Assembly (NCBI GenBank): GCA_002729525.1
Contig: PBYI01000033.1
Location: 62,001-126,000 of the forward strand
Source: Nocardioides sp.
GTDB taxonomy: Bacteria; Actinomycetota; Actinomycetes; Propionibacteriales; Nocardioidaceae
DNA length: 64,000 nt
Direction: 5' to 3'
Every line of letters begins with the position of its first letter. Position 1 is the stretch's first letter. The notes under the pieces are model-generated. The model was not told the DNA's origin, did not search any database, and saw only the letters and a list, made by a program, of their open reading frames with translations. The translations under genes and the position numbers were made by a program. Positions 1 to 64,000 of this stretch are shown here, piece by piece.

Positions 1-2
1 GG

Positions 3-392
3 CTCGTCGAGACCGTCGGCCGCCGCGCCCCCGGGCGGCTGCGCGGCGCGATGCGGAAGGCCGGGATGGACCACGCCGACGTGCAGCGCTTCCAGCACGA
101 GATCCTCGACGACGACGCGCTGCTCGGCGGGCTGATGTGGTACCGCGGGCTGCCGCTGGTCGACTCCTCCGCGAAGCGTCCGCGGGTGTCGGTGCCGACG
201 ACGCTGGTCTGGAGCGACGAGGACGTGGCGATCGCGCGGGCCTCGGTCGACACCACGCCGCGCTACGTCGACGCGCCGTACGAGCTGGTCGAGCTGCGCG
301 GCGTCAGCCACTGGATCCCCAGCCAGGCGCCGGACGCGCTCGCCGAGGCCGTCCTGGCCCGGGTCGCCTCCGTCGCGGACGGTGCCGCGTGA
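3..392 (+). CDS. Alpha/beta hydrolase, C-terminal part (truncated by window edge)
   Basis: The reading frame is open from the first bases, so the tracked start at 51 is probably internal and the gene begins outside the window. What is visible fits the last 130 residues of an alpha/beta hydrolase: cap-domain helices, the strand and acid loop 'LVWSDEDVAI' (likely catalytic Asp), and 'GVSHWIPSQAPDAL', where His would be the third triad member, followed by the usual C-terminal helix. The nucleophile region is not in view, so substrate cannot be named; an epoxide-hydrolase or haloperoxidase-like enzyme is possible. Its stop overlaps the GTG of tatD by four bases, suggesting co-translation. Confidence 0.75.
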   Translation, partial: LVETVGRRAPGRLRGAMRKAGMDHADVQRFQHEILDDDALLGGLMWYRGLPLVDSSAKRPRVSVPTTLVWSDEDVAIARASVDTTPRYVDAPYELVELRGVSHWIPSQAPDALAEAVLARVASVADGAA

Positions 393-1270
393 GCCAGGCC
401 CGCTCCCGCTCGTCGACCAACGAGGACGGCAGCCGCCGCGACCGCGAGCGCCCACCCGCGCCCGAGCCGCTGCCGCACCCGGTCGTGGACAACCACTGCC
501 ACCTCGACATCGCCGACGGCGACTGGCTGTCCACGGAGGACGCGGTCGCCGCGGCCGCTGCCGTCGGCGTGCCCCGCATCGTGCAGATCGGCTGCGACCT
601 GCCCGGCGCCCGCTGGGCCGTCCAGGCCGCCGCGGAGCACGACGCGCTCGTCGCCGGCGTCGCGCTGCACCCCAACGAGGCGCCCCTGCTCGCCGAGCGC
701 GGTGAGCTCGACGCGGCGCTGGCCGAGATCGAGGCCCTCGCGCAGACCCACGACGCCGTGCGCGCGGTGGGGGAGACCGGGCTCGACCGGTTCCGCACGG
801 GCGAGGACGGGTACGCCGCACAGGTCGCGTCGTTCCGCCGCCACGTCGACATCGCCAAGCGCCTCGACAAGACCCTCGTCATCCACGACCGCGACGCGCA
901 CGACGGCGTGCTCGAGGTCATCGACTCCGAGGGCGCACCCGACCGGTGGGTCATGCACTGCTTCTCCGGCGACGCCGACTTCGCCCGGGCCTGCCTCGAC
1001 CGCGGCGCCTGGCTCTCCTTCGCCGGCACGGTCACCTTCAAGAACGCCCAGCACCTGCGCGACGCCCTCGCGGTCGCTCCGCAGGACCGGGTGCTGGTGG
1101 AGACCGACGCGCCGTTCCTGACCCCCACGCCGTACCGCGGGCGGCCCAACGCCTCCTACCTGGTGCCGCACACGATGCGGTTGATGGCGCAGGTGCGCGG
1201 CGAGGACCTCGGCGAGCTCTGCGCCGCCGTCGAGGCCAACACGTACGCCGCGTTCGGCGGCGCCTGGTAG
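389..1270 (+). CDS. tatD: TatD family metal-dependent hydrolase (DNase)
   Basis: TatD-family TIM-barrel hydrolase; family members are divalent-metal nucleases involved in DNA processing. The metal site 'DNHCHLDI' lies near residue 35, and later motifs 'GETGLDRF', 'VIHDRDAH', 'MHCFSGDADFA' and 'VETDAPFLTP' are all in the canonical order. I chose GTG at 389, which overlaps the upstream stop (GTGA), instead of the tracked 137 start, which would run through the hydrolase. This gives 293 residues with a proline/arginine-rich N-terminal extension of about 30. Neighbours rpfB, rsmA and ispE reproduce the conserved actinobacterial order. Confidence 0.93.
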   Translation: MSQARSRSSTNEDGSRRDRERPPAPEPLPHPVVDNHCHLDIADGDWLSTEDAVAAAAAVGVPRIVQIGCDLPGARWAVQAAAEHDALVAGVALHPNEAPLLAERGELDAALAEIEALAQTHDAVRAVGETGLDRFRTGEDGYAAQVASFRRHVDIAKRLDKTLVIHDRDAHDGVLEVIDSEGAPDRWVMHCFSGDADFARACLDRGAWLSFAGTVTFKNAQHLRDALAVAPQDRVLVETDAPFLTPTPYRGRPNASYLVPHTMRLMAQVRGEDLGELCAAVEANTYAAFGGAW

Positions 1271-2818
<1,548 letters not shown>

Positions 2819-2832
2819 CCCACGCCGCGTCC

Positions 2833-2863
2833 GGCCCCCGTCGCCCCACCGGTGACGGGGGCC
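2833..2863 (+). terminator. rpfB terminator hairpin
   Basis: Perfect 10-bp stem GGCCCCCGTC / GACGGGGGCC with an 11-base loop, 14 bases past the rpfB stop and 15 bases before the rsmA -10 hexamer. Confidence 0.65.
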
Positions 2864-2877
2864 GCGCTGCGTCCCCG

Positions 2878-2883
2878 TAGCCT
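2878..2883 (+). promoter_or_regulatory. Leaderless -10 hexamer of rsmA (TAGCCT)
   Basis: TAGCCT ends seven bases before ATG 2891 with no Shine-Dalgarno between, so transcription would begin at or next to the start codon. This decides the start at 2891 over the tracked 2852. Confidence 0.6.
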
Positions 2884-2890
2884 TCCGCGC

Positions 2891-3754
2891 ATGACGTCCG
2901 CGCCCGGCCCGAGCCTGCTCGGCGCCACGGACGTCCGGCGCCTGGCCGACGAGCTGGACCTGCGTCCGACCAAGCAGCGCGGGCAGAACTTCGTCATCGA
3001 CGCCAACACCGTGCGCCGCATCGTGCGCGAGTCCGGCGTCGGCGCCGACGACGTGGTCGTCGAGGTCGGCCCGGGGCTCGGCTCGCTGACGCTGGCGCTG
3101 CTCGAGGTCGGCGCGCACGTCGTCGCCGTCGAGGTCGACGACAAGCTGGCGGCGCTGCTGCCCCGCACGGTCGCCGAGCGCGCGCCCGGCTGCACCGACC
3201 GCTTCGACCTGGTGCTCGCCGACGCGATGCGGGTGACCGAGCTGCCCGGACCGGCGCCGACCGCGCTGGTCGCCAACCTGCCCTACAACGTCTCGGTGCC
3301 GGTGCTGCTGCACCTGCTGGCCCTGCTGCCCTCCCTGGAGCGCGGTCTGGTGATGGTGCAGGCCGAGGTCGCCGACCGGCTGGCCGCCGCCCCCGGCAGC
3401 AAGGTCTACGGCGTCCCGTCGGTCAAGGCCGCCTGGTACGCCGCCGTACGCCGTGCGGGCGCGGTCGGGCGCAACGTGTTCTGGCCGGCGCCCAACGTCG
3501 ACTCCGGGCTCGTGGCCTGGGAGCGGCGCGACCCGCCGGAGACCACCGCCACCCGCGAGCAGGTCTTCGCCGTCGTCGACGCCGCCTTCGCCCAGCGTCG
3601 CAAGGTGCTCCGCGGGGCGCTGCGGGGCCTGGCGGACGCCGCCGGCGTCGACGCGGCGCTGGCGCACGCCGGGGTCGACCCGCTCACGCGCGGAGAGCAG
3701 CTGACGATCACCCAGTTCGCCGCCGTCGCCGAGGGGCTGCCGTGGGCGGCCTGA
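2891..3754 (+). CDS. rsmA: 16S rRNA (adenine1518-N6/adenine1519-N6)-dimethyltransferase RsmA
   Basis: KsgA/RsmA dimethylates two adjacent adenines near the 3' end of 16S rRNA in the maturing 30S subunit, using SAM. 287 residues. '[10 protein letters not shown]' near the N-terminus and SAM motif I '[12 protein letters not shown]' are diagnostic, and '[11 protein letters not shown]' is the catalytic motif IV. The C-terminal helical domain contains '[14 protein letters not shown]'. A TAGCCT hexamer seven bases before the ATG suggests a leaderless transcript. The gene overlaps ispE by 13 bases, so ispE is probably co-translated. Confidence 0.95.
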
Positions 3755-4695
3755 GCGCGACGCGCGGCGGCCCGGTCACGGTGCGCGCCGCCGCCAAGAT
3801 CAACCTGCACCTGGGCGTGGGAGCCCCGCGCGAGGACGGCTTCCACCCGCTGACGACCGTCTACCAGGCGATCGGCCTGTGTGACGACGTGACGGCGCGG
3901 GCCTCGGTCGCCGGGGTCGAGGCCGACACGCTCGGGATCGAGGTGTCGGCGTCCGACTGGGTCGACGCGGCCGCCGTACCCCTCGACGCCGCCAACCTGG
4001 TGCACCGCGCCGCCGTGGCGCTCGGCGAGCTGCACGACCGGCCGGTGGGCGGGTCGGTGCTGCTGGAGAAGTCGATCCCGGTGGCAGGCGGACTGGCCGG
4101 CGGCTCGGCCGACGCGGCCGCCGCACTGGTCGCGCTCGACCGGCTGCACGACCTCGGCACCAGCGACGACGACCTCCTCCGGATCGCCGCCGACCTGGGC
4201 AGCGACGTCCCCTTCTCCCTGATCGGCGGCACCGCGCTCGGCACCGGCCGCGGTGAGCTGGTCGAGCCGGTCGGCGACAACGGCACCTGGTGGTGGGTCG
4301 TGGTGCCCAGCGACGAGGGTCTCGGCACCCCCGACGTCTACCGGCACTTCGACCGGATGCGACCCGACGCCCCGGCCGAGCCGCCGCCGGCCGACGCGCT
4401 GCTCGGCGCGCTGCGCACCGGCCAGCCGCTCTCGCTGGCGCGCTTCCTGCACAACGACCTCGGTGACGCCGCGATCGACCTGCGACCCGAGCTCGGCGAC
4501 CTGATCGTGCGCGGGGAGTCCGAGGGAGCGCTGCGCGGCATGGTGTCCGGCTCCGGACCGACCGTCGTCTTCCTCTGCGAGTCCTCCGACCACGCCCGCG
4601 ACCTCGCCGGCGCCCTGATGCGCACCGGGAGCCGGGTCGTGCTGGTCGCCAACGGAGCCGTGGCCGGGGCGCACGTCGTCCGGGCGCACGCGTGA
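3742..4695 (+). CDS. ispE: 4-diphosphocytidyl-2-C-methyl-D-erythritol kinase IspE
   Basis: GHMP kinase of the MEP isoprenoid pathway; phosphorylates CDP-ME at the 2-hydroxyl. 317 residues. The N-terminal substrate motif '[11 protein letters not shown]', the glycine-rich ATP loop '[17 protein letters not shown]', and the C-terminal '[12 protein letters not shown]' are the three GHMP signatures. The start is GTG 3742, overlapping the rsmA stop; a second GTG at 3781 would still retain the first motif, so the exact start is open. The rpfB-rsmA-ispE order is conserved in actinobacteria. Confidence 0.95.
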
Positions 4696-4705
4696 GGCGC
4701 GGCTG

Positions 4706-6520
<1,815 letters not shown>

Positions 6521-6538
6521 GACGGCTGGTGGGCGGCA

Positions 6539-6589
6539 GGGGTCTCGACGCCTCCTCGCCCAGGGGCTCGTCGGGCTCAACCACCTGAG
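6539..6589 (-). repeat. REP-like intergenic repeat, copy 1 (reverse orientation)
   Basis: Read on the minus strand it begins CTCAGGTGGTTGAGCCCG and ends with a GTCGAGACCCC block, resembling the element at 40023 (GGTGGTTGAGCCC...TCGAGACGCCTC). It sits between the converging ABC-F and MarR genes, a typical site for such elements. Confidence 0.5.
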
Positions 6590-6594
6590 TGGGC

Positions 6595-7089
6595 TCAGCC
6601 GCGGGAGGAGAACGGGCCGAGCAGGGTGCGCAGCAGGTCGGCGAGCCGACCGCGGTCGTCGTCGGGCAGGTCGGCCAGGAAGCCGCGCTCGGCGTCGACG
6701 AGCTCGGTGAATGCCGCGTCGACGGTCCGCTTGCCCTCGGGGGTCAGCCGGACGAGCACGCCGCGCCGGTCGGCCGGGTCCGGGTGCCGCTCGACCAGCC
6801 CGCGGGCGGCGAGCCGGTCGACGCGGTTGGTCATGGTGCCGCTGGTCACCAGGGTCTCGCGCAGCAGCCGCCCCGGCGACAGCTCGTACGGCGTACCGGC
6901 GCGGCGCAGCGCTGCGAGGACGTCGAACTCCCAGGCCTCGATGCCGTGCGTGCTGAACGCCGCACGCCGAGCCAGGTCGAGGTGGCGGGCGAGCCGGCTG
7001 ATCCGGGAGAACACCTCGACGGGGCCGAGGTCGAGGTCGCCGCGCTCGCGAGCCCATGCCTCGACCAGCTCGTCGACCTCGTCCCGCAC
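6595..7089 (-). CDS. MarR family transcriptional regulator
   Basis: 164-residue winged-helix protein, full length for MarR. The core 'WEFDVLAALRRAG...TLVTSGTMTNRVDRLAARGLVERHPDPADRRGVLVRLTPEGKRTVD' holds the recognition helix and the wing with the family's D-x-R-G motif. It lies divergent from tam, and a near-palindrome TCTTGAYRTCGAGA occurs twice in the shared 108-bp region, one copy over its own -35 region. Autorepression and control of tam are therefore likely. The start is GTG 7089, placed by a TACCCT hexamer six bases upstream. The ligand is unknown. Confidence 0.9.
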   Translation of the reverse strand: MRDEVDELVEAWARERGDLDLGPVEVFSRISRLARHLDLARRAAFSTHGIEAWEFDVLAALRRAGTPYELSPGRLLRETLVTSGTMTNRVDRLAARGLVERHPDPADRRGVLVRLTPEGKRTVDAAFTELVDAERGFLADLPDDDRGRLADLLRTLLGPFSSRG

Positions 7090-7095
7090 CCCGAC

Positions 7096-7101
7096 AGGGT
7101 A
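7096..7101 (-). promoter_or_regulatory. Leaderless -10 hexamer of the marR gene (TACCCT)
   Basis: On the minus strand TACCCT is followed by six bases and the GTG start. The MarR operator at 7116-7129 covers the -35 position. Confidence 0.6.
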
Positions 7102-7115
7102 GCGCGCGTCGAGAA

Positions 7116-7129
7116 TCTTGACATCGAGA
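7116..7129. promoter_or_regulatory. MarR operator copy 1 (TCTTGACATCGAGA)
   Basis: Near-palindrome with half-sites TCTTGA / TCGAGA, one mismatch. It includes TTGACA (7118-7123), a consensus -35 that is 17 bases before GAGAGT (7141-7146), giving a tam promoter; it also covers the -35 position of marR on the other strand. Confidence 0.7.
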
Positions 7130-7153
7130 CACTTCGGTCGGAGAGTGGAAGTA

Positions 7154-7167
7154 TCTTGATGTCGAGA
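7154..7167. promoter_or_regulatory. MarR operator copy 2 (TCTTGATGTCGAGA)
   Basis: Second copy, 38 bases from the first, sharing the context ATCTTGAYRTCGAGAYACTT. It falls at the expected start point of tam transcription, so a bound repressor would block initiation. Confidence 0.7.
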
Positions 7168-7197
7168 TACTTGCCGCGAGGCAGGTCAGGAGGGCCG

Positions 7198-7992
7198 ATG
7201 GCCGACTGGGACCCCGAGCATTACCTCGTGTGGGCCGACGAGCGCGGCCGCCCGTTCGTCGACCTGCTCGCCCGCGTCGCGCCGTCGGCCCCGCCGCGCA
7301 CGGTCGTCGACCTCGGCTGCGGCCCGGGCAACCTCACCGCGATGCTCGCCGAGCGCTGGCCCGAGGCGGACGTCCTGGGTGTCGACTCCAGCCCGGCGAT
7401 GGTCGCCGAGGCCCGCCGGCGTGCCGCTCCCCGCGTGCGGTGGAGCGAGGGCGACCTGCGCGACTGGGCTCCCGATCGCCCCGTCGACGTGCTCGTCAGC
7501 AATGCCACGCTCCAGTGGGTGCCCGGCCACCTCGACCTCCTCCCGCGACTGGTCGACGCCGTGGCCCCCGGCGGGGTGCTGGCGTTCGGCGTGCCGGGCA
7601 ACCTCGGCGAGCCGAGCCACGAGCTGCGCCGCCGCCTCGCGGCCGAGCCGGTGTACGTCGAGCACACCCGGGGTGTCGCCGTGCCCCACGCGCACGACCC
7701 GGCCGACTACGCCCGCGCCCTGACCGTGCTGGGCTGCACCGTCGACGCCTGGGAGACGACGTACCTCCACGTGCTCACCGGCGAGGACCCGGTCTTCACC
7801 TGGGTGTCGTCCACCGGCGCCCGCCCCACCCTCGACGCGCTGCCCGACGCCCTCCGACCCGGGTTCGAAGCCGAGCTGCGGTCCCGGCTGCGGGAGGCCT
7901 ACCCGCCCGAGCCGGACGGCTCGGTCCTGCTGCCCTTCCGCCGGGTCTTCGTCGTCGCCCGGGTTCGGGGCGCGGGCGCGGCCCGGGTCTGA
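7198..7992 (+). CDS. tam: Trans-aconitate 2-methyltransferase
   Basis: SAM-dependent class I methyltransferase that detoxifies trans-aconitate, a citric-acid-cycle inhibitor formed from cis-aconitate. 264 residues. The opening 'WDPEHYLVWADERGRPFVDLL' and SAM motif 'VVDLGCGPGNLTAML' are typical of Tam, as are 'SNATLQWVPGH' and 'GVLAFGVPGN'. The start is ATG 7198 after SD AGGAGG; the tracked start at 6589 runs through the marR gene. It is controlled from a MarR-flanked promoter. A generic methyltransferase is the alternative, but the N-terminal signature is specific. Confidence 0.85.
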   Translation: MADWDPEHYLVWADERGRPFVDLLARVAPSAPPRTVVDLGCGPGNLTAMLAERWPEADVLGVDSSPAMVAEARRRAAPRVRWSEGDLRDWAPDRPVDVLVSNATLQWVPGHLDLLPRLVDAVAPGGVLAFGVPGNLGEPSHELRRRLAAEPVYVEHTRGVAVPHAHDPADYARALTVLGCTVDAWETTYLHVLTGEDPVFTWVSSTGARPTLDALPDALRPGFEAELRSRLREAYPPEPDGSVLLPFRRVFVVARVRGAGAARV

Positions 7993-8004
7993 GAGGCTGC
8001 CGGG

Positions 8005-8433
8005 ATGATCGCGCTGCACCACGTCCAGGTCGCCTGCCCGCCGGGCGGGGAGGACGCCGCCCGCACGTTCTACGGCGCCGGGCTCGGCCTCGTCGAGGTC
8101 GAGAAGCCCGAGCCGCTGCGCTCGCGGGGTGGGGTCTGGTTCCGCGACGTCGACTCCACCGAGACCGGCGCCGACCCGGCGCTGGCCGAGCTGCACGTCG
8201 GCGTGGAGGACCCGTTCGTGCCCGCGCTCAAGGCGCACCCGGCGTTCCTCGTGGGCGACGTGGTGGCGCTCGACCTCGTCGTGGCCCGGCTCCGCGGGCT
8301 CGGGGTCGTCGTCGACGAGAGCCAGCGGACGACCTTCCCGGGCTACGAGCGCGTGCACGTCTCCGACCCGCACGGCAACCGGGTCGAGCTGCTCGGGCGC
8401 CCCGGCGTTGGCCAGGACCCGACGCTCGGCTGA
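8005..8433 (+). CDS. VOC superfamily (glyoxalase/bleomycin resistance-like) protein
   Basis: 142-residue vicinal-oxygen-chelate protein with one beta-alpha-beta-beta-beta pair: 'LHHVQVACPPGGEDAARTFYGAGLGL' with metal-type His, 'LHVGVEDPF', and the last strand 'RVHVSDPHGNRVELLGRPG' with Glu. Such proteins bind metal and act as lyases, dioxygenases or drug-binding proteins; the substrate cannot be told here. A GAGGCT hexamer six bases before the ATG hints at its own leaderless promoter, 12 bases after tam. Confidence 0.85.
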   Translation: MIALHHVQVACPPGGEDAARTFYGAGLGLVEVEKPEPLRSRGGVWFRDVDSTETGADPALAELHVGVEDPFVPALKAHPAFLVGDVVALDLVVARLRGLGVVVDESQRTTFPGYERVHVSDPHGNRVELLGRPGVGQDPTLG

Positions 8434-8573
8434 GGCTGTCTCCGGCGGGTCGCCGTGTCCGTGGCGTGATGTCCCGGGGGGCTTCGCCGCGCGCGCGACC
8501 CGGTCCGACATCTGTGCAGGTCAGCGCGTAACTTGTGCGTCGCCCTCGCGTTGACGTGAGTAGGTGCAGCACA

Positions 8574-8612
8574 CCCCGACCCGTCGGGGGATGCCGCGCC
8601 GACAACCGGTTG
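8574..8612 (+). promoter_or_regulatory. Hairpin and palindrome in the leader of the CsoR-like gene
   Basis: A CCCCGA/TCGGGG stem with a 4-base loop is followed by the perfect palindrome CAACCGGTTG (8603-8612), 65 bases before the start codon. It lies in the otherwise empty 243-bp stretch 8434-8676. It is a possible self-operator or leader structure; unassigned. Confidence 0.35.
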
Positions 8613-8676
8613 GGGGACCGGGAGGCATGGGGACGGGGTGACCAGCACCCCGCAGGCACGCCAACCAGGAGGACAC

Positions 8677-8934
8677 GTGCTTCAGGAGCAGAGGGCGACC
8701 GCCGTCGTCAACCGGGTCAAGCGCGCCCAGGGCCAGCTGGCCGGCGTGCTGCGGATGATCGAGGAGGGGCGTGACGTCGACGCCGTCCTCCACCAGGTGA
8801 AGGCCGTCTCGGCCGCCATCGACCGCGTCGGGTTCGCGCTGGTGGCCCAGGAGTGGAGCAAGCACGTCGACGACGACTCGGTCGGCACCGACGAGCTCGC
8901 CCGGCTCGAGAAGCTCGTCCTCGGCCTCTCCTGA
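8677..8934 (+). CDS. CsoR/RcnR (DUF156) family regulator lacking all cysteines
   Basis: 85-residue all-helical protein with the DUF156 framework 'VNRVKRAQGQLAGVLRMIEEGRD...VLHQVKAVSAAIDRVG'. Family members are tetrameric repressors that release DNA on binding Cu(I), Ni(II) or sulfane sulfur through a conserved Cys following 'GRD' and a second Cys/His set. Here the first position is Val ('GRDVDAV'), and there is no cysteine anywhere, so classic metal or persulfide sensing is not possible. The start GTG 8677 is fixed by AGGAGGA seven bases upstream; the tracked 8638 start lies before this SD. No metal-efflux gene is adjacent. Confidence 0.85.
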   Translation: MLQEQRATAVVNRVKRAQGQLAGVLRMIEEGRDVDAVLHQVKAVSAAIDRVGFALVAQEWSKHVDDDSVGTDELARLEKLVLGLS

Positions 8935-8955
8935 CCGGCCTCTTGCCGCCCGAAG

Positions 8956-8972
8956 TTACCGAGCGGTAATCT
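8956..8972 (+). promoter_or_regulatory. TetR-type palindrome overlapping a leaderless -10
   Basis: TTACCGAGCGGTAA (8956-8969) is a perfect 14-base palindrome. Its right end supplies the first bases of TAATCT (8967-8972), which ends seven bases before the ATG at 8980. Binding would cover the -10, a simple repression design; the regulator is not in view. Confidence 0.6.
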
Positions 8973-8979
8973 CGGCCGC

Positions 8980-9456
8980 ATGAGCCCGGTCCTCGCCCTC
9001 TGGCAGCGCACCAGCACCCTTCCCGTCGTCGGGTCGACCGTCGGCAAGCGGGTCTTCTCGGCCGCCTTCTCGCTCAAGGCGCCCTACTTCCGCACCATCC
9101 GGCCGCGGTTCGTCGAGATCCGCCCCGACTACGCCGAGCTCGTCATTCCCAAGCGCTGGGGCGTGCACAACCACATCGGCACCCTGCACGCCATCGCGCT
9201 GTGCAACGGCCTCGAGGCCGCCATGGGTGCCCTCGCCGAGGCGAGCATCCCCGACGACAAGCGGTGGATCCCGCGCGGCATGGAGATCCAGTACACCGCC
9301 AAGGCCACCAGCGACGTCACCTGCGTCGCCGAGACCGACCGCGAGCAGTGGACCGGCGACGACCCCAAGCTCCCGGTGCGCGTCACCGGCCGCCGCGAGG
9401 ACGGCACCGTCGTCATCGAGGGCGTCATCGAGCTCTGGGTGACGCCCAAGAAGTAG
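8980..9456 (+). CDS. DUF4442 hotdog-fold protein (acyl-CoA thioesterase-like)
   Basis: 158 residues matching the DUF4442 hotdog family: an N-terminal helix region, then 'RPDYAELVIPKRWGVHNHIGTLHAIALCNGLEAAMG', in which N-H-x-G-T-x-H-A is the substrate-pocket motif, and a final strand 'VVIEGVIELWVTPKK'. Relatives act on or bind acyl-CoA or acyl-carrier thioesters; activity here is inferred. Its promoter carries a TetR-type palindrome, in keeping with fatty-acid regulation. It ends three bases before the gluD stop on the opposite strand, with no terminator between. Confidence 0.8.
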   Translation: MSPVLALWQRTSTLPVVGSTVGKRVFSAAFSLKAPYFRTIRPRFVEIRPDYAELVIPKRWGVHNHIGTLHAIALCNGLEAAMGALAEASIPDDKRWIPRGMEIQYTAKATSDVTCVAETDREQWTGDDPKLPVRVTGRREDGTVVIEGVIELWVTPKK

Positions 9457-9459
9457 GGC

Positions 9460-10305
9460 TCAGGCGCCGCCCTGCTGGTTGCCGGCACGCTCGGTGTCCA
9501 TCGGGCTCTTCTCGCCGACGAGCCGCTTCTGCACGAGGGTCGCGACCCAGGTGAGCAGCAGGTTCAGGGTGATGTAGAGCAGCGCGACGACCGTGACGGT
9601 CTGCAGCTGGTTGCCGAACTGGGTGTAGATCTGCCGACCGACCGTCGACAGGCCCGGCGCCAGCACGGCGTACCCGAGGCTGGTGTCCTTGAGGATCACC
9701 ACCATCTGGCTGATGATCGCCGGCAGCATGATCTTGACCGCCTGCGGCAGCTGCACGAGCCGGACGACCTGGCTCTTGCGCATGCCCAGGGCGTACGCCG
9801 CCTCGGACTGTCCGGCCGGCACGGCGTTGATGCCCGCGCGGAACCCCTCCGCCAGCACCGCGCCGTTGTAGAGCATCAGCGCGAGCACGACGCTCCAGTA
9901 GGCGCCGGTGGAGCCTGAGTTCACGAACCACAGGTAGAAGAAGAAGATCATCAGCAGCAGCAGCGGGACGGCGCGGAAGAACTCCACGACCGCCCAGCAG
10001 GGCCACCGGACCCAGCCGTGGTCGGACAGCTTGCCCAGGCCCAGGGCGATGCCCAGCACGATCGACAGCACGATCGCGGAGACCGCCATCGTGACGGTGT
10101 CGATGAGCCCGTTGAGCAGTGCCTGCATGTAGCGGGGGGTGACCAACGGCTCCCACTCGCTGTAGGCGAGCTCGCCCTCGGCGGCCAGGCGCCAGACGAC
10201 GAAGGCGCCGACGGCGAGCAGCCCGAGCGCGGTGAGGGCGGTGTAGATGCGGTGGCGGCGGACCGTGCGCGGGCCCGGCGCGTCGAAGAGGACTCCGGCG
10301 GACAT
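9460..10305 (-). CDS. gluD: Amino-acid (glutamate-type) ABC transporter permease, GluD
   Basis: 281-residue permease with five to six membrane segments and the binding-protein-dependent transport loop 'EGFRAGINAVPAGQSEAAYALGM' that contacts the ATPase. The HisM/GluD pattern continues with 'VRLVQLPQAVKIMLPAIISQMVVILKDTSLG'. The tracked ORF runs to 10749, but ATG 10305 overlaps the gluC stop as TGATG and gives the natural start. It is the last gene of gluABCD; C. glutamicum has the same cluster beside miaB. Confidence 0.9.
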   Translation of the reverse strand: MSAGVLFDAPGPRTVRRHRIYTALTALGLLAVGAFVVWRLAAEGELAYSEWEPLVTPRYMQALLNGLIDTVTMAVSAIVLSIVLGIALGLGKLSDHGWVRWPCWAVVEFFRAVPLLLLMIFFFYLWFVNSGSTGAYWSVVLALMLYNGAVLAEGFRAGINAVPAGQSEAAYALGMRKSQVVRLVQLPQAVKIMLPAIISQMVVILKDTSLGYAVLAPGLSTVGRQIYTQFGNQLQTVTVVALLYITLNLLLTWVATLVQKRLVGEKSPMDTERAGNQQGGA

Positions 10306-10988
10306 CAGGCGATCCTCCAGCGGCGCTCGATGCGGTTGGCGGCCAGCGAGACGACCTCGACCAGCAGCACGAAGATGAGGGCGAAGGCGATGAAGATGCC
10401 GATGCGCTGGGTGGCGTAGTCGTTGGTGAGGTCGCGCATCCGGTTGAACGCCTCGTAGACGCTCACCGCACCGGCGACGGTGGTGTTCTTGAGCAGCGCG
10501 ATCTGCACGCTGGCCAGCGGCGGCAGGGAGTGCCGGAAGGCCTGCGGCAGGATCACGTGCCGCATCACGCCGCCGAACGGCAGCCCGATGGCGCGCGCCG
10601 CCTCGGCCTGGCCGAGCGGCACCGCGTTGACGCCGGCGCGCAGCGCCTCGGCGACGAAGGTCGAGGTGTAGATCGTCAGGCCGACCACGCAGGCGGCGAA
10701 GATGTTGTTGAGGTTGACCCGGCCGAACTGGAAGTCGACGAAGCTCCACGTCAGCCCGATCTTGGGGCCGGCGAAACGGAAGAAGATGAGGACGATCAGC
10801 AGCGGTGTGTTGCGGATGATCGAAACGTAGACGGCAGCGGCGCGTCGCAGGATCGCGACGGGTCCGACTCGGGCGGCGGCCACCACGGTGCCCAGCGCCA
10901 GCGACAGCACGCCGCTGATGAGGAACAGCAGCACGGTGTAGGTGAACGCCAGCGCGACGACGTCGGCGTTGTCGAGGACGGCCTGCAC
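10305..10988 (-). CDS. gluC: Amino-acid (glutamate-type) ABC transporter permease, GluC
   Basis: 227-residue permease with 'YVSIIRNTPLLIVLIFF' and the ATPase-contact loop 'EALRAGVNAVPLGQAEAARAIGL', both typical of HisQ/GluC polar amino-acid permeases. The start is GTG 10988 after CAGGAG. It pairs with GluD to form the membrane channel. A long hairpin separates it from gluB, so gluCD message is probably less abundant than gluB message. Confidence 0.92.
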   Translation of the reverse strand: MQAVLDNADVVALAFTYTVLLFLISGVLSLALGTVVAAARVGPVAILRRAAAVYVSIIRNTPLLIVLIFFRFAGPKIGLTWSFVDFQFGRVNLNNIFAACVVGLTIYTSTFVAEALRAGVNAVPLGQAEAARAIGLPFGGVMRHVILPQAFRHSLPPLASVQIALLKNTTVAGAVSVYEAFNRMRDLTNDYATQRIGIFIAFALIFVLLVEVVSLAANRIERRWRIA

Positions 10989-11029
10989 TCAGGGCTCCTG
11001 TCCGTGGGAGGGGCTGGGCGGGGTGCCGT

Positions 11030-11067
11030 GCGCGGGACGACGTACCGAGTCGTACGTCATCCCGCGC
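11030..11067 (-). terminator. Intra-operon hairpin between gluB and gluC
   Basis: A 16-bp stem (GCGCGGGACGACGTAC with GTACGTCATCCCGCGC, one G-U-type mismatch) and a 6-base loop lie in the 110-bp gap. Periplasmic-binding-protein operons often carry such a structure to raise binding-protein output over permease. Confidence 0.65.
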
Positions 11068-11098
11068 GCGGGCGGTCTGCTCTGTGTGGCGGTGCGGC

Positions 11099-11995
11099 TC
11101 AGGCGCAGGCGTCGAGCGCCGGCGGCTGCGGCGTCTCGACGTCGTCGCCGCCGAGGGTGGCCTCGAAGGCCTCGGCCCACGAGCCGTCCTCGTAGGCCTC
11201 CTCGAGCACGCCGTTGATCCACTCGCACATCTCCGGGTGGTCCTGCGAGTAGCCGACGCCGATGCGCTCCTCGGAGAACGGGTCGCCCACGACCTTGAGC
11301 TCGCCCTCGTTCTGGGCGGCCAGGCCGAGCAGGATCGAGCCGTCGGTCGACATCGCGGGCACCGTGCCGTTGAGGACGTCCTCGGCGCACTGGGAGTAGC
11401 TGTCGGCCGGGGCCGGGACGGCGCCCTCGGCCTCGACGTTGCTCAGCGAGGTCGAGCCGGACGCGGCGCAGACCTCCTCGCCCTGGAGGTCCTCGATGCC
11501 GGTGACGTCGCTGTCGGCCTGCACCAGCACCTGCTGGCCGGTGAGGAAGTACGGGCCAGTCTGGCCGACGATCTTGCGACGGTCGTCGGTGATGGAGTAC
11601 GACGCCAGCACCAGGTCGACGCGGTCCTCCTGGAGGAAGGGCTCGCGGTTGTCGGAGATCGTCTCGACCCACTCGACGGAGTCGGACTGCGGGTCGATGC
11701 CGAGGTCGGCGACGAGCAGCTTGGCGATCTCGACGTCGAACCCGGTCGGGATGGACGCCGAGGCGTCCTTGAAGCCCAGGCCGGGCTGGTCGTACTTCAC
11801 GCCGACCCGGATCGAGCCGGCGTCGGCGAGCTCGGCCATGTAAGAGCCGTCCTCGAACTTGCCGTCCTCGACCTCCTCGGCCTGCACGTCGACGCTGCCG
11901 GAGCTCTCGCCGCCGGCGTCGCCACAGGCGGCGAGGCCGAACGTGAGTCCGAGCGTGGCGAGGCCGAGCGTCGCCTTCGTCCGCTTGAGTCGCAT
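11099..11995 (-). CDS. gluB: Glutamate-type substrate-binding lipoprotein, GluB
   Basis: 298-residue solute-binding protein. A lipoprotein signal 'LGLATLGLTFGLAAC' puts the lipid-anchored Cys near residue 24. Mature features match family-3 amino-acid binders: 'IRVGVKYDQPGLGFKD', 'GFDVEIAKLLVADLGI', 'VDLVLASYSITDDRRK', 'PYFLTGQQVLV' and a Cys pair in the second lobe. It captures the ligand at the outer membrane face and delivers it to GluCD. SD AAGGAG precedes the ATG. Glutamate specificity is inferred from synteny; aspartate or glutamine cannot be ruled out. Confidence 0.9.
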   Translation of the reverse strand: MRLKRTKATLGLATLGLTFGLAACGDAGGESSGSVDVQAEEVEDGKFEDGSYMAELADAGSIRVGVKYDQPGLGFKDASASIPTGFDVEIAKLLVADLGIDPQSDSVEWVETISDNREPFLQEDRVDLVLASYSITDDRRKIVGQTGPYFLTGQQVLVQADSDVTGIEDLQGEEVCAASGSTSLSNVEAEGAVPAPADSYSQCAEDVLNGTVPAMSTDGSILLGLAAQNEGELKVVGDPFSEERIGVGYSQDHPEMCEWINGVLEEAYEDGSWAEAFEATLGGDDVETPQPPALDACA

Positions 11996-12101
11996 CTGGG
12001 TTCTCCTTCGTGGTGCTGGGTGGTGGTGCTGACAGGGTCAGGAGTGCTGGGGGTGCCTGACGGGGCCGGTACGGGACCGGCCGGGCGTGAGGTGGCCGTC
12101 C

Positions 12102-12887
12102 TCAGTGCTTGAGGATCTTGCCGAGGAAGTCCTTGGCCCGGTCGGTCTGCGGGTTGGTGAAGAACTCCTCGGGGGTGTTCTCCTCCTGGATGCGCCCGTC
12201 CGCCATGAACACGACGCGGTCGGCGGCGGTGCGCGCGAAGCCCATCTCGTGGGTGACCACGATCATCGTCATGCCCTGCTTGGCCAGGTCGACCATGACC
12301 TCGAGGACCTCCTTGATCATCTCGGGGTCCAGCGCCGAGGTCGGCTCGTCGAAGAGCATCACCTTCGGCTGCATGGCCAGCGCGCGGGCGATCGCGACGC
12401 GCTGCTGCTGACCGCCGGAGAGCTGGGCGGGGTACTTCTTCGCCTGGTGGCCGACACCGACCCGGTCGAGCAGCTCCTGCGCGCGCGTCTCGGCGTCCGC
12501 CTTGCTCTGCTTGAGCACCTTGGTCGGGCCGAGCGTGACGTTCTCGAGGATGGTCTTGTGGGCGAAGAGGTCGAAGCTCTGGAAGACCATGCCGACCTCG
12601 GCGCGGAGGTTGGCGAGTGCCTTCCCCTCGGCCGGCAGCGGCTGCTGGTCGAGGGTGATGTCGCCCTCGTCGATGGTCTCGAGCCGGTTGATCGTGCGGC
12701 ACAGCGTCGACTTGCCCGACCCCGAGGGGCCGATCACCACGACGACCTCGCCGCGCTTCACCGTCAGGTCGATGTCCTGCAACACGTGCAGGTCGCCGAA
12801 CCACTTCTCCACCCCGGACAGCACCACGAGCGGCTCGCCGGGCGCGGCCTGGGTCTCGTGAGCAGGGGTGACGGGTGCCTGGGTCAT
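12102..12887 (-). CDS. gluA: Glutamate-type ABC transporter ATP-binding protein, GluA
   Basis: ATPase of the polar amino-acid uptake system. Walker A '[18 protein letters not shown]', Q-loop '[12 protein letters not shown]', signature '[15 protein letters not shown]', Walker B '[14 protein letters not shown]' and 'VVTHEMGFA' H-loop are all intact. I start it at ATG 12887 (261 residues), because a TAGGGT hexamer ends eight bases upstream; the tracked start at 12929 would place that hexamer inside the gene. First gene of gluABCD, divergent from miaB over 150 bp. Confidence 0.93.
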
Positions 12888-12895
12888 GCGCAAGG

Positions 12896-12901
12896 ACCCT
12901 A
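12896..12901 (-). promoter_or_regulatory. -10 hexamer of the gluABCD operon (TAGGGT)
   Basis: On the minus strand TAGGGT is followed by eight bases and the GluA ATG, with no Shine-Dalgarno. A leaderless or near-leaderless operon start is inferred. Confidence 0.5.
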
Positions 12902-13037
12902 GAGGGTGATAGTACGAACGGGCCATCACCCCTGTGGTGCGACCGGGTCATCGTGACCATGCCGTGTCCGGAGCGAGACCGTCGGAGGTCCGCGAATCGG
13001 GTGGCCCGCCCGCCCCGCCGTACTCTTGACGACCGTC

Positions 13038-14513
13038 ATGACTGCTACCGCGACCGGCCGCACCTACGAGGTCAAGACCTACGGGTGCCAGATGAACGTC
13101 CACGACTCCGAGCGCCTCACCGGGCTGCTGGAGGACGCGGGGTACGCCGCCGCGCCCGCCGGCGAGCAGGCTGACGTCGTCGTCTTCAACACCTGCGCGG
13201 TGCGCGAGAACGCCGACAACCGCCTCTACGGCAACCTCGGCCACCTCGCGCCGGTCAAGGCGGCCCACCCGGGCATGCAGATCGCCGTCGGCGGCTGCCT
13301 GGCGCAGAAGGACCGCGAGACCATCACCGACCGCGCGCCGTGGGTCGACGTCGTCTTCGGCACCCACAACATCGGCTCGCTGCCGGCGCTGCTCGACCGG
13401 GCACGCGCGCAGGAGGAGGCGCAGGTCGAGATCCTCGAGTCGCTCGAGGTCTTCCCGTCCACCCTGCCGACCAAGCGCGACTCGGCGTACGCCGCGTGGG
13501 TGTCGATCTCCGTCGGGTGCAACAACACCTGCACGTTCTGCATCGTCCCGAGCCTGCGCGGCAAGGAGAAGGACCGCCGGCCCGGCGAGATCCTCGCCGA
13601 GGTGGAGGCGCTGGTCGCCGAGGGCGTCACCGAGGTGACCCTGCTGGGTCAGAACGTCAACGCCTACGGCGTGGAGTTCGGCGACCGCCAGGCGTTCAGC
13701 AAGCTGCTGCGCGCCTGCGGCGAGGTCGAGGGCCTGGAGCGGGTGCGGTTCACCAGCCCGCACCCCGCGGAGTTCACCGATGACGTCATCGAGGCGATGG
13801 CCGAGACCCCCACCGTGATGCCCCAGCTGCACATGCCGCTGCAGTCGGGGTCCGACCGGGTGCTCAAGGCGATGCGCCGGTCCTACCGCAAGCAGAAGTT
13901 CCTCGGCATCATCGAGCGGGTCCGAGCCGCGATGCCCGAGGCCGCGATCACCACCGACATCATCGTCGGCTTCCCCGGCGAGACCGAGGTGGACTTCCTC
14001 GAGACCCTCGACGTCGTGCGGCAGGCGCGCTTCTCCAGCGCCTTCACCTTCCAGTACTCCAAGCGCCCCGGCACGCCCGCCGCGACCATGGACGGCGAGG
14101 TGCCGCCCGAGGTCGTCAAGGACCGCTACCAGCGCCTCGTCGCGCTCGTCGACGAGATCGCCTGGGAGGAGAACAAGCAGCGCGTCGGTCGCACCGTCGA
14201 GCTGATGGTCGCCGAGGGCGAGGGCCGCAAGGACGTCGAGACCCGTCGGCTCTCCGGCCGCGGCCCCGACAACCGGCTCGTGCACTTCGCCGCGCCCGAG
14301 GAGCCCGTCCGGCCCGGCGACATGGTCACCGTCGAGGTCACCTACGCAGCCCCGCACCACCTGGTCGCCGACCGCGTGCTGTCGGTGCGGCGTACCCGCT
14401 CCGGCGACGCGTGGGAGGCCCGCACCGCGGCCCCGGCGACCGCGGGTGTCGGGCTCGGGATGCCGACCGTCGGCGTGCCCGCACCGCTCCCGGACGCTCC
14501 CGCCTGCCGCTGA
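13038..14513 (+). CDS. miaB: tRNA-2-methylthio-N6-dimethylallyladenosine synthase MiaB
   Basis: Radical-SAM methylthiotransferase that adds the 2-methylthio group to i6A37 of tRNAs reading UNN codons, the step after MiaA. 491 residues. The N-terminal MTTase domain carries a [4Fe-4S] set starting '[15 protein letters not shown]'. The radical-SAM cluster motif 'CNNTCTFC' lies near residue 160, with 'GQNVNAYG' after it, and a C-terminal TRAM RNA-binding domain (about 375-445). ATG 13038 is used; the tracked start is an upstream TTG. A Pro/Ala tail of about 30 residues is added at the C-terminus. Confidence 0.96.
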
Positions 14514-14583
14514 GGCCGGCCGCGCCCAGCGTGCCTGTGGAGGAGTGGTCGCGTCGGCGGCCCTCCCCGGCGAGGGTGGCGGG

Positions 14584-15468
14584 GTGGACCTGGACACCGC
14601 GCTCGAACGCCTCGGCGGCGCCGCGACGCGGGGTGTGCTGGTGTCCGCGTGCGGACGGGCCGAGGTCGACCGGGCGCTGCGCGACGGTGACCTGGTCGCG
14701 GTCGCGCGCGGACGGTACGTCGGGGCAGCGACCGACGCATCCCGGGCACTCGCCCACCGGGTGTCTGGTGCTCTCGCCGGACCGAGCGCGGCGCTGGCGC
14801 ACGGGTGGGCCGTGAAGACGGAGCCCGAGCGACCGTGGGTCGCGGTGCCCGAGCACCGGGTCGTGCCCGCCGAGGTACGCCGGCAGGTCACGGTCGTGCG
14901 GATGCCCGTGGCGCCGGAGGAGATCGCCGCGGGCGTGCTCGACCAGGACCGCACGCTGCTCCACGCACTACGACGCCTGCCGCCCGACGAGGCCCTGGCG
15001 GTCGCTGACTCCGCGCTGAGGGACGACTACCCGCACCGACGGCTCGCAGCGTTGGCGGCTGCTGCGCAGGGGCCGGGGAGCAGGCAGGTCCGCGAGGTGG
15101 CCGCACGAGCCGACGGCCGGGCGGACAACCCGTTCGAGTCGGTCCTGCGCCACCTCGCGACCGAGTCCGGCCTCGACGTACGACCACAGGTGCCGCTGCA
15201 CGGGACGCACGGCTTCCTCGGGCGCCCGGACCTGGTCGACCACGAGCGGCGCCTGGTCCTCGAGGCAGACTCGTTCGCCTGGCACGGCAGCCGGGACGCG
15301 CTGTGCAGGGACGCGCGACGCTACAACGCCTTCGTCGCCCACGGGTGGCTGGTGCTGAGATTCACCTGGGAGGACGTGATGCTCCGTCCCGATGACGTGT
15401 GCGAAGTCCTGGTGGCCGTCGTACGGCAGTGGGGGTACCACGGACGCCACAGCGGACCGGCCGCGTGA
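14584..15468 (+). CDS. AbiEi-like antitoxin domain + DUF559 (Vsr-like) domain protein
   Basis: 294 residues from GTG 14584 (alternative GTG 14545). The N-terminus 'LERLGGAATRGVLVSACGRAEVDRALRDGDLVAVARGRYV' resembles the winged-helix of type IV AbiEi antitoxins. The C-terminus has the DUF559 nuclease-like core 'GRPDLVDHERRLVLEADSF...DARRYNAFVAHGWLVLRFTWEDVM', with candidate Asp, Glu and Lys-equivalent positions of the Vsr/PD-(D/E)XK fold. Such fused proteins are numerous in Nocardioides, usually stand alone, and have no established function. No AbiEii toxin lies next to it. Confidence 0.75.
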   Translation: MDLDTALERLGGAATRGVLVSACGRAEVDRALRDGDLVAVARGRYVGAATDASRALAHRVSGALAGPSAALAHGWAVKTEPERPWVAVPEHRVVPAEVRRQVTVVRMPVAPEEIAAGVLDQDRTLLHALRRLPPDEALAVADSALRDDYPHRRLAALAAAAQGPGSRQVREVAARADGRADNPFESVLRHLATESGLDVRPQVPLHGTHGFLGRPDLVDHERRLVLEADSFAWHGSRDALCRDARRYNAFVAHGWLVLRFTWEDVMLRPDDVCEVLVAVVRQWGYHGRHSGPAA

Positions 15469-15524
15469 CACCGCGGCATCCCCGCCGGAACCGAACCGTT
15501 ACCCCCAGTCGGCTACGAGGCACC

Positions 15525-15530
15525 TAGGGT
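15525..15530 (+). promoter_or_regulatory. Leaderless -10 hexamer (TAGGGT) of the peptidase E gene
   Basis: TAGGGT is followed by seven bases and GTG 15538. This supports that GTG over the tracked 15529, which overlaps the hexamer. Confidence 0.6.
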
Positions 15531-15537
15531 GTGCGCC

Positions 15538-16263
15538 GTGCCCGCGGACGCTCCCACCATCCTGGCCACCTCCGGCGGCATCGTCGCCGGCTCCCGCACC
15601 CGCTGGGAGGTCGGCCCGCTGACCCACCACGCCGTCGACCTGGCCGGCGTGACCGGCCGCGCCCCGAAGGTCTGTTACCTCGGCACCGCGTCGGGCGACC
15701 AGGCCTCGGCGATCCGCGACTTCTACGACGCCGCCCAGCTGGTCGGCTTCGAGGCCAGCCACCTCCAGCTCTTCACCATGCCCAACGTGGCCGACCTGCG
15801 GGCGCACCTGCTCGCGCAGGACGTCATCTGGGTGTTCGGCGGGTCGGTCGCCGGACTGCTGGCGATGTGGGAGCTGCACGGCGTGGGCGAGGTGATGCGC
15901 GAGGCCTGGGAGGCGGGCGTGGTGCTGACCGGCGTCTCGGCGGGCTCGATCTGCTGGCACGTCGGCGGCACGACCGACTCGTTCGGGCCGGACCTGCGCC
16001 CCGTCACCAACGGGCTGGCGCTGGTGCCGTACTCCAACGGCGTCCACTACGACTCCGAGGAGCAGCGGCGCCCGCTGTTCCAGTCGCTCGTCGCGGACGG
16101 CTCGCTGCCGGAGGGCTTCGCCACGGACGACGGCGTCGGCGTGCTCTACCGGGGCACCGAGCTGGTCGGCGCGTACGCCGAGCGGCCCGAGGCGGGCGCC
16201 TACCACGTGGTCCGCGACGGGGACCGTGCCGTCGAGACGCCGCTGGACGTGGTCCGGCTCTGA
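15538..16263 (+). CDS. Peptidase E (S51 family dipeptidase-like)
   Basis: 241-residue class-I glutamine-amidotransferase-like serine peptidase. The nucleophile elbow 'GVSAGSICWH' holds the catalytic Ser, preceded by 'IWVFGGSVAGLLAMWE', which matches the G-G-x family pattern; a downstream His in 'GVHYDSEEQRR' fits the dyad. Peptidase E cleaves Asp-Xaa dipeptides in enterics; substrate in this actinobacterial branch is unproven. It has its own leaderless-type promoter and converges on the small-protein operon. Confidence 0.85.
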   Translation: MPADAPTILATSGGIVAGSRTRWEVGPLTHHAVDLAGVTGRAPKVCYLGTASGDQASAIRDFYDAAQLVGFEASHLQLFTMPNVADLRAHLLAQDVIWVFGGSVAGLLAMWELHGVGEVMREAWEAGVVLTGVSAGSICWHVGGTTDSFGPDLRPVTNGLALVPYSNGVHYDSEEQRRPLFQSLVADGSLPEGFATDDGVGVLYRGTELVGAYAERPEAGAYHVVRDGDRAVETPLDVVRL

Positions 16264-16288
16264 CGTCCGGCCGGCAGGGCCCGGACGG

Positions 16289-16537
16289 CTAGTCCGGCTG
16301 CGTGCTCTGCGGACCCTTCTCGCCGTCGATGCCCTTCCACGGGTGCTCGGCCGACTTCGGGTGGTGGCTGGGGTAGCCGGCCTTGGTGGCGACCTCGTCG
16401 GGGTTGGTCTCCGGGGCGCCGGCGGACTGCTCCGGCGGCACCTCCTCGCCCGGGGCGCGCTCGTGCGGACTGACGTCGCGGGTGCCGGAGGCCTGCTGGA
16501 CCTCCGGGCTGCCGGCGTCGGGGATCTGCTCGCTCAT
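16289..16537 (-). CDS. Small hydrophilic acidic protein (82 aa), operon gene 4
   Basis: I do not recognise a domain. The 82 residues are rich in Glu, Pro, Ser and Gly and probably unstructured; the C-terminal half 'YPSHHPKSAEHPWKGIDGEKG' is the most distinctive part. It overlaps the previous gene by four bases (ATGA) and is the last of four coupled genes headed by an MT0933-type protein. Its codon use and clean frame support a real gene. A stress-related role is only a guess. Confidence 0.6.
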   Translation of the reverse strand: MSEQIPDAGSPEVQQASGTRDVSPHERAPGEEVPPEQSAGAPETNPDEVATKAGYPSHHPKSAEHPWKGIDGEKGPQSTQPD

Positions 16538-16794
16538 GCGGGGGACTCCTTCTCCGGCTCGTCGTCCTCTTCGCCCTCGGTCGCCTTGGTGCGGGTGTCC
16601 TCGAGGGTCTTCATCTCCTCGGGGAGGGCCTCATCGACGGCCGGATTGTGGTCGGGGTCGAGGTCGTGCGGCTCGACGTCGCCGGCCATCGCGGGCTCCG
16701 GGACGGCGTCGACGCCGCCGGGGTTGCCGGGGCCGGGCTCGGTCTCCGGCTCGGGGCGGGGCCCGAGGTCCTGCTCCTGGTCCTGGTCGCTCAC
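16534..16794 (-). CDS. Small acidic Pro/Glu-rich protein (86 aa), operon gene 3
   Basis: 86 residues, strongly acidic with a 'EPETEPGPGNPGG' low-complexity stretch, no cysteine and no membrane segment. GTG start with a good SD (GGAGAGGAGCAG). It shares a 4-base overlap with the next gene and follows the 54-residue gene by 23 bases. No known family is recognised; intrinsic disorder is likely. Confidence 0.6.
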   Translation of the reverse strand: MSDQDQEQDLGPRPEPETEPGPGNPGGVDAVPEPAMAGDVEPHDLDPDHNPAVDEALPEEMKTLEDTRTKATEGEEDDEPEKESPA

Positions 16795-16817
16795 GTGCTG
16801 CTCCTCTCCGCGCCGTC

Positions 16818-16982
16818 CTACTGGGACGGCTGGTCCTGCGAGGTCTCGGCGTTCTCCTCCTGGAGGGCCGACGCGGCCTGGTCGCCGTCGTGGGCCCCGG
16901 GTGCGTCGCTGGGGTGCTCCCCGGGCGGCTCCTCGGTGAGGTCGAGCGCGGCGTTGTCCTCCTCGGGCACGGGCTGGGTCAT
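16818..16982 (-). CDS. Small acidic protein (54 aa), operon gene 2, below the ORF-track cut-off
   Basis: A 54-codon frame absent from the supplied track. It reads MTQPVPEEDNAALDLTEEPP..., ends ...ETSQDQPSQ and is overwhelmingly acidic and disordered, like its two downstream neighbours. Its ATG overlaps the stop of the MT0933-like gene as ATGA, the same coupling as elsewhere in this operon; this coupling is the main evidence that it is translated. Confidence 0.6.
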   Translation of the reverse strand: MTQPVPEEDNAALDLTEEPPGEHPSDAPGAHDGDQAASALQEENAETSQDQPSQ

Positions 16983-17185
16983 CGCACGTCCCCGCCCTGC
17001 CGGCCGTCGAGACCGTCGAGAGCCTTCTTCGCCTGACCTGACGCCTGCGTGATCCGGGCGCTGTGCTTGCCGCCCGTGCGTCGGTCGGCCTCGCTCGCGG
17101 CGCGGTCGATGCCGCGCGAGATCGTGTCGCCGTGGTCGTCGACGGCCTTGCGCAGACGTCCCTTGGCCTTGCTCAGGAAGCTCAC
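16979..17185 (-). CDS. MT0933-like (Rv0909-type) antitoxin-family protein
   Basis: 68 residues: 'MSFLSKAKGRLRKAVDDHGDTISRGIDRAASEADRRTGGKHSARI...', matching the PF14013 pattern of an N-terminal amphipathic helix, an 'I..GIDKA' core and 'KTGGK'-like motif. Mycobacterial Rv0909 was annotated as an antitoxin of a type II system, but many copies have no toxin, as here. GTG 17185 after AGGAGG is chosen; the tracked start at 17446 lies inside miaA on the other strand. It heads a four-gene operon and is divergent from miaA by 51 bp. Confidence 0.75.
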   Translation of the reverse strand: MSFLSKAKGRLRKAVDDHGDTISRGIDRAASEADRRTGGKHSARITQASGQAKKALDGLDGRQGGDVR

Positions 17186-17236
17186 GGTGTCCCTCCTCGT
17201 ACGCGGTGCCGGTGTCCTCCTTGAGACACTAGGCAG

Positions 17237-18175
17237 ATGGACGTCCCGCCCACGGCACCCCTGGGGGTGCCTCCGGTGGTCGCGCTGGTCGGCCCGACGG
17301 CCGCGGGGAAGACGGCGCTGTCGCTGGACCTGGCCGAGCGGCTGGGCGGCGAGGTGGTCAACACCGACGCCATGCAGGTCTACCGCGGCATGGACGTCGG
17401 CACCGCGAAGCTGCCGCTCGACGAGCGGCGGGGCGTGCCGCACCACCTGCTCGACCTGATGGACGTCACCGAGCCGGCGTCGGTCGCGGAGTTCCAGTCG
17501 CTGGCGCGCGCCACGATCGCCGCGCTGCGCGAGCGGGACGTCGTACCGGTGCTGGTCGGGGGGTCAGCGCTCTACACGCGGGCGGTGCTCGACCGCTTCG
17601 AGTTCCCCGGCACCGACGAGGCCGTGCGCGCGCGGTTCGAGGCCGAGCTGGAGCGGGTCGGGGCGCCGGCGCTGCACGCGCGCCTGGCGGAGGTCGACCC
17701 GGAGGCCGCGGCCGGGATCCTCCCCGAGAACGGTCGCCGCGTGGTGCGCGCGCTGGAGGTCGTCGAGATCACCGGTCGTCCGTTCTCGGCGTCCCTGCCC
17801 GAGCAGGCCTACGTCGACCCGCGCACCGTGCAGGTGGGCGTCGAGATCGACCGGCCCACCCTGGACGCGCGGATCGCGCAGCGGGTCGAGGAGATGTTCG
17901 TCGACGGGTTCGTCGCCGAGGTCGAGCGGCTGCTGGGCGCCGGGCTCGCCGAGGGCCGGACCGCGTCGATGGCGATCGGCTACCGCGAGGTCGCCGCGCA
18001 CCTGGCCGGCGACCTGACGCTCGAGGAGGCCCGCGAGCGCACCGTCGTCGCCACCAGGAGGTTCGCCCGGCGCCAGCTGTCGTGGTGGCGGCGAGACCCC
18101 CGCATCACCTGGGTGCCGTACGACGCCGCCGACCGGGTGGAGCGCGCGCTCGACGCCGTCCGGGCGCTGGGCTGA
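17237..18175 (+). CDS. miaA: tRNA dimethylallyltransferase MiaA
   Basis: Transfers the dimethylallyl group of DMAPP to A37 of UNN-reading tRNAs, making the substrate of MiaB. 312 residues. P-loop 'GPTAAGKTALSLDLA', the substrate motif 'NTDAMQVYRGMDVGTAK' (DSMQ in most homologues, Ala for Ser here), 'VGGSALYTRAVLDRF', and the zinc-less C-terminal 'ATRRFARRQLSWWRRD' are present. A GACACT hexamer sits six bases before the ATG, suggesting a leaderless start. DMAPP links it to the ispE pathway in this window. Confidence 0.95.
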   Translation: MDVPPTAPLGVPPVVALVGPTAAGKTALSLDLAERLGGEVVNTDAMQVYRGMDVGTAKLPLDERRGVPHHLLDLMDVTEPASVAEFQSLARATIAALRERDVVPVLVGGSALYTRAVLDRFEFPGTDEAVRARFEAELERVGAPALHARLAEVDPEAAAGILPENGRRVVRALEVVEITGRPFSASLPEQAYVDPRTVQVGVEIDRPTLDARIAQRVEEMFVDGFVAEVERLLGAGLAEGRTASMAIGYREVAAHLAGDLTLEEARERTVVATRRFARRQLSWWRRDPRITWVPYDAADRVERALDAVRALG

Positions 18176-18274
18176 CAGCGGGCGGAGGGGCCGCCGTACC
18201 GGCGTGATCCTCTCCACAGGAGCGCGTTATCGAGTGGCCGGTGAGTCCGGCGGTGCGGGAGAGTCGGACCCACC

Positions 18275-19780
18275 ATGAGTGCGACTCCCGCGAGCCCCTC
18301 GGCCGCCACCCCGACCACCGGCGACGCCCCCGACTACGGCGTGCTGCGCTGGCTGGTCGCCGGCACCTTCATCGTCATCCTCAACGAGACGATCATGGTC
18401 AACGCGATCCCGCGGCTGATGGTCGAGCTCTCGATCGACGCCCGTGCCGCGCAGTGGCTGACCAGCGGCTTCATGCTGACGATGGCCGTGGTCATCCCGG
18501 TGACCGGCTGGTTCCTCCAGCGGGTCACCACCCGGCAGGCGCTGGCGACCGCGATGGCGACGTTCTGCGCCGGCACCGCGCTGGCCGCCGTCGCGCCGAC
18601 GTTCGAGGTGCTGCTGGCCGGTCGCGTCGTGCAGGCCGCCGGCACCGCGGTGATGATGCCGCTGCTGATGACGACCCTGATGACGGTCGTGCGCGAGCAG
18701 GACCGCGGTCGGGTCATGGGCAACGTCACCCTGGCCATGTCGGTCGCGCCGGCGCTCGGCCCGGCCGTGGCCGGCGGCGTGCTCGCGGTCGCGAGCTGGC
18801 GGTGGATGTTCGGCCTGGTGCTGCCGATCGCCGCGGTCATCACGATCGTCGGCCTGCGCAAGCTGGTCGACGTGGGGGAGACCCGCCGCAGCGACATCGA
18901 CTGGACCAGCGTGCTGCTGTCGCTGGCCGGCTTCGGCCCGCTGGTCTACGGCCTCTCCCAGCTCGGCGGCGACGTCTCGCCGGCCTGGCTCCCGTGGGCG
19001 ACGGTCGCGTTCGGCGTGGTGTGCATCGGCCTGTTCGCCCAGCGCCAGCGCCGCCTCGTCGCCCGCGAGGACGCCCCGCTCCTCGACCTGCGCGCCCTCA
19101 CGCACCGCACCTTCACCCTCGGCCTGCTGCTGATGTCGGTGGCCTTCATGGCGATGCTCGGCTCGATGATCCTGCTGCCGATGTACCTCCAGGAGGTCAA
19201 GGGCCTCACCGAGCTCCAGGCCGGACTCACCGTGATGCCCGGCGGTCTCGCGATGGGTCTGCTCGGGCCCACCGTCGGACGCCTGTACGACGCGCACGGC
19301 GGCCGTCCGCTGATGATCCCCGGTGCCGTCGGCGTGCTCCTCGCGCTGACGTCGCTCACCCAGATCGGGACCGGCACCTCGGTGTGGCTCGTGCTGGCGG
19401 CGCACGTGGTGCTGATGGTGTCGCTGGCGGCGCTGTTCACCCCGGTGTTCACGCTCTCGCTCGGCGCGCTCCCGCCGCACCTGTACTCCCACGGCTCCTC
19501 GATGCTCGGCGCCCTCCAGCAGGTGTCGGCCGCCGCCGGCACCGCCGTCGTCATCGCGGTGATGGCCTTCCGCACCACCGGCCTGCTCGACGACGGCGCG
19601 GCGTTCCTCGAGGCCCGGGCCGGCGGCATGGACTGGGGCTTCGCCGTGGGTGCCGCGCTGGCCGTCGGCGTGCTGGTGCTGGCCGTGCTCATGCCCGGCC
19701 GACCCGAGGGGCACGAGGGTCACGGCGACGCCGCGCGGACGCCGGACGCCGACGAGCAGCCGCGTACCGTGACCACATGA
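18275..19780 (+). CDS. MFS drug:H+ antiporter-2 (DHA2) family exporter
   Basis: 501 residues with 14 predicted membrane segments, the DHA2 layout. Helix 1 has 'FIVILNETIMVNAIPRLM' (motif D1-like), loop 2-3 is divergent, and antiporter motif C appears as 'MSVAPALGPAVAGGVLA' in helix 5. Relatives pump cationic or amphipathic drugs with proton exchange; substrate unknown. The last four bases overlap the PPOX gene (ATGA). The tracked 18241 ORF in another frame is a shadow until the PPOX start. Confidence 0.9.
   Translation: MSATPASPSAATPTTGDAPDYGVLRWLVAGTFIVILNETIMVNAIPRLMVELSIDARAAQWLTSGFMLTMAVVIPVTGWFLQRVTTRQALATAMATFCAGTALAAVAPTFEVLLAGRVVQAAGTAVMMPLLMTTLMTVVREQDRGRVMGNVTLAMSVAPALGPAVAGGVLAVASWRWMFGLVLPIAAVITIVGLRKLVDVGETRRSDIDWTSVLLSLAGFGPLVYGLSQLGGDVSPAWLPWATVAFGVVCIGLFAQRQRRLVAREDAPLLDLRALTHRTFTLGLLLMSVAFMAMLGSMILLPMYLQEVKGLTELQAGLTVMPGGLAMGLLGPTVGRLYDAHGGRPLMIPGAVGVLLALTSLTQIGTGTSVWLVLAAHVVLMVSLAALFTPVFTLSLGALPPHLYSHGSSMLGALQQVSAAAGTAVVIAVMAFRTTGLLDDGAAFLEARAGGMDWGFAVGAALAVGVLVLAVLMPGRPEGHEGHGDAARTPDADEQPRTVTT
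19765..19770 (+). promoter_or_regulatory. Possible internal leaderless -10 (TACCGT) of the PPOX gene
   Basis: TACCGT ends six bases before ATG 19777, within the last codons of the MFS gene. It may allow separate transcription in addition to coupling; weaker evidence because it is inside a coding region. Confidence 0.35.
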
Positions 19781-20421
19781 CCACGGGCGCCCACTGGCCG
19801 ACGATCGACACCGACGCCGCGCTGACCGAGCGTCTCGGCGGCGAGCCGATGCCGGTCGCCCGGGACAAGGACCGCGACCGGCTGGTCGACGTCGACCTGG
19901 CCTGGCTGGCGGCGTCGCCCTTCGTGGTCGTCTCGACCGCCGACGAGCACGGCCGCTGCGACGCCTCGCCCAAGGGCGACCCGGCCGGCCAGCTCGTGCA
20001 CGTCGTCGACGACCGCACGCTCGCGATCGCCGAGCGCCCGGGCAACCGCCGGGCCGACGGCTACCGCAACGTGCTGCGCAACCCGCACGTCGGGCTGCTG
20101 TTCGTCATCCCCGGCCGCACCGACACGCTGCGCGTCAACGGCCGCGCACGACTGGTGAGCGACGCGCCGTTCTTCGACGACATGGTCGTCAAGGGCCACC
20201 GGCCGGTGCTCGCCCTGGTCGTCGACGTCGAGCAGGTCTTCCACCACTGCGCCAAGGCCTTCATGCGGTCGCGCCTGTGGGACGCCGACTCGTGGGACCC
20301 CGAGCTGCTCGTGCCGCGCCGGGCCGTCCTGTCGCAGCAGCTCGAGCGCCCCGACGCCCCGCTCGCCCAGCTCGACGACTACTACCGGCCCGAGAACTAC
20401 GCCGACGGGCTCTACCGGTGA
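19777..20421 (+). CDS. PPOX-type FMN-binding (pyridoxamine 5'-phosphate oxidase family) protein
   Basis: 214 residues of split-barrel flavin-binding fold. 'PFVVVSTADEHGRCDASPKGDPAGQLVHVVDDRTLAIAERPGNRRADGYRNVLRNPHVGLLFVIPG' matches the MSMEG_1061-type subgroup of PPOX-class proteins, and the tail 'HHCAKAFMRSRLWD' is shared with it. These are probably FMN- or F420-dependent reductases; no specific substrate is known. Coupled upstream to the MFS gene and downstream to dapF (GTGA), so three unrelated functions may share a message. Confidence 0.8.
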   Translation: MTTGAHWPTIDTDAALTERLGGEPMPVARDKDRDRLVDVDLAWLAASPFVVVSTADEHGRCDASPKGDPAGQLVHVVDDRTLAIAERPGNRRADGYRNVLRNPHVGLLFVIPGRTDTLRVNGRARLVSDAPFFDDMVVKGHRPVLALVVDVEQVFHHCAKAFMRSRLWDADSWDPELLVPRRAVLSQQLERPDAPLAQLDDYYRPENYADGLYR

Positions 20422-21260
20422 CCTACCCCTTCCTCAAGGGCCACGGCACGGAGAACGACTTCGTGCTCCTGCCCGACCACGACGGCTCGGTGCACGGCGA
20501 CCTCGACCCGGCGCGGGTCCGGGCGTTGTGCGACCGCCGCGCCGGCATCGGCGGCGACGGCGTGCTCCGGGTCGTCCGCGACCACGTGGTGCTCGGCGAG
20601 GCCGGCACCGGGCTGTGGTTCATGGACTACCGCAACGCCGACGGCTCCACCTCGGAGATGTGCGGCAACGGCATCCGGGTCTTCGGACGGCACCTCGTCG
20701 ACGAGGGCCTGCACGACCGGGCCGAGCCGCTGCCCGTCGCGACCCGCGACGGCGTGAAGACGCTGGTGTTCGCCGACAGCGGCGGGATCACCGTCGACAT
20801 GGGCGTCCCGCGGCTGCTCGGCGACACCGCGGTCGGCGCGCGCGTCGGTGCGGCGGAGGAGACCTGGCCGGCCGTCCACGTCGACATGGGCAACCCGCAC
20901 GCGGTCGCGTTCCTCCCCGAGGGCGGCCCAGGGCTCGACGACCTCGGCGCCGTGCTCGCGCCGCCGTCGTACGACGAAGCGGTCTACCCACACGGCGTCA
21001 ACGTCGAGCTGGTCGTACGCCGCGGCGAGCGCCACGTCGCGATGCGGGTGCACGAGCGCGGCTCGGGCGAGACCCGCTCGTGCGGCACGGGTGCCTGCGC
21101 GGTCGCCGTGGCCGCGGCCGCGGCGGACGGTGCCCCGCGCGACGTCGACTACCGCGTCGACCTTCCGGGCGGCACGCTGACGATCCGCTGGACCGCGGAC
21201 GACCGGGTGCTGATGACCGGCCCGGCGGTCGTCGTCGCGCGCGGGGAGACCTCGCTCTAG
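20418..21260 (+). CDS. dapF: Diaminopimelate epimerase DapF
   Basis: PLP-independent racemase converting LL- to meso-diaminopimelate for lysine and peptidoglycan synthesis. 280 residues from GTG 20418. Both catalytic cysteines are in their signatures: 'EMCGNGIRVFGRHL' and 'SCGTGACAVAVAA'. 'GHGTENDFVLL' and 'NPHAVAFL' complete the fold. The start overlaps the PPOX stop. Its stop overlaps that of a minus-strand membrane gene by four bases, leaving no room for a terminator. The miaA-dapF-hflX order is the actinobacterial norm, here with insertions. Confidence 0.95.
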   Translation: MTYPFLKGHGTENDFVLLPDHDGSVHGDLDPARVRALCDRRAGIGGDGVLRVVRDHVVLGEAGTGLWFMDYRNADGSTSEMCGNGIRVFGRHLVDEGLHDRAEPLPVATRDGVKTLVFADSGGITVDMGVPRLLGDTAVGARVGAAEETWPAVHVDMGNPHAVAFLPEGGPGLDDLGAVLAPPSYDEAVYPHGVNVELVVRRGERHVAMRVHERGSGETRSCGTGACAVAVAAAAADGAPRDVDYRVDLPGGTLTIRWTADDRVLMTGPAVVVARGETSL

Positions 21261-21724
21261 GCGTCTGCGTCGATCGGCCGCGCGGGCCGGGCGCGCACCA
21301 GCGCGACGAGCCCGACGACGCCGAGCACCAGCGCCGGCCACGCGGTCGGCGTACCGACCACGTCGACGACGGCGCCGAGCACCGCGACCGGGTGGTCCTC
21401 GTGCGCCCCGGGGGCGGGCGCCAACAGCGCCGCGACGAGCAGGTAGCCGAGGGTCAGCACCTCGCCGACGACCAGCAGTCCCGAGAGGACCCACAGCGCG
21501 GGGGCGGGGCGCAGGCCGAGCAGGCCGAGACCGAGTGCGACGACCGACACCAGCAGCAGCCACCCGAAGCCGGCCGCGGCGTGCCCGAACTCGCCGGAGT
21601 CGGCGGTCTCGCCGAAGAACTCCAGGTGCGGGCCTAGCCAGACGGGGAGGCCGGTGAGGAACAGCCCGGGGACCGCGACCACGTGCCCCAGCCCGGCCAG
21701 GGTGCGTCGGCTGGCGGGCTCCAC
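21257..21724 (-). CDS. Putative four-helix membrane protein
   Basis: 155 residues with about four hydrophobic segments: 'LGHVVAVPGLFLTGLPVWL', 'AAGFGWLLLVSVVALGLGLLG', 'LWVLSGLLVVGEVLTLGYLLVAALL' and 'WPALVLGVVGLVALV'. No recognised family. Start GTG 21724; a CACTGT hexamer six bases upstream suits a leaderless transcript. It converges on dapF with a 4-base stop overlap, so antisense read-through in either direction is expected. Confidence 0.65.
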   Translation of the reverse strand: MEPASRRTLAGLGHVVAVPGLFLTGLPVWLGPHLEFFGETADSGEFGHAAAGFGWLLLVSVVALGLGLLGLRPAPALWVLSGLLVVGEVLTLGYLLVAALLAPAPGAHEDHPVAVLGAVVDVVGTPTAWPALVLGVVGLVALVRARPARPIDADA

Positions 21725-21752
21725 GCGGCAACAGTGCCATGCCGCTCTCGAA

Positions 21753-21777
21753 ACCGAGCGCTCGTTCGGTCTAGGCT
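21753..21777 (+). promoter_or_regulatory. TetR-type operator plus leaderless -10 before the SDR gene
   Basis: ACCGAGCGCTCGTTCGGT (21753-21770) is an inverted repeat with ACCGA/TCGGT arms, very like operators of TetR regulators of acyl-CoA metabolism. It abuts TAGGCT (21772-21777), six bases before ATG 21784. Confidence 0.6.
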
Positions 21778-21783
21778 GCGGCC

Positions 21784-22560
21784 ATGGAACTCAGTGGATC
21801 CTCCGCCATCGTCACCGGCGCGGCCTCCGGCATCGGCGCCGCGGCCGCCCGTCAGCTCGCCGCCCTCGGCTGCCACGTGGTCGTCGCCGACCTCCAGGCC
21901 GACAAGGGCGAGGCCCTCGCCGAGGAGATCAAGGGGGTGTTCGTGCAGGTCGACGTCACCAACACCGAGCAGATCGCCCAGGCCGTCGAGGTCGCCACCG
22001 GCCTCGCGCCGCTGCGCGCCGTGGTCAACTCCGCCGGCATCGGCTGGGCCCAGCGCACCATCGGCCGCGACGGCACCGTGGAGTCGGCGCACTCCCTGGA
22101 GGCCTTCACCAAGGTCGTGCACATCAACCTGATCGGCACCTTCGACATGGTGCGCCAGGCCGCCACCGCGATGAGCCTCAACGAGCCCGACGCCGACGGC
22201 TGCCGCGGCGCGATCGTCAACCTCGCCTCGGTCGCGGCCTTCGACGGCCAGATCGGCCAGGCGTCGTACTCCGCGTCCAAGGGCGGCGTCGTCGGCATGA
22301 CCCTGCCGGTCGCCCGTGACCTGTCCGCCGCCGGCATCCGCCTCAACACTGTCGCGCCGGGCCTCATCGACACCCCGATCTACGGCGAGGGCGAGCAGGC
22401 CGAGGCGTTCAAGGCCAAGCTCGGCGAGTCGGTGCTGTTCCCGAAGCGCCTCGGCGTGCCGGACGAGCTGGCCTCGATGGTCGTGGAGTGCCTCACCAAC
22501 TCCTACATGAACGGGGAGACGGTGCGCCTCGACGGCGGCATCCGGATGCCTCCGAAGTGA
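21784..22560 (+). CDS. Short-chain dehydrogenase (3-hydroxyacyl-CoA dehydrogenase / HSD10-like)
   Basis: 258-residue SDR. NAD-binding '[20 protein letters not shown]' with Asp in 'VVADLQ' (NAD preference), '[11 protein letters not shown]', catalytic Ser in '[12 protein letters not shown]' and 'YSASKGG' Tyr/Lys. The insert after strand 4 and the close '[16 protein letters not shown]' resemble type-2 3-hydroxyacyl-CoA dehydrogenases of beta-oxidation. The TetR-type operator supports an acyl-CoA role. An alternative is another hydroxysteroid-type SDR. Confidence 0.85.
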
Positions 22561-22566
22561 GCCGCC

Positions 22567-22592
22567 GGAGTCCCCGCTCCAGCGGGGACTCC
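22567..22592. terminator. Convergent terminator hairpin 1
   Basis: Perfect 12-bp arms GGAGTCCCCGCT / AGCGGGGACTCC with two bases between, seven bases after the SDR stop. The minus-strand gene also ends here, so it can serve both directions. Confidence 0.75.
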
Positions 22593-22598
22593 GTCAGC

Positions 22599-22643
22599 AG
22601 TGCCGGCGGTGGCAGTCACCACGTGACTGCGACCGCCGGCACT
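22599..22643. terminator. Convergent terminator hairpin 2 (two-tier stem)
   Basis: Arms AGTGCCGGCGGT / ACCGCCGGCACT (12 bp) enclose a second perfect stem CAGTCAC / GTGACTG. It follows hairpin 1 by six bases and precedes the minus-strand stop at 22672; together they insulate the convergent genes. Confidence 0.75.
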
Positions 22644-22671
22644 GTCGCGTCCGGCCCCGTCGAGCGGGCGC

Positions 22672-23211
22672 TCAGCCCGCGCGCCCCAGCCGCGCCAGCA
22701 GCCTCGTCTGCCACGAGGCGTCGTCGGGCACCTCGAGCGCCGGCTTGCTGGCGCCGTACTCGTAGAGCATGTCGCCCTTCTCGTCGAGGCTCGCCTCGAG
22801 CAGCCGCATCTCCTCGTCGGTCCACAGCACCGGCTGGTCGGCGGCCGAGCCGAGGTCCCAGCGGTGCACGAGCAGGTCGAAGGTGTAGAAGGCGTGCAGC
22901 GTCTCCCCGACGGTCGTGCGGCCGAACGGCGAGTCGTAGGAGACCGCCAGCAGCGCCTCGTCGGCCAGCGCCGCCCGCACCTGGGCGTCGTGCGCGGCCC
23001 ACCGCTGCGCCGGCTCGCCGTCCTCGCGCACCAGCTCCACGCCGTACCGGCCGAGGAAGTCGGCCTGGGTGCCGACGACGTGGTCGAGCACGTCGGCGGC
23101 CGTCCACTCCTCGCACGGGCTCGCCGCGGTCCAGGCGCCCTCACCGTCGACGCCCTCGACCACCGCCCCGAACAGGTCGAGCTGGGCGAGGAACGTCTCC
23201 AGGGTGTCCAT
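22672..23211 (-). CDS. DinB/maleylpyruvate isomerase-like (TIGR03086-type) protein
   Basis: 179 residues of four-helix DinB/MDMPI fold: 'WTAASPCEEWTAADVLDHVVGTQADFLGRYG' with the metal-type His in 'DVLDHV', then 'AFYTFDLLVHRWDLGSAADQPV' with two further His. This matches the actinobacterial TIGR03086 family; some members are mycothiol-dependent metalloenzymes. ATG 23211 is chosen because CAGGGT lies six bases upstream and the domain starts here; the tracked start at 23355 crosses the hflX promoter. Substrate unknown. Confidence 0.8.
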   Translation of the reverse strand: MDTLETFLAQLDLFGAVVEGVDGEGAWTAASPCEEWTAADVLDHVVGTQADFLGRYGVELVREDGEPAQRWAAHDAQVRAALADEALLAVSYDSPFGRTTVGETLHAFYTFDLLVHRWDLGSAADQPVLWTDEEMRLLEASLDEKGDMLYEYGASKPALEVPDDASWQTRLLARLGRAG

Positions 23212-23322
23212 GGCCCGACCCTGCCCCACCACCCGGGCCGCTGTCTTGCACGAGTGCGACACGGCCGGCGGGCGCGTGCGGCCCGGTACGCCGGAAGAAA
23301 GTCGCTCGTGGAGACGTTCTCC

Positions 23323-23340
23323 ACCTCCTACGCTGGAGGT
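23323..23340 (+). promoter_or_regulatory. SD-masking inverted repeat and -10-like hexamer before hflX
   Basis: ACCTCC (23323-23328) and GGAGGT (23335-23340) are perfect complements, and the second is the Shine-Dalgarno two bases before ATG. The loop TACGCT is itself a TANNNT hexamer ending eight bases before the start, so either a folded RBS or a short-leader promoter is possible, not both. Confidence 0.45.
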
Positions 23341-23342
23341 AT

Positions 23343-24851
23343 ATGACGAACGCACGTGACTTCTCCCTCGAGGCCGAGCTCGCCGAGACGACGGGCTGGG
23401 ACTCCGACGACGACGCCCGCTTCGAGTCCGGGTACGCCGACGAGCCCGACGCCGGGGCGAGCCGGGACGCCGATCCCACCACCGGCGCGATGGACCTCGC
23501 CGACCGCGCCAACCTGCGCCGCGTCGCGGGTCTGCGCACCGAGCTCGAGGACATCACCGAGGTCGAGTACCGCCAGCTGCGCCTGGAGAAGGTCGTCCTC
23601 GTCGGGGTCTGGACCGAGGGCACGATCCAGGACGCCGAGAACTCCCTCGCCGAGCTCGCGCTGCTCGCCGAGACCGCCGGGTCCGAGGTGCTCGAGGCCG
23701 TCTACCAGCGGCGCAGCAAGCCCGACCCCGCGACGTACGTCGGACGCGGCAAGGTCGAGCAGCTCGGCGAGGCCGTGCGGGCCAGCGGCGCCGACACCGT
23801 CATCTGCGACGGTGCGCTCGCGCCCAGCCAGCTGCGCAACCTCGAGGACCGGCTGAAGGTGAAGGTCGTCGACCGCACCGCGCTGATCCTCGACATCTTC
23901 GCCCAGCACGCGAAGTCGAAGGAGGGTCAGGCTCAGGTCGAGCTGGCCCAGCTGCAGTACATGAAGCAGCGTCTGCGCGGCTGGGGCGGCAACCTCTCCC
24001 GCCAGGCCGGTGGCCGGGTCGCCGCGGGTGCCGGTATCGGCGGTCGTGGTCCGGGTGAGACCAAGATCGAGACCGACCGGCGCCGCATCAACACCAAGAT
24101 CGCCAAGCTCCACCGCGACCTGAAGCAGATGAAGGTCACCCGCGACGCCAAGCGCTCGCAGCGGCGCAGCAACGAGATCCCGAGCGTGGCGATCGCCGGC
24201 TACACCAACGCCGGCAAGTCCAGCCTGCTCAACCGGCTCACCACCGCGGGTGTGCTGGTCGAGGACGCGCTCTTCGCGACCCTTGACCCGACCACGCGTC
24301 GTACGACGACCGCCGACGGCCGCGTCTACACGATGAGCGACACCGTCGGGTTCGTCCGGCACCTGCCGCACGAGCTCGTCGAGGCGTTCCGCTCGACGCT
24401 GGAGGAGGTCGCCGACGCCGACCTGCTGCTGCACGTCGTGGACGGCTCGCACCCCGACCCCGAGGGCCAGATCGCCGCGGTGCGCGAGGTGCTCGCCGAC
24501 ATCGGTGCCGACGACGTGCGGGAGCTGATCGTCATCAACAAGGCCGACGCCGCCGACCCGCTGGTGATCTCCCGCCTCCAGGCCCGAGAGCCGCACACCG
24601 TCGTGGTCAGCGCCCGCACCGGCCAGGGCATCGCCGAGGCGCTCGCGCGCGTCGAGGCCGAGCTGCCCCGCCCGGCCGTCGCGATCGAGGTGCTGCTGCC
24701 ATACGAGCGGGGCGACCTGCTCAACAAGCTGCACACCGACGGCGAGATCGACTCCGTCGAGCACACCGCCGAGGGCTCGCGTGTGCGCGGGCGTGCCACC
24801 GAGGCGCTCGCCGGCGAGCTGGCGGCGTACGCCGTCGCGCCGCAGGCCTGA
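23343..24851 (+). CDS. hflX: GTPase HflX
   Basis: Ribosome-associated GTPase that splits stalled or heat-damaged 70S ribosomes. 502 residues. The N-terminal HflX domain includes 'VYVGRGK'-like 'TYVGRGKVEQLGEAV' and the glycine-rich 'GGRGPGETKIETDRRRI'. The G domain has G1 'GYTNAGKSSLLNRL', G3 'DTVGFVRHLPHELVEAF', G4 'NKAD' and G5 'SARTG'. An acidic N-terminal extension of about 60 residues is typical for actinobacteria. ATG 23343 is used; the tracked 22488 extends through the neighbouring minus-strand gene. Confidence 0.95.
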   Translation: MTNARDFSLEAELAETTGWDSDDDARFESGYADEPDAGASRDADPTTGAMDLADRANLRRVAGLRTELEDITEVEYRQLRLEKVVLVGVWTEGTIQDAENSLAELALLAETAGSEVLEAVYQRRSKPDPATYVGRGKVEQLGEAVRASGADTVICDGALAPSQLRNLEDRLKVKVVDRTALILDIFAQHAKSKEGQAQVELAQLQYMKQRLRGWGGNLSRQAGGRVAAGAGIGGRGPGETKIETDRRRINTKIAKLHRDLKQMKVTRDAKRSQRRSNEIPSVAIAGYTNAGKSSLLNRLTTAGVLVEDALFATLDPTTRRTTTADGRVYTMSDTVGFVRHLPHELVEAFRSTLEEVADADLLLHVVDGSHPDPEGQIAAVREVLADIGADDVRELIVINKADAADPLVISRLQAREPHTVVVSARTGQGIAEALARVEAELPRPAVAIEVLLPYERGDLLNKLHTDGEIDSVEHTAEGSRVRGRATEALAGELAAYAVAPQA

Positions 24852-24886
24852 CCTGCGCCCAGCCGGCCGCGCCGCTGCCTGTCGGG

Positions 24887-25234
24887 TCAGCCCAGCAGGA
24901 GCACGCCGAGCTCGGCCAGGCACAGGGCGGCCGTGGCCGCGGCCAGTGCCGCCCCGAGGGCGCCGGTGGGACCGCTCGCCGGGCGCTCGTCGGCGCCGGC
25001 CTCCCGGGCCCGGTGCCGACGCGACAGCAGCAGCACCGCGACGCACAGCGGCACCGCCAGGGCCGGTACGACGAGCGCGCGGACGCCGTGCTCGAGCACG
25101 CCGAGCCGGGCCAGCACGAGGGAGGCGACCAGCAGCGCGATCGCGGTGCGCTGCCAGGCGAGCCCGGTGCGCTCGGCCTGCACGGCCGGCGGCGGGTCGC
25201 CGGCCGGCCGGGGGAACGGCTCGGCCGGGGTCAC
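24887..25234 (-). CDS. DUF202 family small membrane protein
   Basis: 115 residues with three membrane segments and the DUF202 start 'QAERTGLAWQRTAIALLVASLVLARLG', where E-R-T-x-L-A-W-x-R-T is the family hallmark. GTG 25234 overlaps the stop of the upstream DUF202 paralogue (GTGA), making a tandem pair. Eukaryotic and bacterial DUF202 proteins (YidH type) have no settled function; SPX-linked relatives act in polyphosphate chaperone complexes. Confidence 0.8.
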   Translation of the reverse strand: MTPAEPFPRPAGDPPPAVQAERTGLAWQRTAIALLVASLVLARLGVLEHGVRALVVPALAVPLCVAVLLLSRRHRAREAGADERPASGPTGALGAALAAATAALCLAELGVLLLG

Positions 25235-25581
25235 ACGCCCGCCAGCACCAGGACCGCCGCGACCAGTCCCACGCCGGCGGTGAGCAGCAGGCCGAGCGAC
25301 GACGCGGGAAGCGGCTCGCCGCGCCGGATCGCCCGCTCGCTGCGCGCCCAGCGCACCCACGAGCCGACCGCGCAGGCCAGCCCGAGGAGGGTCAGCAGGA
25401 TGGCCAGCGCGGGCCCCACGCCGCCGGGCAGGCCGAGGTCGAGGCTGTCGACGGCCACGCCCGCGGCGAGCAGGGCCAGGGAGGTGCGCAGCCAGGCGAG
25501 CAGCGTGCGCTCGTTGGCCAGGCTGAAGCGGTAGTCGGGCTCCTCACCCGTCCCGTAGACCCATCCCGGCCAGCGCGCCAT
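25231..25581 (-). CDS. YidH/DUF202 family membrane protein
   Basis: 116 residues, three membrane segments, starting 'MARWPGWVYGTGEEPDYRFSLANERTLLAWLRTSLALLAAGVAV', a textbook YidH/DUF202 N-terminus. It is the first of two coupled DUF202 genes; different sequences suggest hetero-oligomer formation (inference). A TAGGGT hexamer six bases before the ATG indicates a leaderless transcript. Confidence 0.88.
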   Translation of the reverse strand: MARWPGWVYGTGEEPDYRFSLANERTLLAWLRTSLALLAAGVAVDSLDLGLPGGVGPALAILLTLLGLACAVGSWVRWARSERAIRRGEPLPASSLGLLLTAGVGLVAAVLVLAGV

Positions 25582-25587
25582 GCCCCG

Positions 25588-25593
25588 ACCCTA
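25588..25593 (-). promoter_or_regulatory. Leaderless -10 hexamer (TAGGGT) of the DUF202 pair
   Basis: On the minus strand TAGGGT, six bases, ATG 25581; no Shine-Dalgarno. Confidence 0.6.
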
Positions 25594-25673
25594 GTGGCGC
25601 CCAACCGACGCGTTCCCAGCGCCGTCCCAGGCTCCGCACGGCATCCGCTGGCGTCGTCCGCGATGATGGGCGG

Positions 25674-26132
25674 GTGTTCCACCGCCACCCGTTCCTGAGC
25701 CTGGTGACGTTCTGCTACCTGGGGTTCGTCGTCTGGCTGACGCTGACCCCCAACCCGTCGGGCTCGGGGTGGAGCAGCCTGAGCATGCGGGTGCTCGCGC
25801 GGCTCCAGCGCGAGGACGGCTTCGAGTGGCTCACCTTCGAGCGGGCCGAGTTCCTCGCCAACGTCGCGCTCTTCGTGCCCGTCGGGCTGTTCCTGCTGCT
25901 GCTCTTCGGCACCCGCTGGTGGTGGGTCGCGGGGCTCGGCTGCTTCGTGGCGACGTCGCTGATCGAGAACGTGCAGCGCACCATCCCGGGCCGGGTCTCC
26001 GACGAGCGCGACGTCGTGGCGAACACTCTCGGCGGACTGGTGGGCGTGCTGATCGGGGTGGTGCTCACGCTCGGCTCGGAGGTACGCCGGGCGCGGGCCC
26101 GCCGCGCGCAGCGCCTCACCAGGGCCGGCTGA
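25674..26132 (+). CDS. VanZ family membrane protein
   Basis: 152 residues with four membrane segments and VanZ-like motifs 'LTLTPNP', 'EFLANVALFVPVGLFLLLL' and 'IENVQRTIPGRVSDERDVVANTLGGLVGVLIG', where R-x-x-x-x-D-x-x-x-N-x-x-G is the family core. VanZ proteins are linked to teicoplanin tolerance in vancomycin clusters, but stand-alone copies like this are general envelope proteins. GTG start with GATGAT six bases upstream. Confidence 0.88.
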   Translation: MFHRHPFLSLVTFCYLGFVVWLTLTPNPSGSGWSSLSMRVLARLQREDGFEWLTFERAEFLANVALFVPVGLFLLLLFGTRWWWVAGLGCFVATSLIENVQRTIPGRVSDERDVVANTLGGLVGVLIGVVLTLGSEVRRARARRAQRLTRAG

Positions 26133-26203
26133 CCCGCCGCGTCCCGGCGAGCACGATGACCGGATCCGGCCATTGCCGGAACGGGTCATCCTGATGGTCT
26201 GGA

Positions 26204-26223
26204 CCACCCACCCCTGTGGGTGG
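26204..26223 (+). terminator. Hairpin after vanZ-like gene
   Basis: CCACCCA / TGGGTGG stem, 6-base loop, 70 bases after the VanZ stop and 68 before the next start. A weaker inverted repeat with TGACC and TCCGG arms precedes it. Confidence 0.4.
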
Positions 26224-26291
26224 CCTGTGCCTAGGTTCGCGAGGGCCAGTGCCGCTGTCCGGGGCGGCACGCGTCCCTCTAGGGAGCCCCC

Positions 26292-27359
26292 ATGTCCCGT
26301 CGCCTGCGACCCTCGATCCTCGTCGCGATCGTCGCCGCTCTCTCAGCCGTCCTGACCCTGGGCGCGCTCGTCGCCCCGGCCTCCGCCGTCGTGGAGTCGT
26401 CCACGCTGACGACGGACACGCCGCAGAGCGGCAGGATCTTCCGCGACGGTGTCCCGTCCGCGTGCGGGTCGGCCAAGACCTACCCGAGCCTGTTCAACCC
26501 CGGGGCCACCTTCGACTACGACACCACGACGTTCACCGCTCCGGTCACCGGTTGCATCACCATCGAGCGGGTGTCCGCCGAGTGTGCAGCGTCTCCGGGC
26601 GACCTCGACAACGTCAACGTCCACCTGTCGGTGTACGCCGACTCCTACGACCCGCTCGACCAAGCGGCGAACTACCTCGGCGACCAGGGCTCGTCGATCA
26701 ACAACGTGATGGCCCTGGACGTCGTCAAGGGCGACGCCCTCGTGGTCGTCGCGACCAACACCAGCGGCCAGGACGCCTGCACGACCGAGGTCACCATCTC
26801 GACCCCGCCGGTCGCCGCTGTCATGGTCACGAAGATCGGCAACGCCCGCGACGGTGCCAACGTCACCTTCGAGGCCGCCGACGCCGACAGCTTCGAGTGC
26901 TCGATCGACGGTGCGGCGTTCACGGCCTGCACGTCGCCCGCGATCTACCCGGGCCTCGCCGACGGCGACCACACGGTCCAGGTGCGCGGCACCAACGCGC
27001 TCGGCACCCAGGACCCCTCGACCACCGTGGCCTTCGAGACCTGCAACACCGTGGCGCCGAAGGCGGCGAACGTGGCCGCAGCCGGTGCGAAGACCACGGC
27101 GGTCAAGGCGGAGAAGAAGGCCGCGAAGGCGCTGAAGAAGGCCAAGAAGGCGAAGGCGAAGGCGAAGAAGAAGCTCGCTGCGGCCAAGAAGTCCGGCACG
27201 CCCGCCCAGATCGTCAAGGCGAAGAACTCCTACGCGAAGAAGGCCAAGGCGTTCAAGAAGGCGGCCAAGAAGAAGAAGGCCGCCACCAAGAAGCGGAAGG
27301 CGGCCGTCAAGGCCGCCAAGGCGGCGGCCAAGGCGTACGCCGACTGCCTGGCCGTCTAG
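26292..27359 (+). CDS. Secreted protein with Ig-like repeat and histone-like Lys/Ala tail
   Basis: 355 residues, Sec signal peptide cleaved about residue 33 ('APASAVVES'). The first 150 residues form a beta-rich domain with paired cysteines. Residues about 190-255 ('FECSIDGAAFTACTSPAIYPGLADGDHTVQVRGTNALG') match the chitobiase-type Ig-like module common in actinobacterial surface proteins. The last 100 residues are almost only Lys and Ala, with blocks like 'KKAKKAKAKAKKKLAAAKK', resembling histone H1/HupB tails. In an exported protein such a tail should bind wall polymers, teichoic acid or extracellular DNA. No enzyme motif is seen. Confidence 0.7.
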   Translation: MSRRLRPSILVAIVAALSAVLTLGALVAPASAVVESSTLTTDTPQSGRIFRDGVPSACGSAKTYPSLFNPGATFDYDTTTFTAPVTGCITIERVSAECAASPGDLDNVNVHLSVYADSYDPLDQAANYLGDQGSSINNVMALDVVKGDALVVVATNTSGQDACTTEVTISTPPVAAVMVTKIGNARDGANVTFEAADADSFECSIDGAAFTACTSPAIYPGLADGDHTVQVRGTNALGTQDPSTTVAFETCNTVAPKAANVAAAGAKTTAVKAEKKAAKALKKAKKAKAKAKKKLAAAKKSGTPAQIVKAKNSYAKKAKAFKKAAKKKKAATKKRKAAVKAAKAAAKAYADCLAV

Positions 27360-27423
27360 GGACGCAGCCCCCGGGGTCGGCTCCGGGCTGGGACGAGCGG
27401 CAGGAGCACCGCACACTGGAACG

Positions 27424-28173
27424 GTGCTCCTGCCCGCTCGGCCGCGCCTGCGCGGACGCCGCCCGCTGCTCCTCGCCGCGGGTCTGGTCGTCGTGCTCAC
27501 GCTCGGCGGCGTGATGGGCTTCGCGGCGCTCGCCGACCGGGCCAGCGGGCCCGGCACGCGCTGCGACCGGTTCGCCCAGGCCTCCCTCGACCGCCGCGCC
27601 CGCGACGTCGACGACGGGTCCGGCGCGGGCCGGGTGGCGGTGCTGGGTGACTCCTGGTCGGTCGGACTGGGCCTCGAGGACCCCTACCGCTCCTGGCCGT
27701 CGCGGCTGCCCGGGGTGGTGCACGTCGACGGCTTCTCCGGGTCGGGGTTCTCCACCGACGCGAGCCCCTGCGGGTCGAGCGTGATGTACGCCGAGCGGGC
27801 CGACCGCGCCGTCGGCGTCGGCGCCGACGTGCTCGTCGTCGAGGGCGGGCTCAACGACTGGGACCGCACCGGTGACGAGATCCGCACCGGCTTCGCGCTG
27901 CTCGCCAGCCGGCTCGAACGGGTCGATGTCGACCGTGTGCTCGTCGTGGGCCCCGCGCCCGCGCCGTCGCGGCTGACCGGCGCCGAGCGGGTGGACGAGT
28001 TGCTCGCGCAGCAGTGCGCGGCGTACGGCTACGACTACCTGTCGGCCATCGAGCTCGACGGGCTGACGTACCTCTCCGACCGGTTGCACCCGACCGTCGC
28101 GGGGCACGCGGCGTTCGGCGACCGGGTCGCGGAGGCGGTGCGCCCGCTGCTCCCGGGCCGGACGGGGGAGTGA
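27424..28173 (+). CDS. SGNH/GDSL-family hydrolase, membrane-anchored or secreted
   Basis: 249 residues. A basic N-terminus and one hydrophobic helix (LLLAAGLVVVLTLGGVMGFAAL) give a signal anchor. Catalytic blocks: 'VAVLGDSWSVGLGL' (Ser and Gly), 'VEGGLNDWDRT' (Asn, with Asp) and 'LSDRLHPTVAGHAAF' (Asp/His). The Gly-Leu-Asn-Asp block is typical of carbohydrate esterases acting on cell-wall or lipid substrates. GTG start with CACACT six bases upstream. Substrate unknown. Confidence 0.85.
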   Translation: MLLPARPRLRGRRPLLLAAGLVVVLTLGGVMGFAALADRASGPGTRCDRFAQASLDRRARDVDDGSGAGRVAVLGDSWSVGLGLEDPYRSWPSRLPGVVHVDGFSGSGFSTDASPCGSSVMYAERADRAVGVGADVLVVEGGLNDWDRTGDEIRTGFALLASRLERVDVDRVLVVGPAPAPSRLTGAERVDELLAQQCAAYGYDYLSAIELDGLTYLSDRLHPTVAGHAAFGDRVAEAVRPLLPGRTGE

Positions 28174-28219
28174 TCGACGCGCCTGTGGAGGACGTCGGCG
28201 CACTCCACCCGCGGCCGAC

Positions 28220-28225
28220 TAGCCT
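28220..28225 (+). promoter_or_regulatory. Leaderless -10 hexamer (TAGCCT) of dinG-like gene
   Basis: TAGCCT, six bases, GTG 28232, with no Shine-Dalgarno. Confidence 0.6.
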
Positions 28226-28231
28226 GCACCG

Positions 28232-30283
28232 GTGCCCGACTCCGCCGACTCTGCCGACGCCGCCCCCGACGCCGCAGCCGACACCTCGCGCGTGCGGGAG
28301 GTGCTCGCGACCGCGGTCGGGGCGCTGGGCGGCGCGGAGCGCAGCGACCAGGTGGCGATGGCCGAGGCGGTCGGCACCGCGCTGGCCACCCACCGGCACC
28401 TGCTCGTCCAGGCCGGCACCGGCACCGGCAAGTCGCTGGCCTACCTGGTGCCGGCGGTGCTGCACGACCGCCGGGTCGTCGTCGCCACGGCCACCCTGGC
28501 GCTCCAGCACCAGCTCGTCGAGCGCGACCTGCCGCGCCTCGTCGAGGCGATCGGCTCCGAGCGCGGCACCGACACGTCGTACGCCGTGCTCAAGGGCCGC
28601 GCCAACTACGCCTGCCTGCACCGCATCCGCGAGGGCGTCCCGGACGACCAGGGCACGCTCGTCGACGTGCCCGAGGGCTCGATGGCCGAGTCGGTGCTGG
28701 CGCTGCGCTCGTGGGCCGAGGAGGAGGCCGACCAGGGCGGCACGGGGGAGAAGGACAACGCCCCGCGGCACACCGACCGGGAGTGGCGTCAGGTCAGCGT
28801 GAGCTCGCGCGACTGCCTTGGCGCACAGCGCTGCCCGTTCGGCGCCGAGTGCTTCGCCGAGCTGGCCCGGGAGAAGGCCGCCCGCTCGCACCTGGTCGTC
28901 ACCAACCACTCCGTGCTGGCCATCGACGCGCTCGAGGGCCTGCCGATGATCCCGGAGTACGACGCCGTGGTCGTCGACGAGGCGCACGAGCTGGCCGCCC
29001 GGGTCACCCAGGCCGCCACCGACGAGCTGACCGCGCCCGAGGTCGAGCGGGCGGCCCGGCGGGCGCAGCGGCACGTGGAGGGCGAGGAGGCCGACGAGCT
29101 CGCCGACGCCGGCGGGGTGCTGCGCGACGTGCTCGACGAGACCCGGCCGGGGCGCATCGAGACCCTGCCCGACGAGCTGTCCGACGCGCTCGTGCTGGTG
29201 CGCGACGCCGCCCGCGCCTGCCTGTCGTCGTTCCCGCGCGGCGGGAGCCAGGGCGAGAAGGGCGAGCCGGCCGACCCCGGGCTGCAGCAGGCTCGCGGCA
29301 CGGTGCAGGAGCTCTTCACGGTCGCCACCCGGATGGCCGAGCTGTCCGAGCGCGACGTGCTCTGGCACGCCGAGGGCATGGGGCGGATGCCACCGCGGCT
29401 GTGCGTGGCGCCCCTCGACGTGTGGGGGCCGATGCGTGAGCGGCTGCTCAAGGAGAAGACCGTCGTGATGACGTCGGCCACCCTCATGCTCGGCGGCGAC
29501 TTCGGCGCCCTGGCCTCCGGCGTCGGGCTCAAGCCGTCCGAGCGGGTCGCCGAGGACGCCCCGCCGCAGGCCGTCGACGGTGACGAGAGCGACGAGGACG
29601 TCCAGCCGTGGGCCGGCATCGACGTCGGCAGCCCCTTCGACTACCGCCGCCAGGGCATCCTCTACGTCGCCCGTCACCTGCCGCCGCCGGGCCGCGACGG
29701 GTTGATGAAGGCGCACCTCGACGAGATCGTCGACCTCGTCGACGCCGCCGACGGGCGCACGCTCGGGCTCTTCTCCAGCCGGCGGGCCGCCGAGGCCGCC
29801 GCCGAGGAGGTCCGCACCCGCCTGCCCCACCTGACCACGCTGGCTCAGGGCGAGGCGCAGCTGCCCGAGCTGGCCGCCCAGTTCGTCGGCGACCCGCACA
29901 CCGTGCTGTTCGGCACCCTGAGCCTCTGGCAGGGCCTCGACGTGCCGGGCGACACCTGCCAGCTGGTGCTCATCGACCGGATCCCGTTCCCGCGGCCCGA
30001 CGACCCCCTGATGAGCGCTCGGCAGAAGGCCGCCGACCGCGCCGGTGGCAACGGCTTCCTCCAGGTCGCCGGCACGCACGCCGCGCTGCTGCTCGCCCAG
30101 GGCGCCGGCCGCCTCATCCGCACGACGTCCGACAAGGGGCTGGTCGCGGTGCTCGACCCCCGCCTGGCCACCGCCCGATACGGCGGCTTCCTGCGCGCCT
30201 CGCTGCCCGACATGTGGCCGACCAGCGACCCCACTGTCGCCCGGCAGGCGCTGAAGCGGCTCGCGGCCGCAGCGTCCGACTGA
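28232..30283 (+). CDS. DinG/XPD-type ATP-dependent DNA helicase
   Basis: 683-residue superfamily-2 5'-3' helicase. Walker A 'QAGTGTGKSLAYLVPA' near residue 61-68 and DEAH box 'VVVDEAHELAARV' near 247. The iron-sulfur cluster cysteines are 'NYACLHRI' and 'RDCLGAQRCPFGAECF', as in XPD/DinG. The C-terminal helicase half has 'GLFSSRRAAEAAAEEV', 'FGTLSLWQGLDVPGDTCQLVLIDRIPFPRPDDP' and 'GAGRLIRTTSDKG'. The role is removing R-loops, D-loops or G-quadruplexes. Leaderless GTG start. I see no SOS box, so LexA control is not supported. Confidence 0.92.
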   Translation: MPDSADSADAAPDAAADTSRVREVLATAVGALGGAERSDQVAMAEAVGTALATHRHLLVQAGTGTGKSLAYLVPAVLHDRRVVVATATLALQHQLVERDLPRLVEAIGSERGTDTSYAVLKGRANYACLHRIREGVPDDQGTLVDVPEGSMAESVLALRSWAEEEADQGGTGEKDNAPRHTDREWRQVSVSSRDCLGAQRCPFGAECFAELAREKAARSHLVVTNHSVLAIDALEGLPMIPEYDAVVVDEAHELAARVTQAATDELTAPEVERAARRAQRHVEGEEADELADAGGVLRDVLDETRPGRIETLPDELSDALVLVRDAARACLSSFPRGGSQGEKGEPADPGLQQARGTVQELFTVATRMAELSERDVLWHAEGMGRMPPRLCVAPLDVWGPMRERLLKEKTVVMTSATLMLGGDFGALASGVGLKPSERVAEDAPPQAVDGDESDEDVQPWAGIDVGSPFDYRRQGILYVARHLPPPGRDGLMKAHLDEIVDLVDAADGRTLGLFSSRRAAEAAAEEVRTRLPHLTTLAQGEAQLPELAAQFVGDPHTVLFGTLSLWQGLDVPGDTCQLVLIDRIPFPRPDDPLMSARQKAADRAGGNGFLQVAGTHAALLLAQGAGRLIRTTSDKGLVAVLDPRLATARYGGFLRASLPDMWPTSDPTVARQALKRLAAAASD

Positions 30284-30303
30284 GGCTCGCTCCGGCGCCC
30301 TTC

Positions 30304-31203
30304 TCAGTCGAGCTCGCGGCGCAGGTGCACGAGGTCGAGGTGCGCGCCCTCGCGCCGGTACGTCGCGTGCGCCCCGCGGGCGTGCCCGTAGACCCGGATC
30401 TGCACGTCACGGGCGCCGTGCTCGTGCGCCACGCGCCGCAGGGCGCCGACCAGCGACGGGGTCAACCGTTGGCCGCGGAACGCGTCGTACAGCTCCATGT
30501 GCTGGCCGTGCACGTCGACGGCTTCCCCGTCGCGGACGAGCGACAGCCAGGCGCGTCCGACCTCGACCCCGTCGACCTCGGCGGTGAGCAGCACCTCGTC
30601 GACGGGGCACTCCGGGGCGCCGAGCCCGGCCAGTCGCTGCTCGAGGGCGCCCACCGGAGCGGCCTCGTCGACCAGCACCCCGGCGCGCAGCATCCCGGCG
30701 CGCAGCACCTCGCCCGCCTCAGCGGCGAACCGGGCCCGCTCGTCGTCGGTCATCGGGCGCAGCGCGACGCGGCGGTCGTCCTGCAGCTCGGTGGCTCCGG
30801 CCGGGTCGAGTCGCTTCGCCCAGCGGGCCAGCGTGGTCGTCCAGCCTCGATCCTGCAGACCGGCCACGAGTGCTGGCGGCACGGCCACCACGAGCGTGCG
30901 CGTGCCGCGGCGCTGCGCGTGGTCCTCGAGCGCGGCGATCAGCGCGGTCCAGGTGGCGGTGTCGGTGACGGGCAGGGGCGTGTGCACCTGCCGGACCTCC
31001 GTGGTGGCGTGCCCGCCCGGCGCGTGGTGCGCGAGCAGCACACCACCTGCCACGGTGCCGTCGATGACGGCCCGGAGCGCCTCGTGGGTCTCCGTCGGAC
31101 CCGGCGTCGGCAGCGGGTCACCAGCCTCGCTCCGGGCGGTTGCCCACGCGGCCAACTCGGTCTCCGGCATCGGGTCCAGGGAGACCCGACCCAGGTCGGT
31201 CAC
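30304..31203 (-). CDS. GNAT family N-acetyltransferase (tandem GNAT)
   Basis: 299 residues in two GNAT-like halves. The N-terminal half is degenerate; the C-terminal half keeps strand 4 'VGRAWLSLVRDGEAVDVHGQHMELYDAFRGQRLTPSLVGALRRVAHEHGARDVQIRVYGHARGAHATYRREG', with the acyl-CoA loop recognisable as 'RGQRLTPSLV'. The layout recalls mycothiol synthase but lacks that context. GTG 31203 overlaps the stop of the secreted-protein gene by four bases, an odd coupling of a cytoplasmic transferase to an exported protein. Confidence 0.7.
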   Translation of the reverse strand: MTDLGRVSLDPMPETELAAWATARSEAGDPLPTPGPTETHEALRAVIDGTVAGGVLLAHHAPGGHATTEVRQVHTPLPVTDTATWTALIAALEDHAQRRGTRTLVVAVPPALVAGLQDRGWTTTLARWAKRLDPAGATELQDDRRVALRPMTDDERARFAAEAGEVLRAGMLRAGVLVDEAAPVGALEQRLAGLGAPECPVDEVLLTAEVDGVEVGRAWLSLVRDGEAVDVHGQHMELYDAFRGQRLTPSLVGALRRVAHEHGARDVQIRVYGHARGAHATYRREGAHLDLVHLRRELD

Positions 31204-33290
31204 CGGAGCCGGAGCTTCTTCGAGGTCGACGCCTGGGCGCGCTTGCTGGAGACCACCTTCGCGACGTACAGCGTGGGTCGGGAGCCGTTGAGGTCCCGCA
31301 CCGACAACCGCGCGACGTCGCCCGTGCGGTTCAGCCGCTTCGAACCGACGAGTGCATTGCGGCGGCCCTTCTTGGCGTAGAGCTTGACCCGCTCACCGGC
31401 CAGCGTGGTCGGGCCGACGACCTTGATGACGTCGGGCCTGCCGCCACGGGACCTGCCGGTCAGGCGGACGACGGCCGTGCCACGCCCCGAGCCGAACTGG
31501 GTGGCGCTCGTCGCGCTGGCCCGGCTCGAGGCCAGGGTGAGGACGAGCTTCCCGCCGTACTCGGTGGGGCGACCGCGCTCGGCGGGGTCGAGGATCGCGA
31601 GCGGCACCGCGCCGGACTCGTCGGTGGTCAGCGTCGAGCGCAGGGTGAGGCGTCCGCCAGCCGTGGGCAGACCGGCGTCCGCCTCCGTGCCCGGGACCGC
31701 CTCGACCCCGCGGCGGTAGACCGCGCGGACGGTGCGCCCGACCAGGGGCTGGCCGGCGACGGTGAGCACGGCGCTCGCGTCGATCCGGCCACCGCTGGCT
31801 GCACTCAGCCGGCGGGGCACCTCGACGGTGGCCCGACCCGTCGTGACCGTGCGGCCGGACCACCCGTCGGTGGTGCCGGTCCGGCGGTACTCCACGCTCC
31901 ACTCGGTGTCCTCGTCCGGCAGGGCCGGGAGCGGGATGGGGGAGAGCCCGTCGTCGCCGACGACCGTGGCCTCCTGCACGGCCGACGGGGTCGAGTCGAC
32001 GGGGTAGACCCGGTACTCCACGGGGTGGGTGCCCTCCCGCATGGGTGCGCCGTACTGGTCGAAGGCCTCGACGACGATGTCGCCGACGCGGTACTCGTCC
32101 ACGTCGAGCGCCGAGCCACGCGGCACGAACGAGTCGGTGCTGCCGGTCTCCTGGACGTAGGTGGTGGTCGTGACGGCGTTGGTGAGGAGGTCGGTGCCGG
32201 CCTCGTAGGCGTCGACGTCGGTGAGGTTGGCGTAGTAGCGCTCGTTGGTGCCGGTCGGTTGCTGCGCCACGACCTCGCCCGCGCCGTCGGTGTACCCGAC
32301 CAGCGCCCCGTCGCTCTCGCGCCGCACCTCCACGCCCGCGACCCGTCGCTCCTCCGGGTTCGCGCCTCGGCTGACGACGACCGTCACCGGGGCAGTCGGG
32401 CTGCCCTCGGGAACCGGGTCGGCCTCCGCGCCGATCTGCTCGGGCAGCTCCTCGACGAGGTCGACGACCGCGACGTCGTCGGTGTCGTGCGCGGCCGCGA
32501 GGGCCAGCGGAGCGCCGAGGTCGAAACCGGTGAGGTCGACCTCACCGCGGAACTCGCCCCCGAAGGCGCTGGAGGGCGTGCCGCCGCCGCTGCCGTCGGA
32601 GAGCTTGAGGTTGGCCGGGGTGAGGCTGACGTCCTGGTGCCCGGCGAAGGTGCCGGTCTCGGCGTCGTACCAGCTCAGGTCGACGGTGCCGCTGGTCGCG
32701 CGTGAGACGCCGCGGACGGAGGCGACGGGCGCGGTGCGACCGGAGTCGGCGTACGGCTGGGTGAAGTAGCCGACGGTCGTCGCAGCGTCGTTCATCTCGG
32801 AGGTGTCCGGGTTCTCGTTCTGGGTGAGTGCGATCGGCGCGAGGGGGTCCTCCGGCCCGCCGACGAGCACGTCGTTGCGGACGTCGTACGCCGTGCCGCC
32901 CGGCGAGGTGGCCGCGGCCCGCAGCGCGACGCGGGTGTTGCTGAGGGCCTCACCGGCGAGGCGACCGTCCCAGCGCAGGATGCCGTACCCGCCGTTGAGC
33001 TCCGTGGCGGCGCCGAGGTCGACCCAGCCCGGGCTCGCCGCGGTGGCGGCCGGGTCGAGGTTGGCCTGGAAGGAGAGGTCGGCCGAGAGACCGCCGACGG
33101 CCGCGAGCGTGATCGCGGCGTCGACGCTCTCGGGGGCCGAGGAGGCGGCCTGGGTCTGCTGGCTGAGCAGCACGACCGCGCCGGGAGCGCGAGCGGGCTC
33201 GGCGGCCACCGGGGCGGCCAGGCAGGTGGCTCCGAGCCCGAGAGCGGTGACGGCGCAGACGGCGAGTGAGGACGGACGGGCGAGTCGCAC
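31200..33290 (-). CDS. Large secreted protein with Ig-like segments (unrecognised)
   Basis: 696 residues from GTG 33290, preceded by GGAG; the tracked 33326 start adds 12 residues before the signal peptide. Sec signal 'LAVCAVTALGLGATCLAAPVAAEPA'. The body is Asp/Glu/Thr-rich and beta-strand-like, with repeated units such as 'VTVVVSRGANPEERRVAGVEVRR' and 'LTVAGQPLVGRTVRAVYRRG', resembling Ig-like adhesin repeats. The last 120 residues are basic ('GERVKLYAKKGRRNALVGSKRLNRTG') and may bind the wall. No catalytic motif is seen. It forms the first gene of a two-gene unit with the GNAT gene. Confidence 0.65.
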   Translation of the reverse strand: MRLARPSSLAVCAVTALGLGATCLAAPVAAEPARAPGAVVLLSQQTQAASSAPESVDAAITLAAVGGLSADLSFQANLDPAATAASPGWVDLGAATELNGGYGILRWDGRLAGEALSNTRVALRAAATSPGGTAYDVRNDVLVGGPEDPLAPIALTQNENPDTSEMNDAATTVGYFTQPYADSGRTAPVASVRGVSRATSGTVDLSWYDAETGTFAGHQDVSLTPANLKLSDGSGGGTPSSAFGGEFRGEVDLTGFDLGAPLALAAAHDTDDVAVVDLVEELPEQIGAEADPVPEGSPTAPVTVVVSRGANPEERRVAGVEVRRESDGALVGYTDGAGEVVAQQPTGTNERYYANLTDVDAYEAGTDLLTNAVTTTTYVQETGSTDSFVPRGSALDVDEYRVGDIVVEAFDQYGAPMREGTHPVEYRVYPVDSTPSAVQEATVVGDDGLSPIPLPALPDEDTEWSVEYRRTGTTDGWSGRTVTTGRATVEVPRRLSAASGGRIDASAVLTVAGQPLVGRTVRAVYRRGVEAVPGTEADAGLPTAGGRLTLRSTLTTDESGAVPLAILDPAERGRPTEYGGKLVLTLASSRASATSATQFGSGRGTAVVRLTGRSRGGRPDVIKVVGPTTLAGERVKLYAKKGRRNALVGSKRLNRTGDVARLSVRDLNGSRPTLYVAKVVSSKRAQASTSKKLRLR

Positions 33291-33412
33291 GGTGATCTCC
33301 GAGATCTGATCGGTACGGCGCCTCACGGTCGCTGGTCTCCCGAGTCCCTGCGAGGCCGACGACGCGCACGTTAGAGCACGTCACCGACCGTGTGCCCGTT
33401 TTTCACAGGCTC

Positions 33413-33426
33413 GGGACACGTGTCCC
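33413..33426. promoter_or_regulatory. Perfect 14-base palindrome GGGACACGTGTCCC
   Basis: Sits in the 166-bp gap between the phosphatase stop and the secreted-protein start, both on the minus strand. Full two-fold symmetry suggests an operator, or the base of a terminator for the phosphatase gene. No regulator gene adjoins. Confidence 0.45.
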
Positions 33427-33456
33427 TCGAGCGCCTGTCTGCGATCGCGGTGCCGC

Positions 33457-34797
33457 TCAGAGCCGCGAGCGTCCGTCCCAGCCGCCCCGCGGCGACCCCT
33501 TCACCCCGAAGAAGTCCGCCACCGTCGGCGCGACGTCGACGGTGTGCGCCACGTCGGCCGACGCCACGCCGCGCTGCACCGAACGGTGCCCGCCGGTGAT
33601 GAAGAACGGAATCGAGCGGGTGACCAGGTGACCGTGGTTGCCGGGGATCGGGTTGCTCGTCACCGGGTCGGGGTCGCTGAACCGCCAGCCCTTCTTGCAG
33701 AACACCACGACGTCGCCGGCCTCCGGGCCCAGACGCATCCACTTCTTGGTGCGCGGCAGCGCGGCGTGCACGCCGTCCACCCGCGCGGCGACCCGCTGCA
33801 TGCGGCGTACGGCCTTCTCGCGCTGGGCGGCGGGGCCCAGCCAGTAGAGGAGGTCGGCGCCACCGTTGTCGCCGATCGCGACCTTGCCGGCCAGGAACGG
33901 GTCGGAGTCCATCGGTCCCTGCAGCGACACCACGCGGTGGGGGTAGGACCAGTCCATCGAGTGGTCGGCCAGGACGATCATCATCGAGTTCTTCCAGCGG
34001 CCGGTCTCGACGAGCATCCGGGTGAACTGCGCGATGTAGTTGTCGGTCTTGGCCAGCGCGAGGTTGCGCAGCGCGCGCACGCCGGTCGGGCCGGTCAGGT
34101 CGGTGTGGCCGTAGCGGTCGATGTCGCCGAGGTTGACGAACATCAGGTGCGGGTCGTAGTCCTCGACCATCGCGGTGGCGGCCCGCATCGTGAACTCGTC
34201 CGGCGCGTGCCCGGAGACCGGGATGATCGGGAACGGCTCCCAGCGGCGCTTCGCCCGCGGCCCGAAGATGCCGTAGAGGTACTCCTTGCTCAGCACCGTC
34301 GCGGTGCGCAGGCCCTGGCGGTTGAGCCGTTGGAGGATCGTGTCGGCGCCGAGGTCGCGGGCCCGGTCGAGGGTGCGGGTGTCGCGGATCGAGCGGTCGT
34401 AGATGCTGTTGGCCGGCACGCCCGAGCGATCGGGGCGGACGCCGGTCATCATCATCACGTGGTTGGGGATCGTCTCCATGATCGGCATCGACGACGCCCG
34501 CGACCACCGCATGCCGCGGTCGCGCAGCCGCATCAGGTGGGGCGTGAGGCCGGCGTCGATCTCCTCCGGCTTGCAGCCGTCGATGACGAACACGTAGGCG
34601 CGCTTGCGGGTGCGCGGGCTGACGGCCTCGGCGTGCTCCATACCGAGACCGGCCGTCGCCGCGGACATGGCGAGCCCGGCGCCGCCGAGCTGGAGGAGCG
34701 TCCGGCGTCCGGTGGCCAGGTCGGCCGCCCCGCGCTCGTACGGCGCAGGGTCGCCGGCGGGGCGTCGTACGGGACCGCCGCTGCAGAGGTCGCTCAT
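33457..34797 (-). CDS. Tat-exported alkaline phosphatase superfamily (nucleotide pyrophosphatase/phosphodiesterase-like) protein
   Basis: 446 residues. Tat-like signal 'GRRTLLQLGGAGLAMSAATAGLGMEHAEA'. The alkaline-phosphatase-fold metal sites are visible: 'VFVIDGCKPEEID' (first Asp), 'MPIMETIPNHVMMMTGVRPD' with nucleophile Thr, 'FVNLGDIDRYGH' (Asp, His) and 'VLADHSMDWSYPH' (Asp-His). It matches type I phosphodiesterase/nucleotide pyrophosphatase enzymes that free phosphate from nucleotides or diesters outside the cell. ATGA overlap with phoD links both to phosphate scavenging. Confidence 0.85.
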   Translation of the reverse strand: MSDLCSGGPVRRPAGDPAPYERGAADLATGRRTLLQLGGAGLAMSAATAGLGMEHAEAVSPRTRKRAYVFVIDGCKPEEIDAGLTPHLMRLRDRGMRWSRASSMPIMETIPNHVMMMTGVRPDRSGVPANSIYDRSIRDTRTLDRARDLGADTILQRLNRQGLRTATVLSKEYLYGIFGPRAKRRWEPFPIIPVSGHAPDEFTMRAATAMVEDYDPHLMFVNLGDIDRYGHTDLTGPTGVRALRNLALAKTDNYIAQFTRMLVETGRWKNSMMIVLADHSMDWSYPHRVVSLQGPMDSDPFLAGKVAIGDNGGADLLYWLGPAAQREKAVRRMQRVAARVDGVHAALPRTKKWMRLGPEAGDVVVFCKKGWRFSDPDPVTSNPIPGNHGHLVTRSIPFFITGGHRSVQRGVASADVAHTVDVAPTVADFFGVKGSPRGGWDGRSRL

Positions 34798-36479
34798 CGG
34801 GCCACCGGTCCGTCCGCCCGCTGCACGGTGCTCGTGCCGGTCCTGGTGACGTACGACGTCTGGTAGCGCAGCGTCGCGTCGCGGTCGGCCCGGTCGCTGA
34901 TCACGAACCAGTCCATCTGGGCGCGCTTGGCGTTCAGGTCGAGCACCGAGAACCCGTGGTCGTCGAAGTTGAGGTGCTTGATGTGCGGGTTGTCGGCCAT
35001 GATCACCTGCTCCACCGCGATGCTCGTCGTGCGCGACGGCGTCCCGGTGATGTCCTTGAGGTTGTTCGAGGTGACCGACGAGCAGACGAACTCCACGCCG
35101 GCAGACCCCGACAGCGGGTAGCTGCCGACGTCGTTGGGGATCTCGCACGCCCACGCGGAGTGGATATCGCCGGTGATGAAGAGGGCGTTCTCCACGTGGT
35201 GGTTGTTGATGAAGTTGACGACCTCCTGCCGGTCGTGGGTGTAGCCGTCCCACTGGTCGACGTTGTACGGCGCGCCGTCGGTCGGGATGATGCCGGTCAC
35301 CGAGCTCACGGGGTCGACGAGCTCGCCGGGCAGCTGGGCGAACGTGACCGGCGTGATCATCACCGGGTTGCCGATGACCTTCCACAGCGCGCGCTTGCGC
35401 ACGAACGACTTCTTCAGCCAGCGCAGCTGGACCTTGCCGGTGATGGTGCGGTGGGGGTTGCTGACGGCCGGGTCGATCGCCGGGGTGGCGACCTGCTCGC
35501 TGCGGTAGGTGCGCAGGTCGAGCATGGAGATCTCGGCGAGCTTGCCGAAGCGCAGCCGGCGGAACAGGCGGGTGCCGTCGCCGAGCTCGGCGGTGCCGTC
35601 GAGCAGCACCGGCATCCACTCGTCGTACGCACGGTGCGCGCGGGCGCGTCGCTTGAGGTAGTCGCCCTCGCTCGCGTCGTGGTTCTCTGCGCCGCCGCGC
35701 CACTGGTCGTTGGTGACCTCGTGGTCGTCCCAGGTGACGATCCAGGGGAACCGGGCGTGGGCGTCCTGGAGGTCCGGGTCGCGCTTGTACTGCGCGTGCC
35801 GGCGCCGGTAGTCCTCCAGCGACACCATCTCGTGCGCCGGGTCGTGCCTGCGGATGTCGACGTTGTCGCTGCCGTAGCCGTACTCGCCGGGGCCGTACTC
35901 GTAGAGGTAGTCGCCGAGGTGGACCACGGCGTCGAGGTCGTGGCGCTTGGCGAGGTGGCGGTAGACCGAGAACCAGACGGCCTGGAGGTTCGCGCACGAG
36001 ACGACGCCGAAGCGCAGGTTCCTCGGCGAGGCGCTGCGGGCCGGTGCGGTCTGGAGCCGCCCGACGCGGCTGCGGGTCCCGCGGTAGACGAAGCGGTAGA
36101 AGTAGCGGCGCCCGGACTTGAGCCCGGTGACGTCCAGCTTGACCGTGTGGTCGCGGTGCGGACCGGTGGAGAACGTGCCGCGGCGGACCACCTTGCGGAA
36201 GCGCGCGTCCTTGGCGACCTCCCACCGCACCGTCACCTTCGGTCCCTTGCCGGAGCCGGGCGTCGCCTGTGCGGTCGGGGTGACCCGCGTCCAGATCACG
36301 CACTTGGTCGGGCGCGGGTCGCCGGATGCGACCCCGTGGCGGAAGTAGCGCTTGCCCGCCGCCTCGGCGGGGTCGGGGAGCACGCCGCCGGCGAGGCCGA
36401 CACCGGCGGCACCCGCGGTGCCGGTGGCCAGGACGGTGCGTCGTCGCACCGGGGGGTTGAGGTTCACACCCGGATTCAA
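34794..36479 (-). CDS. phoD: Alkaline phosphatase D (PhoD)
   Basis: 561 residues. Twin-arginine signal 'RRRTVLATGTAGAAGVGLAGG' followed by 'FRHGVASGDPRPTKCVIWTRVTP', the PhoD N-terminal domain. Metal ligands include the Fe-type Cys in 'GVVSCANLQ', 'HLGDYLYEYG' (Asp/Tyr), 'TWDDHEVTNDQ' and 'FITGDIHSAW'. PhoD is a secreted Ca/Fe phosphomonoesterase-diesterase induced by phosphate limitation. A PHO-box-like pair of 11-base repeats lies 38 bases upstream. First gene of a two-gene phosphatase operon. Confidence 0.93.
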   Translation of the reverse strand: MNPGVNLNPPVRRRTVLATGTAGAAGVGLAGGVLPDPAEAAGKRYFRHGVASGDPRPTKCVIWTRVTPTAQATPGSGKGPKVTVRWEVAKDARFRKVVRRGTFSTGPHRDHTVKLDVTGLKSGRRYFYRFVYRGTRSRVGRLQTAPARSASPRNLRFGVVSCANLQAVWFSVYRHLAKRHDLDAVVHLGDYLYEYGPGEYGYGSDNVDIRRHDPAHEMVSLEDYRRRHAQYKRDPDLQDAHARFPWIVTWDDHEVTNDQWRGGAENHDASEGDYLKRRARAHRAYDEWMPVLLDGTAELGDGTRLFRRLRFGKLAEISMLDLRTYRSEQVATPAIDPAVSNPHRTITGKVQLRWLKKSFVRKRALWKVIGNPVMITPVTFAQLPGELVDPVSSVTGIIPTDGAPYNVDQWDGYTHDRQEVVNFINNHHVENALFITGDIHSAWACEIPNDVGSYPLSGSAGVEFVCSSVTSNNLKDITGTPSRTTSIAVEQVIMADNPHIKHLNFDDHGFSVLDLNAKRAQMDWFVISDRADRDATLRYQTSYVTRTGTSTVQRADGPVAR

Positions 36480-36516
36480 CGACGGCGGCGCCGTCAGGTC
36501 ATGGGGACTCCCCGGT

Positions 36517-36538
36517 CCTCACCCGCTGTTCACCCGCC
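36517..36538. promoter_or_regulatory. PHO box: two 11-base direct repeats (CCTCACCCGCT GTTCACCCGCC)
   Basis: The second unit fits the actinobacterial PhoP half-site GTTCACC pattern exactly and the first fits its weaker form, head-to-tail at an 11-base period. The box lies between phoD and the metalloprotease gene, reverse-oriented relative to phoD. Confidence 0.7.
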
Positions 36539-36573
36539 CGTCGCCCTCCGTGAGCGGGTGGTCGGGCCGTACG

Positions 36574-38235
36574 TCAGCGGCGTACGGCGTGCGCCTTGAC
36601 GACCTGCCGACGCCGGTCGTCCTTCGAGGTGCCGGTGCACGAGAAGGCGTCGCCGGTGTCGCAGCGGTAGTGGTCGCCGGCGTTGACGACGGTGACCTCC
36701 ACCCACTTCACGGTGCCCTTGGTGAACTTCGCCGAGATCCGGCCGTCGCCCTTGGTGTTGAGGCCGACGAAGCGGCTGGTCGGCCTGGCGCCCTTCTTGT
36801 TGACCGTCACGACCGCGCCGGCGCCGCGGACGGCGTTGGAGAGGTCGAAGCGGAAGTTGAGCTTCCAGCGACCGTTGCCCAGCCCGGTGCTCGGGACGTA
36901 GCGGTACGTCGCCGAGGCGAGGTGGTTGAGCCGGAAGGAGCGGTTGCGGGCGTCGGTGGAGCGGGTGACCTTCTGCGAGCCGGCCAGCGGCGCGCTCGGG
37001 TAGGCCTTGCCCTCCTCGTACGAGCGACCCGGGGACCGGTTGGCGGTGGAGAAGAACGCCCACGCCTTCGTGAGCGAGACGTTGCGGGCGGCGAGGGTGT
37101 TGCCGACCGCCTTGATGGAGTACTGGTCCATCCCGCCGGGGGCGGCGTCCGCGCGGCGCCACATGTCGCGCACCAGTGTCGGCAGGTCGCCCTGCGCGCC
37201 GGGACGCAGCTCGGTCAGCCACCGGAAGAAGATCCACGTGCCGTAGGGGAGCAGGCCGGCCTGGTAGTCGAGCGGGAGGTTGGGGTCCGAGATCGGGCTC
37301 TCGCGGAGGTACTGCCGGTTGTCGTTGACGTTGTCGAAGACCTCGTCCTCGGCCCAGGTAGCCGTGCCCTCCATGAACCAGGTGTCCTCGTAGATGTCGT
37401 AGGCGAACTGCACGGCGTGGAAGTACTCGTGCGCCGCGGTGACCTGGAGGTTCTGACGGGACGTGTTGAACGGGAACTGGCTGGAGGAGTAGTCGTTGTC
37501 CAGCACGCAGTAGGCCCACACGTCGGAGGCGCCGCTGGTCTCGTCGGTGGTGCAGTAGCCGTAGAAGCCGCGGCGTCCGACGTCGGAGAGGTAGACGTCG
37601 GTGCGGTTGTCGCCGCCCCGGGTGCCGTCGGGCTTGGGCGCGCGGTAGCCGGCGTCGACGTACGTCTGGTGGACCTTGGTGAGGGTGCGCACCGCGAAGG
37701 TGACGTAGTCGGGCACGCCGTCGTCGTCGTTGTCGGCCATGGGCGGTGCGTCGCGGGTGGTCGCGACGTAGTGGATGCACACGACGGTCGAGCAGACCGG
37801 GGTCTCCTCGGCCACGGAGTAGCCGTCGTACGCACCGGCGCCGCTGGTGGGCCGGGCAAGCACGCGGGCGGCCTCCTCCTGCTGGGCCTCCGGGAGGTCG
37901 TCGCGGGTGGCGACGACGTCGCGCAGCGCCATGGTGACGCTGGTGGCCTCGGCGGTGTCGGACCCCGTGTCGGCCCCCGCGTCGGCCTCGCTGCCGCGAC
38001 CGACCGTGGGCACGTCGCCGCTGAGCACGTCCTGTGCGGTCTCCAGGGCGGCGACGGCCTGCTCGGCCGGGGTGCCCGGATCGGCGGCGTCAGTGAGGGG
38101 GTCGGTCAGCGACGCGGCGGGGTCGACCGGTGCCGGGTCGTCCGCGGAGGCGGGCGAGACCGGGGCGACGAGCAGCGCCGAGCCCACGGCCAGGGAGGCC
38201 AGGGCAGCGGTGAGCGAGAGCGTGAGCGGGCGCAT
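36574..38235 (-). CDS. Secreted HEYFH zinc metalloprotease (MXAN_6640-like)
   Basis: 553 residues. Sec signal 'LTLSLTAALASLAVGSALLVAPVSPASA', then an Asp/Ala-rich propeptide-like region (about 35-150). The catalytic site 'VTAAHEYFHAVQFAYD' is an H-E-x-x-H zincin site, with the downstream Glu in 'FMEGTATWAEDEVFD' as third ligand. 'YCTTDE...YCVLDNDY' gives disulfide candidates. The C-terminal 150 residues form a beta domain ending in a basic tail. It matches a large family of uncharacterised myxobacterial and actinobacterial putative metalloproteases. ATG 38235 is used in place of the tracked 38322, which crosses the lexA terminator. Confidence 0.82.
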   Translation of the reverse strand: MRPLTLSLTAALASLAVGSALLVAPVSPASADDPAPVDPAASLTDPLTDAADPGTPAEQAVAALETAQDVLSGDVPTVGRGSEADAGADTGSDTAEATSVTMALRDVVATRDDLPEAQQEEAARVLARPTSGAGAYDGYSVAEETPVCSTVVCIHYVATTRDAPPMADNDDDGVPDYVTFAVRTLTKVHQTYVDAGYRAPKPDGTRGGDNRTDVYLSDVGRRGFYGYCTTDETSGASDVWAYCVLDNDYSSSQFPFNTSRQNLQVTAAHEYFHAVQFAYDIYEDTWFMEGTATWAEDEVFDNVNDNRQYLRESPISDPNLPLDYQAGLLPYGTWIFFRWLTELRPGAQGDLPTLVRDMWRRADAAPGGMDQYSIKAVGNTLAARNVSLTKAWAFFSTANRSPGRSYEEGKAYPSAPLAGSQKVTRSTDARNRSFRLNHLASATYRYVPSTGLGNGRWKLNFRFDLSNAVRGAGAVVTVNKKGARPTSRFVGLNTKGDGRISAKFTKGTVKWVEVTVVNAGDHYRCDTGDAFSCTGTSKDDRRRQVVKAHAVRR

Positions 38236-38284
38236 GGACGCGAGGCTACGTGGCGGGTCTGTGGATGTCTGTTCGGGAGACGTC

Positions 38285-38319
38285 AGCGGGGACGTCGGTC
38301 GACGACCGACGTCCCCGCT
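38285..38319 (-). terminator. lexA terminator hairpin
   Basis: Perfect 15-bp stem AGCGGGGACGTCGGT / ACCGACGTCCCCGCT with a 5-base loop, 22 bases beyond the lexA stop. It is symmetrical enough to work in either direction. Confidence 0.8.
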
Positions 38320-38341
38320 CACGGTGGACTGCTGCGTGGGA

Positions 38342-39097
38342 TCACATGCGGCGCAGGACCGCGGTGACCTTGCCGAGGATGGTGGCGTGGGTGCCGTCGA
38401 TCGGCTCGAACGCCGGGTTGTGCGGCAACAGCCAGACCTTGCCGTCCTTGCGCTGGAAGGTCTTCACGGTGGCCTCGCCGTCGATCATCGCCGCCACGAT
38501 CTCGCCGTTGTCGGCGGTCGGCTGCTGGCGGATGACGACGTAGTCGCCGTCGCAGATGGCTGCCTCGATCATCGACTCGCCGCTGACCTCGAGCAGGAAG
38601 AGGGTGCCGTCGCCGACGAGCTGGCGGGGGAGCGGAAACACGTCCTCCACGCGCTCCTCGGCCAGGATCGGGCCGCCCGCCGCGATCCGGCCCACGACGG
38701 GCACGTTGGTCGGCACCGGGGCGGAGTCGCCGACGCCGGTCTCGTCGTACGTCGACTCCTCGGCGCTGCTGATCGACCGGCGGGCCTTCATCAGCTCCGG
38801 CAGGAACACCTCGAGCGCGCGCGGCCGCTTCGGGTCGCGCTTGAGGAAGCCCTTCTCCTCCAGCACCCGCAGCTGGTGGGCCACCGAGGAGGTGCTGGAC
38901 AGGCCCGCGGCGTTGCCGATCTCGCGCATGCTCGGCGGGTAGCCGCGTTGCTCGATGCTGTCCTTGATGTGCGCCAGCACCCGCTGCTGGCGCGGCGTCA
39001 ACCCCGTCGCGTCGGGCGGGCCGTCGGGGATCTCCGACACGGTGCGCTTGCTCGCGCCCCGGCGGCTGGTGCTCGAGGTGTCGCGGGAGGAGGCCAT
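38342..39097 (-). CDS. lexA: SOS-response repressor LexA
   Basis: 251 residues from ATG 39097; the tracked 39136 start overlaps the SOS box. Winged-helix DNA-binding domain '[44 protein letters not shown]' (about 33-80). Self-cleavage occurs between Ala140 and Gly141 in 'VGRIAAGGP'. The catalytic dyad is Ser175 in '[10 protein letters not shown]' and Lys212 in 'ATVKTFQR'. A TCAAACATGTGTTCGA box 32 bases upstream indicates autorepression. Terminated by a strong hairpin. Confidence 0.97.
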
Positions 39098-39128
39098 GGC
39101 AGGAGGGTGCCACCACCGACCCCCGCGA

Positions 39129-39144
39129 TCAAACATGTGTTCGA
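39129..39144. promoter_or_regulatory. SOS box of lexA (TCAAACATGTGTTCGA)
   Basis: One mismatch to the symmetrical actinobacterial consensus TCGAAC-N4-GTTCGA. It lies upstream of lexA on the minus strand. Confidence 0.88.
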
Positions 39145-39228
39145 ACGGCGTGTCGCGCCGCTCCCGGCCCGTCCACGGCCGGCGGCAGTCGGGTGCGGGC
39201 GCCGGTCGGACCGTGCCAGGGTGCCCGC

Positions 39229-40023
39229 ATGAGCTCCCGCGTCGTCCCCGGCACGTCCGCCGTCGTCACCGGATCGGCTCGCGGCATCGGCCGCGCCGTC
39301 GCCGCCCGTCTGGTCGCCGACGGGCTGCGGGTAGTGGTGGCCGACCTCGACGGCGAGGCGGCCCGGCGTACGGCTGAGGAGATCGGGGCGGTGGAGGGAC
39401 TCGCCCAGGACGTGCGCGACCCGGCCTCGCACGGGCTGGTCGCCGACGCTGCCGAGCGGCACGGCCCGCTCGCGGTGTGGGTCAACAATGCCGGCGTCGG
39501 CTTCGACGGCGACCTCGCCGATCTCTCCGAGACGCACGTCCGCGGTCTCGTCGACGTCAACCTGGTGGGCGTGGTGTGGGGCATGCGCACCGCGCTGGAG
39601 CGGTTCCACGGGCAGGGCGAGCTCGTCAACGTGGCGTCGCTGTCGGGGCTCGGCCCGGTGCCCGGGCTGTCGCTGTACGCCGCCACCAAGGCCGCTGTCG
39701 TCTCCCTCACCTCCTCGGTGTCGATGGAGGCGCCCCGCGGGGTCGGCGTGCACGCGGTGCTGCCCGACGGCGTCGCGACGCCGCTGCTCGCCGACATGGC
39801 CGACGACGGCCGCGCCAAGGCGCTCGTGCACTCCGGTGGCCGGATCCTGTCTCCCGAGGAGGTCGCCGACGCCGTGGCCGAGCTGCTCGGCTCCTCCCGC
39901 GTCCTGCGCACCCTCCCGGGCCGCCGCGGCGCCGTGATGCGGCTGGCGGCGCTCGCGCCCTCGGTGTCCGCGCGGGTGATGGGACTGGTCACCGCGCAGG
40001 GGCGCCGCGCGCTGCGCTCCTAG
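39229..40023 (+). CDS. Short-chain dehydrogenase/reductase
   Basis: 264 residues. '[34 protein letters not shown]' with Asp after strand 2 (NAD type), '[12 protein letters not shown]', Ser in '[13 protein letters not shown]', and '[11 protein letters not shown]' Tyr/Lys. The C-terminal 30 residues are basic and may be membrane-associated. It lies between lexA and the SOS-controlled LysM gene, which are neighbours in mycobacteria, so this looks like an insertion. A CAGGGT hexamer six bases before the ATG supports its own promoter. Substrate unknown. Confidence 0.85.
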
Positions 40024-40110
40024 GTGGTTGAGCCCTTCGAGACGCCTCGTCCCTCGGCTCCTCAGGAACTACCGGGCGAGCGAAGCGAGTCCGGGTCGAA
40101 ACCCCGGTGG
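40023..40110 (+). repeat. REP-like intergenic repeat, copy 2
   Basis: GGTGGTTGAGCCCTTCGAGACGCCTCG..., then GCGAGCGAAGCGAGTCCGGGTCGAAACC near the end. It shares its first block with the inverted copy at 6539-6589, and a fragment of the same vocabulary (GGGGTCTCGAGGGCGTCGC) follows the nrdJ terminator near 46025. It starts one base after the SDR stop and fills the first part of the 355-bp SDR-LysM gap. Confidence 0.55.
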
Positions 40111-40182
40111 CCGCCCGCCGACCGCGCCCACCAAGGCTCCCGCCTGCCCGCGACACGTTCGAACAAACTTTCGCCCAGGTGC

Positions 40183-40212
40183 TTGATTCCGTTCGAACAC
40201 CTGATCTAAACT
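40183..40212 (+). promoter_or_regulatory. Promoter of the LysM gene (TTGATT-N18-TAAACT)
   Basis: A good vegetative promoter: TTGATT at 40183-40188, 18 bases, TAAACT at 40207-40212. Transcription would start near 40219, inside the tandem SOS boxes, leaving a leader of about 160 bases. SOS-like half-sites TCGAAC also occur at 40159 and 40193. Confidence 0.6.
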
Positions 40213-40243
40213 CGCACATGTGTTCGATCGAACGCATGCTCGA
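40212..40243. promoter_or_regulatory. Two abutting SOS boxes
   Basis: TCGCACATGTGTTCGA (40212-40227) and TCGAACGCATGCTCGA (40228-40243) follow each other with no gap. Each has one mismatch to TCGAAC-N4-GTTCGA. They cover the inferred start of LysM transcription. Confidence 0.82.
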
Positions 40244-40378
40244 TCAGCCAGCTGAGCCGATGACATCACCGCAGGTCACAGACTTGTCGGCGGTCGCGTC
40301 TAGAACTGGTCCCACATCGAGCAGCACCCGATCCGCACGCAGACCCGAGGCTGACCGCCACTTCCCCAGGAGGTCCTC

Positions 40379-40774
40379 ATGAGCACCACCGCCGTCCTTC
40401 CCCGCACCGTCGACACCCGCGTCCTCCCCGAGGTGCGGGCGGTCCGTCCGGTGCGCCACCCGGCGGGCCGCTCCGGGGGGTCGACCTACCGCCTGACCCG
40501 CCGCGGACGTCTCGTCGTCTTCGCGCTGGCGCTGCTCGCGGTGATGGCGGTCGGGCTGCTCCTGGCCGGCGGCTCCGCCGCGTCGCCCGAGGCGGAGCCG
40601 ACCACCACGGTGGTCGTCGCGCCGGGCGAGACGCTGTGGGGGATCGCGGGCGACCTCGCTGCAGAGCGCGGCGACGCCGACGTGCGCTCGATGATGGAGC
40701 GCCTCGAGAAGCTCAACGGCCTCGAGTCCAGCATGCTGATGGCCGGCCAGCGCCTCGAGGTCCCGCTCGACTGA
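40379..40774 (+). CDS. SOS-controlled LysM membrane protein (Rv2719c/ChiZ-type division inhibitor candidate)
   Basis: 131 residues: basic cytoplasmic N-terminus of about 45, one membrane helix (LVVFALALLAVMAVGLLLAGG) and an extracytoplasmic LysM domain 'VVVAPGETLWGIAGDLAAERGDADVRSMMERLEKLNGL...LMAGQRLEVP'. In mycobacteria the gene at this place (Rv2719c, ChiZ) and in corynebacteria DivS halt septation after DNA damage. The tandem SOS boxes and lexA-nrdR location support the same role; function is by synteny and topology, not by sequence motif. SD AGGAGG precedes the ATG. Confidence 0.8.
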   Translation: MSTTAVLPRTVDTRVLPEVRAVRPVRHPAGRSGGSTYRLTRRGRLVVFALALLAVMAVGLLLAGGSAASPEAEPTTTVVVAPGETLWGIAGDLAAERGDADVRSMMERLEKLNGLESSMLMAGQRLEVPLD

Positions 40775-40786
40775 GCCTGAAGACGT

Positions 40787-40811
40787 GCGGGTCCGCGTGG
40801 GGCGGACCCGC
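40787..40811 (+). terminator. Hairpin after the LysM gene
   Basis: Perfect 10-bp stem GCGGGTCCGC / GCGGACCCGC, 5-base loop, 13 bases after the stop. Confidence 0.65.
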
Positions 40812-40868
40812 CGACACGCGTCGCCGGTCGCCTCGACCCCGACCGGCGCGCTTCACAGGGGAAGAAAC

Positions 40869-40907
40869 AAAGGTGCGGAGCCGGCCGATCCCCGGCTCCG
40901 CACCTTT
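40869..40907. terminator. Bidirectional terminator between converging genes
   Basis: Perfect 16-bp stem AAAGGTGCGGAGCCGG / CCGGCTCCGCACCTTT with a 7-base loop; A-tract on one side and T-tract on the other let it end both the LysM and the membrane-protein transcripts. Confidence 0.85.
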
Positions 40908-40936
40908 CCTGTGTCCGAGTGGATGCAGTGAGGGCG

Positions 40937-41587
40937 TCAGCCCAGCACGTTGCTGCGCGAGATCGCCGTCATCACCACGAGGGCGAGCAGACCGCAGGCC
41001 AGCAGCGTGACGAGCAGCAGCACGAGGGCATCGGTCCATGGCGTGCGCCCGACCTGCTCGTCGACGTGCCGTCGGTGCAGGCGGACCGCTGCCGACTCGG
41101 CGCGGCCGGGCGAGCGGCGTACGACGTCGTCGCGCCAGCCGCAGTGACACGTGATCGTGCGCGTCCAACGGTCGTCGTCGGTGGCGAGCGCCTCGCCGAG
41201 CAGGGCGCCGTGCACCTGCTGCCGGTAGCGGCGGGTGCCGAACTTCGGCGGCTTGGCCGCGCGGGCCGCAGCGCGCGCACGGGCCTTCGCCTCACGTCGT
41301 ACGTCGGTCATGTGCGCCGCACGGGCGCCGGACGCCTTGAGGCTGGCGCGGGTCCGGTCGCCGGCCTCGGTCACCTTCTCCCAGCCGCAGGTGCACCGGC
41401 TGGTGGTGCGCACGACGGTCCGCTCACCGGCGCTCGGCCGGGTCGGGTCGGGCTCGACGGTCTCGACGACCTCGATCTCCTCGGCGACGTGGCTGAGGGA
41501 GAGCAGCTCCTCATTGGGCGGGGTCGCCCGATCCGGCTCGCCGTCGTCGTCCGGGATCTGCTGGTCGTGCTCGTCCGCCGCGTCCAT
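40937..41587 (-). CDS. Membrane protein with duplicated CxCGW...H putative zinc modules
   Basis: 216 residues from ATG 41587 (a GTG at 41596 is also possible). An acidic N-terminus (about 1-65) precedes module A 'CTCGWEKVTEAG...H' and module B 'CHCGWRDDVVRR...HRRH'. In both, His follows the Trp by exactly 23 residues, so the modules appear duplicated and may each bind zinc. A Lys/Arg/Ala-rich linker joins them, and one helix 'ALVLLLVTLLACGLLALVVMTAI' anchors the C-terminus. A CACGGT hexamer lies seven bases before the start. Not a family I can name. Confidence 0.65.
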   Translation of the reverse strand: MDAADEHDQQIPDDDGEPDRATPPNEELLSLSHVAEEIEVVETVEPDPTRPSAGERTVVRTTSRCTCGWEKVTEAGDRTRASLKASGARAAHMTDVRREAKARARAAARAAKPPKFGTRRYRQQVHGALLGEALATDDDRWTRTITCHCGWRDDVVRRSPGRAESAAVRLHRRHVDEQVGRTPWTDALVLLLVTLLACGLLALVVMTAISRSNVLG

Positions 41588-41721
41588 GGTGCTCACCGTG
41601 GGTGCCTCGCCGTCGCTCGTCGGCTCATTTCGACTGCGAGGGTAGGACGACACGAGCGGTGCCGACACCGTGTTCGGGGTGAAATCTCTGCGGTCGTCGC
41701 AGGCCAGGTGGCAGGACGCGC

Positions 41722-42024
41722 TCAGCGGCCCGACTGCTGGCGACGGCCGGTGTCGCGTGGGTCGCGGGTGATGCCGAGGCGCCGGGTGATCCGCGCGAGC
41801 AGTAGCAGGCCGAGGAACAAGCAGGCGACGGCGCCGAGCGAGGCCAGCGCGAGGTACCACCACGACGGGCTGTCGCCCTCGCGGGCGGTCGTGCCGAAGT
41901 CGATGGCCGCCAGCACCAGGTAGCCCCAGGCGACGACGCAGCCGGTCACCCCCAGGGCGAGCACGAGCAGGGCGGGGCTGAACGTCCGCCTGCGGCGTGC
42001 TCCCGCCCGCTTCCCCTGTGCCAC
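41722..42024 (-). CDS. Small two-helix membrane protein
   Basis: 100 residues from GTG 42024, chosen because GACAAT sits six bases upstream; the tracked ORF continues to 42237 through the nrdR promoter. Basic N-terminus 'AQGKRAGARRRR', two membrane segments (LLVLALGVTGCVVAWGYLVLAAI and WYLALASLGAVACLFLGLLLLA), basic C-terminus. No family recognised. Follows the usual positive-inside pattern with both ends cytoplasmic. Confidence 0.65.
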   Translation of the reverse strand: MAQGKRAGARRRRTFSPALLVLALGVTGCVVAWGYLVLAAIDFGTTAREGDSPSWWYLALASLGAVACLFLGLLLLARITRRLGITRDPRDTGRRQQSGR

Positions 42025-42406
42025 GACCCCATTGTCACCGATGGCCCCAGTCGTCACATCGCGAACGCGCACACCCGGAGGGAGGGGGCCATGGCGCCGC
42101 CACGCCCGGCACGGGGTGGTCCGCACCGCGCGATCGCGGCCTGACCTGCGAAGACGCGTGACGGGGCGATTGTTCTCGACGGATGTCGTCGTACCGCTTG
42201 CGCCCCTTGTGGTCGAGGCGTACGGTTCCCACAACATCTAGTAGTTACACGGATGTAGTTATCCACATCTAGTGCACACCAGATGCCGGAAGACTCACAT
42301 CCTGAGGCTTGTTCTCCACAGGGAGACGAGTTCTCTCCACACCCTCACCGGGGGTGTGCGTAAGCCTGCCGCCAGCCCACGACGTACACGAAGGAGGTCG
42401 CCTGAG
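42025..42406 (+). other. 382-bp nrdR upstream region
   Basis: No coding frame of merit. It contains the divergent start of the small membrane gene, the nrdR promoter with two NrdR boxes (42198-42273), then a leader of about 170 bases ending in AAGGAGG. The leader has a CACACCCTCACCGGGGGTGTG hairpin near 42337. I found no cobalamin-riboswitch core. Confidence 0.5.
42198..42273 (+). promoter_or_regulatory. nrdR-nrdJ promoter with paired NrdR boxes
   Basis: TTGCGC (42198) is 17 bases before TACGGT (42221-42226). Two identical ACATCTAGT cores (42234-42242 and 42265-42273) follow, each in a NrdR-box context (CACAACATCTAGTAG, TCCACATCTAGTGCA). They are 31 bases apart, three helical turns, the phasing expected for cooperative NrdR binding. 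Confidence 0.82.
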
Positions 42407-42892
42407 ATGCACTGCCCGTTCTGCCGCGCGACCGACACCCGCGTCGTCGACTCCCGCGTCTCCGAGGACGGTGGCTCGATCCGTCGTCGCCGTACCTGCG
42501 CAGGCTGCGAGCGGCGATTCACCACCGTCGAGCAGATGCTGCTCTCGGTCGTGAAGCGGTCCGGCGCCACCGAGCCGTTCACCCGTGAGAAGGCCGTCGC
42601 CGGCGTCCGGAAGGCCTGCAAGGGCCGCCCGGTGTCCGAGGACGACCTCGCCCGGCTCGGCCAGGAGGTCGAGGACACCCTGCGCGGCTCCGGCTGCCCC
42701 GAGATCGCCGCCCACGAGGTGGGCCTGGCGATCCTCGGCCCGCTGCGGCGCCTCGACGAGGTGGCCTACCTCCGGTTCGCCAGCGTCTACCGCGCCTTCG
42801 ACTCCGCCGACGACTTCGTCAAGGAGATCGGCGAGCTCCGCGCCGACGGCCTGGCCGCCGCGGGCGCTCCCGTCCCAGCCGGCACCGGCTGA
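42407..42892 (+). CDS. nrdR: Transcriptional repressor NrdR
   Basis: Zinc-ribbon/ATP-cone repressor of ribonucleotide reductase genes, sensing dATP/ATP. 161 residues. Zinc ribbon '[42 protein letters not shown]' with its four Cys, then the ATP cone '[29 protein letters not shown]'. ATG 42407 after AAGGAGG is used, not 42272. It is placed directly before nrdJ and downstream of paired NrdR boxes, so it represses itself and nrdJ. Confidence 0.97.
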
Positions 42893-42900
42893 CCACAGAC

Positions 42901-42938
42901 CGCCCCGGCAGGCGGAGGGGAAGCCACCTGCCGGGGCG
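42901..42938 (+). terminator. Hairpin between nrdR and nrdJ
   Basis: Perfect 12-bp stem CGCCCCGGCAGG / CCTGCCGGGGCG with a 14-base loop, eight bases after the nrdR stop. It could attenuate read-through into nrdJ or separate two transcripts. Confidence 0.65.
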
Positions 42939-43079
42939 CACCACGTGTGCTCCCCACCGCCCCTCGGGGCCCGTCAGGACCCGGCGTACGCCGTCGTACC
43001 AGGTCAGCCCTGGTTGTCGGCGCCCACCGGCATGCTCGTACCGCCACACCACCTCATCCGCGCAGAGGAGACCCCCACC

Positions 43080-45968
43080 ATGACCGAGACCGCCAGCGGC
43101 TCTCACACCTCGACCGACGGGCGCCCCGAGGGCCTCCGTCTGGAGCACGTCTTCAGCACCCCGGGCGTGCACCCGTACGACGAGATCACGTGGGAGCGTC
43201 GCGACGTCGTCCAGACCAACTGGAAGACCGGCGAGTCCGTCTTCGAGCAGCGCGGTGTGGAGTACCCCGACTTCTGGTCGCTCAACGCCTCGACCATCGT
43301 CACCACCAAGTACTTCCGCGGCGCGCTCGGCACCGACGCCCGCGAGTGGAGCCTCAAGCAGGTCGTCGACCGGGTCGTGAAGACCTACGTCGCCGCCGGA
43401 CTGGAGCACGGCTACTTCGCCACGGAGGCCGACGCGGAGGTCTTCGAGCACGAGATCACCTGGCTGCTGGTCCACCAGTACTTCTCGTTCAACTCGCCGG
43501 TGTGGTTCAACGTCGGCACCAAGAGCCCGCAGCAGGTCTCGGCCTGCTTCATCCTGTCGGTCGACGACTCGATGGACTCGATCCTCAACTGGTACAAGGA
43601 AGAGGGCTTCATCTTCAAGGGAGGGTCCGGCGCGGGGCTCAACCTGTCGCGGATCCGCTCCTCCAAGGAGCTCCTCTCCTCCGGCGGCACCGCCTCCGGC
43701 CCGGTCTCCTTCATGCGCGGTGCCGACGCCTCCGCCGGCACCATCAAGTCCGGCGGCGCGACCCGTCGCGCGGCGAAGATGGTCGTGCTCGACGTCGACC
43801 ACCCCGACATCGAGGAATTCGTCGAGACCAAGGCGCGCGAGGAGGACAAGATCCGCGCGCTGCGCGACGCCGGCTTCGACATGGACCTCGGCGGCGCCGA
43901 CATCACCTCCGTGCAGTACCAGAACGCCAACAACTCCGTGCGCGTCAGCGACGAGTTCATGCGCGCCGTCGAGGACGGCACCGAGTTCGGCCTGCGCGCC
44001 CGGATGACCGGCGAGGTCATCGAGACCGTCGACGCCCGCGAGCTGTTCACCAAGATCTCCAAGGCCGCGTGGGAGTGCGCCGACCCGGGTCTGCAGTACG
44101 ACGACACCATCAACGACTGGCACACCAACCCCGAGACCGGCCGGATCACCGCGTCCAACCCGTGCTCGGAGTACATGTCGCTCGACAACTCCTCGTGCAA
44201 CCTGGCGTCGCTCAACCTGCTGAAGTTCCTCGGCGACGACGACACCTTCGACGCCGAGCTCTTCGGCAAGGCCGTCGAGCTGATCATCACCGCGATGGAC
44301 ATCTCCATCTGCTTCGCCGACTTCCCGACCGAGGCGATCGGCGCGACCACCCGCGACTACCGCCAGCTCGGCATCGGCTACGCCAACCTCGGCGCCCTGC
44401 TGATGGCGATGGGCCTCGGCTACGACTCCGACGGCGGCCGCGCGATGGCCGGCACCATCACCTCGCTGATGACCGGCACGTCCTACCGCCGCTCGGCCGA
44501 GCTCGCCGCGATCGTCGGCCCCTACACCGGCTACGCCCGCAACGCCGAGGCGCACAACCGGGTCATGCGCAAGCACCAGGCCGCCAACGACGCCGTGCGC
44601 ACCCTGCACGTCAACGACACCGCGACCCACAAGCTTGCGACCGCCGAGTGGGCCAAGGTCGTCGACCTCGGCAAGGCCAACGGTTTCCGCAACGCGCAGG
44701 CCTCGGTGCTCGCGCCCACCGGCACCATCGGCTTCATGATGGACTGCGACACCACCGGCATCGAGCCCGACTTCTCCCTGGTGAAGTTCAAGAAGCTCGT
44801 CGGCGGCGGCTCCATGCAGATCGTCAACCAGACGATCCCGCGGGCGCTGAAGAAGCTCGGCTACCAGCCGGAGCAGGTCGAGGCGATCGTCGACTACATC
44901 GGCGAGAACGGCCACGTGGTCGACGCCCCGGGCCTGAAGTCCGAGCACTACGAGATCTTCGACACCGCGATGGGTGCCCGCGCCCTCAAGCCGATGGGCC
45001 ACGTGCGGATGATGGCGGCGGCGCAGCCGTTCCTGTCGGGTGCCATCTCCAAGACCGTCAACCTCCCCGAGAGCGCGACCGTCGAGGAGATCGAGGACAT
45101 CTACCTGCAGTCGTGGAAGCTCGGTCTCAAGGCCACCGCGATCTACCGCGACAACTGCAAGGTCGGCCAGCCGCTGTCGAGCGGCAAGGGCGAGTCCAAG
45201 GCGGACGACAAGGCCTCGACGGAGGTCGCCGGGACCGCCGAGCCGACCGTCATCGAGAAGGTCGTCTACGCCCCGACCCGCAAGCGCCTGCCGAAGTCGC
45301 GCATCGCCCGCACCACGTCGTTCACCGTCGGTGGCGCCGAGGGCTACATGACCTCCGGTGCGCACGAGGACGGCGCCCTGGGCGAGATCTTCCTCAAGCT
45401 CGGCAAGCAGGGCTCGACCCTGGCCGGCGTGATGGACGCCTTCTCGATCGCCGTCTCGATCGGCCTGCAGTACGGCGTGCCGCTGGAGACCTACGTCTCG
45501 AAGTTCACCAACCTGCGCTTCGAGCCCGCCGGCCTCACCGACGACCCGGACGTCCGGATGGCGCAGTCGCTCATGGACTACGTCTTCCGCCGTCTGGCCC
45601 TGGACTACCTCGACTTCGAGTCCCGCTCGATGCTCGGCATCTACTCCGCCGACGAGCGCCAGCGGCACCTCGAGACCGGCTCCTACGAGCCGATCCAGGA
45701 GGAGACCGGCTCCGCCGCCGAGCTCCTCGAGGACGCGCCCCGCGCCCCGAAGGCCAAGGCCGCCGAGCCCGCCCAGCCCGCCCAGGTCGTCGAGGAGTCC
45801 GCACCCGCCGAGGAGCCCAAGCGCGCCCACACCAGCGCCGAGCTCCTCGAGCAGATCACCGGTACCGCCGTCGACAGCCCGCTGTGCATGACCTGCGGCA
45901 CGAAGATGCGCCCCGCCGGCTCCTGCTACGTGTGCGAGGGCTGCGGCAGCACCTCCGGCTGCAGCTGA
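43080..45968 (+). CDS. nrdJ: Adenosylcobalamin-dependent (class II) ribonucleotide reductase NrdJ
   Basis: Makes dNTPs from ribonucleotides with a B12 radical; oxygen-independent. 962 residues. The active-site region 'ASNPCSEYMSLDNSSCNLASLNLL' holds the thiyl-radical Cys and Glu; 'VSACFILSVDDSMDSI' and 'PTGTIGFMMDCDTTGIEPDFS' are conserved in class II. A linker near 700 leads to 'TRKRLPKSRIARTTSFTVGG', and the C-terminus has a zinc-ribbon-like 'CMTCGTKMRPAGSCYVCEGCGSTSGC' tail used in re-reduction. ATG 43080 has GAGGAG upstream; 42585 is a shadow extension across nrdR. Confidence 0.97.
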   Translation: MTETASGSHTSTDGRPEGLRLEHVFSTPGVHPYDEITWERRDVVQTNWKTGESVFEQRGVEYPDFWSLNASTIVTTKYFRGALGTDAREWSLKQVVDRVVKTYVAAGLEHGYFATEADAEVFEHEITWLLVHQYFSFNSPVWFNVGTKSPQQVSACFILSVDDSMDSILNWYKEEGFIFKGGSGAGLNLSRIRSSKELLSSGGTASGPVSFMRGADASAGTIKSGGATRRAAKMVVLDVDHPDIEEFVETKAREEDKIRALRDAGFDMDLGGADITSVQYQNANNSVRVSDEFMRAVEDGTEFGLRARMTGEVIETVDARELFTKISKAAWECADPGLQYDDTINDWHTNPETGRITASNPCSEYMSLDNSSCNLASLNLLKFLGDDDTFDAELFGKAVELIITAMDISICFADFPTEAIGATTRDYRQLGIGYANLGALLMAMGLGYDSDGGRAMAGTITSLMTGTSYRRSAELAAIVGPYTGYARNAEAHNRVMRKHQAANDAVRTLHVNDTATHKLATAEWAKVVDLGKANGFRNAQASVLAPTGTIGFMMDCDTTGIEPDFSLVKFKKLVGGGSMQIVNQTIPRALKKLGYQPEQVEAIVDYIGENGHVVDAPGLKSEHYEIFDTAMGARALKPMGHVRMMAAAQPFLSGAISKTVNLPESATVEEIEDIYLQSWKLGLKATAIYRDNCKVGQPLSSGKGESKADDKASTEVAGTAEPTVIEKVVYAPTRKRLPKSRIARTTSFTVGGAEGYMTSGAHEDGALGEIFLKLGKQGSTLAGVMDAFSIAVSIGLQYGVPLETYVSKFTNLRFEPAGLTDDPDVRMAQSLMDYVFRRLALDYLDFESRSMLGIYSADERQRHLETGSYEPIQEETGSAAELLEDAPRAPKAKAAEPAQPAQVVEESAPAEEPKRAHTSAELLEQITGTAVDSPLCMTCGTKMRPAGSCYVCEGCGSTSGCS

Positions 45969-45984
45969 TCGAAGCGTGAGCGAG

Positions 45985-46012
45985 GCCCCCGCGACCGATT
46001 GGTCGCGGGGGC
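45985..46012 (+). terminator. nrdJ terminator
   Basis: Perfect 12-bp stem GCCCCCGCGACC / GGTCGCGGGGGC with loop GATT, then TTCG; 17 bases past the nrdJ stop. Confidence 0.85.
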
Positions 46013-46169
46013 TTCGTCGCGTTTCGGGGTCTCGAGGGCGTCGCTGAGGGACACGAGGCACAAGGTGCACTAGGCGCCCGCACCAGACTCCCGGCAGGGG
46101 CTACTCCGCGACGTAACGGTCGTCACAGTCCCGCGTTGAACGGGGCGTACCCGACCTCCGGAGGCAGCG

Positions 46170-48491
46170 TTGCGTCCCACCCTCGCCCGTACGTCGTCCG
46201 CGCTCGCGGCCGCCGCTCTCGTCGCCGGCCTGCTCGGCCTCGGCGCCACCGCACCGGCCAGCGCGGAGAGCGGGGGAGGAGCGAGCGGCGTACCGGAGGG
46301 CGCGCCGGCAGCGGCGCACGGGAAGGAGCCGCGGCTGCGTACGCCGCAGGGGTGGCCGTTCGCGCAGCGGCTGAGCCGCACGTCGGGCACCGGCCGCCTG
46401 CACGGCGGGGCGTCGTACTGGTCCGACTTCGTGTACGACGACCACGGCGCGGCGCTCCCGGGCGGGTTCGCCCTCGACAACCTCGCGCTACTGGCGCCCG
46501 AGCAGGGCGTCTACGAGTACCCCACTCCGGCGGCGCGGCAGAACGGCGCCGACGTGTTCGTCGCGGCCGTCGGCCTGGACGACCGGGCCAGCTACTGGCG
46601 CGTCGACTGGAACACCCTCGCCGACCCGCGGGTGCCGCTCGCGGTGTGGGCGCTCGACACCGACGGCAAGGCCTCCACCGGCGTCAGCGACTGGCCCGTC
46701 GGCGCCGGGGTGACCAGCGACGGCATCGACCGGGCGCTCGTCGTCAGCAGTCGCGGCGTCTGGCTGCACGACCTCCGTCGCGGCACCGCGCGCCGCCTCG
46801 CCGCCCCGACCGTCGACCGGCGGACCCGCTCGTTCGTCGCCCGGGTGCCCCGCAGCGTGCTCCCGGTCCGCGGCACCTGGACCGTCCGCCTCGGCGCGGG
46901 CGTCGCCGACGCCACCGGCCGACGCCTCGCCGCCCCCGACGGCCCCGAGGGCTTCTCGATCCCGCCGGGCACCAGTCGCCTCTTCAACGTCGCCTACCGC
47001 ACGCCGCGGCAGGAGAAGGCGGTCGTCCGCGACAGCCAGACCGCCGGCCTCGTCGCCGCCGGCGAGCATGTGCTCGCCACCCTCCCGGTCAGCAGCCAGC
47101 TCGGTGTCGACGGCCAGGCCCGCTTCGTCACCGGCAACTTCTGGATGGAGGACGCCCAGGCCGACGCGCTCGCGGTCGGCGACGTGTCGCGGTTCCGCCA
47201 GCGCGTCCGCTGGCGCGACCTCGCGCGCGAGCGACGTACCCGCGAGCCGCTGGTGCGCGGCTACTCCAACCGCTGGTACGTCTCCCGGCTGCGCCTGGGC
47301 CAGGGCGTCGTCGACGACGAGGGCGGCGGCACCGGCGACGGCCGTCCCAACGTGCTCAGCCGCATCCAGCCCTACTCCGTCTACGTGCCGCGCTCCTACC
47401 GGCCCGGCCGCGCGACGCCGCTGACCTGGACGCTGCACTCGCTCAGCGTCAACCACAACCAGTACGGCGCCTACGACCCCCAGCTGATGCGCTTCCTCTG
47501 CGAGCAGCGCGGCACCATCTGCGCCGGCACTCTCGGGCACGGCCCGGACGGCTGGTACCTCGACGAGGCCGAGGCCGACTTCTGGCAGGTGTGGGGCGCG
47601 CTCGGCCGGGGCTTCACCCTCGACCCCGAGCGCACCGTGATGACCGGCTACTCCATGGGCGGCTGGGCCGGCTACCACCTCGGCCTGTCCCACCCCGACC
47701 TGTACGCCGAGGTCGTCGTGCTCGCCGGCCCGCCCCAGTGCGGCGTCTCCCTCGACGCCGACCAGCTGGTCTCCCCGGCCTTCGGCGGACGCTGCACCAC
47801 CGACGGGACGGCGTACGACCTCGTCGGCAACGCGCGGTGGCTGCCCTACCGGATCGGGCAGGGCACCCTCGACCAGCTCGTGCCGTTCACCTCCGTGGAG
47901 CAGCACGTCGGCCGGTTCGCCGACGCCGGGCTGCGGCACCGGTTCGTCCGCTACCCGGCCGAGGACCACCTGATCTTCGCCGTCCAGGACCGGTTCGCCA
48001 CCGTGCTCGACGGCCTCGGCACGCCGCGCCGCACCACCCGGCCGCGCAGCGTCGACCACACCTGGCGCCCGCACCTCGACCGCCGCGACCTCGGCATCGG
48101 CGCCACCACGGCGTACTGGCTCAGCGAGCTCCGTGCCGCCGACCGCGGCCCCGGATCCCTCGCCCGGGTGCGGGCCACCTCCGAGGCCCTGCCGGGTCAC
48201 GAGCACCAGGTGGTCACCACCGGCCCGACCCCGGTCGCCTCGCCGCTTCCGGCCGTCCGCACCGACACCACCTGGCGTACGGGTGCAGCGCTCCCGCAGC
48301 GGCAGCGCCTGGTCCTCGACCTCGAGGACGTACGCCGGCTGACGGTCGACCTCCGCGCGGCCCGGCTGCGGTGCGGGGCCCGGATCGTCGTGCGCAGCGA
48401 CCGGGACTCCCGCGTCGTGCTGACCGGTCGCGGCGGCCGCCAGGTCGTCGACGCCGGCACCGGGCGGACGGGCGCACGCGTCCGCTGCTGA
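46170..48491 (+). CDS. Secreted alpha/beta-fold esterase with N-terminal glucodextranase-C-like domain
   Basis: 773 residues from TTG 46170, fixed by GGAGG and the signal peptide 'LAAAALVAGLLGLGATAPASA'. Residues about 60-270 contain 'YWSDFVYDDHGA' and 'ARQNGADVFVAAVGLDDRASYWRVDWNTL', resembling the DOMON-like glucodextranase C-terminal domain (carbohydrate binding). The hydrolase part has 'PLTWTLHSLSVNHNQY', nucleophile elbow 'VMTGYSMGGWAGYHLG', Asp region and 'VRYPAEDHLIFAVQD' with His. Cys pairs suggest disulfides. A polysaccharide-binding esterase is likely; the substrate is unknown. Confidence 0.72.
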   Translation: MRPTLARTSSALAAAALVAGLLGLGATAPASAESGGGASGVPEGAPAAAHGKEPRLRTPQGWPFAQRLSRTSGTGRLHGGASYWSDFVYDDHGAALPGGFALDNLALLAPEQGVYEYPTPAARQNGADVFVAAVGLDDRASYWRVDWNTLADPRVPLAVWALDTDGKASTGVSDWPVGAGVTSDGIDRALVVSSRGVWLHDLRRGTARRLAAPTVDRRTRSFVARVPRSVLPVRGTWTVRLGAGVADATGRRLAAPDGPEGFSIPPGTSRLFNVAYRTPRQEKAVVRDSQTAGLVAAGEHVLATLPVSSQLGVDGQARFVTGNFWMEDAQADALAVGDVSRFRQRVRWRDLARERRTREPLVRGYSNRWYVSRLRLGQGVVDDEGGGTGDGRPNVLSRIQPYSVYVPRSYRPGRATPLTWTLHSLSVNHNQYGAYDPQLMRFLCEQRGTICAGTLGHGPDGWYLDEAEADFWQVWGALGRGFTLDPERTVMTGYSMGGWAGYHLGLSHPDLYAEVVVLAGPPQCGVSLDADQLVSPAFGGRCTTDGTAYDLVGNARWLPYRIGQGTLDQLVPFTSVEQHVGRFADAGLRHRFVRYPAEDHLIFAVQDRFATVLDGLGTPRRTTRPRSVDHTWRPHLDRRDLGIGATTAYWLSELRAADRGPGSLARVRATSEALPGHEHQVVTTGPTPVASPLPAVRTDTTWRTGAALPQRQRLVLDLEDVRRLTVDLRAARLRCGARIVVRSDRDSRVVLTGRGGRQVVDAGTGRTGARVRC

Positions 48492-48659
48492 GCGGGCCGG
48501 CACCGGGCGCGGCACCGACGCCGAGCACGTGGCCGCGATCTCGGCGGACCTCGCCGGCTGAGGGAGGACGACCTGTGGATGAGCGGCGCCGGCTGTCGCC
48601 GGCCGTAGGTAGTCTCGCCGCTCGTCCACCCCGCCCCCCTACCCGGAGGAGCTCCGACG

Positions 48660-50051
48660 ATGGGGAAGAAGAGCCAGGCACGCCGCGCCGCGAAGGCCAA
48701 GGACCGCGCCCGGCAGCGGGCACGTGCCGAGCAGCATCGTCGCGACGGCACAGGTCGGCGGGCCGCGGGCCCAGGGTCGGACGGCGGCATGGGACACGGT
48801 GCAGCGTTCCCGTTCGGGGTCCCCGGCCCCGAGCCGGTCCTGAACGAGGCCGAGGTCCTGGAGAGCGCCTGGTACTACCTCTCCCAGCCTGATGAGCGGC
48901 CGACCGCCGACGTCGGCCTGTGGACCACCGCCCTGACCAAGATGCCCGAGCGACGCGCCGACGCCCGGGGGGAGCAGGCGGTCATCGAGTGGCTCGGAAC
49001 GCTCTGGGAGCACGGCTGGCAACCCGTCGAGCTCGTCCGCCAGGTCCGTCGTACGGGGTCGGCGGCCGACGCCCGGCTGGTCACTCTCGCCGTGCACGCT
49101 GAACGCGCCGGGCACCCCGGCCGGAGCGAGGACCCACGGTGGAGCGCCCAGGTGGCCGAGGTCGGCCTCGGCGACGTCTCCGTACGCGACGGCTTCCTGC
49201 GGCCATGGCGCGCGGTGGAGGGTCTCGACCGGGCCACCTCCTACCTCGACGCCTCGGCCGTCCTGTGCCGGCTGTACGACACCCCACCGATCGACGTGCT
49301 GATCCCGCCTCCGGGTGCGCGCCGGGATGTCGCGGTGCTGGGGCTCGGCGGCGGAGACGGGGACCCCGCCGATCCCCTTCTGCGCCGTATCCGCAAGCTG
49401 CTCGACAAGGCGGAGGCGACCGAGTTCGAGCAGGAGGCGGTCAGCCTCACGGCGAAGGCGCAGCAGCTGATGACCCGGCACGCGATCGACGCGGCGGCGG
49501 TCGCCGGGGTCGACGACGGTAGTGGCCCGCGGATGGTGCGGGGCGCGGTCGACCCTCCGTACGCCGACCACAAGTCGTCCCTCGTCGCCGTCGTCGCGCG
49601 CTCCGGACGCTGTCGTGCTGTCTGGTTCGAGGCGTTGGGGTTCAGCACGGTCGTCGGGCACGCCGACGACCTCGTGGGCGTCGAGCTGCTCTACACCTCG
49701 CTGCTGGTCCAGGTGCAACACGCGCTGCGTGACGCCGCTCGGCGCGCGCCGGCTGGCACGCGGGTGCGCAGCTCGTCGTACCGGATGTCGTTCTACGAGG
49801 GCTTCACGCTCCGAGTCTCCGAGCGTCTCCAGGCCGCCACCGACGCTGCGTTCGACGACGCCGGTGAGCAGGGGCGGTCGGCCCTCCCGGTGCTCCGAGC
49901 GCGCGAGGACGCGATCGAGGAGTTCCTCGAGCAGCACTGGGGCGACATCCTCGGCACGGCCTCGCAACGTCGTGGGTGGGATCGGCAGGGGTGGGAGCAG
50001 GGCCAGCAGGCCGGCGACCGCGCCCGGCTCGACGCCGGCGAGCTCTCGTGA
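48660..50051 (+). CDS. DUF2786 domain protein
   Basis: 463 residues. A highly basic N-terminus 'KKSQARRAAKAKDRARQRARAEQHRRDG' looks like a nucleic-acid-binding tail. The DUF2786 motif 'LLRRIRKLLDKAEATEFEQEAVSLTAKAQQLMTRHAID' lies near 240-278, followed by a conserved alpha/beta region. DUF2786 proteins occur in phage and actinobacteria without known function; an SprT/ArdC-like nucleic-acid role is often supposed. SD GGAGGAG. It is followed directly by the toxin-antitoxin pair. Confidence 0.72.
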   Translation: MGKKSQARRAAKAKDRARQRARAEQHRRDGTGRRAAGPGSDGGMGHGAAFPFGVPGPEPVLNEAEVLESAWYYLSQPDERPTADVGLWTTALTKMPERRADARGEQAVIEWLGTLWEHGWQPVELVRQVRRTGSAADARLVTLAVHAERAGHPGRSEDPRWSAQVAEVGLGDVSVRDGFLRPWRAVEGLDRATSYLDASAVLCRLYDTPPIDVLIPPPGARRDVAVLGLGGGDGDPADPLLRRIRKLLDKAEATEFEQEAVSLTAKAQQLMTRHAIDAAAVAGVDDGSGPRMVRGAVDPPYADHKSSLVAVVARSGRCRAVWFEALGFSTVVGHADDLVGVELLYTSLLVQVQHALRDAARRAPAGTRVRSSSYRMSFYEGFTLRVSERLQAATDAAFDDAGEQGRSALPVLRAREDAIEEFLEQHWGDILGTASQRRGWDRQGWEQGQQAGDRARLDAGELS

Positions 50052-50090
50052 CGAGCGACAGTGTCGGCGTTGCGCGTCGTCGCGGCGACA

Positions 50091-50105
50091 TGCATTCTGC
50101 ATGCA
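50091..50105. promoter_or_regulatory. RHH antitoxin operator overlapping leaderless -10 (TGCATTCTGCATGCA)
   Basis: Perfect inverted repeat TGCAT-N5-ATGCA ending on the A of ATG 50105. CATTCT inside it (50093-50098) is a -10-like hexamer six bases before that ATG. Antitoxin binding would block both promoter and start. Confidence 0.6.
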
Positions 50106-50338
50106 TGCCGTCGATGACCATCCGTGGACTCTCCGACGAAGCCCGCGACGAGCTGGCGGCTCGGGCGGCTCGGCGCGGGCAGTCGATGCAGGAGTACGTC
50201 CGGCTCCTGCTGGAGCGCGAGGTCGCGCACGCCGACCTCGACGAGCTGCTCGACGGGCTGGCGCGCCGCAAGACGGCGGCCGGCTCCCGGGTGGCCACGG
50301 ACGACATCCTCGCGGCCCGGGAGGCCGAACGCCGGTGA
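50105..50338 (+). CDS. FitA/VapB-like ribbon-helix-helix antitoxin
   Basis: 77 residues 'MPSMTIRGLSDEARDELAARAARRGQSMQEYVRLLLEREVAHADLDELL...', the FitA/VapB pattern: an RHH strand 'SMTIRGL' plus helices, then a flexible C-terminal toxin-binding tail 'RRKTAAGSRVATDDILAAREAERR'. The RHH dimer should bind the operator just upstream and repress the pair. ATG 50105 is favoured over 50090, which lies within the operator, and over 50114. Its stop overlaps the toxin GTG. Confidence 0.85.
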   Translation: MPSMTIRGLSDEARDELAARAARRGQSMQEYVRLLLEREVAHADLDELLDGLARRKTAAGSRVATDDILAAREAERR

Positions 50339-50742
50339 CCGTGGTCGTCGACGCGTCGATGGTGGTCTCCGCCCTGGTCGACGACGGACCCGACGGGCGC
50401 TGGTCGGTCGAGACGATGAGGGGCGCGTCGGACCTGCTCGCTCCGCACCACCTGCCTGCCGAAGTCACCGGCGTGCTGCGTCGCCTCGTCGCCGCGTCAG
50501 CGCTGAGCGCCCACCAGGCCGCGCTCGCCCTGGCCGACCTGTCCGCGCTGCCCCTGCGGCTCGTGCCCTTCGCGCCGTGGCAGGCACGTGTCTGGCAGCT
50601 GCGCGGAGCGGTCGCGACGTACGACGCGTGGTACGTCGCCGTCGCCGAGGCGCACGACGCCCCGCTCGCGACGCTCGACCGTCGGCTGGCGCGGGCGCCC
50701 GGGCCGCGATGTCGCTGGGTGCTGCCTCCCGGCGACGGGTGA
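50335..50742 (+). CDS. PIN-domain (VapC/FitB-like) toxin RNase
   Basis: 135 residues from GTG 50335. The PIN nuclease acids are visible: 'VVVDASMVVSALVDDG' (first Asp), Glu in 'HHLPAEVTGVLRRLV', Asp in 'TYDAWYVAVAEAHDAPLATLDRRLARA' (two Asp). VapC toxins are Mg2+-dependent RNases that cut tRNA or rRNA and stop translation until neutralised by the RHH partner. The -1 overlap with the antitoxin keeps expression balanced. All acidic residues are intact, so it should be functional. Confidence 0.88.
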   Translation: MTVVVDASMVVSALVDDGPDGRWSVETMRGASDLLAPHHLPAEVTGVLRRLVAASALSAHQAALALADLSALPLRLVPFAPWQARVWQLRGAVATYDAWYVAVAEAHDAPLATLDRRLARAPGPRCRWVLPPGDG

Positions 50743-50746
50743 CCCC

Positions 50747-50752
50747 TACGGT
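50747..50752 (+). promoter_or_regulatory. Leaderless -10 hexamer (TACGGT)
   Basis: Five bases after the toxin stop; TACGGT, six bases, GTG 50759. Confidence 0.55.
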
Positions 50753-50758
50753 GGTGAC

Positions 50759-51094
50759 GTGACCGAGCGCCGCACCCTGCACCTCGTGCTCCGCGGCCCC
50801 GGCGACCCGACGCTCACCTGGGCGATGACCGTCCTGTACGCCGCCAAGCAGGCGCGGCTGCGCGGCCTCACCGCCACCGCGGGTCGGGTCGAGCTGCACC
50901 CGGGCGAGCCGGACGTGGTGCCGGAGCTGTTGGAGGCGTGGCTGGTGCTCGGCACGCCCGCGCAGGCCGCGACGGACGCCGCCCCTGGGCGCCAGGCCGA
51001 CGTCGACCGGCTCGCCGAAGACGTGGTGCGCGCCGCGCAGGAGCGGGCCGACCGCGACGGCACCCGGCTGACCGTGGAGCCCGACGCCTCGTGA
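50759..51094 (+). CDS. Hypothetical protein coupled to a DksA-type gene
   Basis: 111 residues 'VTERRTLHLVLRGPGDPTLTWAMTVLYAAKQARLRGLTATAGRVELHPGEPDVVPELLEAWLVLG...'. No domain I recognise; mixed alpha/beta, no Cys, no membrane segment. Its stop overlaps the GTG of the next gene (GTGA), and it carries a leaderless-type promoter, so the two genes form one unit. Confidence 0.6.
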   Translation: MTERRTLHLVLRGPGDPTLTWAMTVLYAAKQARLRGLTATAGRVELHPGEPDVVPELLEAWLVLGTPAQAATDAAPGRQADVDRLAEDVVRAAQERADRDGTRLTVEPDAS

Positions 51095-51477
51095 GCGGGC
51101 ACGAGCCCCCGAACCGGTGGGGCGGCCAGGACGCCCGACGCGAGCACGAGCGGCGACTGCGCGGCGAGCGCGAGCGGACCGTCGTACGGCTGGCGGCGCT
51201 CACCGACGACTACGCCGAGGTGGTCGAGGCGTCCCGGTGGACCAACGCCGACGACGAGCACGACCCCGAGGGGCAGACCATCGCCTACGAGCGTTCGCGC
51301 ACGGGTGCGCTGGGGGCGCAGACGCGGGCGCACCTGGCGGAGGTCGACGCCGCGCTCGCGCGCCTGGCTGCCGGCACGTACGGCGTGTGCGAGCGCTGCG
51401 GCCGGCCGGTCCCCGAGGAGCGCCTCGAGGCCCGGCCGACCGCCCGTACCTGTGTGCGGTGCCCGGCTACGTCCTGA
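51091..51477 (+). CDS. DksA/TraR-type C4 zinc-finger protein
   Basis: 128 residues. An N-terminal coiled coil (about 12-80, with charged 'ERRLRGERERTVVRLAALTDDY' heptads) leads to the C4 finger 'CERCGRPVPEERLEARPTARTCVRC'. This is the DksA/TraR/YocK layout, and the coiled-coil tip can enter the RNA-polymerase secondary channel. The tip sequence needed for DksA activity (acidic DD pair) appears as 'LTDDYAE', so activity is possible. Actinobacterial members are little studied. Confidence 0.85.
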   Translation: MSGHEPPNRWGGQDARREHERRLRGERERTVVRLAALTDDYAEVVEASRWTNADDEHDPEGQTIAYERSRTGALGAQTRAHLAEVDAALARLAAGTYGVCERCGRPVPEERLEARPTARTCVRCPATS

Positions 51478-51539
51478 TCATGTCGCCTCACCTGGGCGGA
51501 CGTGCCCGAACAGGTGAACGGCCGGGGGTGTCGGCGACC

Positions 51540-51545
51540 TAGGTT
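51540..51545 (+). promoter_or_regulatory. Leaderless -10 hexamer (TAGGTT) of the GlsB-like gene
   Basis: TAGGTT, six bases, ATG 51552; no Shine-Dalgarno. Confidence 0.6.
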
Positions 51546-51551
51546 CGACGC

Positions 51552-51812
51552 ATGATCGGATTTCTCGTGGCAGGACTCGTCATCGGCGTGCTCGCACGCC
51601 TCATCAAGCCGGGCAAGCAGAACCTCGGCATCCTCGCGACCCTCGGCCTCGGCCTGGTCGGCTCGCTGATCGGCGGGGTGATCGCGCAGTTCTTCGGAGC
51701 CGGCAGCATCTGGGAGTTGAACGTGCTCGGGTTCGTGCTCGCCGTCGTCGCCGCGGTGCTGCTGATCGGCGTCGCCGAGAGCGTCGCCGGCAAGGACCGC
51801 GCCCGGGTCTGA
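51552..51812 (+). CDS. GlsB/YeaQ/YmgE family (transglycosylase-associated) stress membrane protein
   Basis: 86 residues with three short glycine-rich membrane helices: 'FLVAGLVIGVLARLIKPG', 'LGILATLGLGLVGSLIGGVIAQFF' and 'VLGFVLAVVAAVLLIGVAESV'. The 'ARLIKPG' turn and G-x-x-G-x-x-x-G patterning are diagnostic. Members are induced by general and acid stress in enterobacteria and lactic acid bacteria. The leaderless promoter supports the start. Confidence 0.88.
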   Translation: MIGFLVAGLVIGVLARLIKPGKQNLGILATLGLGLVGSLIGGVIAQFFGAGSIWELNVLGFVLAVVAAVLLIGVAESVAGKDRARV

Positions 51813-51917
51813 GCCGAGCGCGCCCGCACGCACCGGGCCGCCACCTGCCGTCGTACCGGTGGGTGGCGGCCAGCGCCTCTCCCGCTGTCGGCGGTCCGTG
51901 GCACCCTGCTCACCGCC

Positions 51918-52544
51918 ATGCCGTACGACGCCCGCCCGCCGCTCCCTGCGCCCTCGACGCCCGCCGTCCCACCGGCCCTCAGCGTCGCCAACGCGTCCTT
52001 CGTGACCGACCGCCTCCTCGTCGGCGGCGACCTCGAGTCGACCGACCCGACGCTGGCCGCCGCCCAGGTGACCGAGCTCGTCGACGCCGGCGTCACCCAC
52101 GTCCTCGACGCACGCCTGGAGTGGGACGACTCCGCCACCTGGACCCGCGCCCGCGTCTCGGCCCGGTGGGCCGGCATCGACGACTCCGGGCAGCAGGTGC
52201 CGGGGGAGTGGTTCGAGGACGTCGTCTCCTGGTGCCTGGCCGCGCTCGCCCAGCCCCGCACCAAGGTGCTGACCCACTGCCACATGGGCATCAACCGCGG
52301 CCCGAGCGTCGGCTACGCCGTGCTGCTCGGCCTCGGGTGGCACCCCGTCGAGGCGCTCGACGCCGTCCGGCGCGCACGCCCGATCGCCTACGCGGCGTAC
52401 GCCGAGGATGCCCTGCGCTGGCACCACGACCGCCACGGCACCGCCGCTGAGCAGCGCCGACGCGACCGCAAGGACGTCGCGGCGTGGCGCCGGCAGCACC
52501 ACCTCGACCTCGCGACCGTGGTCCGCCAGGTCAGGGGCGGGTAG
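51918..52544 (+). CDS. Dual-specificity/tyrosine phosphatase-like protein
   Basis: 208 residues. The phosphate-binding loop 'VLTHCHMGINRGPSVGYAVLL' follows the C-x5-R pattern, with HCxxGxxR as in dual-specificity phosphatases. An Asp general-acid candidate occurs in 'WAGIDDSGQQVP', and 'HVLDARLEWDD' is the preceding strand. It dephosphorylates protein or inositol/nucleotide phosphates; target unknown. No kinase gene is nearby. Confidence 0.85.
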   Translation: MPYDARPPLPAPSTPAVPPALSVANASFVTDRLLVGGDLESTDPTLAAAQVTELVDAGVTHVLDARLEWDDSATWTRARVSARWAGIDDSGQQVPGEWFEDVVSWCLAALAQPRTKVLTHCHMGINRGPSVGYAVLLGLGWHPVEALDAVRRARPIAYAAYAEDALRWHHDRHGTAAEQRRRDRKDVAAWRRQHHLDLATVVRQVRGG

Positions 52545-52662
52545 CCCGATCGGGCCATCCGGGTAGGTCGGAGGGCCCTGATCGGGGCTGGGGTCGTGAC
52601 ACCTCCCGGGGGGACGGGTGACGATGCTGGACGGTCCTGTTCCCCGACGAAGGAGTCCCCCC

Positions 52663-53391
52663 ATGACCTCCACCTCCCGCCCGCGCGCCGCTCGCTGGGC
52701 CGGCGCCGTCCTCGCCGCCGCCCTCGTCGCCGGCCCGGTCGCCGCCGCCGCGGCCACGCCCGCCTCGGCCGCCTCCGTGTCGACCTCCGACGTCGCCGCG
52801 AAGCCGGGCACGAAGGGCAGCAAGCCCGACAAGGGCTCGAAGGGGAACAAGGGCGACAAGGGCTCGAAGGCGAAGGGCAACAAGACCGCGCAGCTGCAGC
52901 GCAAGATCGACAAGCTGGCCCGCAAGATCGAGCGCTTCACCACCGGCCGCTCCGTCCGCGGTCTCTCCGACGAGCAGGCCGCCACGGTTGCCGCCAACGG
53001 CGCCGACGACCTCGCCTACCTCGAGGAGCTCACCGCCGCGCTCGAGTCCGCCGAGACCCACGCCGACCGCAAGGCCGTCATGAAGGACCTGCGCGGGGTG
53101 AAGCCGTCCAACTACCGTCTCGCGATCAACACGCTGCGGTTCGGCGCCCGTCTCCAGGCTGTCATCGACGACCTCGCCGAGCAGACCGCGGACGACCCGG
53201 AGCTCGGCGCCGACGTCGCCGAGGCCCAGACCCAGCTCGACGACGCGACCGCCGCCGCCCTGGCCGTGCACGCGACCAGCCCGCGCTCGGACCTCCGCGC
53301 GGTCCGCGCCCAGCTCAACGCTGCCGTCCGGACCGTGAAGGCGGTGCGCGAGGCGCTCGCCGAGGAGCCCGTGGAGGAGCCGGCCCCCTGA
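52663..53391 (+). CDS. Secreted protein with Lys/Gly-rich linker and helical domain
   Basis: 242 residues from ATG 52663 (SD AAGGAG); the tracked 52618 start lies upstream. Signal peptide 'AARWAGAVLAAALVAGPVAAAAATPASA'. A collagen-like basic linker follows ('KPGTKGSKPDKGSKGNKGDKG'), with G-S-K/G-D-K-type repeats, then a charged helical domain (about 85-240). Exported with a polycationic segment like the protein at 26292, so binding to wall polyanions is inferred. Family not recognised. Confidence 0.65.
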   Translation: MTSTSRPRAARWAGAVLAAALVAGPVAAAAATPASAASVSTSDVAAKPGTKGSKPDKGSKGNKGDKGSKAKGNKTAQLQRKIDKLARKIERFTTGRSVRGLSDEQAATVAANGADDLAYLEELTAALESAETHADRKAVMKDLRGVKPSNYRLAINTLRFGARLQAVIDDLAEQTADDPELGADVAEAQTQLDDATAAALAVHATSPRSDLRAVRAQLNAAVRTVKAVREALAEEPVEEPAP

Positions 53392-53410
53392 CGGCTCTCT
53401 GACCGACACC

Positions 53411-53448
53411 CACGGGTGCCGTGCGGCCCAGGCCGCGCGGCACCCGTG
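53411..53448 (+). terminator. Terminator after the Lys/Gly-rich secreted protein
   Basis: 17-bp stem CACGGGTGCCGTGCGGC / GCCGCGCGGCACCCGTG (one wobble) with a 4-base loop, 20 bases after the stop. Confidence 0.8.
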
Positions 53449-53576
53449 CTGCGTCCGGCGCCGGGGGTGTGAAGCCACCGCCACGCCACCGCCGGCTCAC
53501 ACCGGACCCACAGACCCCGGGTGTGGTCTGGGGATCGTCGAGAACGACGTCCCCACCCACCCCAGGAGTGACCCTC

Positions 53577-54881
53577 ATGGCGCAGCACGCACCGCAGACC
53601 GTCGACGCAGCCCCGGCCGGCCAGGCCGCCCACCGCGGCCGCGGCGGGCGGTGGCGGCGTCGTACCGGTGCGGTGCTCGCCACCGCCGTGCTGGCCGTCC
53701 CCGTCACGCTCGGCACCAGCGCTGCCGCCGCCGCGCCCGCCACGCCGCAGGCCCCGGTGGCCACGCCGACCACGGCCGCCGGGCTGCTCGCGTCCAGTGC
53801 CTGGTGGTGGACCGAGACCACGCCGTACGGCCAGCAGCCGGGCTACGGCGGCGGGCCCGGTGCGGGGTCCGGCTACGGCTACGGGTACGGCTCCGACGGC
53901 AGCAGCACCGACGGCGAGGAGAGCACGTCCTCGGAGACCTCCGACGCCACCGACGAGCAGTCGACCGGACTGGTGCTCATCAGCACCGAGCTCGGGTACG
54001 ACGAGGGCGAGGCCGCCGGCTCCGGCATCATCCTGGGCAGCGACGGGCTCGTGGTCACCAACCACCACGTCGTCGAGGGGGCCACGGACATCGAGGTCAC
54101 GATCGCCACCACCGGCGAGACGTACGCGGCCACCCTGCTGGGTGCCGACGACACCCACGACGTCGCGGTGCTCCAGCTCGAGGGCGTCGACACCAGCCTC
54201 TCCGCGGTCGACACCGACACCGCCGGTGTGAGCGTCGGCGACGACGTCACCGCGGTCGGCGACGCCTACGGCGACGGAGGCTCGCTCACCGCGGCGCCCG
54301 GCGTCGTCACCGCGACCGGGGAGTCGATCACCGTCTCCGACGAGATGGGCGGCAGCGAGTCGCTCAGTGACCTCATCGAGGTGGACGCCGACATCGTCCC
54401 GGGCGACTCGGGTGGCGCCCTGCTCGACACCGACGGCGACGTTGTCGGCATGAACGTCGCGGCGTCGTCCGGGTCCGCGAACGTCACCGGCTACGTCATC
54501 CCGATCAGCACCGTCCTCGACGTCGTCGACCAGGTCGAGTCGGGCGTGGAGTCCGCCGACGTGACGATCGGCTACCCGGCCTTCCTCGGGGTCGAGCTGG
54601 CCTCGGCGACGGGCTACGGCTACGGCAGCGGGTCCGGCACCACGACCGGCCCCGGCGTGACCGTCTCCGGCGTGATCGACGACACCGCCGCCGCCGAGGC
54701 GGGCCTCACCGCGGGCGACACCATCACCTCCTTCGACGGCACCTCCGTCACCGACGCCGACGCGCTCAGCGCGGCCGTCGCCGCGCACGACCCGGGCGAG
54801 GAGGTGACGGTCACCTGGACCGACTCCAGCGGTACGTCGCAGTCCGCCACGGTCACCCTCGGCACCGGCCCGGTGGCCTGA
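53577..54881 (+). CDS. HtrA/DegP-like trypsin-fold serine protease with PDZ domain
   Basis: 434 residues. Arg-rich N-terminus and signal segment 'GAVLATAVLAVPVTLGTSAAAAAPA', then a Gly/Tyr/Ser-rich linker (about 80-125). Catalytic triad: His in 'VVTNHHVVEG', Asp in 'DDTHDVAVLQL', Ser in 'VPGDSGGALLDTDG'. A C-terminal PDZ domain (about 345-430) has 'GVTVSGVIDDTAAAEAGLTAGDTITSFDG'. Extracytoplasmic quality-control or regulated proteolysis. The Gly-Tyr linker and Thr/Asp-rich barrel are unusually acidic for the family. Confidence 0.9.
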   Translation: MAQHAPQTVDAAPAGQAAHRGRGGRWRRRTGAVLATAVLAVPVTLGTSAAAAAPATPQAPVATPTTAAGLLASSAWWWTETTPYGQQPGYGGGPGAGSGYGYGYGSDGSSTDGEESTSSETSDATDEQSTGLVLISTELGYDEGEAAGSGIILGSDGLVVTNHHVVEGATDIEVTIATTGETYAATLLGADDTHDVAVLQLEGVDTSLSAVDTDTAGVSVGDDVTAVGDAYGDGGSLTAAPGVVTATGESITVSDEMGGSESLSDLIEVDADIVPGDSGGALLDTDGDVVGMNVAASSGSANVTGYVIPISTVLDVVDQVESGVESADVTIGYPAFLGVELASATGYGYGSGSGTTTGPGVTVSGVIDDTAAAEAGLTAGDTITSFDGTSVTDADALSAAVAAHDPGEEVTVTWTDSSGTSQSATVTLGTGPVA

Positions 54882-55057
54882 GCCGCACCACGCCGGCACC
54901 ACGCCTGACCTGCGCGGTCGTCGTCGTCGAGCAGCCCCACGGGGGTGCGGACGGCGACCGCGCAGTGGTGCGTACGTGAACGCTCGGAGAACCCTCGCGC
55001 GCACGCCGCCACGTCGCTTGAGCACCCGCGGTGCGCGGGCGGATCATCCACACCACG

Positions 55058-56269
55058 ATGGCCGCGCTCCCCGCCCCCCGCACGCTCGCGCCACGATCCG
55101 ATGTGGTCGTGGTGGGCGCCGGCGTGCTCGGTCTCGGGCACGCGGTCGAGGCCGTCCGCGCCGGCCTCCAGGTCACCGTCGTCGACGCCGAGGAGCGGCT
55201 GCTCGGGGCGTCCGTGCGCGGCTTCGGCCACGCCTGCGTGGCCGGCCAGCCCGCGCCGCTGCGTCCTGCCGCGCTCGACACCCGCGAGCGCTGGCTCGAC
55301 CTCGGCGCCCGCGCCGGCTTCTGGGTCGGCGACGCCGGCACCCTCGCCGTCGCCCGCGGCCTCGACGAGCTCGCCGTGCTCACCCAGCTGCGCGACGAGC
55401 GCGACGGCGTCGGGATCACGATGCTCGACGCCGACGACACCGCCCGCCGCCTCGGACCGGGCGCCCGCCAGGTCGTCGGCGGTGCCCTGCTCACCGAGGA
55501 CGTGCGGATCGAGCCCCGGCACGCCGTACCGGCCCTCGCCGCCTGGCTCGCGCACCAGCCCGGCGTGCGGTTCCTGTGGTCGACCCACGTGCACTCCGTG
55601 ACGGACGGGCTGGTGCAGACCTCGCGCGGCGACCTGCACGCCGACCACGCCGTCATCTGCCTCGGCCACGACCTCGACCGGCTCCTGCCCGACGTCGCCG
55701 CCGCGGCCGGCCTGCGCCGCTGCCGCCAGCACATGCTGCGACTCGCGCCACCCGACCGCACCCGCATCGCGCCCGCCGTGATCACCGGGCTGTCGATGCT
55801 GCGGCAGCCGGCCCTCGCCGCCCAGCCGGCGGCGGACGACGTACGACGCCGGATCGCCGCCGAGCGGCCCGAGCTCGTCGAGCACGACGTCGACCTGGTG
55901 CTCGCCCAACGGCCCGACGGCGACCTCGTCGTCGGCGACACCCACGACCTGCGCGCCGGCGTCGACCCATTCAGCTCGGAGTCGCTGGACCGGCTGCTGC
56001 TCGACGAGACCGCGCGGCTGCTCGGCGTACCCGGTCTGCACGTGAAGGAGCGGTGGCTGGGCGTGCACGCCGAGGGCGACGACGACGTGCTGGTGCACGC
56101 CCTGGACGCCCGCACCACCGTCGTGTCGGCCACGCACGGGGTCTCGGTCGGGCTCGGCCTCGCCGCGGACGTCGTACGCCGCGTGGTCGCCGGACGGGCG
56201 CTGCCGGCGGTGGTGCGACCCCCGGCCCGGCTGTGTTTCTTCCGGGACAACCGGGCGACGCGGTCCTAG
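55058..56269 (+). CDS. TIGR03364-type FAD-dependent oxidoreductase (DAO family)
   Basis: 403 residues. Rossmann 'VVVVGAGVLGLGHAVEAVRAGLQVTVVDAEERLLGASVRGFGHA', where the 'S-x-R-G-F-G' run is diagnostic of the TIGR03364 subgroup; then 'RIEPRHAVPALAAWLA' and the flavin close 'VVSATHGVSVGLGLAADVV'. Relatives oxidise amino-alkylphosphonates or related amines and usually sit with phosphonate genes; none are next to it here. ATG 55058 is used; the tracked 55031 GTG adds nine residues. The stop TAG doubles as the first bases of the next gene's -10. Confidence 0.8.
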   Translation: MAALPAPRTLAPRSDVVVVGAGVLGLGHAVEAVRAGLQVTVVDAEERLLGASVRGFGHACVAGQPAPLRPAALDTRERWLDLGARAGFWVGDAGTLAVARGLDELAVLTQLRDERDGVGITMLDADDTARRLGPGARQVVGGALLTEDVRIEPRHAVPALAAWLAHQPGVRFLWSTHVHSVTDGLVQTSRGDLHADHAVICLGHDLDRLLPDVAAAAGLRRCRQHMLRLAPPDRTRIAPAVITGLSMLRQPALAAQPAADDVRRRIAAERPELVEHDVDLVLAQRPDGDLVVGDTHDLRAGVDPFSSESLDRLLLDETARLLGVPGLHVKERWLGVHAEGDDDVLVHALDARTTVVSATHGVSVGLGLAADVVRRVVAGRALPAVVRPPARLCFFRDNRATRS

Positions 56270-56272
56270 CCT
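56267..56272 (+). promoter_or_regulatory. Leaderless -10 hexamer (TAGCCT) that includes the upstream stop codon
   Basis: TAG of the oxidoreductase gene is the first half of TAGCCT; six bases later comes GTG 56279. Confidence 0.55.
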
Positions 56273-56278
56273 GGAGCG

Positions 56279-56479
56279 GTGGACACCGAACCCGTCGAGC
56301 GAGCCGTCGAGGAGCGCGGCCGCACCTGGGCCGGGCGCCGGCGCTCGCTGCGCAAGGCGGCGCGGTTCGTGCTGGTCATGGCGGTCGTCTACGTCGCGCT
56401 CGCCCAGCCGCCGGTGGTCGTGGACGCGCTCGGTGACCTGGTCGACACCGTCGCGGACGCGGCTGGCGGCGCGCCCTAG
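56279..56479 (+). CDS. Small single-helix membrane protein (66 aa)
   Basis: 66 residues: charged N-terminus 'VERAVEERGRTWAGRRRSLRKAARF', one membrane helix 'VLVMAVVYVALAQPPVVVDAL', acidic C-terminus. No family recognised. The leaderless -10 and clean frame are the evidence. Its TAG stop overlaps the minus-strand TAG as CTAG. Confidence 0.55.
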   Translation: MDTEPVERAVEERGRTWAGRRRSLRKAARFVLVMAVVYVALAQPPVVVDALGDLVDTVADAAGGAP

Positions 56480-57129
56480 GACCGCTCCGTCGGCACCGTC
56501 ACCGCGATCTCGCCGCCCAGCGACGCGCCCTGCTGGAGGTCGAGGTCGTCGCCGGACCAGAAGCGCCCGGGGTCGTAGTAGTTGGTGGGCCGCTCAGAGT
56601 CGAGCAGCCCCATCGCCTGGTACGTCGACGCGACGACCTCCGCGCAGTAGGTCATCTCGGCGTCGGCCTTGCGGCGTACGCGACCGCGCAGCCAGCGGCC
56701 CGCGAGCCGCGCCGTGCTCGGGAACGGCGTGCCGTCGAGGCGGGCGACCGTGCGCAGGACGGCGTCCTCCATCTCGCGGCTCGGCTCGGGGTCGATCTGG
56801 CGCAGCCAGGCGCGCTGCTCGTAGCGACCGCACCACTGCACGACCGCCTCGCGCAGGTCGTGCAGCTGCACGCCGCGGTGGTGGTCGCCCGACCACACGT
56901 CGCGCAGGCCCTTGCCGAGCTCGGCGTGCCACATCAGCGGCGGCAGGTCGTCGAGCACCACCGCCATGCCGACGTGGTTGACCGGGGCGTTGGTCAGCAC
57001 CCGGATAGCGTGGTCGGCGGGCGTGCGGCCGCGGAACAGCCACAGGTCCCCGGTGCGGGTCAGCGCGACGGCCTCGTCGAGCGACAGCGCCGGCTGGTCG
57101 TCGGCGCGGTGCCGGCCTCGGGTGGACAT
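56476..57129 (-). CDS. YiiX-like permuted NlpC/P60 (C92) cysteine hydrolase
   Basis: 217 residues. 'ALTRTGDLWLFRGRTPADHAIRVLTNAPVNHVGMAVVL' carries the His ('NHVGMAV'), followed by 'MTYCAEVVASTYQAMGLL' with Cys. This His-before-Cys order is the permuted papain-like fold of YiiX/YebB and C92 peptidases. Such enzymes cleave amide or ester bonds of lipids or peptidoglycan; substrate unknown. No signal peptide, so cytosolic. ATG 57129 has GAGACT six bases upstream. The divergent gene starts only 16 bases away. Confidence 0.75.
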   Translation of the reverse strand: MSTRGRHRADDQPALSLDEAVALTRTGDLWLFRGRTPADHAIRVLTNAPVNHVGMAVVLDDLPPLMWHAELGKGLRDVWSGDHHRGVQLHDLREAVVQWCGRYEQRAWLRQIDPEPSREMEDAVLRTVARLDGTPFPSTARLAGRWLRGRVRRKADAEMTYCAEVVASTYQAMGLLDSERPTNYYDPGRFWSGDDLDLQQGASLGGEIAVTVPTERS

Positions 57130-57145
57130 GGGAGGAGTCTCACGC

Positions 57146-57382
57146 ATGGGTGGCGACGGAGGCGGAGGGCGTACGGCGCTCCGCGTGGCGAAGTGGCTCG
57201 GCGTCGCCGGGGTGGCCGGGGTGGCCGCGTCCGGCGTGGTGGTGGCGCGCAACCAGCGACGGCGGGCGCAGGTGACGCCCGACGAGGTGCGCGACCGGCT
57301 GCACGCGCGCTACGCCGAGGCGGAGGGCTCGGACTCGGGCGCGGGCTCCGACGCGGGCTCGGCGTCCGACTCCGGCGACTGA
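57146..57382 (+). CDS. Small membrane protein with Ser/Asp/Gly tail (78 aa)
   Basis: 78 residues; a glycine-rich start, one helix 'VAKWLGVAGVAGVAASGVVVARNQRRR', a segment 'VTPDEVRDRLHARYAEAE' and a tail of Ser-Asp-Gly repeats. SD GGAGGAG sits in the 16-bp gap shared with the divergent peptidase gene. No known family; short envelope-stress proteins of similar design exist. Confidence 0.6.
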   Translation: MGGDGGGGRTALRVAKWLGVAGVAGVAASGVVVARNQRRRAQVTPDEVRDRLHARYAEAEGSDSGAGSDAGSASDSGD

Positions 57383-57433
57383 CCCTCCCCTTGTGGGGTG
57401 CGCCACTCGCGGCGACCGGTGAGGGTGGAGTGC

Positions 57434-57913
57434 ATGAAGGTCGTGGTGGCGGGCGTGTCCGGGTCGGGGAAGACGACGGTCGGACGTGCGCTGGCCGACC
57501 GGCTGGACGTGCCGTTCGTCGACGGCGACGACCTGCACCCCGAGGCGAACGTCGCGTCGATGGCCGAGGGCGTCGCGCTCGACGACGCCGCCCGGCAGCC
57601 GTGGCTGCGCTCCGTCGGCGCGTGGCTCGCCGACCACACCGACGGCGTCGTCGCCTGCTCGGCGCTCAAGCGCTCCTACCGCGACGTGCTGCGCGAGCAC
57701 GCGCCCGATGCCCGGGTGCTGCTGCTCGACGGCGACCGAGCGGTCATCGCCGAGCGCCAGGCCGATCGTCCGGGCCACTTCATGCCGACGTCGCTCCAGG
57801 ACAGCCAGTGGGCGGCGTTCGAGCCGCTCGGCGCCGACGAGGCGGGCGCGACGGTCGACGTGGCCCTCGCACCGGACGAGGTCGTCGACGCGTTCGTCCG
57901 GCAGTGCGGCTGA
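57434..57913 (+). CDS. Gluconokinase (GntK family)
   Basis: 159 residues from ATG 57434 (SD GGTGGAG). P-loop 'GVSGSGKTTVGRALADRL', 'VPFVDGDDLHPEANVASMAEGVALDDAARQPWL', catalytic-loop 'ACSALKRSYRDVLRE' and 'ADRPGHFMPTSLQDSQWAAFEPL' are all specific to GntK. It phosphorylates gluconate to 6-phosphogluconate. No gluconate permease or GntR repressor is adjacent, so the gene is not part of a complete utilisation cluster here. Confidence 0.9.
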   Translation: MKVVVAGVSGSGKTTVGRALADRLDVPFVDGDDLHPEANVASMAEGVALDDAARQPWLRSVGAWLADHTDGVVACSALKRSYRDVLREHAPDARVLLLDGDRAVIAERQADRPGHFMPTSLQDSQWAAFEPLGADEAGATVDVALAPDEVVDAFVRQCG

Positions 57914-57922
57914 CCGGCCCGC

Positions 57923-58012
57923 TGTAACACGCCGTCCGGAGGTCTACCGCGCTGATCGATCAGTGCAGCAGATGGTCCATGGGTGCGGTAGATGGCCGAA
58001 CGACGTGTTACA
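57923..58012. repeat. 90-bp imperfect inverted-repeat element with nested hairpins
   Basis: Outer arms TGTAACACGCCGTCCGG and CCGAACGACGTGTTACA match at 15 of 17 positions; both mismatches would pair as G-U in RNA. An inner stem TCTACCGC / GCGGTAGA (8 bp) encloses CTGATCGATCAG and ATGGTCCAT, two further self-complementary blocks. As RNA this gives a long stem opening to a two-hairpin top. It fills the gap between the gluconokinase stop and the nei stop on the other strand. Terminator, MITE-like element, or structured RNA are all possible. Confidence 0.7.
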
Positions 58013-58031
58013 TGACCGCTGAGCGCCGGCC

Positions 58032-58865
58032 TCAGACCTCCGGCTGGCACACCGGGCACCAGAACACCCGGCGCGCGGCGAGGTCGTCGGCCAGCACCCG
58101 GGCGCCGCAGCGACGGCACGGGAACCCCTGGCGCCGGTAGACGTAGTGCGCGTCGGCGCGGGTGACCCGCCCCGCGCGGGAGCGGTCGTCCGGCTCGGTG
58201 GTGACGATCCGGCCCGCGCGCACGCCGGCGCGCATCAGCACGACGAGGTCGTCCCACATCGCCTTCCAGGTCACCGGGTCGACGTCGCGGCTCGGCGTGC
58301 GCGGGTGCACGCCGTGGCGGAACAGCACCTCCGCCCGGTAGACGTTGCCGACCCCGGCGACCGACCTCTGGTCCATCAGCAGCGTGCCGATCGGCATCCG
58401 GCTGCCCGCCACCCGTGCCGCGACCTGCTCGACGTCGGCGTCGGCGCGCAGCGGGTCCGGGCCGAGCCGCGCCAGCAGCGCGTCACGCTCGGGTGAGGTC
58501 ATCAGCTCGCACGCGGTGGGCCCGCGCAGCTCCACCCAGACCGGGTCGGCGTACGACGAGCGCCCGGGCTCGGCGTCGGCGACCAGCCGCAGCCGCAGCG
58601 CGCCGCGCGGCTCCGGCGGCTCACCGGTGCCGTCGCGGAACTTCCCGTACAGGCCCAGGTGCACGTGCAGCCACACGTCGCCCTCGTCGGGGTAGTGGTG
58701 CAGCAGGTGCTTGCCCCACGCCTCGGTGCCCCCGAGCCGCTGCCCGTCGACCAGCGCGGCGCCCTCGGCGAACCGGCCCTGCGGGCTGTCGACGGCCAGC
58801 CGGCGACCGACCAGCATCCGGCGGTGCCGGTTCGCGAGCCGGTGCACGGTGTGTCCCTCGGGCAT
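58032..58865 (-). CDS. Fpg/Nei-family DNA glycosylase (Nei2-type)
   Basis: 277 residues. Starts 'MPEGHTVHRLANRH' with catalytic Pro2-Glu3 and the 'EGHTVHR' form of actinobacterial Nei2. The H2TH region 'SVAGVGNVYRAEVLFRHGVHPRTP' and the C4 zinc finger 'CRRCGARVLADDLAARRVFWCPVC' are complete. It removes oxidised pyrimidines and nicks the abasic site. ATG 58865 is exact because Pro2 must follow Met; the tracked 59435 end is a shadow extension. It is divergent from the SprT-like gene. Confidence 0.93.
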   Translation of the reverse strand: MPEGHTVHRLANRHRRMLVGRRLAVDSPQGRFAEGAALVDGQRLGGTEAWGKHLLHHYPDEGDVWLHVHLGLYGKFRDGTGEPPEPRGALRLRLVADAEPGRSSYADPVWVELRGPTACELMTSPERDALLARLGPDPLRADADVEQVAARVAGSRMPIGTLLMDQRSVAGVGNVYRAEVLFRHGVHPRTPSRDVDPVTWKAMWDDLVVLMRAGVRAGRIVTTEPDDRSRAGRVTRADAHYVYRRQGFPCRRCGARVLADDLAARRVFWCPVCQPEV

Positions 58866-58955
58866 GACCTCGATCCTGACGCGCCCGCCGTCGCGGGAGT
58901 ACGCCCGTCGGGGCGACGGCCAGCCCGGCGCCACGGCGTTGTCGGCGCTCGCACC

Positions 58956-58961
58956 TACCGT
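58956..58961 (+). promoter_or_regulatory. Leaderless -10 hexamer (TACCGT)
   Basis: TACCGT, seven bases, GTG 58969. Confidence 0.55.
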
Positions 58962-58968
58962 GGTCGTC

Positions 58969-59640
58969 GTGGACCTGCGTGACGCCTTCGCGATGGCCGA
59001 GGACCTGGTGGAGCACCACTGCCCGCCGGGCTGGTCGGTGCAGTACGACGCCGCCCGCCGGCGCGCGGGCGTGTGCCGGTTCCGCGACCGGGTGATCGGG
59101 CTCAGTGCGCCGCTGACCGCGCTGCACGACGAGTCCGAGGTCCGCGACACGGTCCTGCACGAGATCGCCCACGCCCTCGCCGGTCCGCGGCACGGCCACG
59201 ACGAGGTCTGGCGCGAGGTCGCGCAGCGCATCGGCAGCACCGGTGAGCGGTGCGTGCCGGCCGACGCCCCGCGGGTCGAGGCGCCCTGGATCGGCGTCTG
59301 CGCGCAGGGCCACACCGCCGAGCGGTTCCGCCGTCCCGAGCGGGTGATGAGCTGCGCCCGCTGCGGCCGGGGCTTCTCCGTCGACCGGATCTTCACCTGG
59401 ACCCACGAGGGCCGGCCCGCGGTGATGCATCCCAACTACGAGGCCGAGCTCGACCAGCTGCGCCACGGCACGCGCGTGGTCCGGCTGGCTCCGGGCACAC
59501 GCGTGCGGATCACGCCGGCGGCCGGCAGCGAGCACGGCGGCCGCACCGGAACGGTGCTCAAGCGCGGCCGCACCCGCTACCACCTGCGCTGCGGGCGGCA
59601 GACCCTGACGGTGCCGTTCGCGTGGGTCGAGCGGGTCTGA
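58969..59640 (+). CDS. SprT-like zinc-domain protein
   Basis: 223 residues from GTG 58969; the tracked ORF extends upstream into the nei promoter. 'DTVLHEIAHALAGPRHGHDEVW' is an H-E-x-x-H site with a third His, as in SprT/SPRTN. Then a zinc ribbon-like region with 'VCAQGHTAERFRRPERVMSCARCGRGF' and a C-terminal beta domain. SPRTN relatives digest DNA-protein crosslinks; here the role is inferred. Flanked by nei and mug. Confidence 0.85.
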   Translation: MDLRDAFAMAEDLVEHHCPPGWSVQYDAARRRAGVCRFRDRVIGLSAPLTALHDESEVRDTVLHEIAHALAGPRHGHDEVWREVAQRIGSTGERCVPADAPRVEAPWIGVCAQGHTAERFRRPERVMSCARCGRGFSVDRIFTWTHEGRPAVMHPNYEAELDQLRHGTRVVRLAPGTRVRITPAAGSEHGGRTGTVLKRGRTRYHLRCGRQTLTVPFAWVERV

Positions 59641-59643
59641 GGG

Positions 59644-60225
59644 TCAGTCCGCCGGGTCCAGCAGGCCCGCCTCGCGCGCCGGGGCGGCGTACGCCTCGGC
59701 CAGCGTCTCCACCGTCTCGTGCGCGTTGAGGCCGCTCGGGTTGGGCACCACCCACAGGGCCGCGCCGCCCAGCGGCTCGGGCTGCCGGCCACCGACGGCG
59801 TCGCGCACGCCGAACGCCGTCCGGTACGCCGTGATGCCGGCGACCGCGACCACCTGCGGCGCCTCGGCCTCGACGAGCGCCGTCAGGGCTGCGGCCCCGT
59901 CGCGCAGCTCGGTCGGACCGAGCTCGGAGGCCTTCGCGGTCGCCCGGCGGACCAGGTTGGTGATGCCGATGCCGCGGGCGCGGAGCCGCTCGCGGTCCTC
60001 GTCGGTCATCCCGGCCGCCGGGTCGACCCGGTGCTCGAGCACGCCCGCGCGCAGCAGAGCTGGGTAGAAGCGGTTGCCGGGGTGGGCGAAGTGGGTGCTC
60101 GTCGCCGCGGTCCACAGCCCCGGGTTGATGCCGACGAACAGCAGCCGCAGCGCCCCGCGCGGCGGCAGCAGGTCGGGCACCTCGGCGTCGCGGTACGACT
60201 CCAGCTCGGCTCGTGTGAAACCCAC
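59644..60225 (-). CDS. mug: G/U mismatch-specific DNA glycosylase (Mug/TDG family)
   Basis: 193 residues from GTG 60225 (CAGGCT six bases upstream). Mug motif 'FVGINPGLWTAATSTHFAHPGNRFYPALLRAG' contains the Gly-Ile-Asn-Pro-Gly catalytic loop, and 'WVVPNPSGLNAHETVETLAEAY' is the intercalating-loop motif (N-P-S-G-L). It excises uracil or thymine mispaired with guanine. Converges three bases from the SprT-like stop. The tracked start at 60381 would run past the divergent lipoprotein start. Confidence 0.9.
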   Translation of the reverse strand: MGFTRAELESYRDAEVPDLLPPRGALRLLFVGINPGLWTAATSTHFAHPGNRFYPALLRAGVLEHRVDPAAGMTDEDRERLRARGIGITNLVRRATAKASELGPTELRDGAAALTALVEAEAPQVVAVAGITAYRTAFGVRDAVGGRQPEPLGGAALWVVPNPSGLNAHETVETLAEAYAAPAREAGLLDPAD

Positions 60226-60287
60226 GCGCCGAGCCTGCCCCACGTCGTACGACGGAACCACCGCGGGGCGGTTACCGTCGAAGGCCC

Positions 60288-60905
60288 ATGAGCTCTCGGA
60301 CCCTGCTGCTCCTCGCCCGCACCCGCATCGCGCTGCTGGTCGCGGGCCGCCCCGTCGCGCGGCCGGCGCGCGCGCCCGCACGCCCCGTCGTACGCCGCCC
60401 CGGCCGCGTGGTGGCCGTACCGGTCCTCCTCGCCGCGGTGTCGGTGCTCGCCGCGTGCGGTGACGAGGACCCGGCGCCCGACGTGGCGACGACGGCGTCG
60501 GAGTCGCCCGCGGAGGCGTCCACGAGCGACGCCCCCGACGGCACCGACGAGGGCGAGGACGGCGACCTCGGCGCCGACGCGGTGCTCCTGCACGCCCCCA
60601 ACGGCGGCGGCTCGGTGCAGCCGAGCCTGGTGTGGGTCAGCGAGGAGGCGGAGGCGCAGACGTTCGTCAGCGACCTGTCCGACGAGGCGTTCCGCGCCGA
60701 GGTGCTGGCCGCGATCGAGGCCGCACGGGCCGACGGGGTCGACGTGTGGGCGGGGATCGTCGCCGTCGGCTGCGACGTGCCCGCGAGCGTCCGGGTGACC
60801 CCGGGGGAGGCCGGGCTCGAGGTCGAGCCGGTGCTCGCCGGCAAGCCGAGCACCGAGTGCTTCGTGCCGCACACCACCGTGGCCGTGGTGCCGGTCGAGG
60901 TGTGA
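60288..60905 (+). CDS. Putative lipoprotein
   Basis: 205 residues. A long Arg/Ala-rich N-region of about 45 precedes a hydrophobic core 'VVAVPVLLAAVSVLAACGDED' with lipobox L-A-A-C. The mature part is an acidic Ala/Ser/Asp linker and a compact C-terminal domain with two Cys. The N-region is unusually long, so the true start may be internal, for example a GTG near 60408. Function unknown. Confidence 0.6.
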   Translation: MSSRTLLLLARTRIALLVAGRPVARPARAPARPVVRRPGRVVAVPVLLAAVSVLAACGDEDPAPDVATTASESPAEASTSDAPDGTDEGEDGDLGADAVLLHAPNGGGSVQPSLVWVSEEAEAQTFVSDLSDEAFRAEVLAAIEAARADGVDVWAGIVAVGCDVPASVRVTPGEAGLEVEPVLAGKPSTECFVPHTTVAVVPVEV

Positions 60906-60937
60906 GCGCCGGACGCCCGCCCGGCCGCGCCGCCCGG

Positions 60938-61002
60938 CCGCGCCGCTCAGCCGCGCCGCTCAGCCGCGCCGCTCAGCCGCGCCGCTCAGCCGCGCCGCTC
61001 AG
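60938..61002. repeat. Five tandem copies of a 13-bp unit (CCGCGCCGCTCAG)
   Basis: Five identical units at 60938, 60951, 60964, 60977 and 60990, then a partial unit to 61010. Each contains TCA, the minus-strand TGA. The last copy supplies the stop codon of the phosphodiester glycosidase gene. Confidence 0.92.
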
Positions 61003-62339
61003 CCGCGCGGCCTGGTGTAGCGCACCTCGACAGTGTTGGCGACGCGCCGCTGGAAGCCGTCGGACGGACTGTTGACCACGACCTTCTTCCCGTCGCGGCG
61101 CGCGATCATCGTGGAGGAGCCGCCGCCGTCGAGGTTGAGGGCCTCGTCGGCGCCGAGCTCGATCATCTTGTCGGCCAGCTCGACCATCGTGTAGCCGCGG
61201 CTGAACCGCTGGCGGCCGTCGATCACCAGCATCAGCACCCGGTGGGTGTCGTAGTCGATGCCGATCGCGGTGCGCGGGTGCATCTCGGTGTCGTCGATCG
61301 CCTTGATGACGCCGTCGCGCACGAGGAAGACGTTGCCGGTGATCGCCATCCGCGGGGTGCCGAAGACGACGGTCTTCACGCTGGCCCTGCGCCCGCGCTT
61401 CAGCGGCACCAGCGCCTTCGCGCCGGGCCCGCGGCCGACCAGGATCTTGCCCTTGATGAGCGTGCCCTGCGGCAGGCGCGTGGAGTTCTTGACGACCCGG
61501 CCGTTGCGGACGACGACCATCCGCACCTGCTTCTTCTGACCGCCGGTCCACCGGTAGCCCGACGTACGGCCCCAGGCGGAGGTGTAGACGCCGACCTTGC
61601 CCGGCAGCACCTCGGGGGAGTTGACGTGGTTGACCTTCACCTGGGGGAAGTGGCGGACCGAGGTGCTGACGGTGACCTCGTCGATGTCGGGTCGGCCGTT
61701 GCGGTCGACGAGGAAGGCACGGTTCCAGCCCTCGTAGCGACCGTTGAGCAGGCCGCGCCCGGGAGCCCGGCCGGTGCCGAGCGGGGCGCCGGTGTCGCCG
61801 ATGTCGAAGAAGTCGCCGTTGACCGCGGCGATGACGCCCCGGTCGCGCTTGGCGATGTCCATCACGGTGTCGGTGCGCGCGACCTTGCCGGCGTTGCCGT
61901 AGTCGATGCTCAGACCGGCGACGCGGTAGTCGACCGACAGCAGGTAGGCGCGGATCCGGCCGCGGGAGTCGTGCTCGTCCCACACGGTCGCGCGCACGCC
62001 CTTGGCCGGGGTCCAGCGGCGGCGGATCGAGGTCTGCGCCCTGGTCGACCGGCGGCCGGTGAACGACTCGGCGCCCGCGAGCGGCGCGATCTCGCCGGCG
62101 ATGCCGTCGCTGGTCTGCGGCTCGGTCTGCCGGGGACGCGGGCCGCCGGGGGCCAGGGGGTCCGTGGGATCGGAGGGGAGCGGTGCCACCGTTGCCGAGT
62201 CGCCGACGGGCGTCGCGGCGTGCACGACGGTCGGCGCGGACAGGACGACGAGCCCGGCGAGCCCGGTCGCCACGAGCCGGGGGGCTCGGGCGGTCCGGTG
62301 GGCGGGCGTGCGGATGGGGCGGCGACGGGGAAGGCGCAC
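60999..62339 (-). CDS. Phosphodiester glycosidase family (NAGPA-like) secreted protein
   Basis: 446 residues from GTG 62339. Signal segment 'LVATGLAGLVVLSAPTVVHA', a Pro/Asp linker, then the NAGPA domain (about 140-445): 'VIAAVNGDFFDIGDTGAPLG', 'AIGIDYDTHRVLMLVIDG' and the glycine-rich 'EALNLDGGGSSTMIARR'. Members hydrolyse GlcNAc-1-phosphodiester links; actinobacterial ones may act on wall or teichoic-acid polymers. The stop lies in a 13-bp tandem repeat, so the C-terminus could vary between strains. Confidence 0.88.
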   Translation of the reverse strand: MRLPRRRPIRTPAHRTARAPRLVATGLAGLVVLSAPTVVHAATPVGDSATVAPLPSDPTDPLAPGGPRPRQTEPQTSDGIAGEIAPLAGAESFTGRRSTRAQTSIRRRWTPAKGVRATVWDEHDSRGRIRAYLLSVDYRVAGLSIDYGNAGKVARTDTVMDIAKRDRGVIAAVNGDFFDIGDTGAPLGTGRAPGRGLLNGRYEGWNRAFLVDRNGRPDIDEVTVSTSVRHFPQVKVNHVNSPEVLPGKVGVYTSAWGRTSGYRWTGGQKKQVRMVVVRNGRVVKNSTRLPQGTLIKGKILVGRGPGAKALVPLKRGRRASVKTVVFGTPRMAITGNVFLVRDGVIKAIDDTEMHPRTAIGIDYDTHRVLMLVIDGRQRFSRGYTMVELADKMIELGADEALNLDGGGSSTMIARRDGKKVVVNSPSDGFQRRVANTVEVRYTRPRG

Positions 62340-62357
62340 CCGCTCAGGGTAAAAGGG

Positions 62358-63926
62358 TCAACGCCGCGTCACGGGCAGGTGCACCACCGTGTCGTCGATC
62401 CGCACCGAGGCCGTCGGCGCGGGTCCGAGGGTGATGAAGTGGTCGGACACCGCCGAGCTCACCAGCCACAGCCGCTGGCCGCGCGGCACCCGCACGGTCA
62501 CCGACGTCAAGGGGACCCGACGACGTACGTCGGTCACCGGACGGCCCTGCACCAGCGGCAGCACCTGGTGGTCGACCAGCTCGGCCTCCCGGGCGGTCGG
62601 CCCGACCGCGAGGCCGAGGAAGGTCCGCGCGTCGCGACCGGTGGTGGTCAGCCGACCGGTGAGGTACGGCGTGCCGGCGACGGTCGCCGGCCCGCGCACG
62701 AGCGGGCGCAGCTCGGTGACGCCGTCGACGGTCGTCGTGCGCGCACCGGCGCGGTACGCCCGGGTCGTGCGGGTCGCCCGGGTGGTGAGCGAGGTGCACC
62801 GGGTCGGCGAGGTGGCCAGGTGGATGCGTCCGTAGCCGCGCAGCCCACGGTCGGCGCCGTTGAGCTGCTCGTCGAGGAACGCCACCGACAGGCCCGGGAA
62901 CGAGCTGCTCCCGACCCGGCGCGTGCACGGGTCGGACCGGGGCATGGACTTCTCCAGGGCGACGCCCGGCGTCAGGTGGCCGCCGAGGTAGCCGACCAGG
63001 ATGCTGTCGCGCCGGGCCTGCGGGGTGAGCGCGCGACGCCAGGTGCTCAGTGCCTCGTCGAGCGGGAGGAGCGTGTCGTTGAGGCCCTGCCCCAGCAGGG
63101 TCGGTACGTCGATCCGCCGCCCGCCGCGCATCAGGCTCGGCACGCTGCCGGGCCGGAAGTAGCCGGCCAGGTCGGCGCCCGTGAGCGACGACCCGTCGGG
63201 CCAGCGCCCGGTCGCGATGGCCAGGGCCGTGGCGTCGTAGAAGCGCCGCGGCAGCGACTGGGTGGCGAGGGCGACCGCACCGACCGCGGCGGTCCAGGTG
63301 GACCGCACCACGCCGCTGGGCGCGAAGCCGTGGTTGAGGTCGAACCACGTCATCTGCGGTGCGATCGCGTCGAGCACGGGCCGGCCGCCGCGGCGCAGCG
63401 TGAGCGCCGCCATCAGCTGGAACCCGCCGCCGTACGACGCGCCCATGGCGCCGACGCGCGGGTCGCCGGGGCCGTCCTGGAGCACCCACGGCGTGCGGGC
63501 GAGCCGGCGTACGAGCAGGGCCACGTCGCGGCCCTCGATCGCCGGGGTCTGGAAGTGGGCGACGCCGCCGGAGTCCCCGAAGCCGCGCTGGTCGAAGGAG
63601 AGCACCGCCAGCCCGCGGCGCAGCAGGGGCGCGACCTCCTCGGCGTCGGTGGCGCGCGAGCCGCCGAACGGGTGGCCGTGCAGCACCGCCGGCACCGGGT
63701 GGGCGCGGGTCGCGCCGGGCGGCCGGAAGAGCGTGAAGCAGATCCGCACCGGGGTGCGCGTGCCCGGCTCCGGCACGCTGCGCAGGCAGGCGTCGGTGGT
63801 CCGGGTGCCGGCCGGTGCCGCGACCGCGGTGACCGCGGCCGGGGCGGCTCTCACCCCCGTCGGCACGTCCGCCCGCGCCGGTGGCGCAGGCAGGGTCGAC
63901 AGCAGCACGAACGTCAGTAGCGGCAC
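62358..63926 (-). CDS. CocE/Xaa-Pro dipeptidyl-peptidase-like secreted hydrolase
   Basis: 522 residues from a GTG start. Signal 'LLTFVLLSTLPAPPARA'. Alpha/beta-hydrolase core: 'VPAVLHGHPFGGSRATD', 'LAVLSFDQRGFGDSGG', nucleophile elbow 'GAMGASYGGGFQLMAAL', and 'LVGYLGGHLTP' with His. The C-terminal jelly-roll part is reminiscent of CocE/X-Pro peptidases ('RGQRLWLVSSAVSDHF'). Converges with nothing; the upstream region continues past the window edge, where a longer start could exist. Substrate unknown. Confidence 0.8.
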   Translation of the reverse strand: MPLLTFVLLSTLPAPPARADVPTGVRAAPAAVTAVAAPAGTRTTDACLRSVPEPGTRTPVRICFTLFRPPGATRAHPVPAVLHGHPFGGSRATDAEEVAPLLRRGLAVLSFDQRGFGDSGGVAHFQTPAIEGRDVALLVRRLARTPWVLQDGPGDPRVGAMGASYGGGFQLMAALTLRRGGRPVLDAIAPQMTWFDLNHGFAPSGVVRSTWTAAVGAVALATQSLPRRFYDATALAIATGRWPDGSSLTGADLAGYFRPGSVPSLMRGGRRIDVPTLLGQGLNDTLLPLDEALSTWRRALTPQARRDSILVGYLGGHLTPGVALEKSMPRSDPCTRRVGSSSFPGLSVAFLDEQLNGADRGLRGYGRIHLATSPTRCTSLTTRATRTTRAYRAGARTTTVDGVTELRPLVRGPATVAGTPYLTGRLTTTGRDARTFLGLAVGPTAREAELVDHQVLPLVQGRPVTDVRRRVPLTSVTVRVPRGQRLWLVSSAVSDHFITLGPAPTASVRIDDTVVHLPVTRR

Positions 63927-64000
63927 CAGCCGACGCAGGGCAGGCGCCGGCGGTATGCCCCCCCAGCATGCTGGCGCAGCACGGACCGTCCTCGGACTAT

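Follow-up and report, generated by a model that had tools for sequence, protein, structure and literature searches.

The antitoxin label of the PF14013 family derives from Rv0909-Rv0910, a pair whose toxin, a START-like protein, arrests growth but leaves translation unblocked, and in which co-expression of the antitoxin rescues growth; this inhibition and rescue have been established for mycobacterial pairs only (PMC2781298). For hydrophilins, the proposed criteria are a glycine content above 6%, a GRAVY below -1 and a mean hydrophilicity above 1, and they are said not to suffice as a definition (PMC4190154). Here we analyzed a locus of Nocardioides in which a PF14013 gene stands at the head of a set of tiny genes. 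The locus lies within a window of 64,000 nucleotides, by which we mean the whole stretch of DNA analyzed. Four minus-strand genes of 68, 54, 86 and 82 codons (g1 to g4) occupy the interval from the start codon of miaA, which is a tRNA-modification gene, to a convergent gene of the peptidase S51 family:

15529 to 16263, plus strand: peptidase S51 family gene, convergent neighbour (PF03575, 99.7 bits)
16264 to 16287, no strand assigned: inverted repeat rich in GC (CGTCCGG-N10-CCGGACG), flanked by the convergent S51 and g4 stop codons
16289 to 16537, minus strand: g4, acidic and apparently disordered protein of 82 aa, ATG start
16534 to 16794, minus strand: g3, acidic and apparently disordered protein of 86 aa, GTG start
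16795 to 16817, minus strand: g2-g3 gap of 23 bp, site of a Nudix hydrolase gene of about 155 residues in relatives
16818 to 16982, minus strand: g2, acidic and apparently disordered protein of 54 aa, ATG start, with the C-terminal end QEENAETSQDQPSQ
16979 to 17185, minus strand: g1, PF14013 (MT0933_antitox-like) protein of 68 aa, GTG start
17226 to 17231, minus strand: TAGTGT element that resembles a -10 box in the g1 orientation, shortly before the miaA start codon
17237 to 18175, plus strand: miaA, divergent neighbour (TIGR00174, 259 bits)

Gene layout and candidate transcription signals

The g1/g2 and g3/g4 junctions are 4-bp ATGA stop/start overlaps, and a likely ribosome-binding site for g3 (GGAGAGGAG, positions 16801-16809) lies inside the g2-g3 gap. 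The start codons of g1 and miaA, which are divergent, are 51 bp apart. With its 54 codons, g2 would be missed by any ORF threshold of 60 residues. The original prediction had claimed a four-gene set of tiny proteins led by a PF14013 member, and we found the sizes, the positions, the two ATGA overlaps and the 23-bp gap as it gave them. The operon apparently encodes real small proteins that are co-translated, with the PF14013 protein at their head. On the other side of the S51 gene, between it and miaB, we also noted a DUF559/AbiEi-like gene (14446-15468, plus strand), which scores 25.9 bits against PF04480, above the cut-off, and has a weak PADLOC match to AbiEi. Genes related to it come and go at the same spot in relatives.

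The -10-like element has counterparts elsewhere: the stretch ahead of g1 contains TAGT[CG]T in 60 of 87 loci, and many relatives conserve it as GTGGCTAGTGTGGCAA. This longer element (17220-17236 in the window) is strongly conserved and abuts the miaA start codon; it is a candidate -10 box that might serve g1, a leaderless miaA or both genes. A simple promoter scan returned nothing, and no stress promoter was recognised. At the opposite end of the operon, the inverted repeat may terminate both convergent transcripts as a shared terminator. It has no T-run, a terminator scan gave no match to it, and RNA folding at the operon end is ordinary (z -1.2).

Conservation of the small genes across Nocardioides

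Lack of conservation of the three downstream frames had been set as one outcome that would refute the original prediction. All three proved to be conserved: a g3 profile matched 171 of 200 genomes of the genus, a single-sequence search with g4 matched 33 of 119 relatives, and among loci with both genes of a pair detected, the 4-bp overlap was kept in 34 of 39 (g1/g2) and in 56 of 66 (g3/g4). Among the 37 genera sampled in the order, g3 was limited to one. NG86 dN/dS across relatives gave pooled values of 0.8-0.9 for the small genes, which are uninformative here because third positions are GC-saturated. In its place we computed codon entropy at residues conserved in at least 85% of sequences. 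The values at conserved residues were 0.74 bits for g2 (background 0.89), 0.82 for g3 (background 0.97) and 0.71 for g4 (background 1.05), much like those of the Nudix hydrolase found in relatives (0.76 against 0.92). Codon entropy near background at conserved residues indicates that the amino acid sequence is kept as synonymous codons change. We conclude that g2, g3 and g4 are genuine genes, conserved at the protein level across Nocardioides.

As far as we searched, the operon is genus-wide and undescribed in both sequence libraries and literature, where we found no paper on this Nocardioides operon. What had been a string of family-less ORFs becomes three defined, genus-wide protein families in a single operon.

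A Nudix hydrolase between g2 and g3 in relatives

In relatives, an ORF of about 155 residues follows g2 and precedes g3. It encodes a Nudix hydrolase that scores 68-73 bits against PF00293. The Nudix box is present in 110 of 111 operon Nudix proteins. The AF2 model is confident (pLDDT 85), and the nearest solved folds are RppH, MutT and NudC, at about 24% identity. The protein, a member of a large superfamily, also has a weak PADLOC match to PDC-S07 (29.5 bits).

We examined gene architecture in the window and in 120 other loci retrieved for their g3. Five of the 121 have g3, or g2 and g3, away from miaA, and the other 116 are of the cluster type. A full-length Nudix gene was found upstream of g3 in 114 of the 116, and it lies between g2 and g3 wherever g2 is present in the usual order; 31 cluster-type loci consist of g1, Nudix and g3 only, with g2 and g4 undetected. 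The two cluster-type loci without a full-length Nudix gene are the window and L085. The latter keeps a 39-codon remnant of the Nudix C-terminus and an extra acidic ORF of 75 codons between g2 and g3, and its g2, g3 and g4 are intact. A Nudix orthologue is absent from the window genome, where the best match scored 35.7 bits; the orthologues listed score roughly 250-306 bits. Of 219 genomes of the genus, 197 have an orthologue. The ribosome-binding site of g3 survived the deletion in the window. In a tree built from miaA and miaB, the window belongs to a supported clade (0.93) together with Nudix-bearing relatives and L085 is placed elsewhere; given these separate positions, the two Nudix losses look independent.

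Across 200 genomes, g3 and the Nudix gene occurred together in 167, g3 alone in 4, Nudix alone in 13 and neither in 16, a co-occurrence with an odds ratio of 51 (Fisher p 1.5e-12, phylogeny ignored). Two loci (L083 and L087) carry a second Nudix gene upstream of g1. Set against the arrangement PF14013-g2-Nudix-g3-g4, the window has both 4-bp overlaps and the divergence from miaA, and lacks the Nudix gene between g2 and g3. We infer that the window cluster is a reduced, Nudix-less variant of this Nocardioides-specific operon.

Composition and motifs of g2, g3 and g4

The downstream proteins had been described as acidic, disordered and family-less; we found them acidic, without a family and apparently disordered. 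Their pI values are 3.2-4.4, they are the only three of the 59 called window ORFs with a GRAVY below -1 (range -1.28 to -1.43), and they have no match in Pfam, NCBIfam, PADLOC or PHROGs; searches of plasmid, PADLOC and PHROGs collections with the tested window proteins yielded no match. Both g2 and g3 are free of aromatic residues. We applied two of the three hydrophilin criteria (glycine above 6% and GRAVY below -1; PMC4190154) to the g2-g4 and Nudix proteins of the operon: both values lie past these thresholds in 43 of 60 g2, 90 of 121 g3 and 58 of 66 g4 proteins, and in none of 111 Nudix proteins. The same holds for g3 (glycine 8.1%, GRAVY -1.43) and g4 (9.8%, -1.31) of the window. Window g2 has a GRAVY of -1.28 and 5.6% glycine, under the 6% threshold.

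Each family carries near-invariant blocks. That of g2 is QEENAETS.DQPS. Across relatives, g3 has PGGVDA, NPA, EDTST.AT and E.PA; for window g3 we noted the motifs NPGGVDAV, NPAVDEALPEEM and EDTxTxAT and the C-terminal end ESPA. The blocks of g4 across relatives are SSE..G..GPGQ, PPEQ, PKAGY and DPR. Window g4 has the core PPEQSAG..E.NP....KAGY and lacks the N-terminal SSE..G..GPGQ motif, which 59 of 66 g4 proteins of the operon carry. The g4 of N. mangrovi (L103) also lacks this motif, though the Nudix gene is present at its locus.

Some genes of these families depart from the usual order. Proteins of the g4 type (SSE..GxTGPGQ...PPEQ...KAGYP..DPR) are encoded away from miaA in L010-L012, L018, L022, L023, L029 and L031. 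Because several genomes with such a displaced g4 have an operon of g1, Nudix and g3 only, g4 seems to have moved in them. In L078, g3 is in tandem.

PF14013 and its neighbours

The match of g1 to PF14013 (51.6 bits) is well above the curated cut-off of 27, and g1 is the single PF14013 gene of its genome. The AF2 model, of moderate confidence (mean pLDDT 76), predicts a two-helix hairpin with helices at residues 3-37 and 42-60, for which we found no convincing relative in the PDB. Window g1 is basic (net charge +6, pI 11) with a GRAVY of -0.96, short of the hydrophilin threshold of -1, and its relatives are near neutral (genus median pI 6).

We compared 51 PF14013 loci drawn from phylum and class searches. 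A START gene resembling Rv0910 adjoins the PF14013 gene only in Mycobacteriaceae loci (8). There is no START-type toxin gene beside window g1, whose neighbours are g2 and miaA, and the only START homologue of the window genome, 27% identical, is on another contig. The hint of a toxin-antitoxin system in the original prediction was not upheld by these results. Divergence of PF14013 and miaA was seen in Streptomyces-like genomes, in one more genus of the family to which the window belongs and in at least three further families; therefore, the linkage of miaA and PF14013 probably predates the Nocardioides operon. Linkage to the toxin seems peculiar to mycobacteria, and for PF14013 proteins of other bacteria the name antitoxin is misleading. 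Tandem PF14013 genes were seen in L183, L343 and L345.

Proposed function and alternatives

The reading that we favour, with a probability of roughly 0.4, is that g1-g4 form a stress-protectant set, composed of hydrophilin-like disordered proteins and the helical PF14013 protein, with some binding specificity and once with a nucleotide-hydrolysing partner. All operon proteins would be made together from one mRNA beginning near miaA. The products of g2-g4 would act as flexible, hydrophilin-like shields that keep other macromolecules soluble or hydrated under desiccation, osmotic or oxidative stress; their short conserved motifs would supply some specificity, and g1 would add an amphipathic helical element. 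As part of this response, the Nudix hydrolase may have cleared nucleotides that were damaged or served as signals, and it would have been dispensable to the small proteins. The survival of g2-g4 through two losses of the Nudix gene suggests a use for them that does not depend on the enzyme. Protection against stress agrees with the composition, since values in most g2-g4 homologues are hydrophilin-like. Composition by itself is weak evidence for a hydrophilin role, and the invariant motifs of g2-g4 are more in keeping with specific binding than with generic shielding.

Since disordered proteins with conserved motifs usually have partners, we keep as the main rival, possible although doubtful, an adaptor or regulator role. 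Here g1-g4 would be specific binding partners with two clients, the Nudix hydrolase and another, which their short linear motifs recruit, inhibit or tether; only the other client would be left in the window genome. The near-invariant blocks exceed the needs of a role based on composition only, g3 and Nudix co-occur across the genus (phylogeny ignored), and the N-terminal motif of window g4 has gone along with the enzyme. However, g2-g4 were retained through two apparently independent losses of the Nudix gene, no g3 was detected in 13 of the Nudix-bearing genomes, the g4 of N. mangrovi lacks the same motif despite a Nudix gene at its locus, and g4 homologues are found off the operon in some genomes.

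It is rather improbable that the three motif-bearing disordered proteins and the helical hairpin protein make up a genus-specific hub or condensate, organising a nucleotide-hydrolysing client and persisting with other clients after the enzyme was lost. If true, the operon would encode a bacterial multi-IDP scaffold, not a set of generic protectants.

We also give little credence to a decaying operon, the remaining frames of which would persist merely because the Nudix loss was recent. The missing motif of g4 and the unusual charge of g1 are what decay might produce, but none of the four frames is interrupted, the g3 ribosome-binding site and the two overlaps are preserved, and nearly all conserved residues are retained in g1-g3. 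Moreover, g2-g4 are intact in L085 after a loss of its own. Very improbable, too, is a toxin-antitoxin remnant in which g1 is an orphan antitoxin whose toxin was lost. The family label comes from a pair in which the antitoxin rescues growth (PMC2781298), yet among the loci examined such a START gene adjoins PF14013 in Mycobacteriaceae only, the PF14013 gene of Nocardioides, Streptomyces-like genomes and several other families lies divergent from miaA without this toxin, the sole START homologue here is a distant and unlinked one, and the gene that was lost is a Nudix hydrolase, no known toxin class. Finally, high-GC DNA is rich in long chance ORFs, dozens of which are listed in the window, but that the four frames are spurious is scarcely credible given their genus-wide conservation in the same frame, their synonymous variation and their conserved overlaps.

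Having kept the disordered proteins after loss of the enzyme, the window and L085 provide two natural experiments, through which the function of conserved disordered proteins in bacteria can be tested directly.

Comparison with known systems

With Rv0909-Rv0910 the locus shares a clear PF14013 member. It differs in the absence of an adjacent START-type toxin, in its divergence from miaA and in its partners, which are acidic disordered proteins, plus a Nudix hydrolase in relatives. The same PF14013/miaA arrangement is seen in Streptomyces-like genomes and other families (L193, L198, L199, L200, L202, L205, L340, L343, L345, L351 and L354), and in four of these loci (L198, L200, L202 and L205, from Streptomyces-like genomes and another family) a small acidic ORF adjoins the PF14013 gene. 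However, no family matches the acidic partners outside Nocardioides to g2-g4, and the Streptomyces-like loci have an extradiol-dioxygenase-like gene nearby, not a Nudix gene. Three of the four small acidic ORFs were tested against Pfam, with no match; those of L200 and L202 start with MDMGFLERLFGRSK / MGVFERLLRRSK and contain IPRQQ.

The Nudix hydrolase of the relatives resembles MutT/RppH/NudC-type enzymes in its PF00293 domain, its Nudix box and its closest fold, but it is about 24% identical to the solved ones, and the window genome has none. Hydrophilins and LEA-like protectants are similar to most g2-g4 homologues in glycine content and hydropathy, and g2 and g3 are free of aromatics. In contrast to these protectants, the g2-g4 proteins match no LEA or hydrophilin family, are strongly acidic, have conserved motifs and come as three different proteins within one operon.

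Follow-up and report, generated by a model that had tools for sequence, protein, structure and literature searches.

What is the 90-bp nested inverted repeat that lies between convergent gluconokinase and Nei2/Fpg-family glycosylase genes in a Nocardioides genome: a structured RNA, a terminator, or a small mobile element, and if the last, what moves it? Many bacterial genomes contain dispersed palindromic repeats. In the literature that we considered, the REP/REPIN repeats with their RAYT protein are the only class with a known dedicated enzyme. The element was noticed in a 64,000-nucleotide stretch of one contig, here called the window. From its relatives across the genus, we consider, with a probability of about 0.6, that it belongs, as a solo and non-autonomous copy, to a two-part system similar to REPIN-RAYT, in which an unrelated enzyme would take the place of the transposase.

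Results

The window element is built from arms and modules

The nested inverted repeat is present exactly where the preliminary description placed it (Table 1), and its predicted RNA fold is exceptionally stable on either strand (−50 kcal/mol, z −6.45 for the plus strand; −44.5 kcal/mol, z −5.98 for the minus strand), a stability matched by none of 200 shuffles. From left to right it consists of a 15-bp arm, a 20-bp unit in forward orientation, two 20-bp units reversed and a second 15-bp arm. The inner stem and self-complementary blocks that had been noticed together with the long arms are explained by this modular build, as they arise because two of the three 20-bp modules are inverted. Within the window, the sequence TGTAACA is confined to the two ends of the element.

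Two features of the surroundings proved to be incidental. The hexamer TGACCG had been pointed out on both flanks; on the left, the TGA terminates the gluconokinase reading frame (57911–57913, 9 bp from the element) and other copies have no such flank, so this is not a target-site duplication. Proximity to a DNA-repair gene of the Nei2/Fpg type is likewise a coincidence, the partner gene described below being located on another contig, outside the window. There was no orthologous gap with which to compare the window site, the best regional matches beginning within the glycosylase gene.

Table 1. Positions of the element, its parts, its neighbours and the partner gene (window coordinates unless stated otherwise)
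Feature	Position	Strand	Sequence	Basis or remark
Solo 90-bp palindromic element (15+20+20+20+15)	57923..58012	.		Direct reading, genome copies
Left outer arm	57923..57937	+	TGTAACACGCCGTCC	First 9 bases the same in 10/10 90-bp copies
Module 1, 20 bp	57938..57957	+	GGAGGTCTACCGCGCTGATC	Copy consensus AGACGTCTACCGCACTGATC
Module 2, 20 bp, inverted	57958..57977	-	GACCATCTGCTGCACTGATC (on - strand)	Consensus GACCGTCTACTGCACTGATC
Module 3, 20 bp, inverted	57978..57997	-	GGCCATCTACCGCACCCATG (on - strand)	Consensus AGCCATCTACCGCACGCATG; added unit that turns 70 bp into 90
Right outer arm	57998..58012	-	TGTAACACGTCGTTC (on - strand)	
Gluconokinase gene (GntK/IdnK type)	57434..57913	+		TIGR01313, E 6e-47; context only
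Nei2/Fpg-family glycosylase gene	58032..58865	-		Ends 19 bp right of element; context only
Cognate nuclease gene, 345 aa	Own genome, C70:208091-209125 (= locus L015:4092-5126)			Outside window; between two 90-bp copies

A modular repeat family of the Nocardioides group

The genome from which the window derives contains at least 18 scattered copies, ten of 90 bp (including the window element) and eight of 70 bp. BLAST recovered the nine other 90-bp copies, with 78–95% identity to the window element, whilst pattern searches yielded the eight 70-bp cousins, which have the same ends, some of them spelled TGTCACACG or TGTAGCACG. The ten 90-bp copies align without gaps as 15-bp arms enclosing three modules. 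The preliminary idea of a small non-autonomous element thus holds in so far as the copies are many, dispersed and located at unrelated loci; a transposon with such terminal repeats is not supported (see below).

Elements with perfect TGTAACACG...CGTGTTACA ends were found in 26 of 215 genomes of the genus, and the matches listed measured 70, 71, 89 or 90 bp with 65 to 95 bp permitted. When some 85,000 species genomes were scanned, the matches listed came from Nocardioides-group records only. Plasmids, phages and viral contigs gave no homologue of the element or of the partner protein; of the two viral sequences that fitted the pattern, both taken to be unrelated, one (L257) is AT-rich DNA full of TGTAACA. 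The lengths of the palindromes that flank the partner gene (n=92) are also quantised, at 70–72 bp (59 elements), 90–91 bp (3), 109–110 bp (23), 150 bp (6) and 138 bp (1), such that 91 of the 92 fit 70 bp plus multiples of 20 bp, and the long ones are self-similar with peaks at a 20-bp lag. The repeat family is therefore modular, with 15-bp outer arms beginning TGTAAC around a variable number of 20-bp units. About 12 bp past the ends of some elements (in the flanks at L117, L234, L118, L149 and L165) there are partial extra units resembling GAGTTACAC, which suggests tandem growth of TGTAAC-like boxes. Separately, an 80-bp palindrome, TGTAACTACGTGTT...AACACGTAGTTACA, of a length outside the 70+20n series, is kept in two close genomes (G143:C3:53427, or 53427 in the concatenated loci L376–L383, and G181:C1 at about 306034).

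The repeats do not behave as RNAs or as transposon ends

Selection on RNA had been suggested for the element. Among the ten 90-bp copies, stem covariation was not above that of shuffles, with weak covariation in the inner palindrome formed by modules 1 and 2, and no Rfam family matches the window element. A larger sample, 97 distinct 71-bp relatives from the N. luteus group, has conserved mismatches at fixed positions, with covariation at a single pair of positions and anticorrelation at others. The inner halves in this group fall into two types, A and B, which are paired with one another beyond chance (39/49 sites, p 2e-5), and this speaks against a hairpin, which would not favour the A+B combination. 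Nor is a strand-specific RNA function indicated, the elements lying in either orientation relative to the gene without significant bias (30 vs 19). A structured RNA was rejected on these observations. An intrinsic terminator is not supported either, since the elements are at gene 3′ ends but have GC-rich flanks lacking a T-tract, and the placement of elements inside longer terminator stems was rejected, as the complementarity between their flanks equals that of permuted partners (−28.9 vs −28.2, sd 0.55).

The 12-mer TGTAACACGNYG occurs 83 times in genomes G000, G001 and G112, and all or nearly all of these occurrences are the ends of 70–90 bp elements (G112 C15:295311 being left aside). Apparent singleton ends in G001 and G147 belong to complete 71-bp elements with one end altered. 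Since nothing longer stands behind the ends in these genomes (G000, G001, G112), a transposon with terminal inverted repeats, or a miniature derivative of a DDE transposon, is not supported. No target-site duplication was present in the flanks of any copy, though the set offers no recent insertion paired with a clean empty site. An integron attC site does not fit either, judged by eye, as the RYYYAAC/GTTRRRY boxes do not correspond to the element ends. A RAYT-type Y1 transposase (PF01797) was detected in 0 of 186 well-assembled genomes of the genus, the own genome included, with one hit in 209, and RAYT was rejected as the partner enzyme.

A gene for a predicted nuclease is bracketed by the palindromes

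In the own genome, two of the 90-bp copies are 1.26 kb apart and enclose a single gene, which encodes a 345-residue protein. In N. lijunqiniae, Nocardioides sp. 503 and the N. luteus group, too, elements adjoin or enclose a member of this gene family. We retrieved homologues by querying with the protein sequence alone and then examined their flanks. TGTAAC...GTTACA palindromes were found on both sides in 28 of the 30 best homologues and on one side in the remaining 2. For 20 weaker homologues (38–51% identity), hand-picked from the ranked list, they were on both sides in 16 and on one side in 2; one of the other two has a pair of 70-bp palindromes with non-TGTAAC ends (17/20 if counted) and the other has different palindromic repeats. 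These last two are L360 (genome G109), where the 70-bp palindromes have TCTTACTGACCGTTGC.../ACTTACTGACCG... ends, and L370 (genome G002), where the repeats are of CTACCCGGGTGG type. The same detector gave no detections in 135 kb of control loci, which include other AbiEi_4 paralogues of the own genome; these paralogues have no palindrome bracketing. In the loci read, a single gene lies between the palindromes, with no partner toxin inside the unit. One palindrome is situated roughly 80–200 bp upstream of the gene and the second downstream.

Gene and repeat also go together across genomes: a strong homologue is present in 23/25 genomes with TGTAACACG elements vs 37/184 others (Fisher p 2e-12). 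The arms vary by lineage (TGTAACACG, TGTAACGCGGTG, TGTAACGCCCGG, TGTAACTCACCG and others), and the arm type clusters on the protein tree, with 5 changes vs 8.6 after shuffling (0/200). Dispersed copies match the bracketing copies in four genomes (G000, G001, G112 and G206), and within 400 kb of the last of these, a genome with GCGGTG arms, another four solo palindromes of 70 bp belong to its cognate type. The association is thus genus-wide and diverse in sequence, and it involves one nuclease family. There are at least 12 different neighbourhoods of the nuclease gene among 50 genomes; they are mostly conserved within clades, and movement is therefore rare.

The partner protein is a predicted DNA-binding nuclease fusion

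No solved structure matches the protein by sequence. Its AlphaFold model (pLDDT 91) places an AbiEi antitoxin fold in residues 1–198 (6y8q, Z 11.3) and, in residues 203–316, the catalytic domain of the homing endonuclease I-Bth0305I (3r3p, Z 10.7, 2.2 Å over 96/97 residues), with further matches of that predicted domain to Vsr (Z 9.3) and TnsA (Z 6.1). The nuclease-family protein contains a PF13338 domain, and the PADLOC AbiEi models match the AbiEi part only. E206, D237, E246 and D248 never vary across 31 homologues, and K252 hardly does. The partner is accordingly predicted to join a DNA-binding domain of AbiEi type to a PD-(D/E)XK nuclease that resembles Vsr and homing endonucleases. Pairs of 23-bp inverted repeats are the binding sites of AbiEi proteins, which use them to autoregulate from their own promoters (PMC7319586), and the 20-bp modules are similar in scale to those repeats.

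Solo copies lie next to gene 3′ ends and are retained by descent

With genes called by a simple rule based on open frames and GC3, a gene 3′ end was found within 150 bp at 80 of 86 distinct solo sites, most commonly at a distance of 10–20 bp, leaving only 6 sites that lack an adjacent 3′ end. Gaps between convergent genes hold 52 of 85 solo sites, where the same loci would lead one to expect about 25% (p 1e-12).

Several species of the N. luteus group share the element at about 40 orthologous sites, despite divergence of the flanking gap. The inner halves keep their type and orientation at 25/32 comparable sites; at the remainder, as rare events, the inner part is inverted relative to the arms or there is conversion to AA or BB. 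Template switching at quasi-palindromes could be the source of both changes. In the MAG-46 lineage the elements are 70 bp long at 15/15 sites read, 13 of them sharing a TATA centre, at positions occupied by 71-bp elements in sister species, and a variant has therefore spread genome-wide. Loss is recorded by a 16-bp scar, TGTAACACGTGTTACA, at L241 in N. luteus BAFB, where sister species carry the full 70–71 bp element; here the inner part is lost and the arm tips were left behind. One precise filled/empty pair was found (G181/G143), and it looks like loss from G143 by deletion between 7-bp repeats. Other gaps at orthologous sites are too diverged to define an empty site, and no new insertion event was seen. 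Taken together, the elements are vertically retained modular repeats that undergo occasional half-exchange, inversion, loss and replacement, with a genome-wide shift of the centre variant in one lineage.

Replacement is seen where a different palindrome occupies some element sites in sister species. A common palindromic repeat of GGTCGAGCCGCGAGCGCCAGCGAGCGTGTCGAGACC type fills 3′ gaps in L145, L179 and L184 (orthologous to L105:6494 and L121:2567), and in N. albus (L199) the gap orthologous to L130:2165 contains the palindrome GATACGACGGGACGTTCTTGT...ACGAGAACGTCCCGTCGTATC in place of a TGTAAC element. This last palindrome may belong to another nuclease-palindrome pair.

Discussion

We propose that the first part of the system is a chromosomal gene for the putative AbiEi-nuclease fusion and that the second would be the set of palindromes, made of 15-bp TGTAAC arms and 20-bp modules, one pair of palindromes flanking the gene and the rest lying in gaps at gene 3′ ends. 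Protomers of the protein would bind inverted half-sites, each an arm plus a module, probably through the AbiEi part, and the nuclease part might then cut at or near the arms, or at a target. Repair that copies the palindrome could account for spread, homogenisation and upkeep in the absence of target-site duplication. The data show the pairing of gene and repeat; binding, cutting and movement are inferred. A bolder proposal, to which we give somewhat less than even odds, is that this is a new class of mobile DNA, in which the fusion recognises the palindrome and drives insertion at gene 3′ ends and homogenisation in trans, protein and palindrome co-diverging so that each species has its own recognition code.

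Several points count against the two-part system: neither a new insertion nor a target-site duplication was seen, gene contexts mostly stay the same within clades, and two bracketing pairs (L360, L370) have other ends. The upstream bracketing palindrome could, moreover, simply be an autoregulatory operator. Extended to all copies, this becomes a scheme in which the palindromes are operators of an AbiEi-like regulator that shuts down its own gene together with a regulon, and the nuclease domain has its role elsewhere. Promoter-borne 23-bp inverted repeats by which AbiEi proteins autoregulate (PMC7319586) and the position of one palindrome roughly 80–200 bp upstream of the gene both fit this scheme. 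Against it stand the location of 80/86 solo sites within 150 bp of a gene 3′ end and of 52/85 between convergent genes (p 1e-12), the mere 6 sites that have no such end beside them, and the position of the other bracketing copy on the downstream side. We regard this explanation as unlikely.

It is similarly improbable that the locus is a defence module whose nuclease attacks invading DNA, the chromosomal palindromes serving as sequestering, licensing or immunity sites. The fold of the nuclease is like those of Vsr and restriction enzymes, and the protein matches PADLOC AbiEi models, yet those matches are limited to the AbiEi part, the single-gene bracketed unit includes no toxin partner, and no link was seen between the palindromes and phage.

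Chance spread of terminators or RNA hairpins at gene ends, with the gene later inserted beside them, would account for the 3′ location, for the very stable folds and for the other palindromes at some of the same sites in sister species. We think it very improbable in view of the fixed 70+20n lengths, the invariant TGTAAC ends, mismatches that are conserved with covariation lacking, flanks that have neither complementarity nor a T-tract, and a gene that most genomes carry between cognate palindromes. DDE transposons typically end in TGT...ACA and have inverted repeats, and miniature elements of such a transposon with TGTAAC ends, its transposase having been missed, are the least credible source, given that 70–90 bp elements and no larger one explain the ends in G000, G001 and G112, that no target-site duplication was seen and that the bracketed gene is not a transposase.

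The value of the finding lies in a nuclease, recognisable by its structure and unrelated to RAYT, whose repeats flank it in most of the genomes studied. The pairing makes the origin, upkeep and purpose of dispersed palindromes directly testable, it provides a large natural set of protein and DNA-site pairs in which to study the divergence of recognition, and the system may yield new sequence-specific nucleases. The arrangement of a gene between two palindromes, recurring across Nocardioides, appears not to have been described before: the mainly open-access journal papers surveyed, which concerned AbiEi, DUF559 and Vsr as well as homing endonucleases and palindromic repeats, contained no report of such a pairing.

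Each part of the system has a known counterpart. The N-terminal region has the fold (Z 11.3, PF13338) of the AbiEi antitoxins of type IV AbiE systems (6y8q; Rv2827c), which bind 23-bp inverted repeats (PMC7319586), but here a C-terminal nuclease domain is added and dispersed repeats are present. That nuclease domain resembles the EDxHD/Vsr-type I-Bth0305I (3r3p) and Vsr (Z 10.7, rmsd 2.2, 96/97 residues), and the predicted model combines the catalytic fold with conserved acidic and lysine residues; unlike those enzymes, it is fused to an AbiEi domain, chromosomal, free-standing and bracketed by palindromes, outside introns and phages. The repeats share with MITEs and CGTC-tagged palindromic repeats the character of small, dispersed, non-coding inverted-repeat DNA, yet they differ from MITEs in that neither a transposon sharing their terminal repeats nor a target duplication was seen, and from CGTC repeats, which are without a partner gene (PMC3733652), in that a partner gene has been identified. 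The closest likeness is to REPIN/REP-RAYT systems, where short intergenic palindromic repeats made of two inverted halves also bracket a chromosomal gene and persist vertically (PMC3733652, PMC3116915, PMC2817692); here, too, a dedicated gene is bracketed by repeat copies (28/30 and 16/20) and the solo copies are intergenic. As RAYT was tested for and is absent, we do not file the system under REPIN-RAYT. The enzyme there is a Y1 HUH transposase acting with 20–40 bp GTAG hairpins, whereas the Nocardioides palindromes are of 70+20n bp with TGTAAC ends and are paired with a predicted AbiEi-Vsr/homing-endonuclease fusion.
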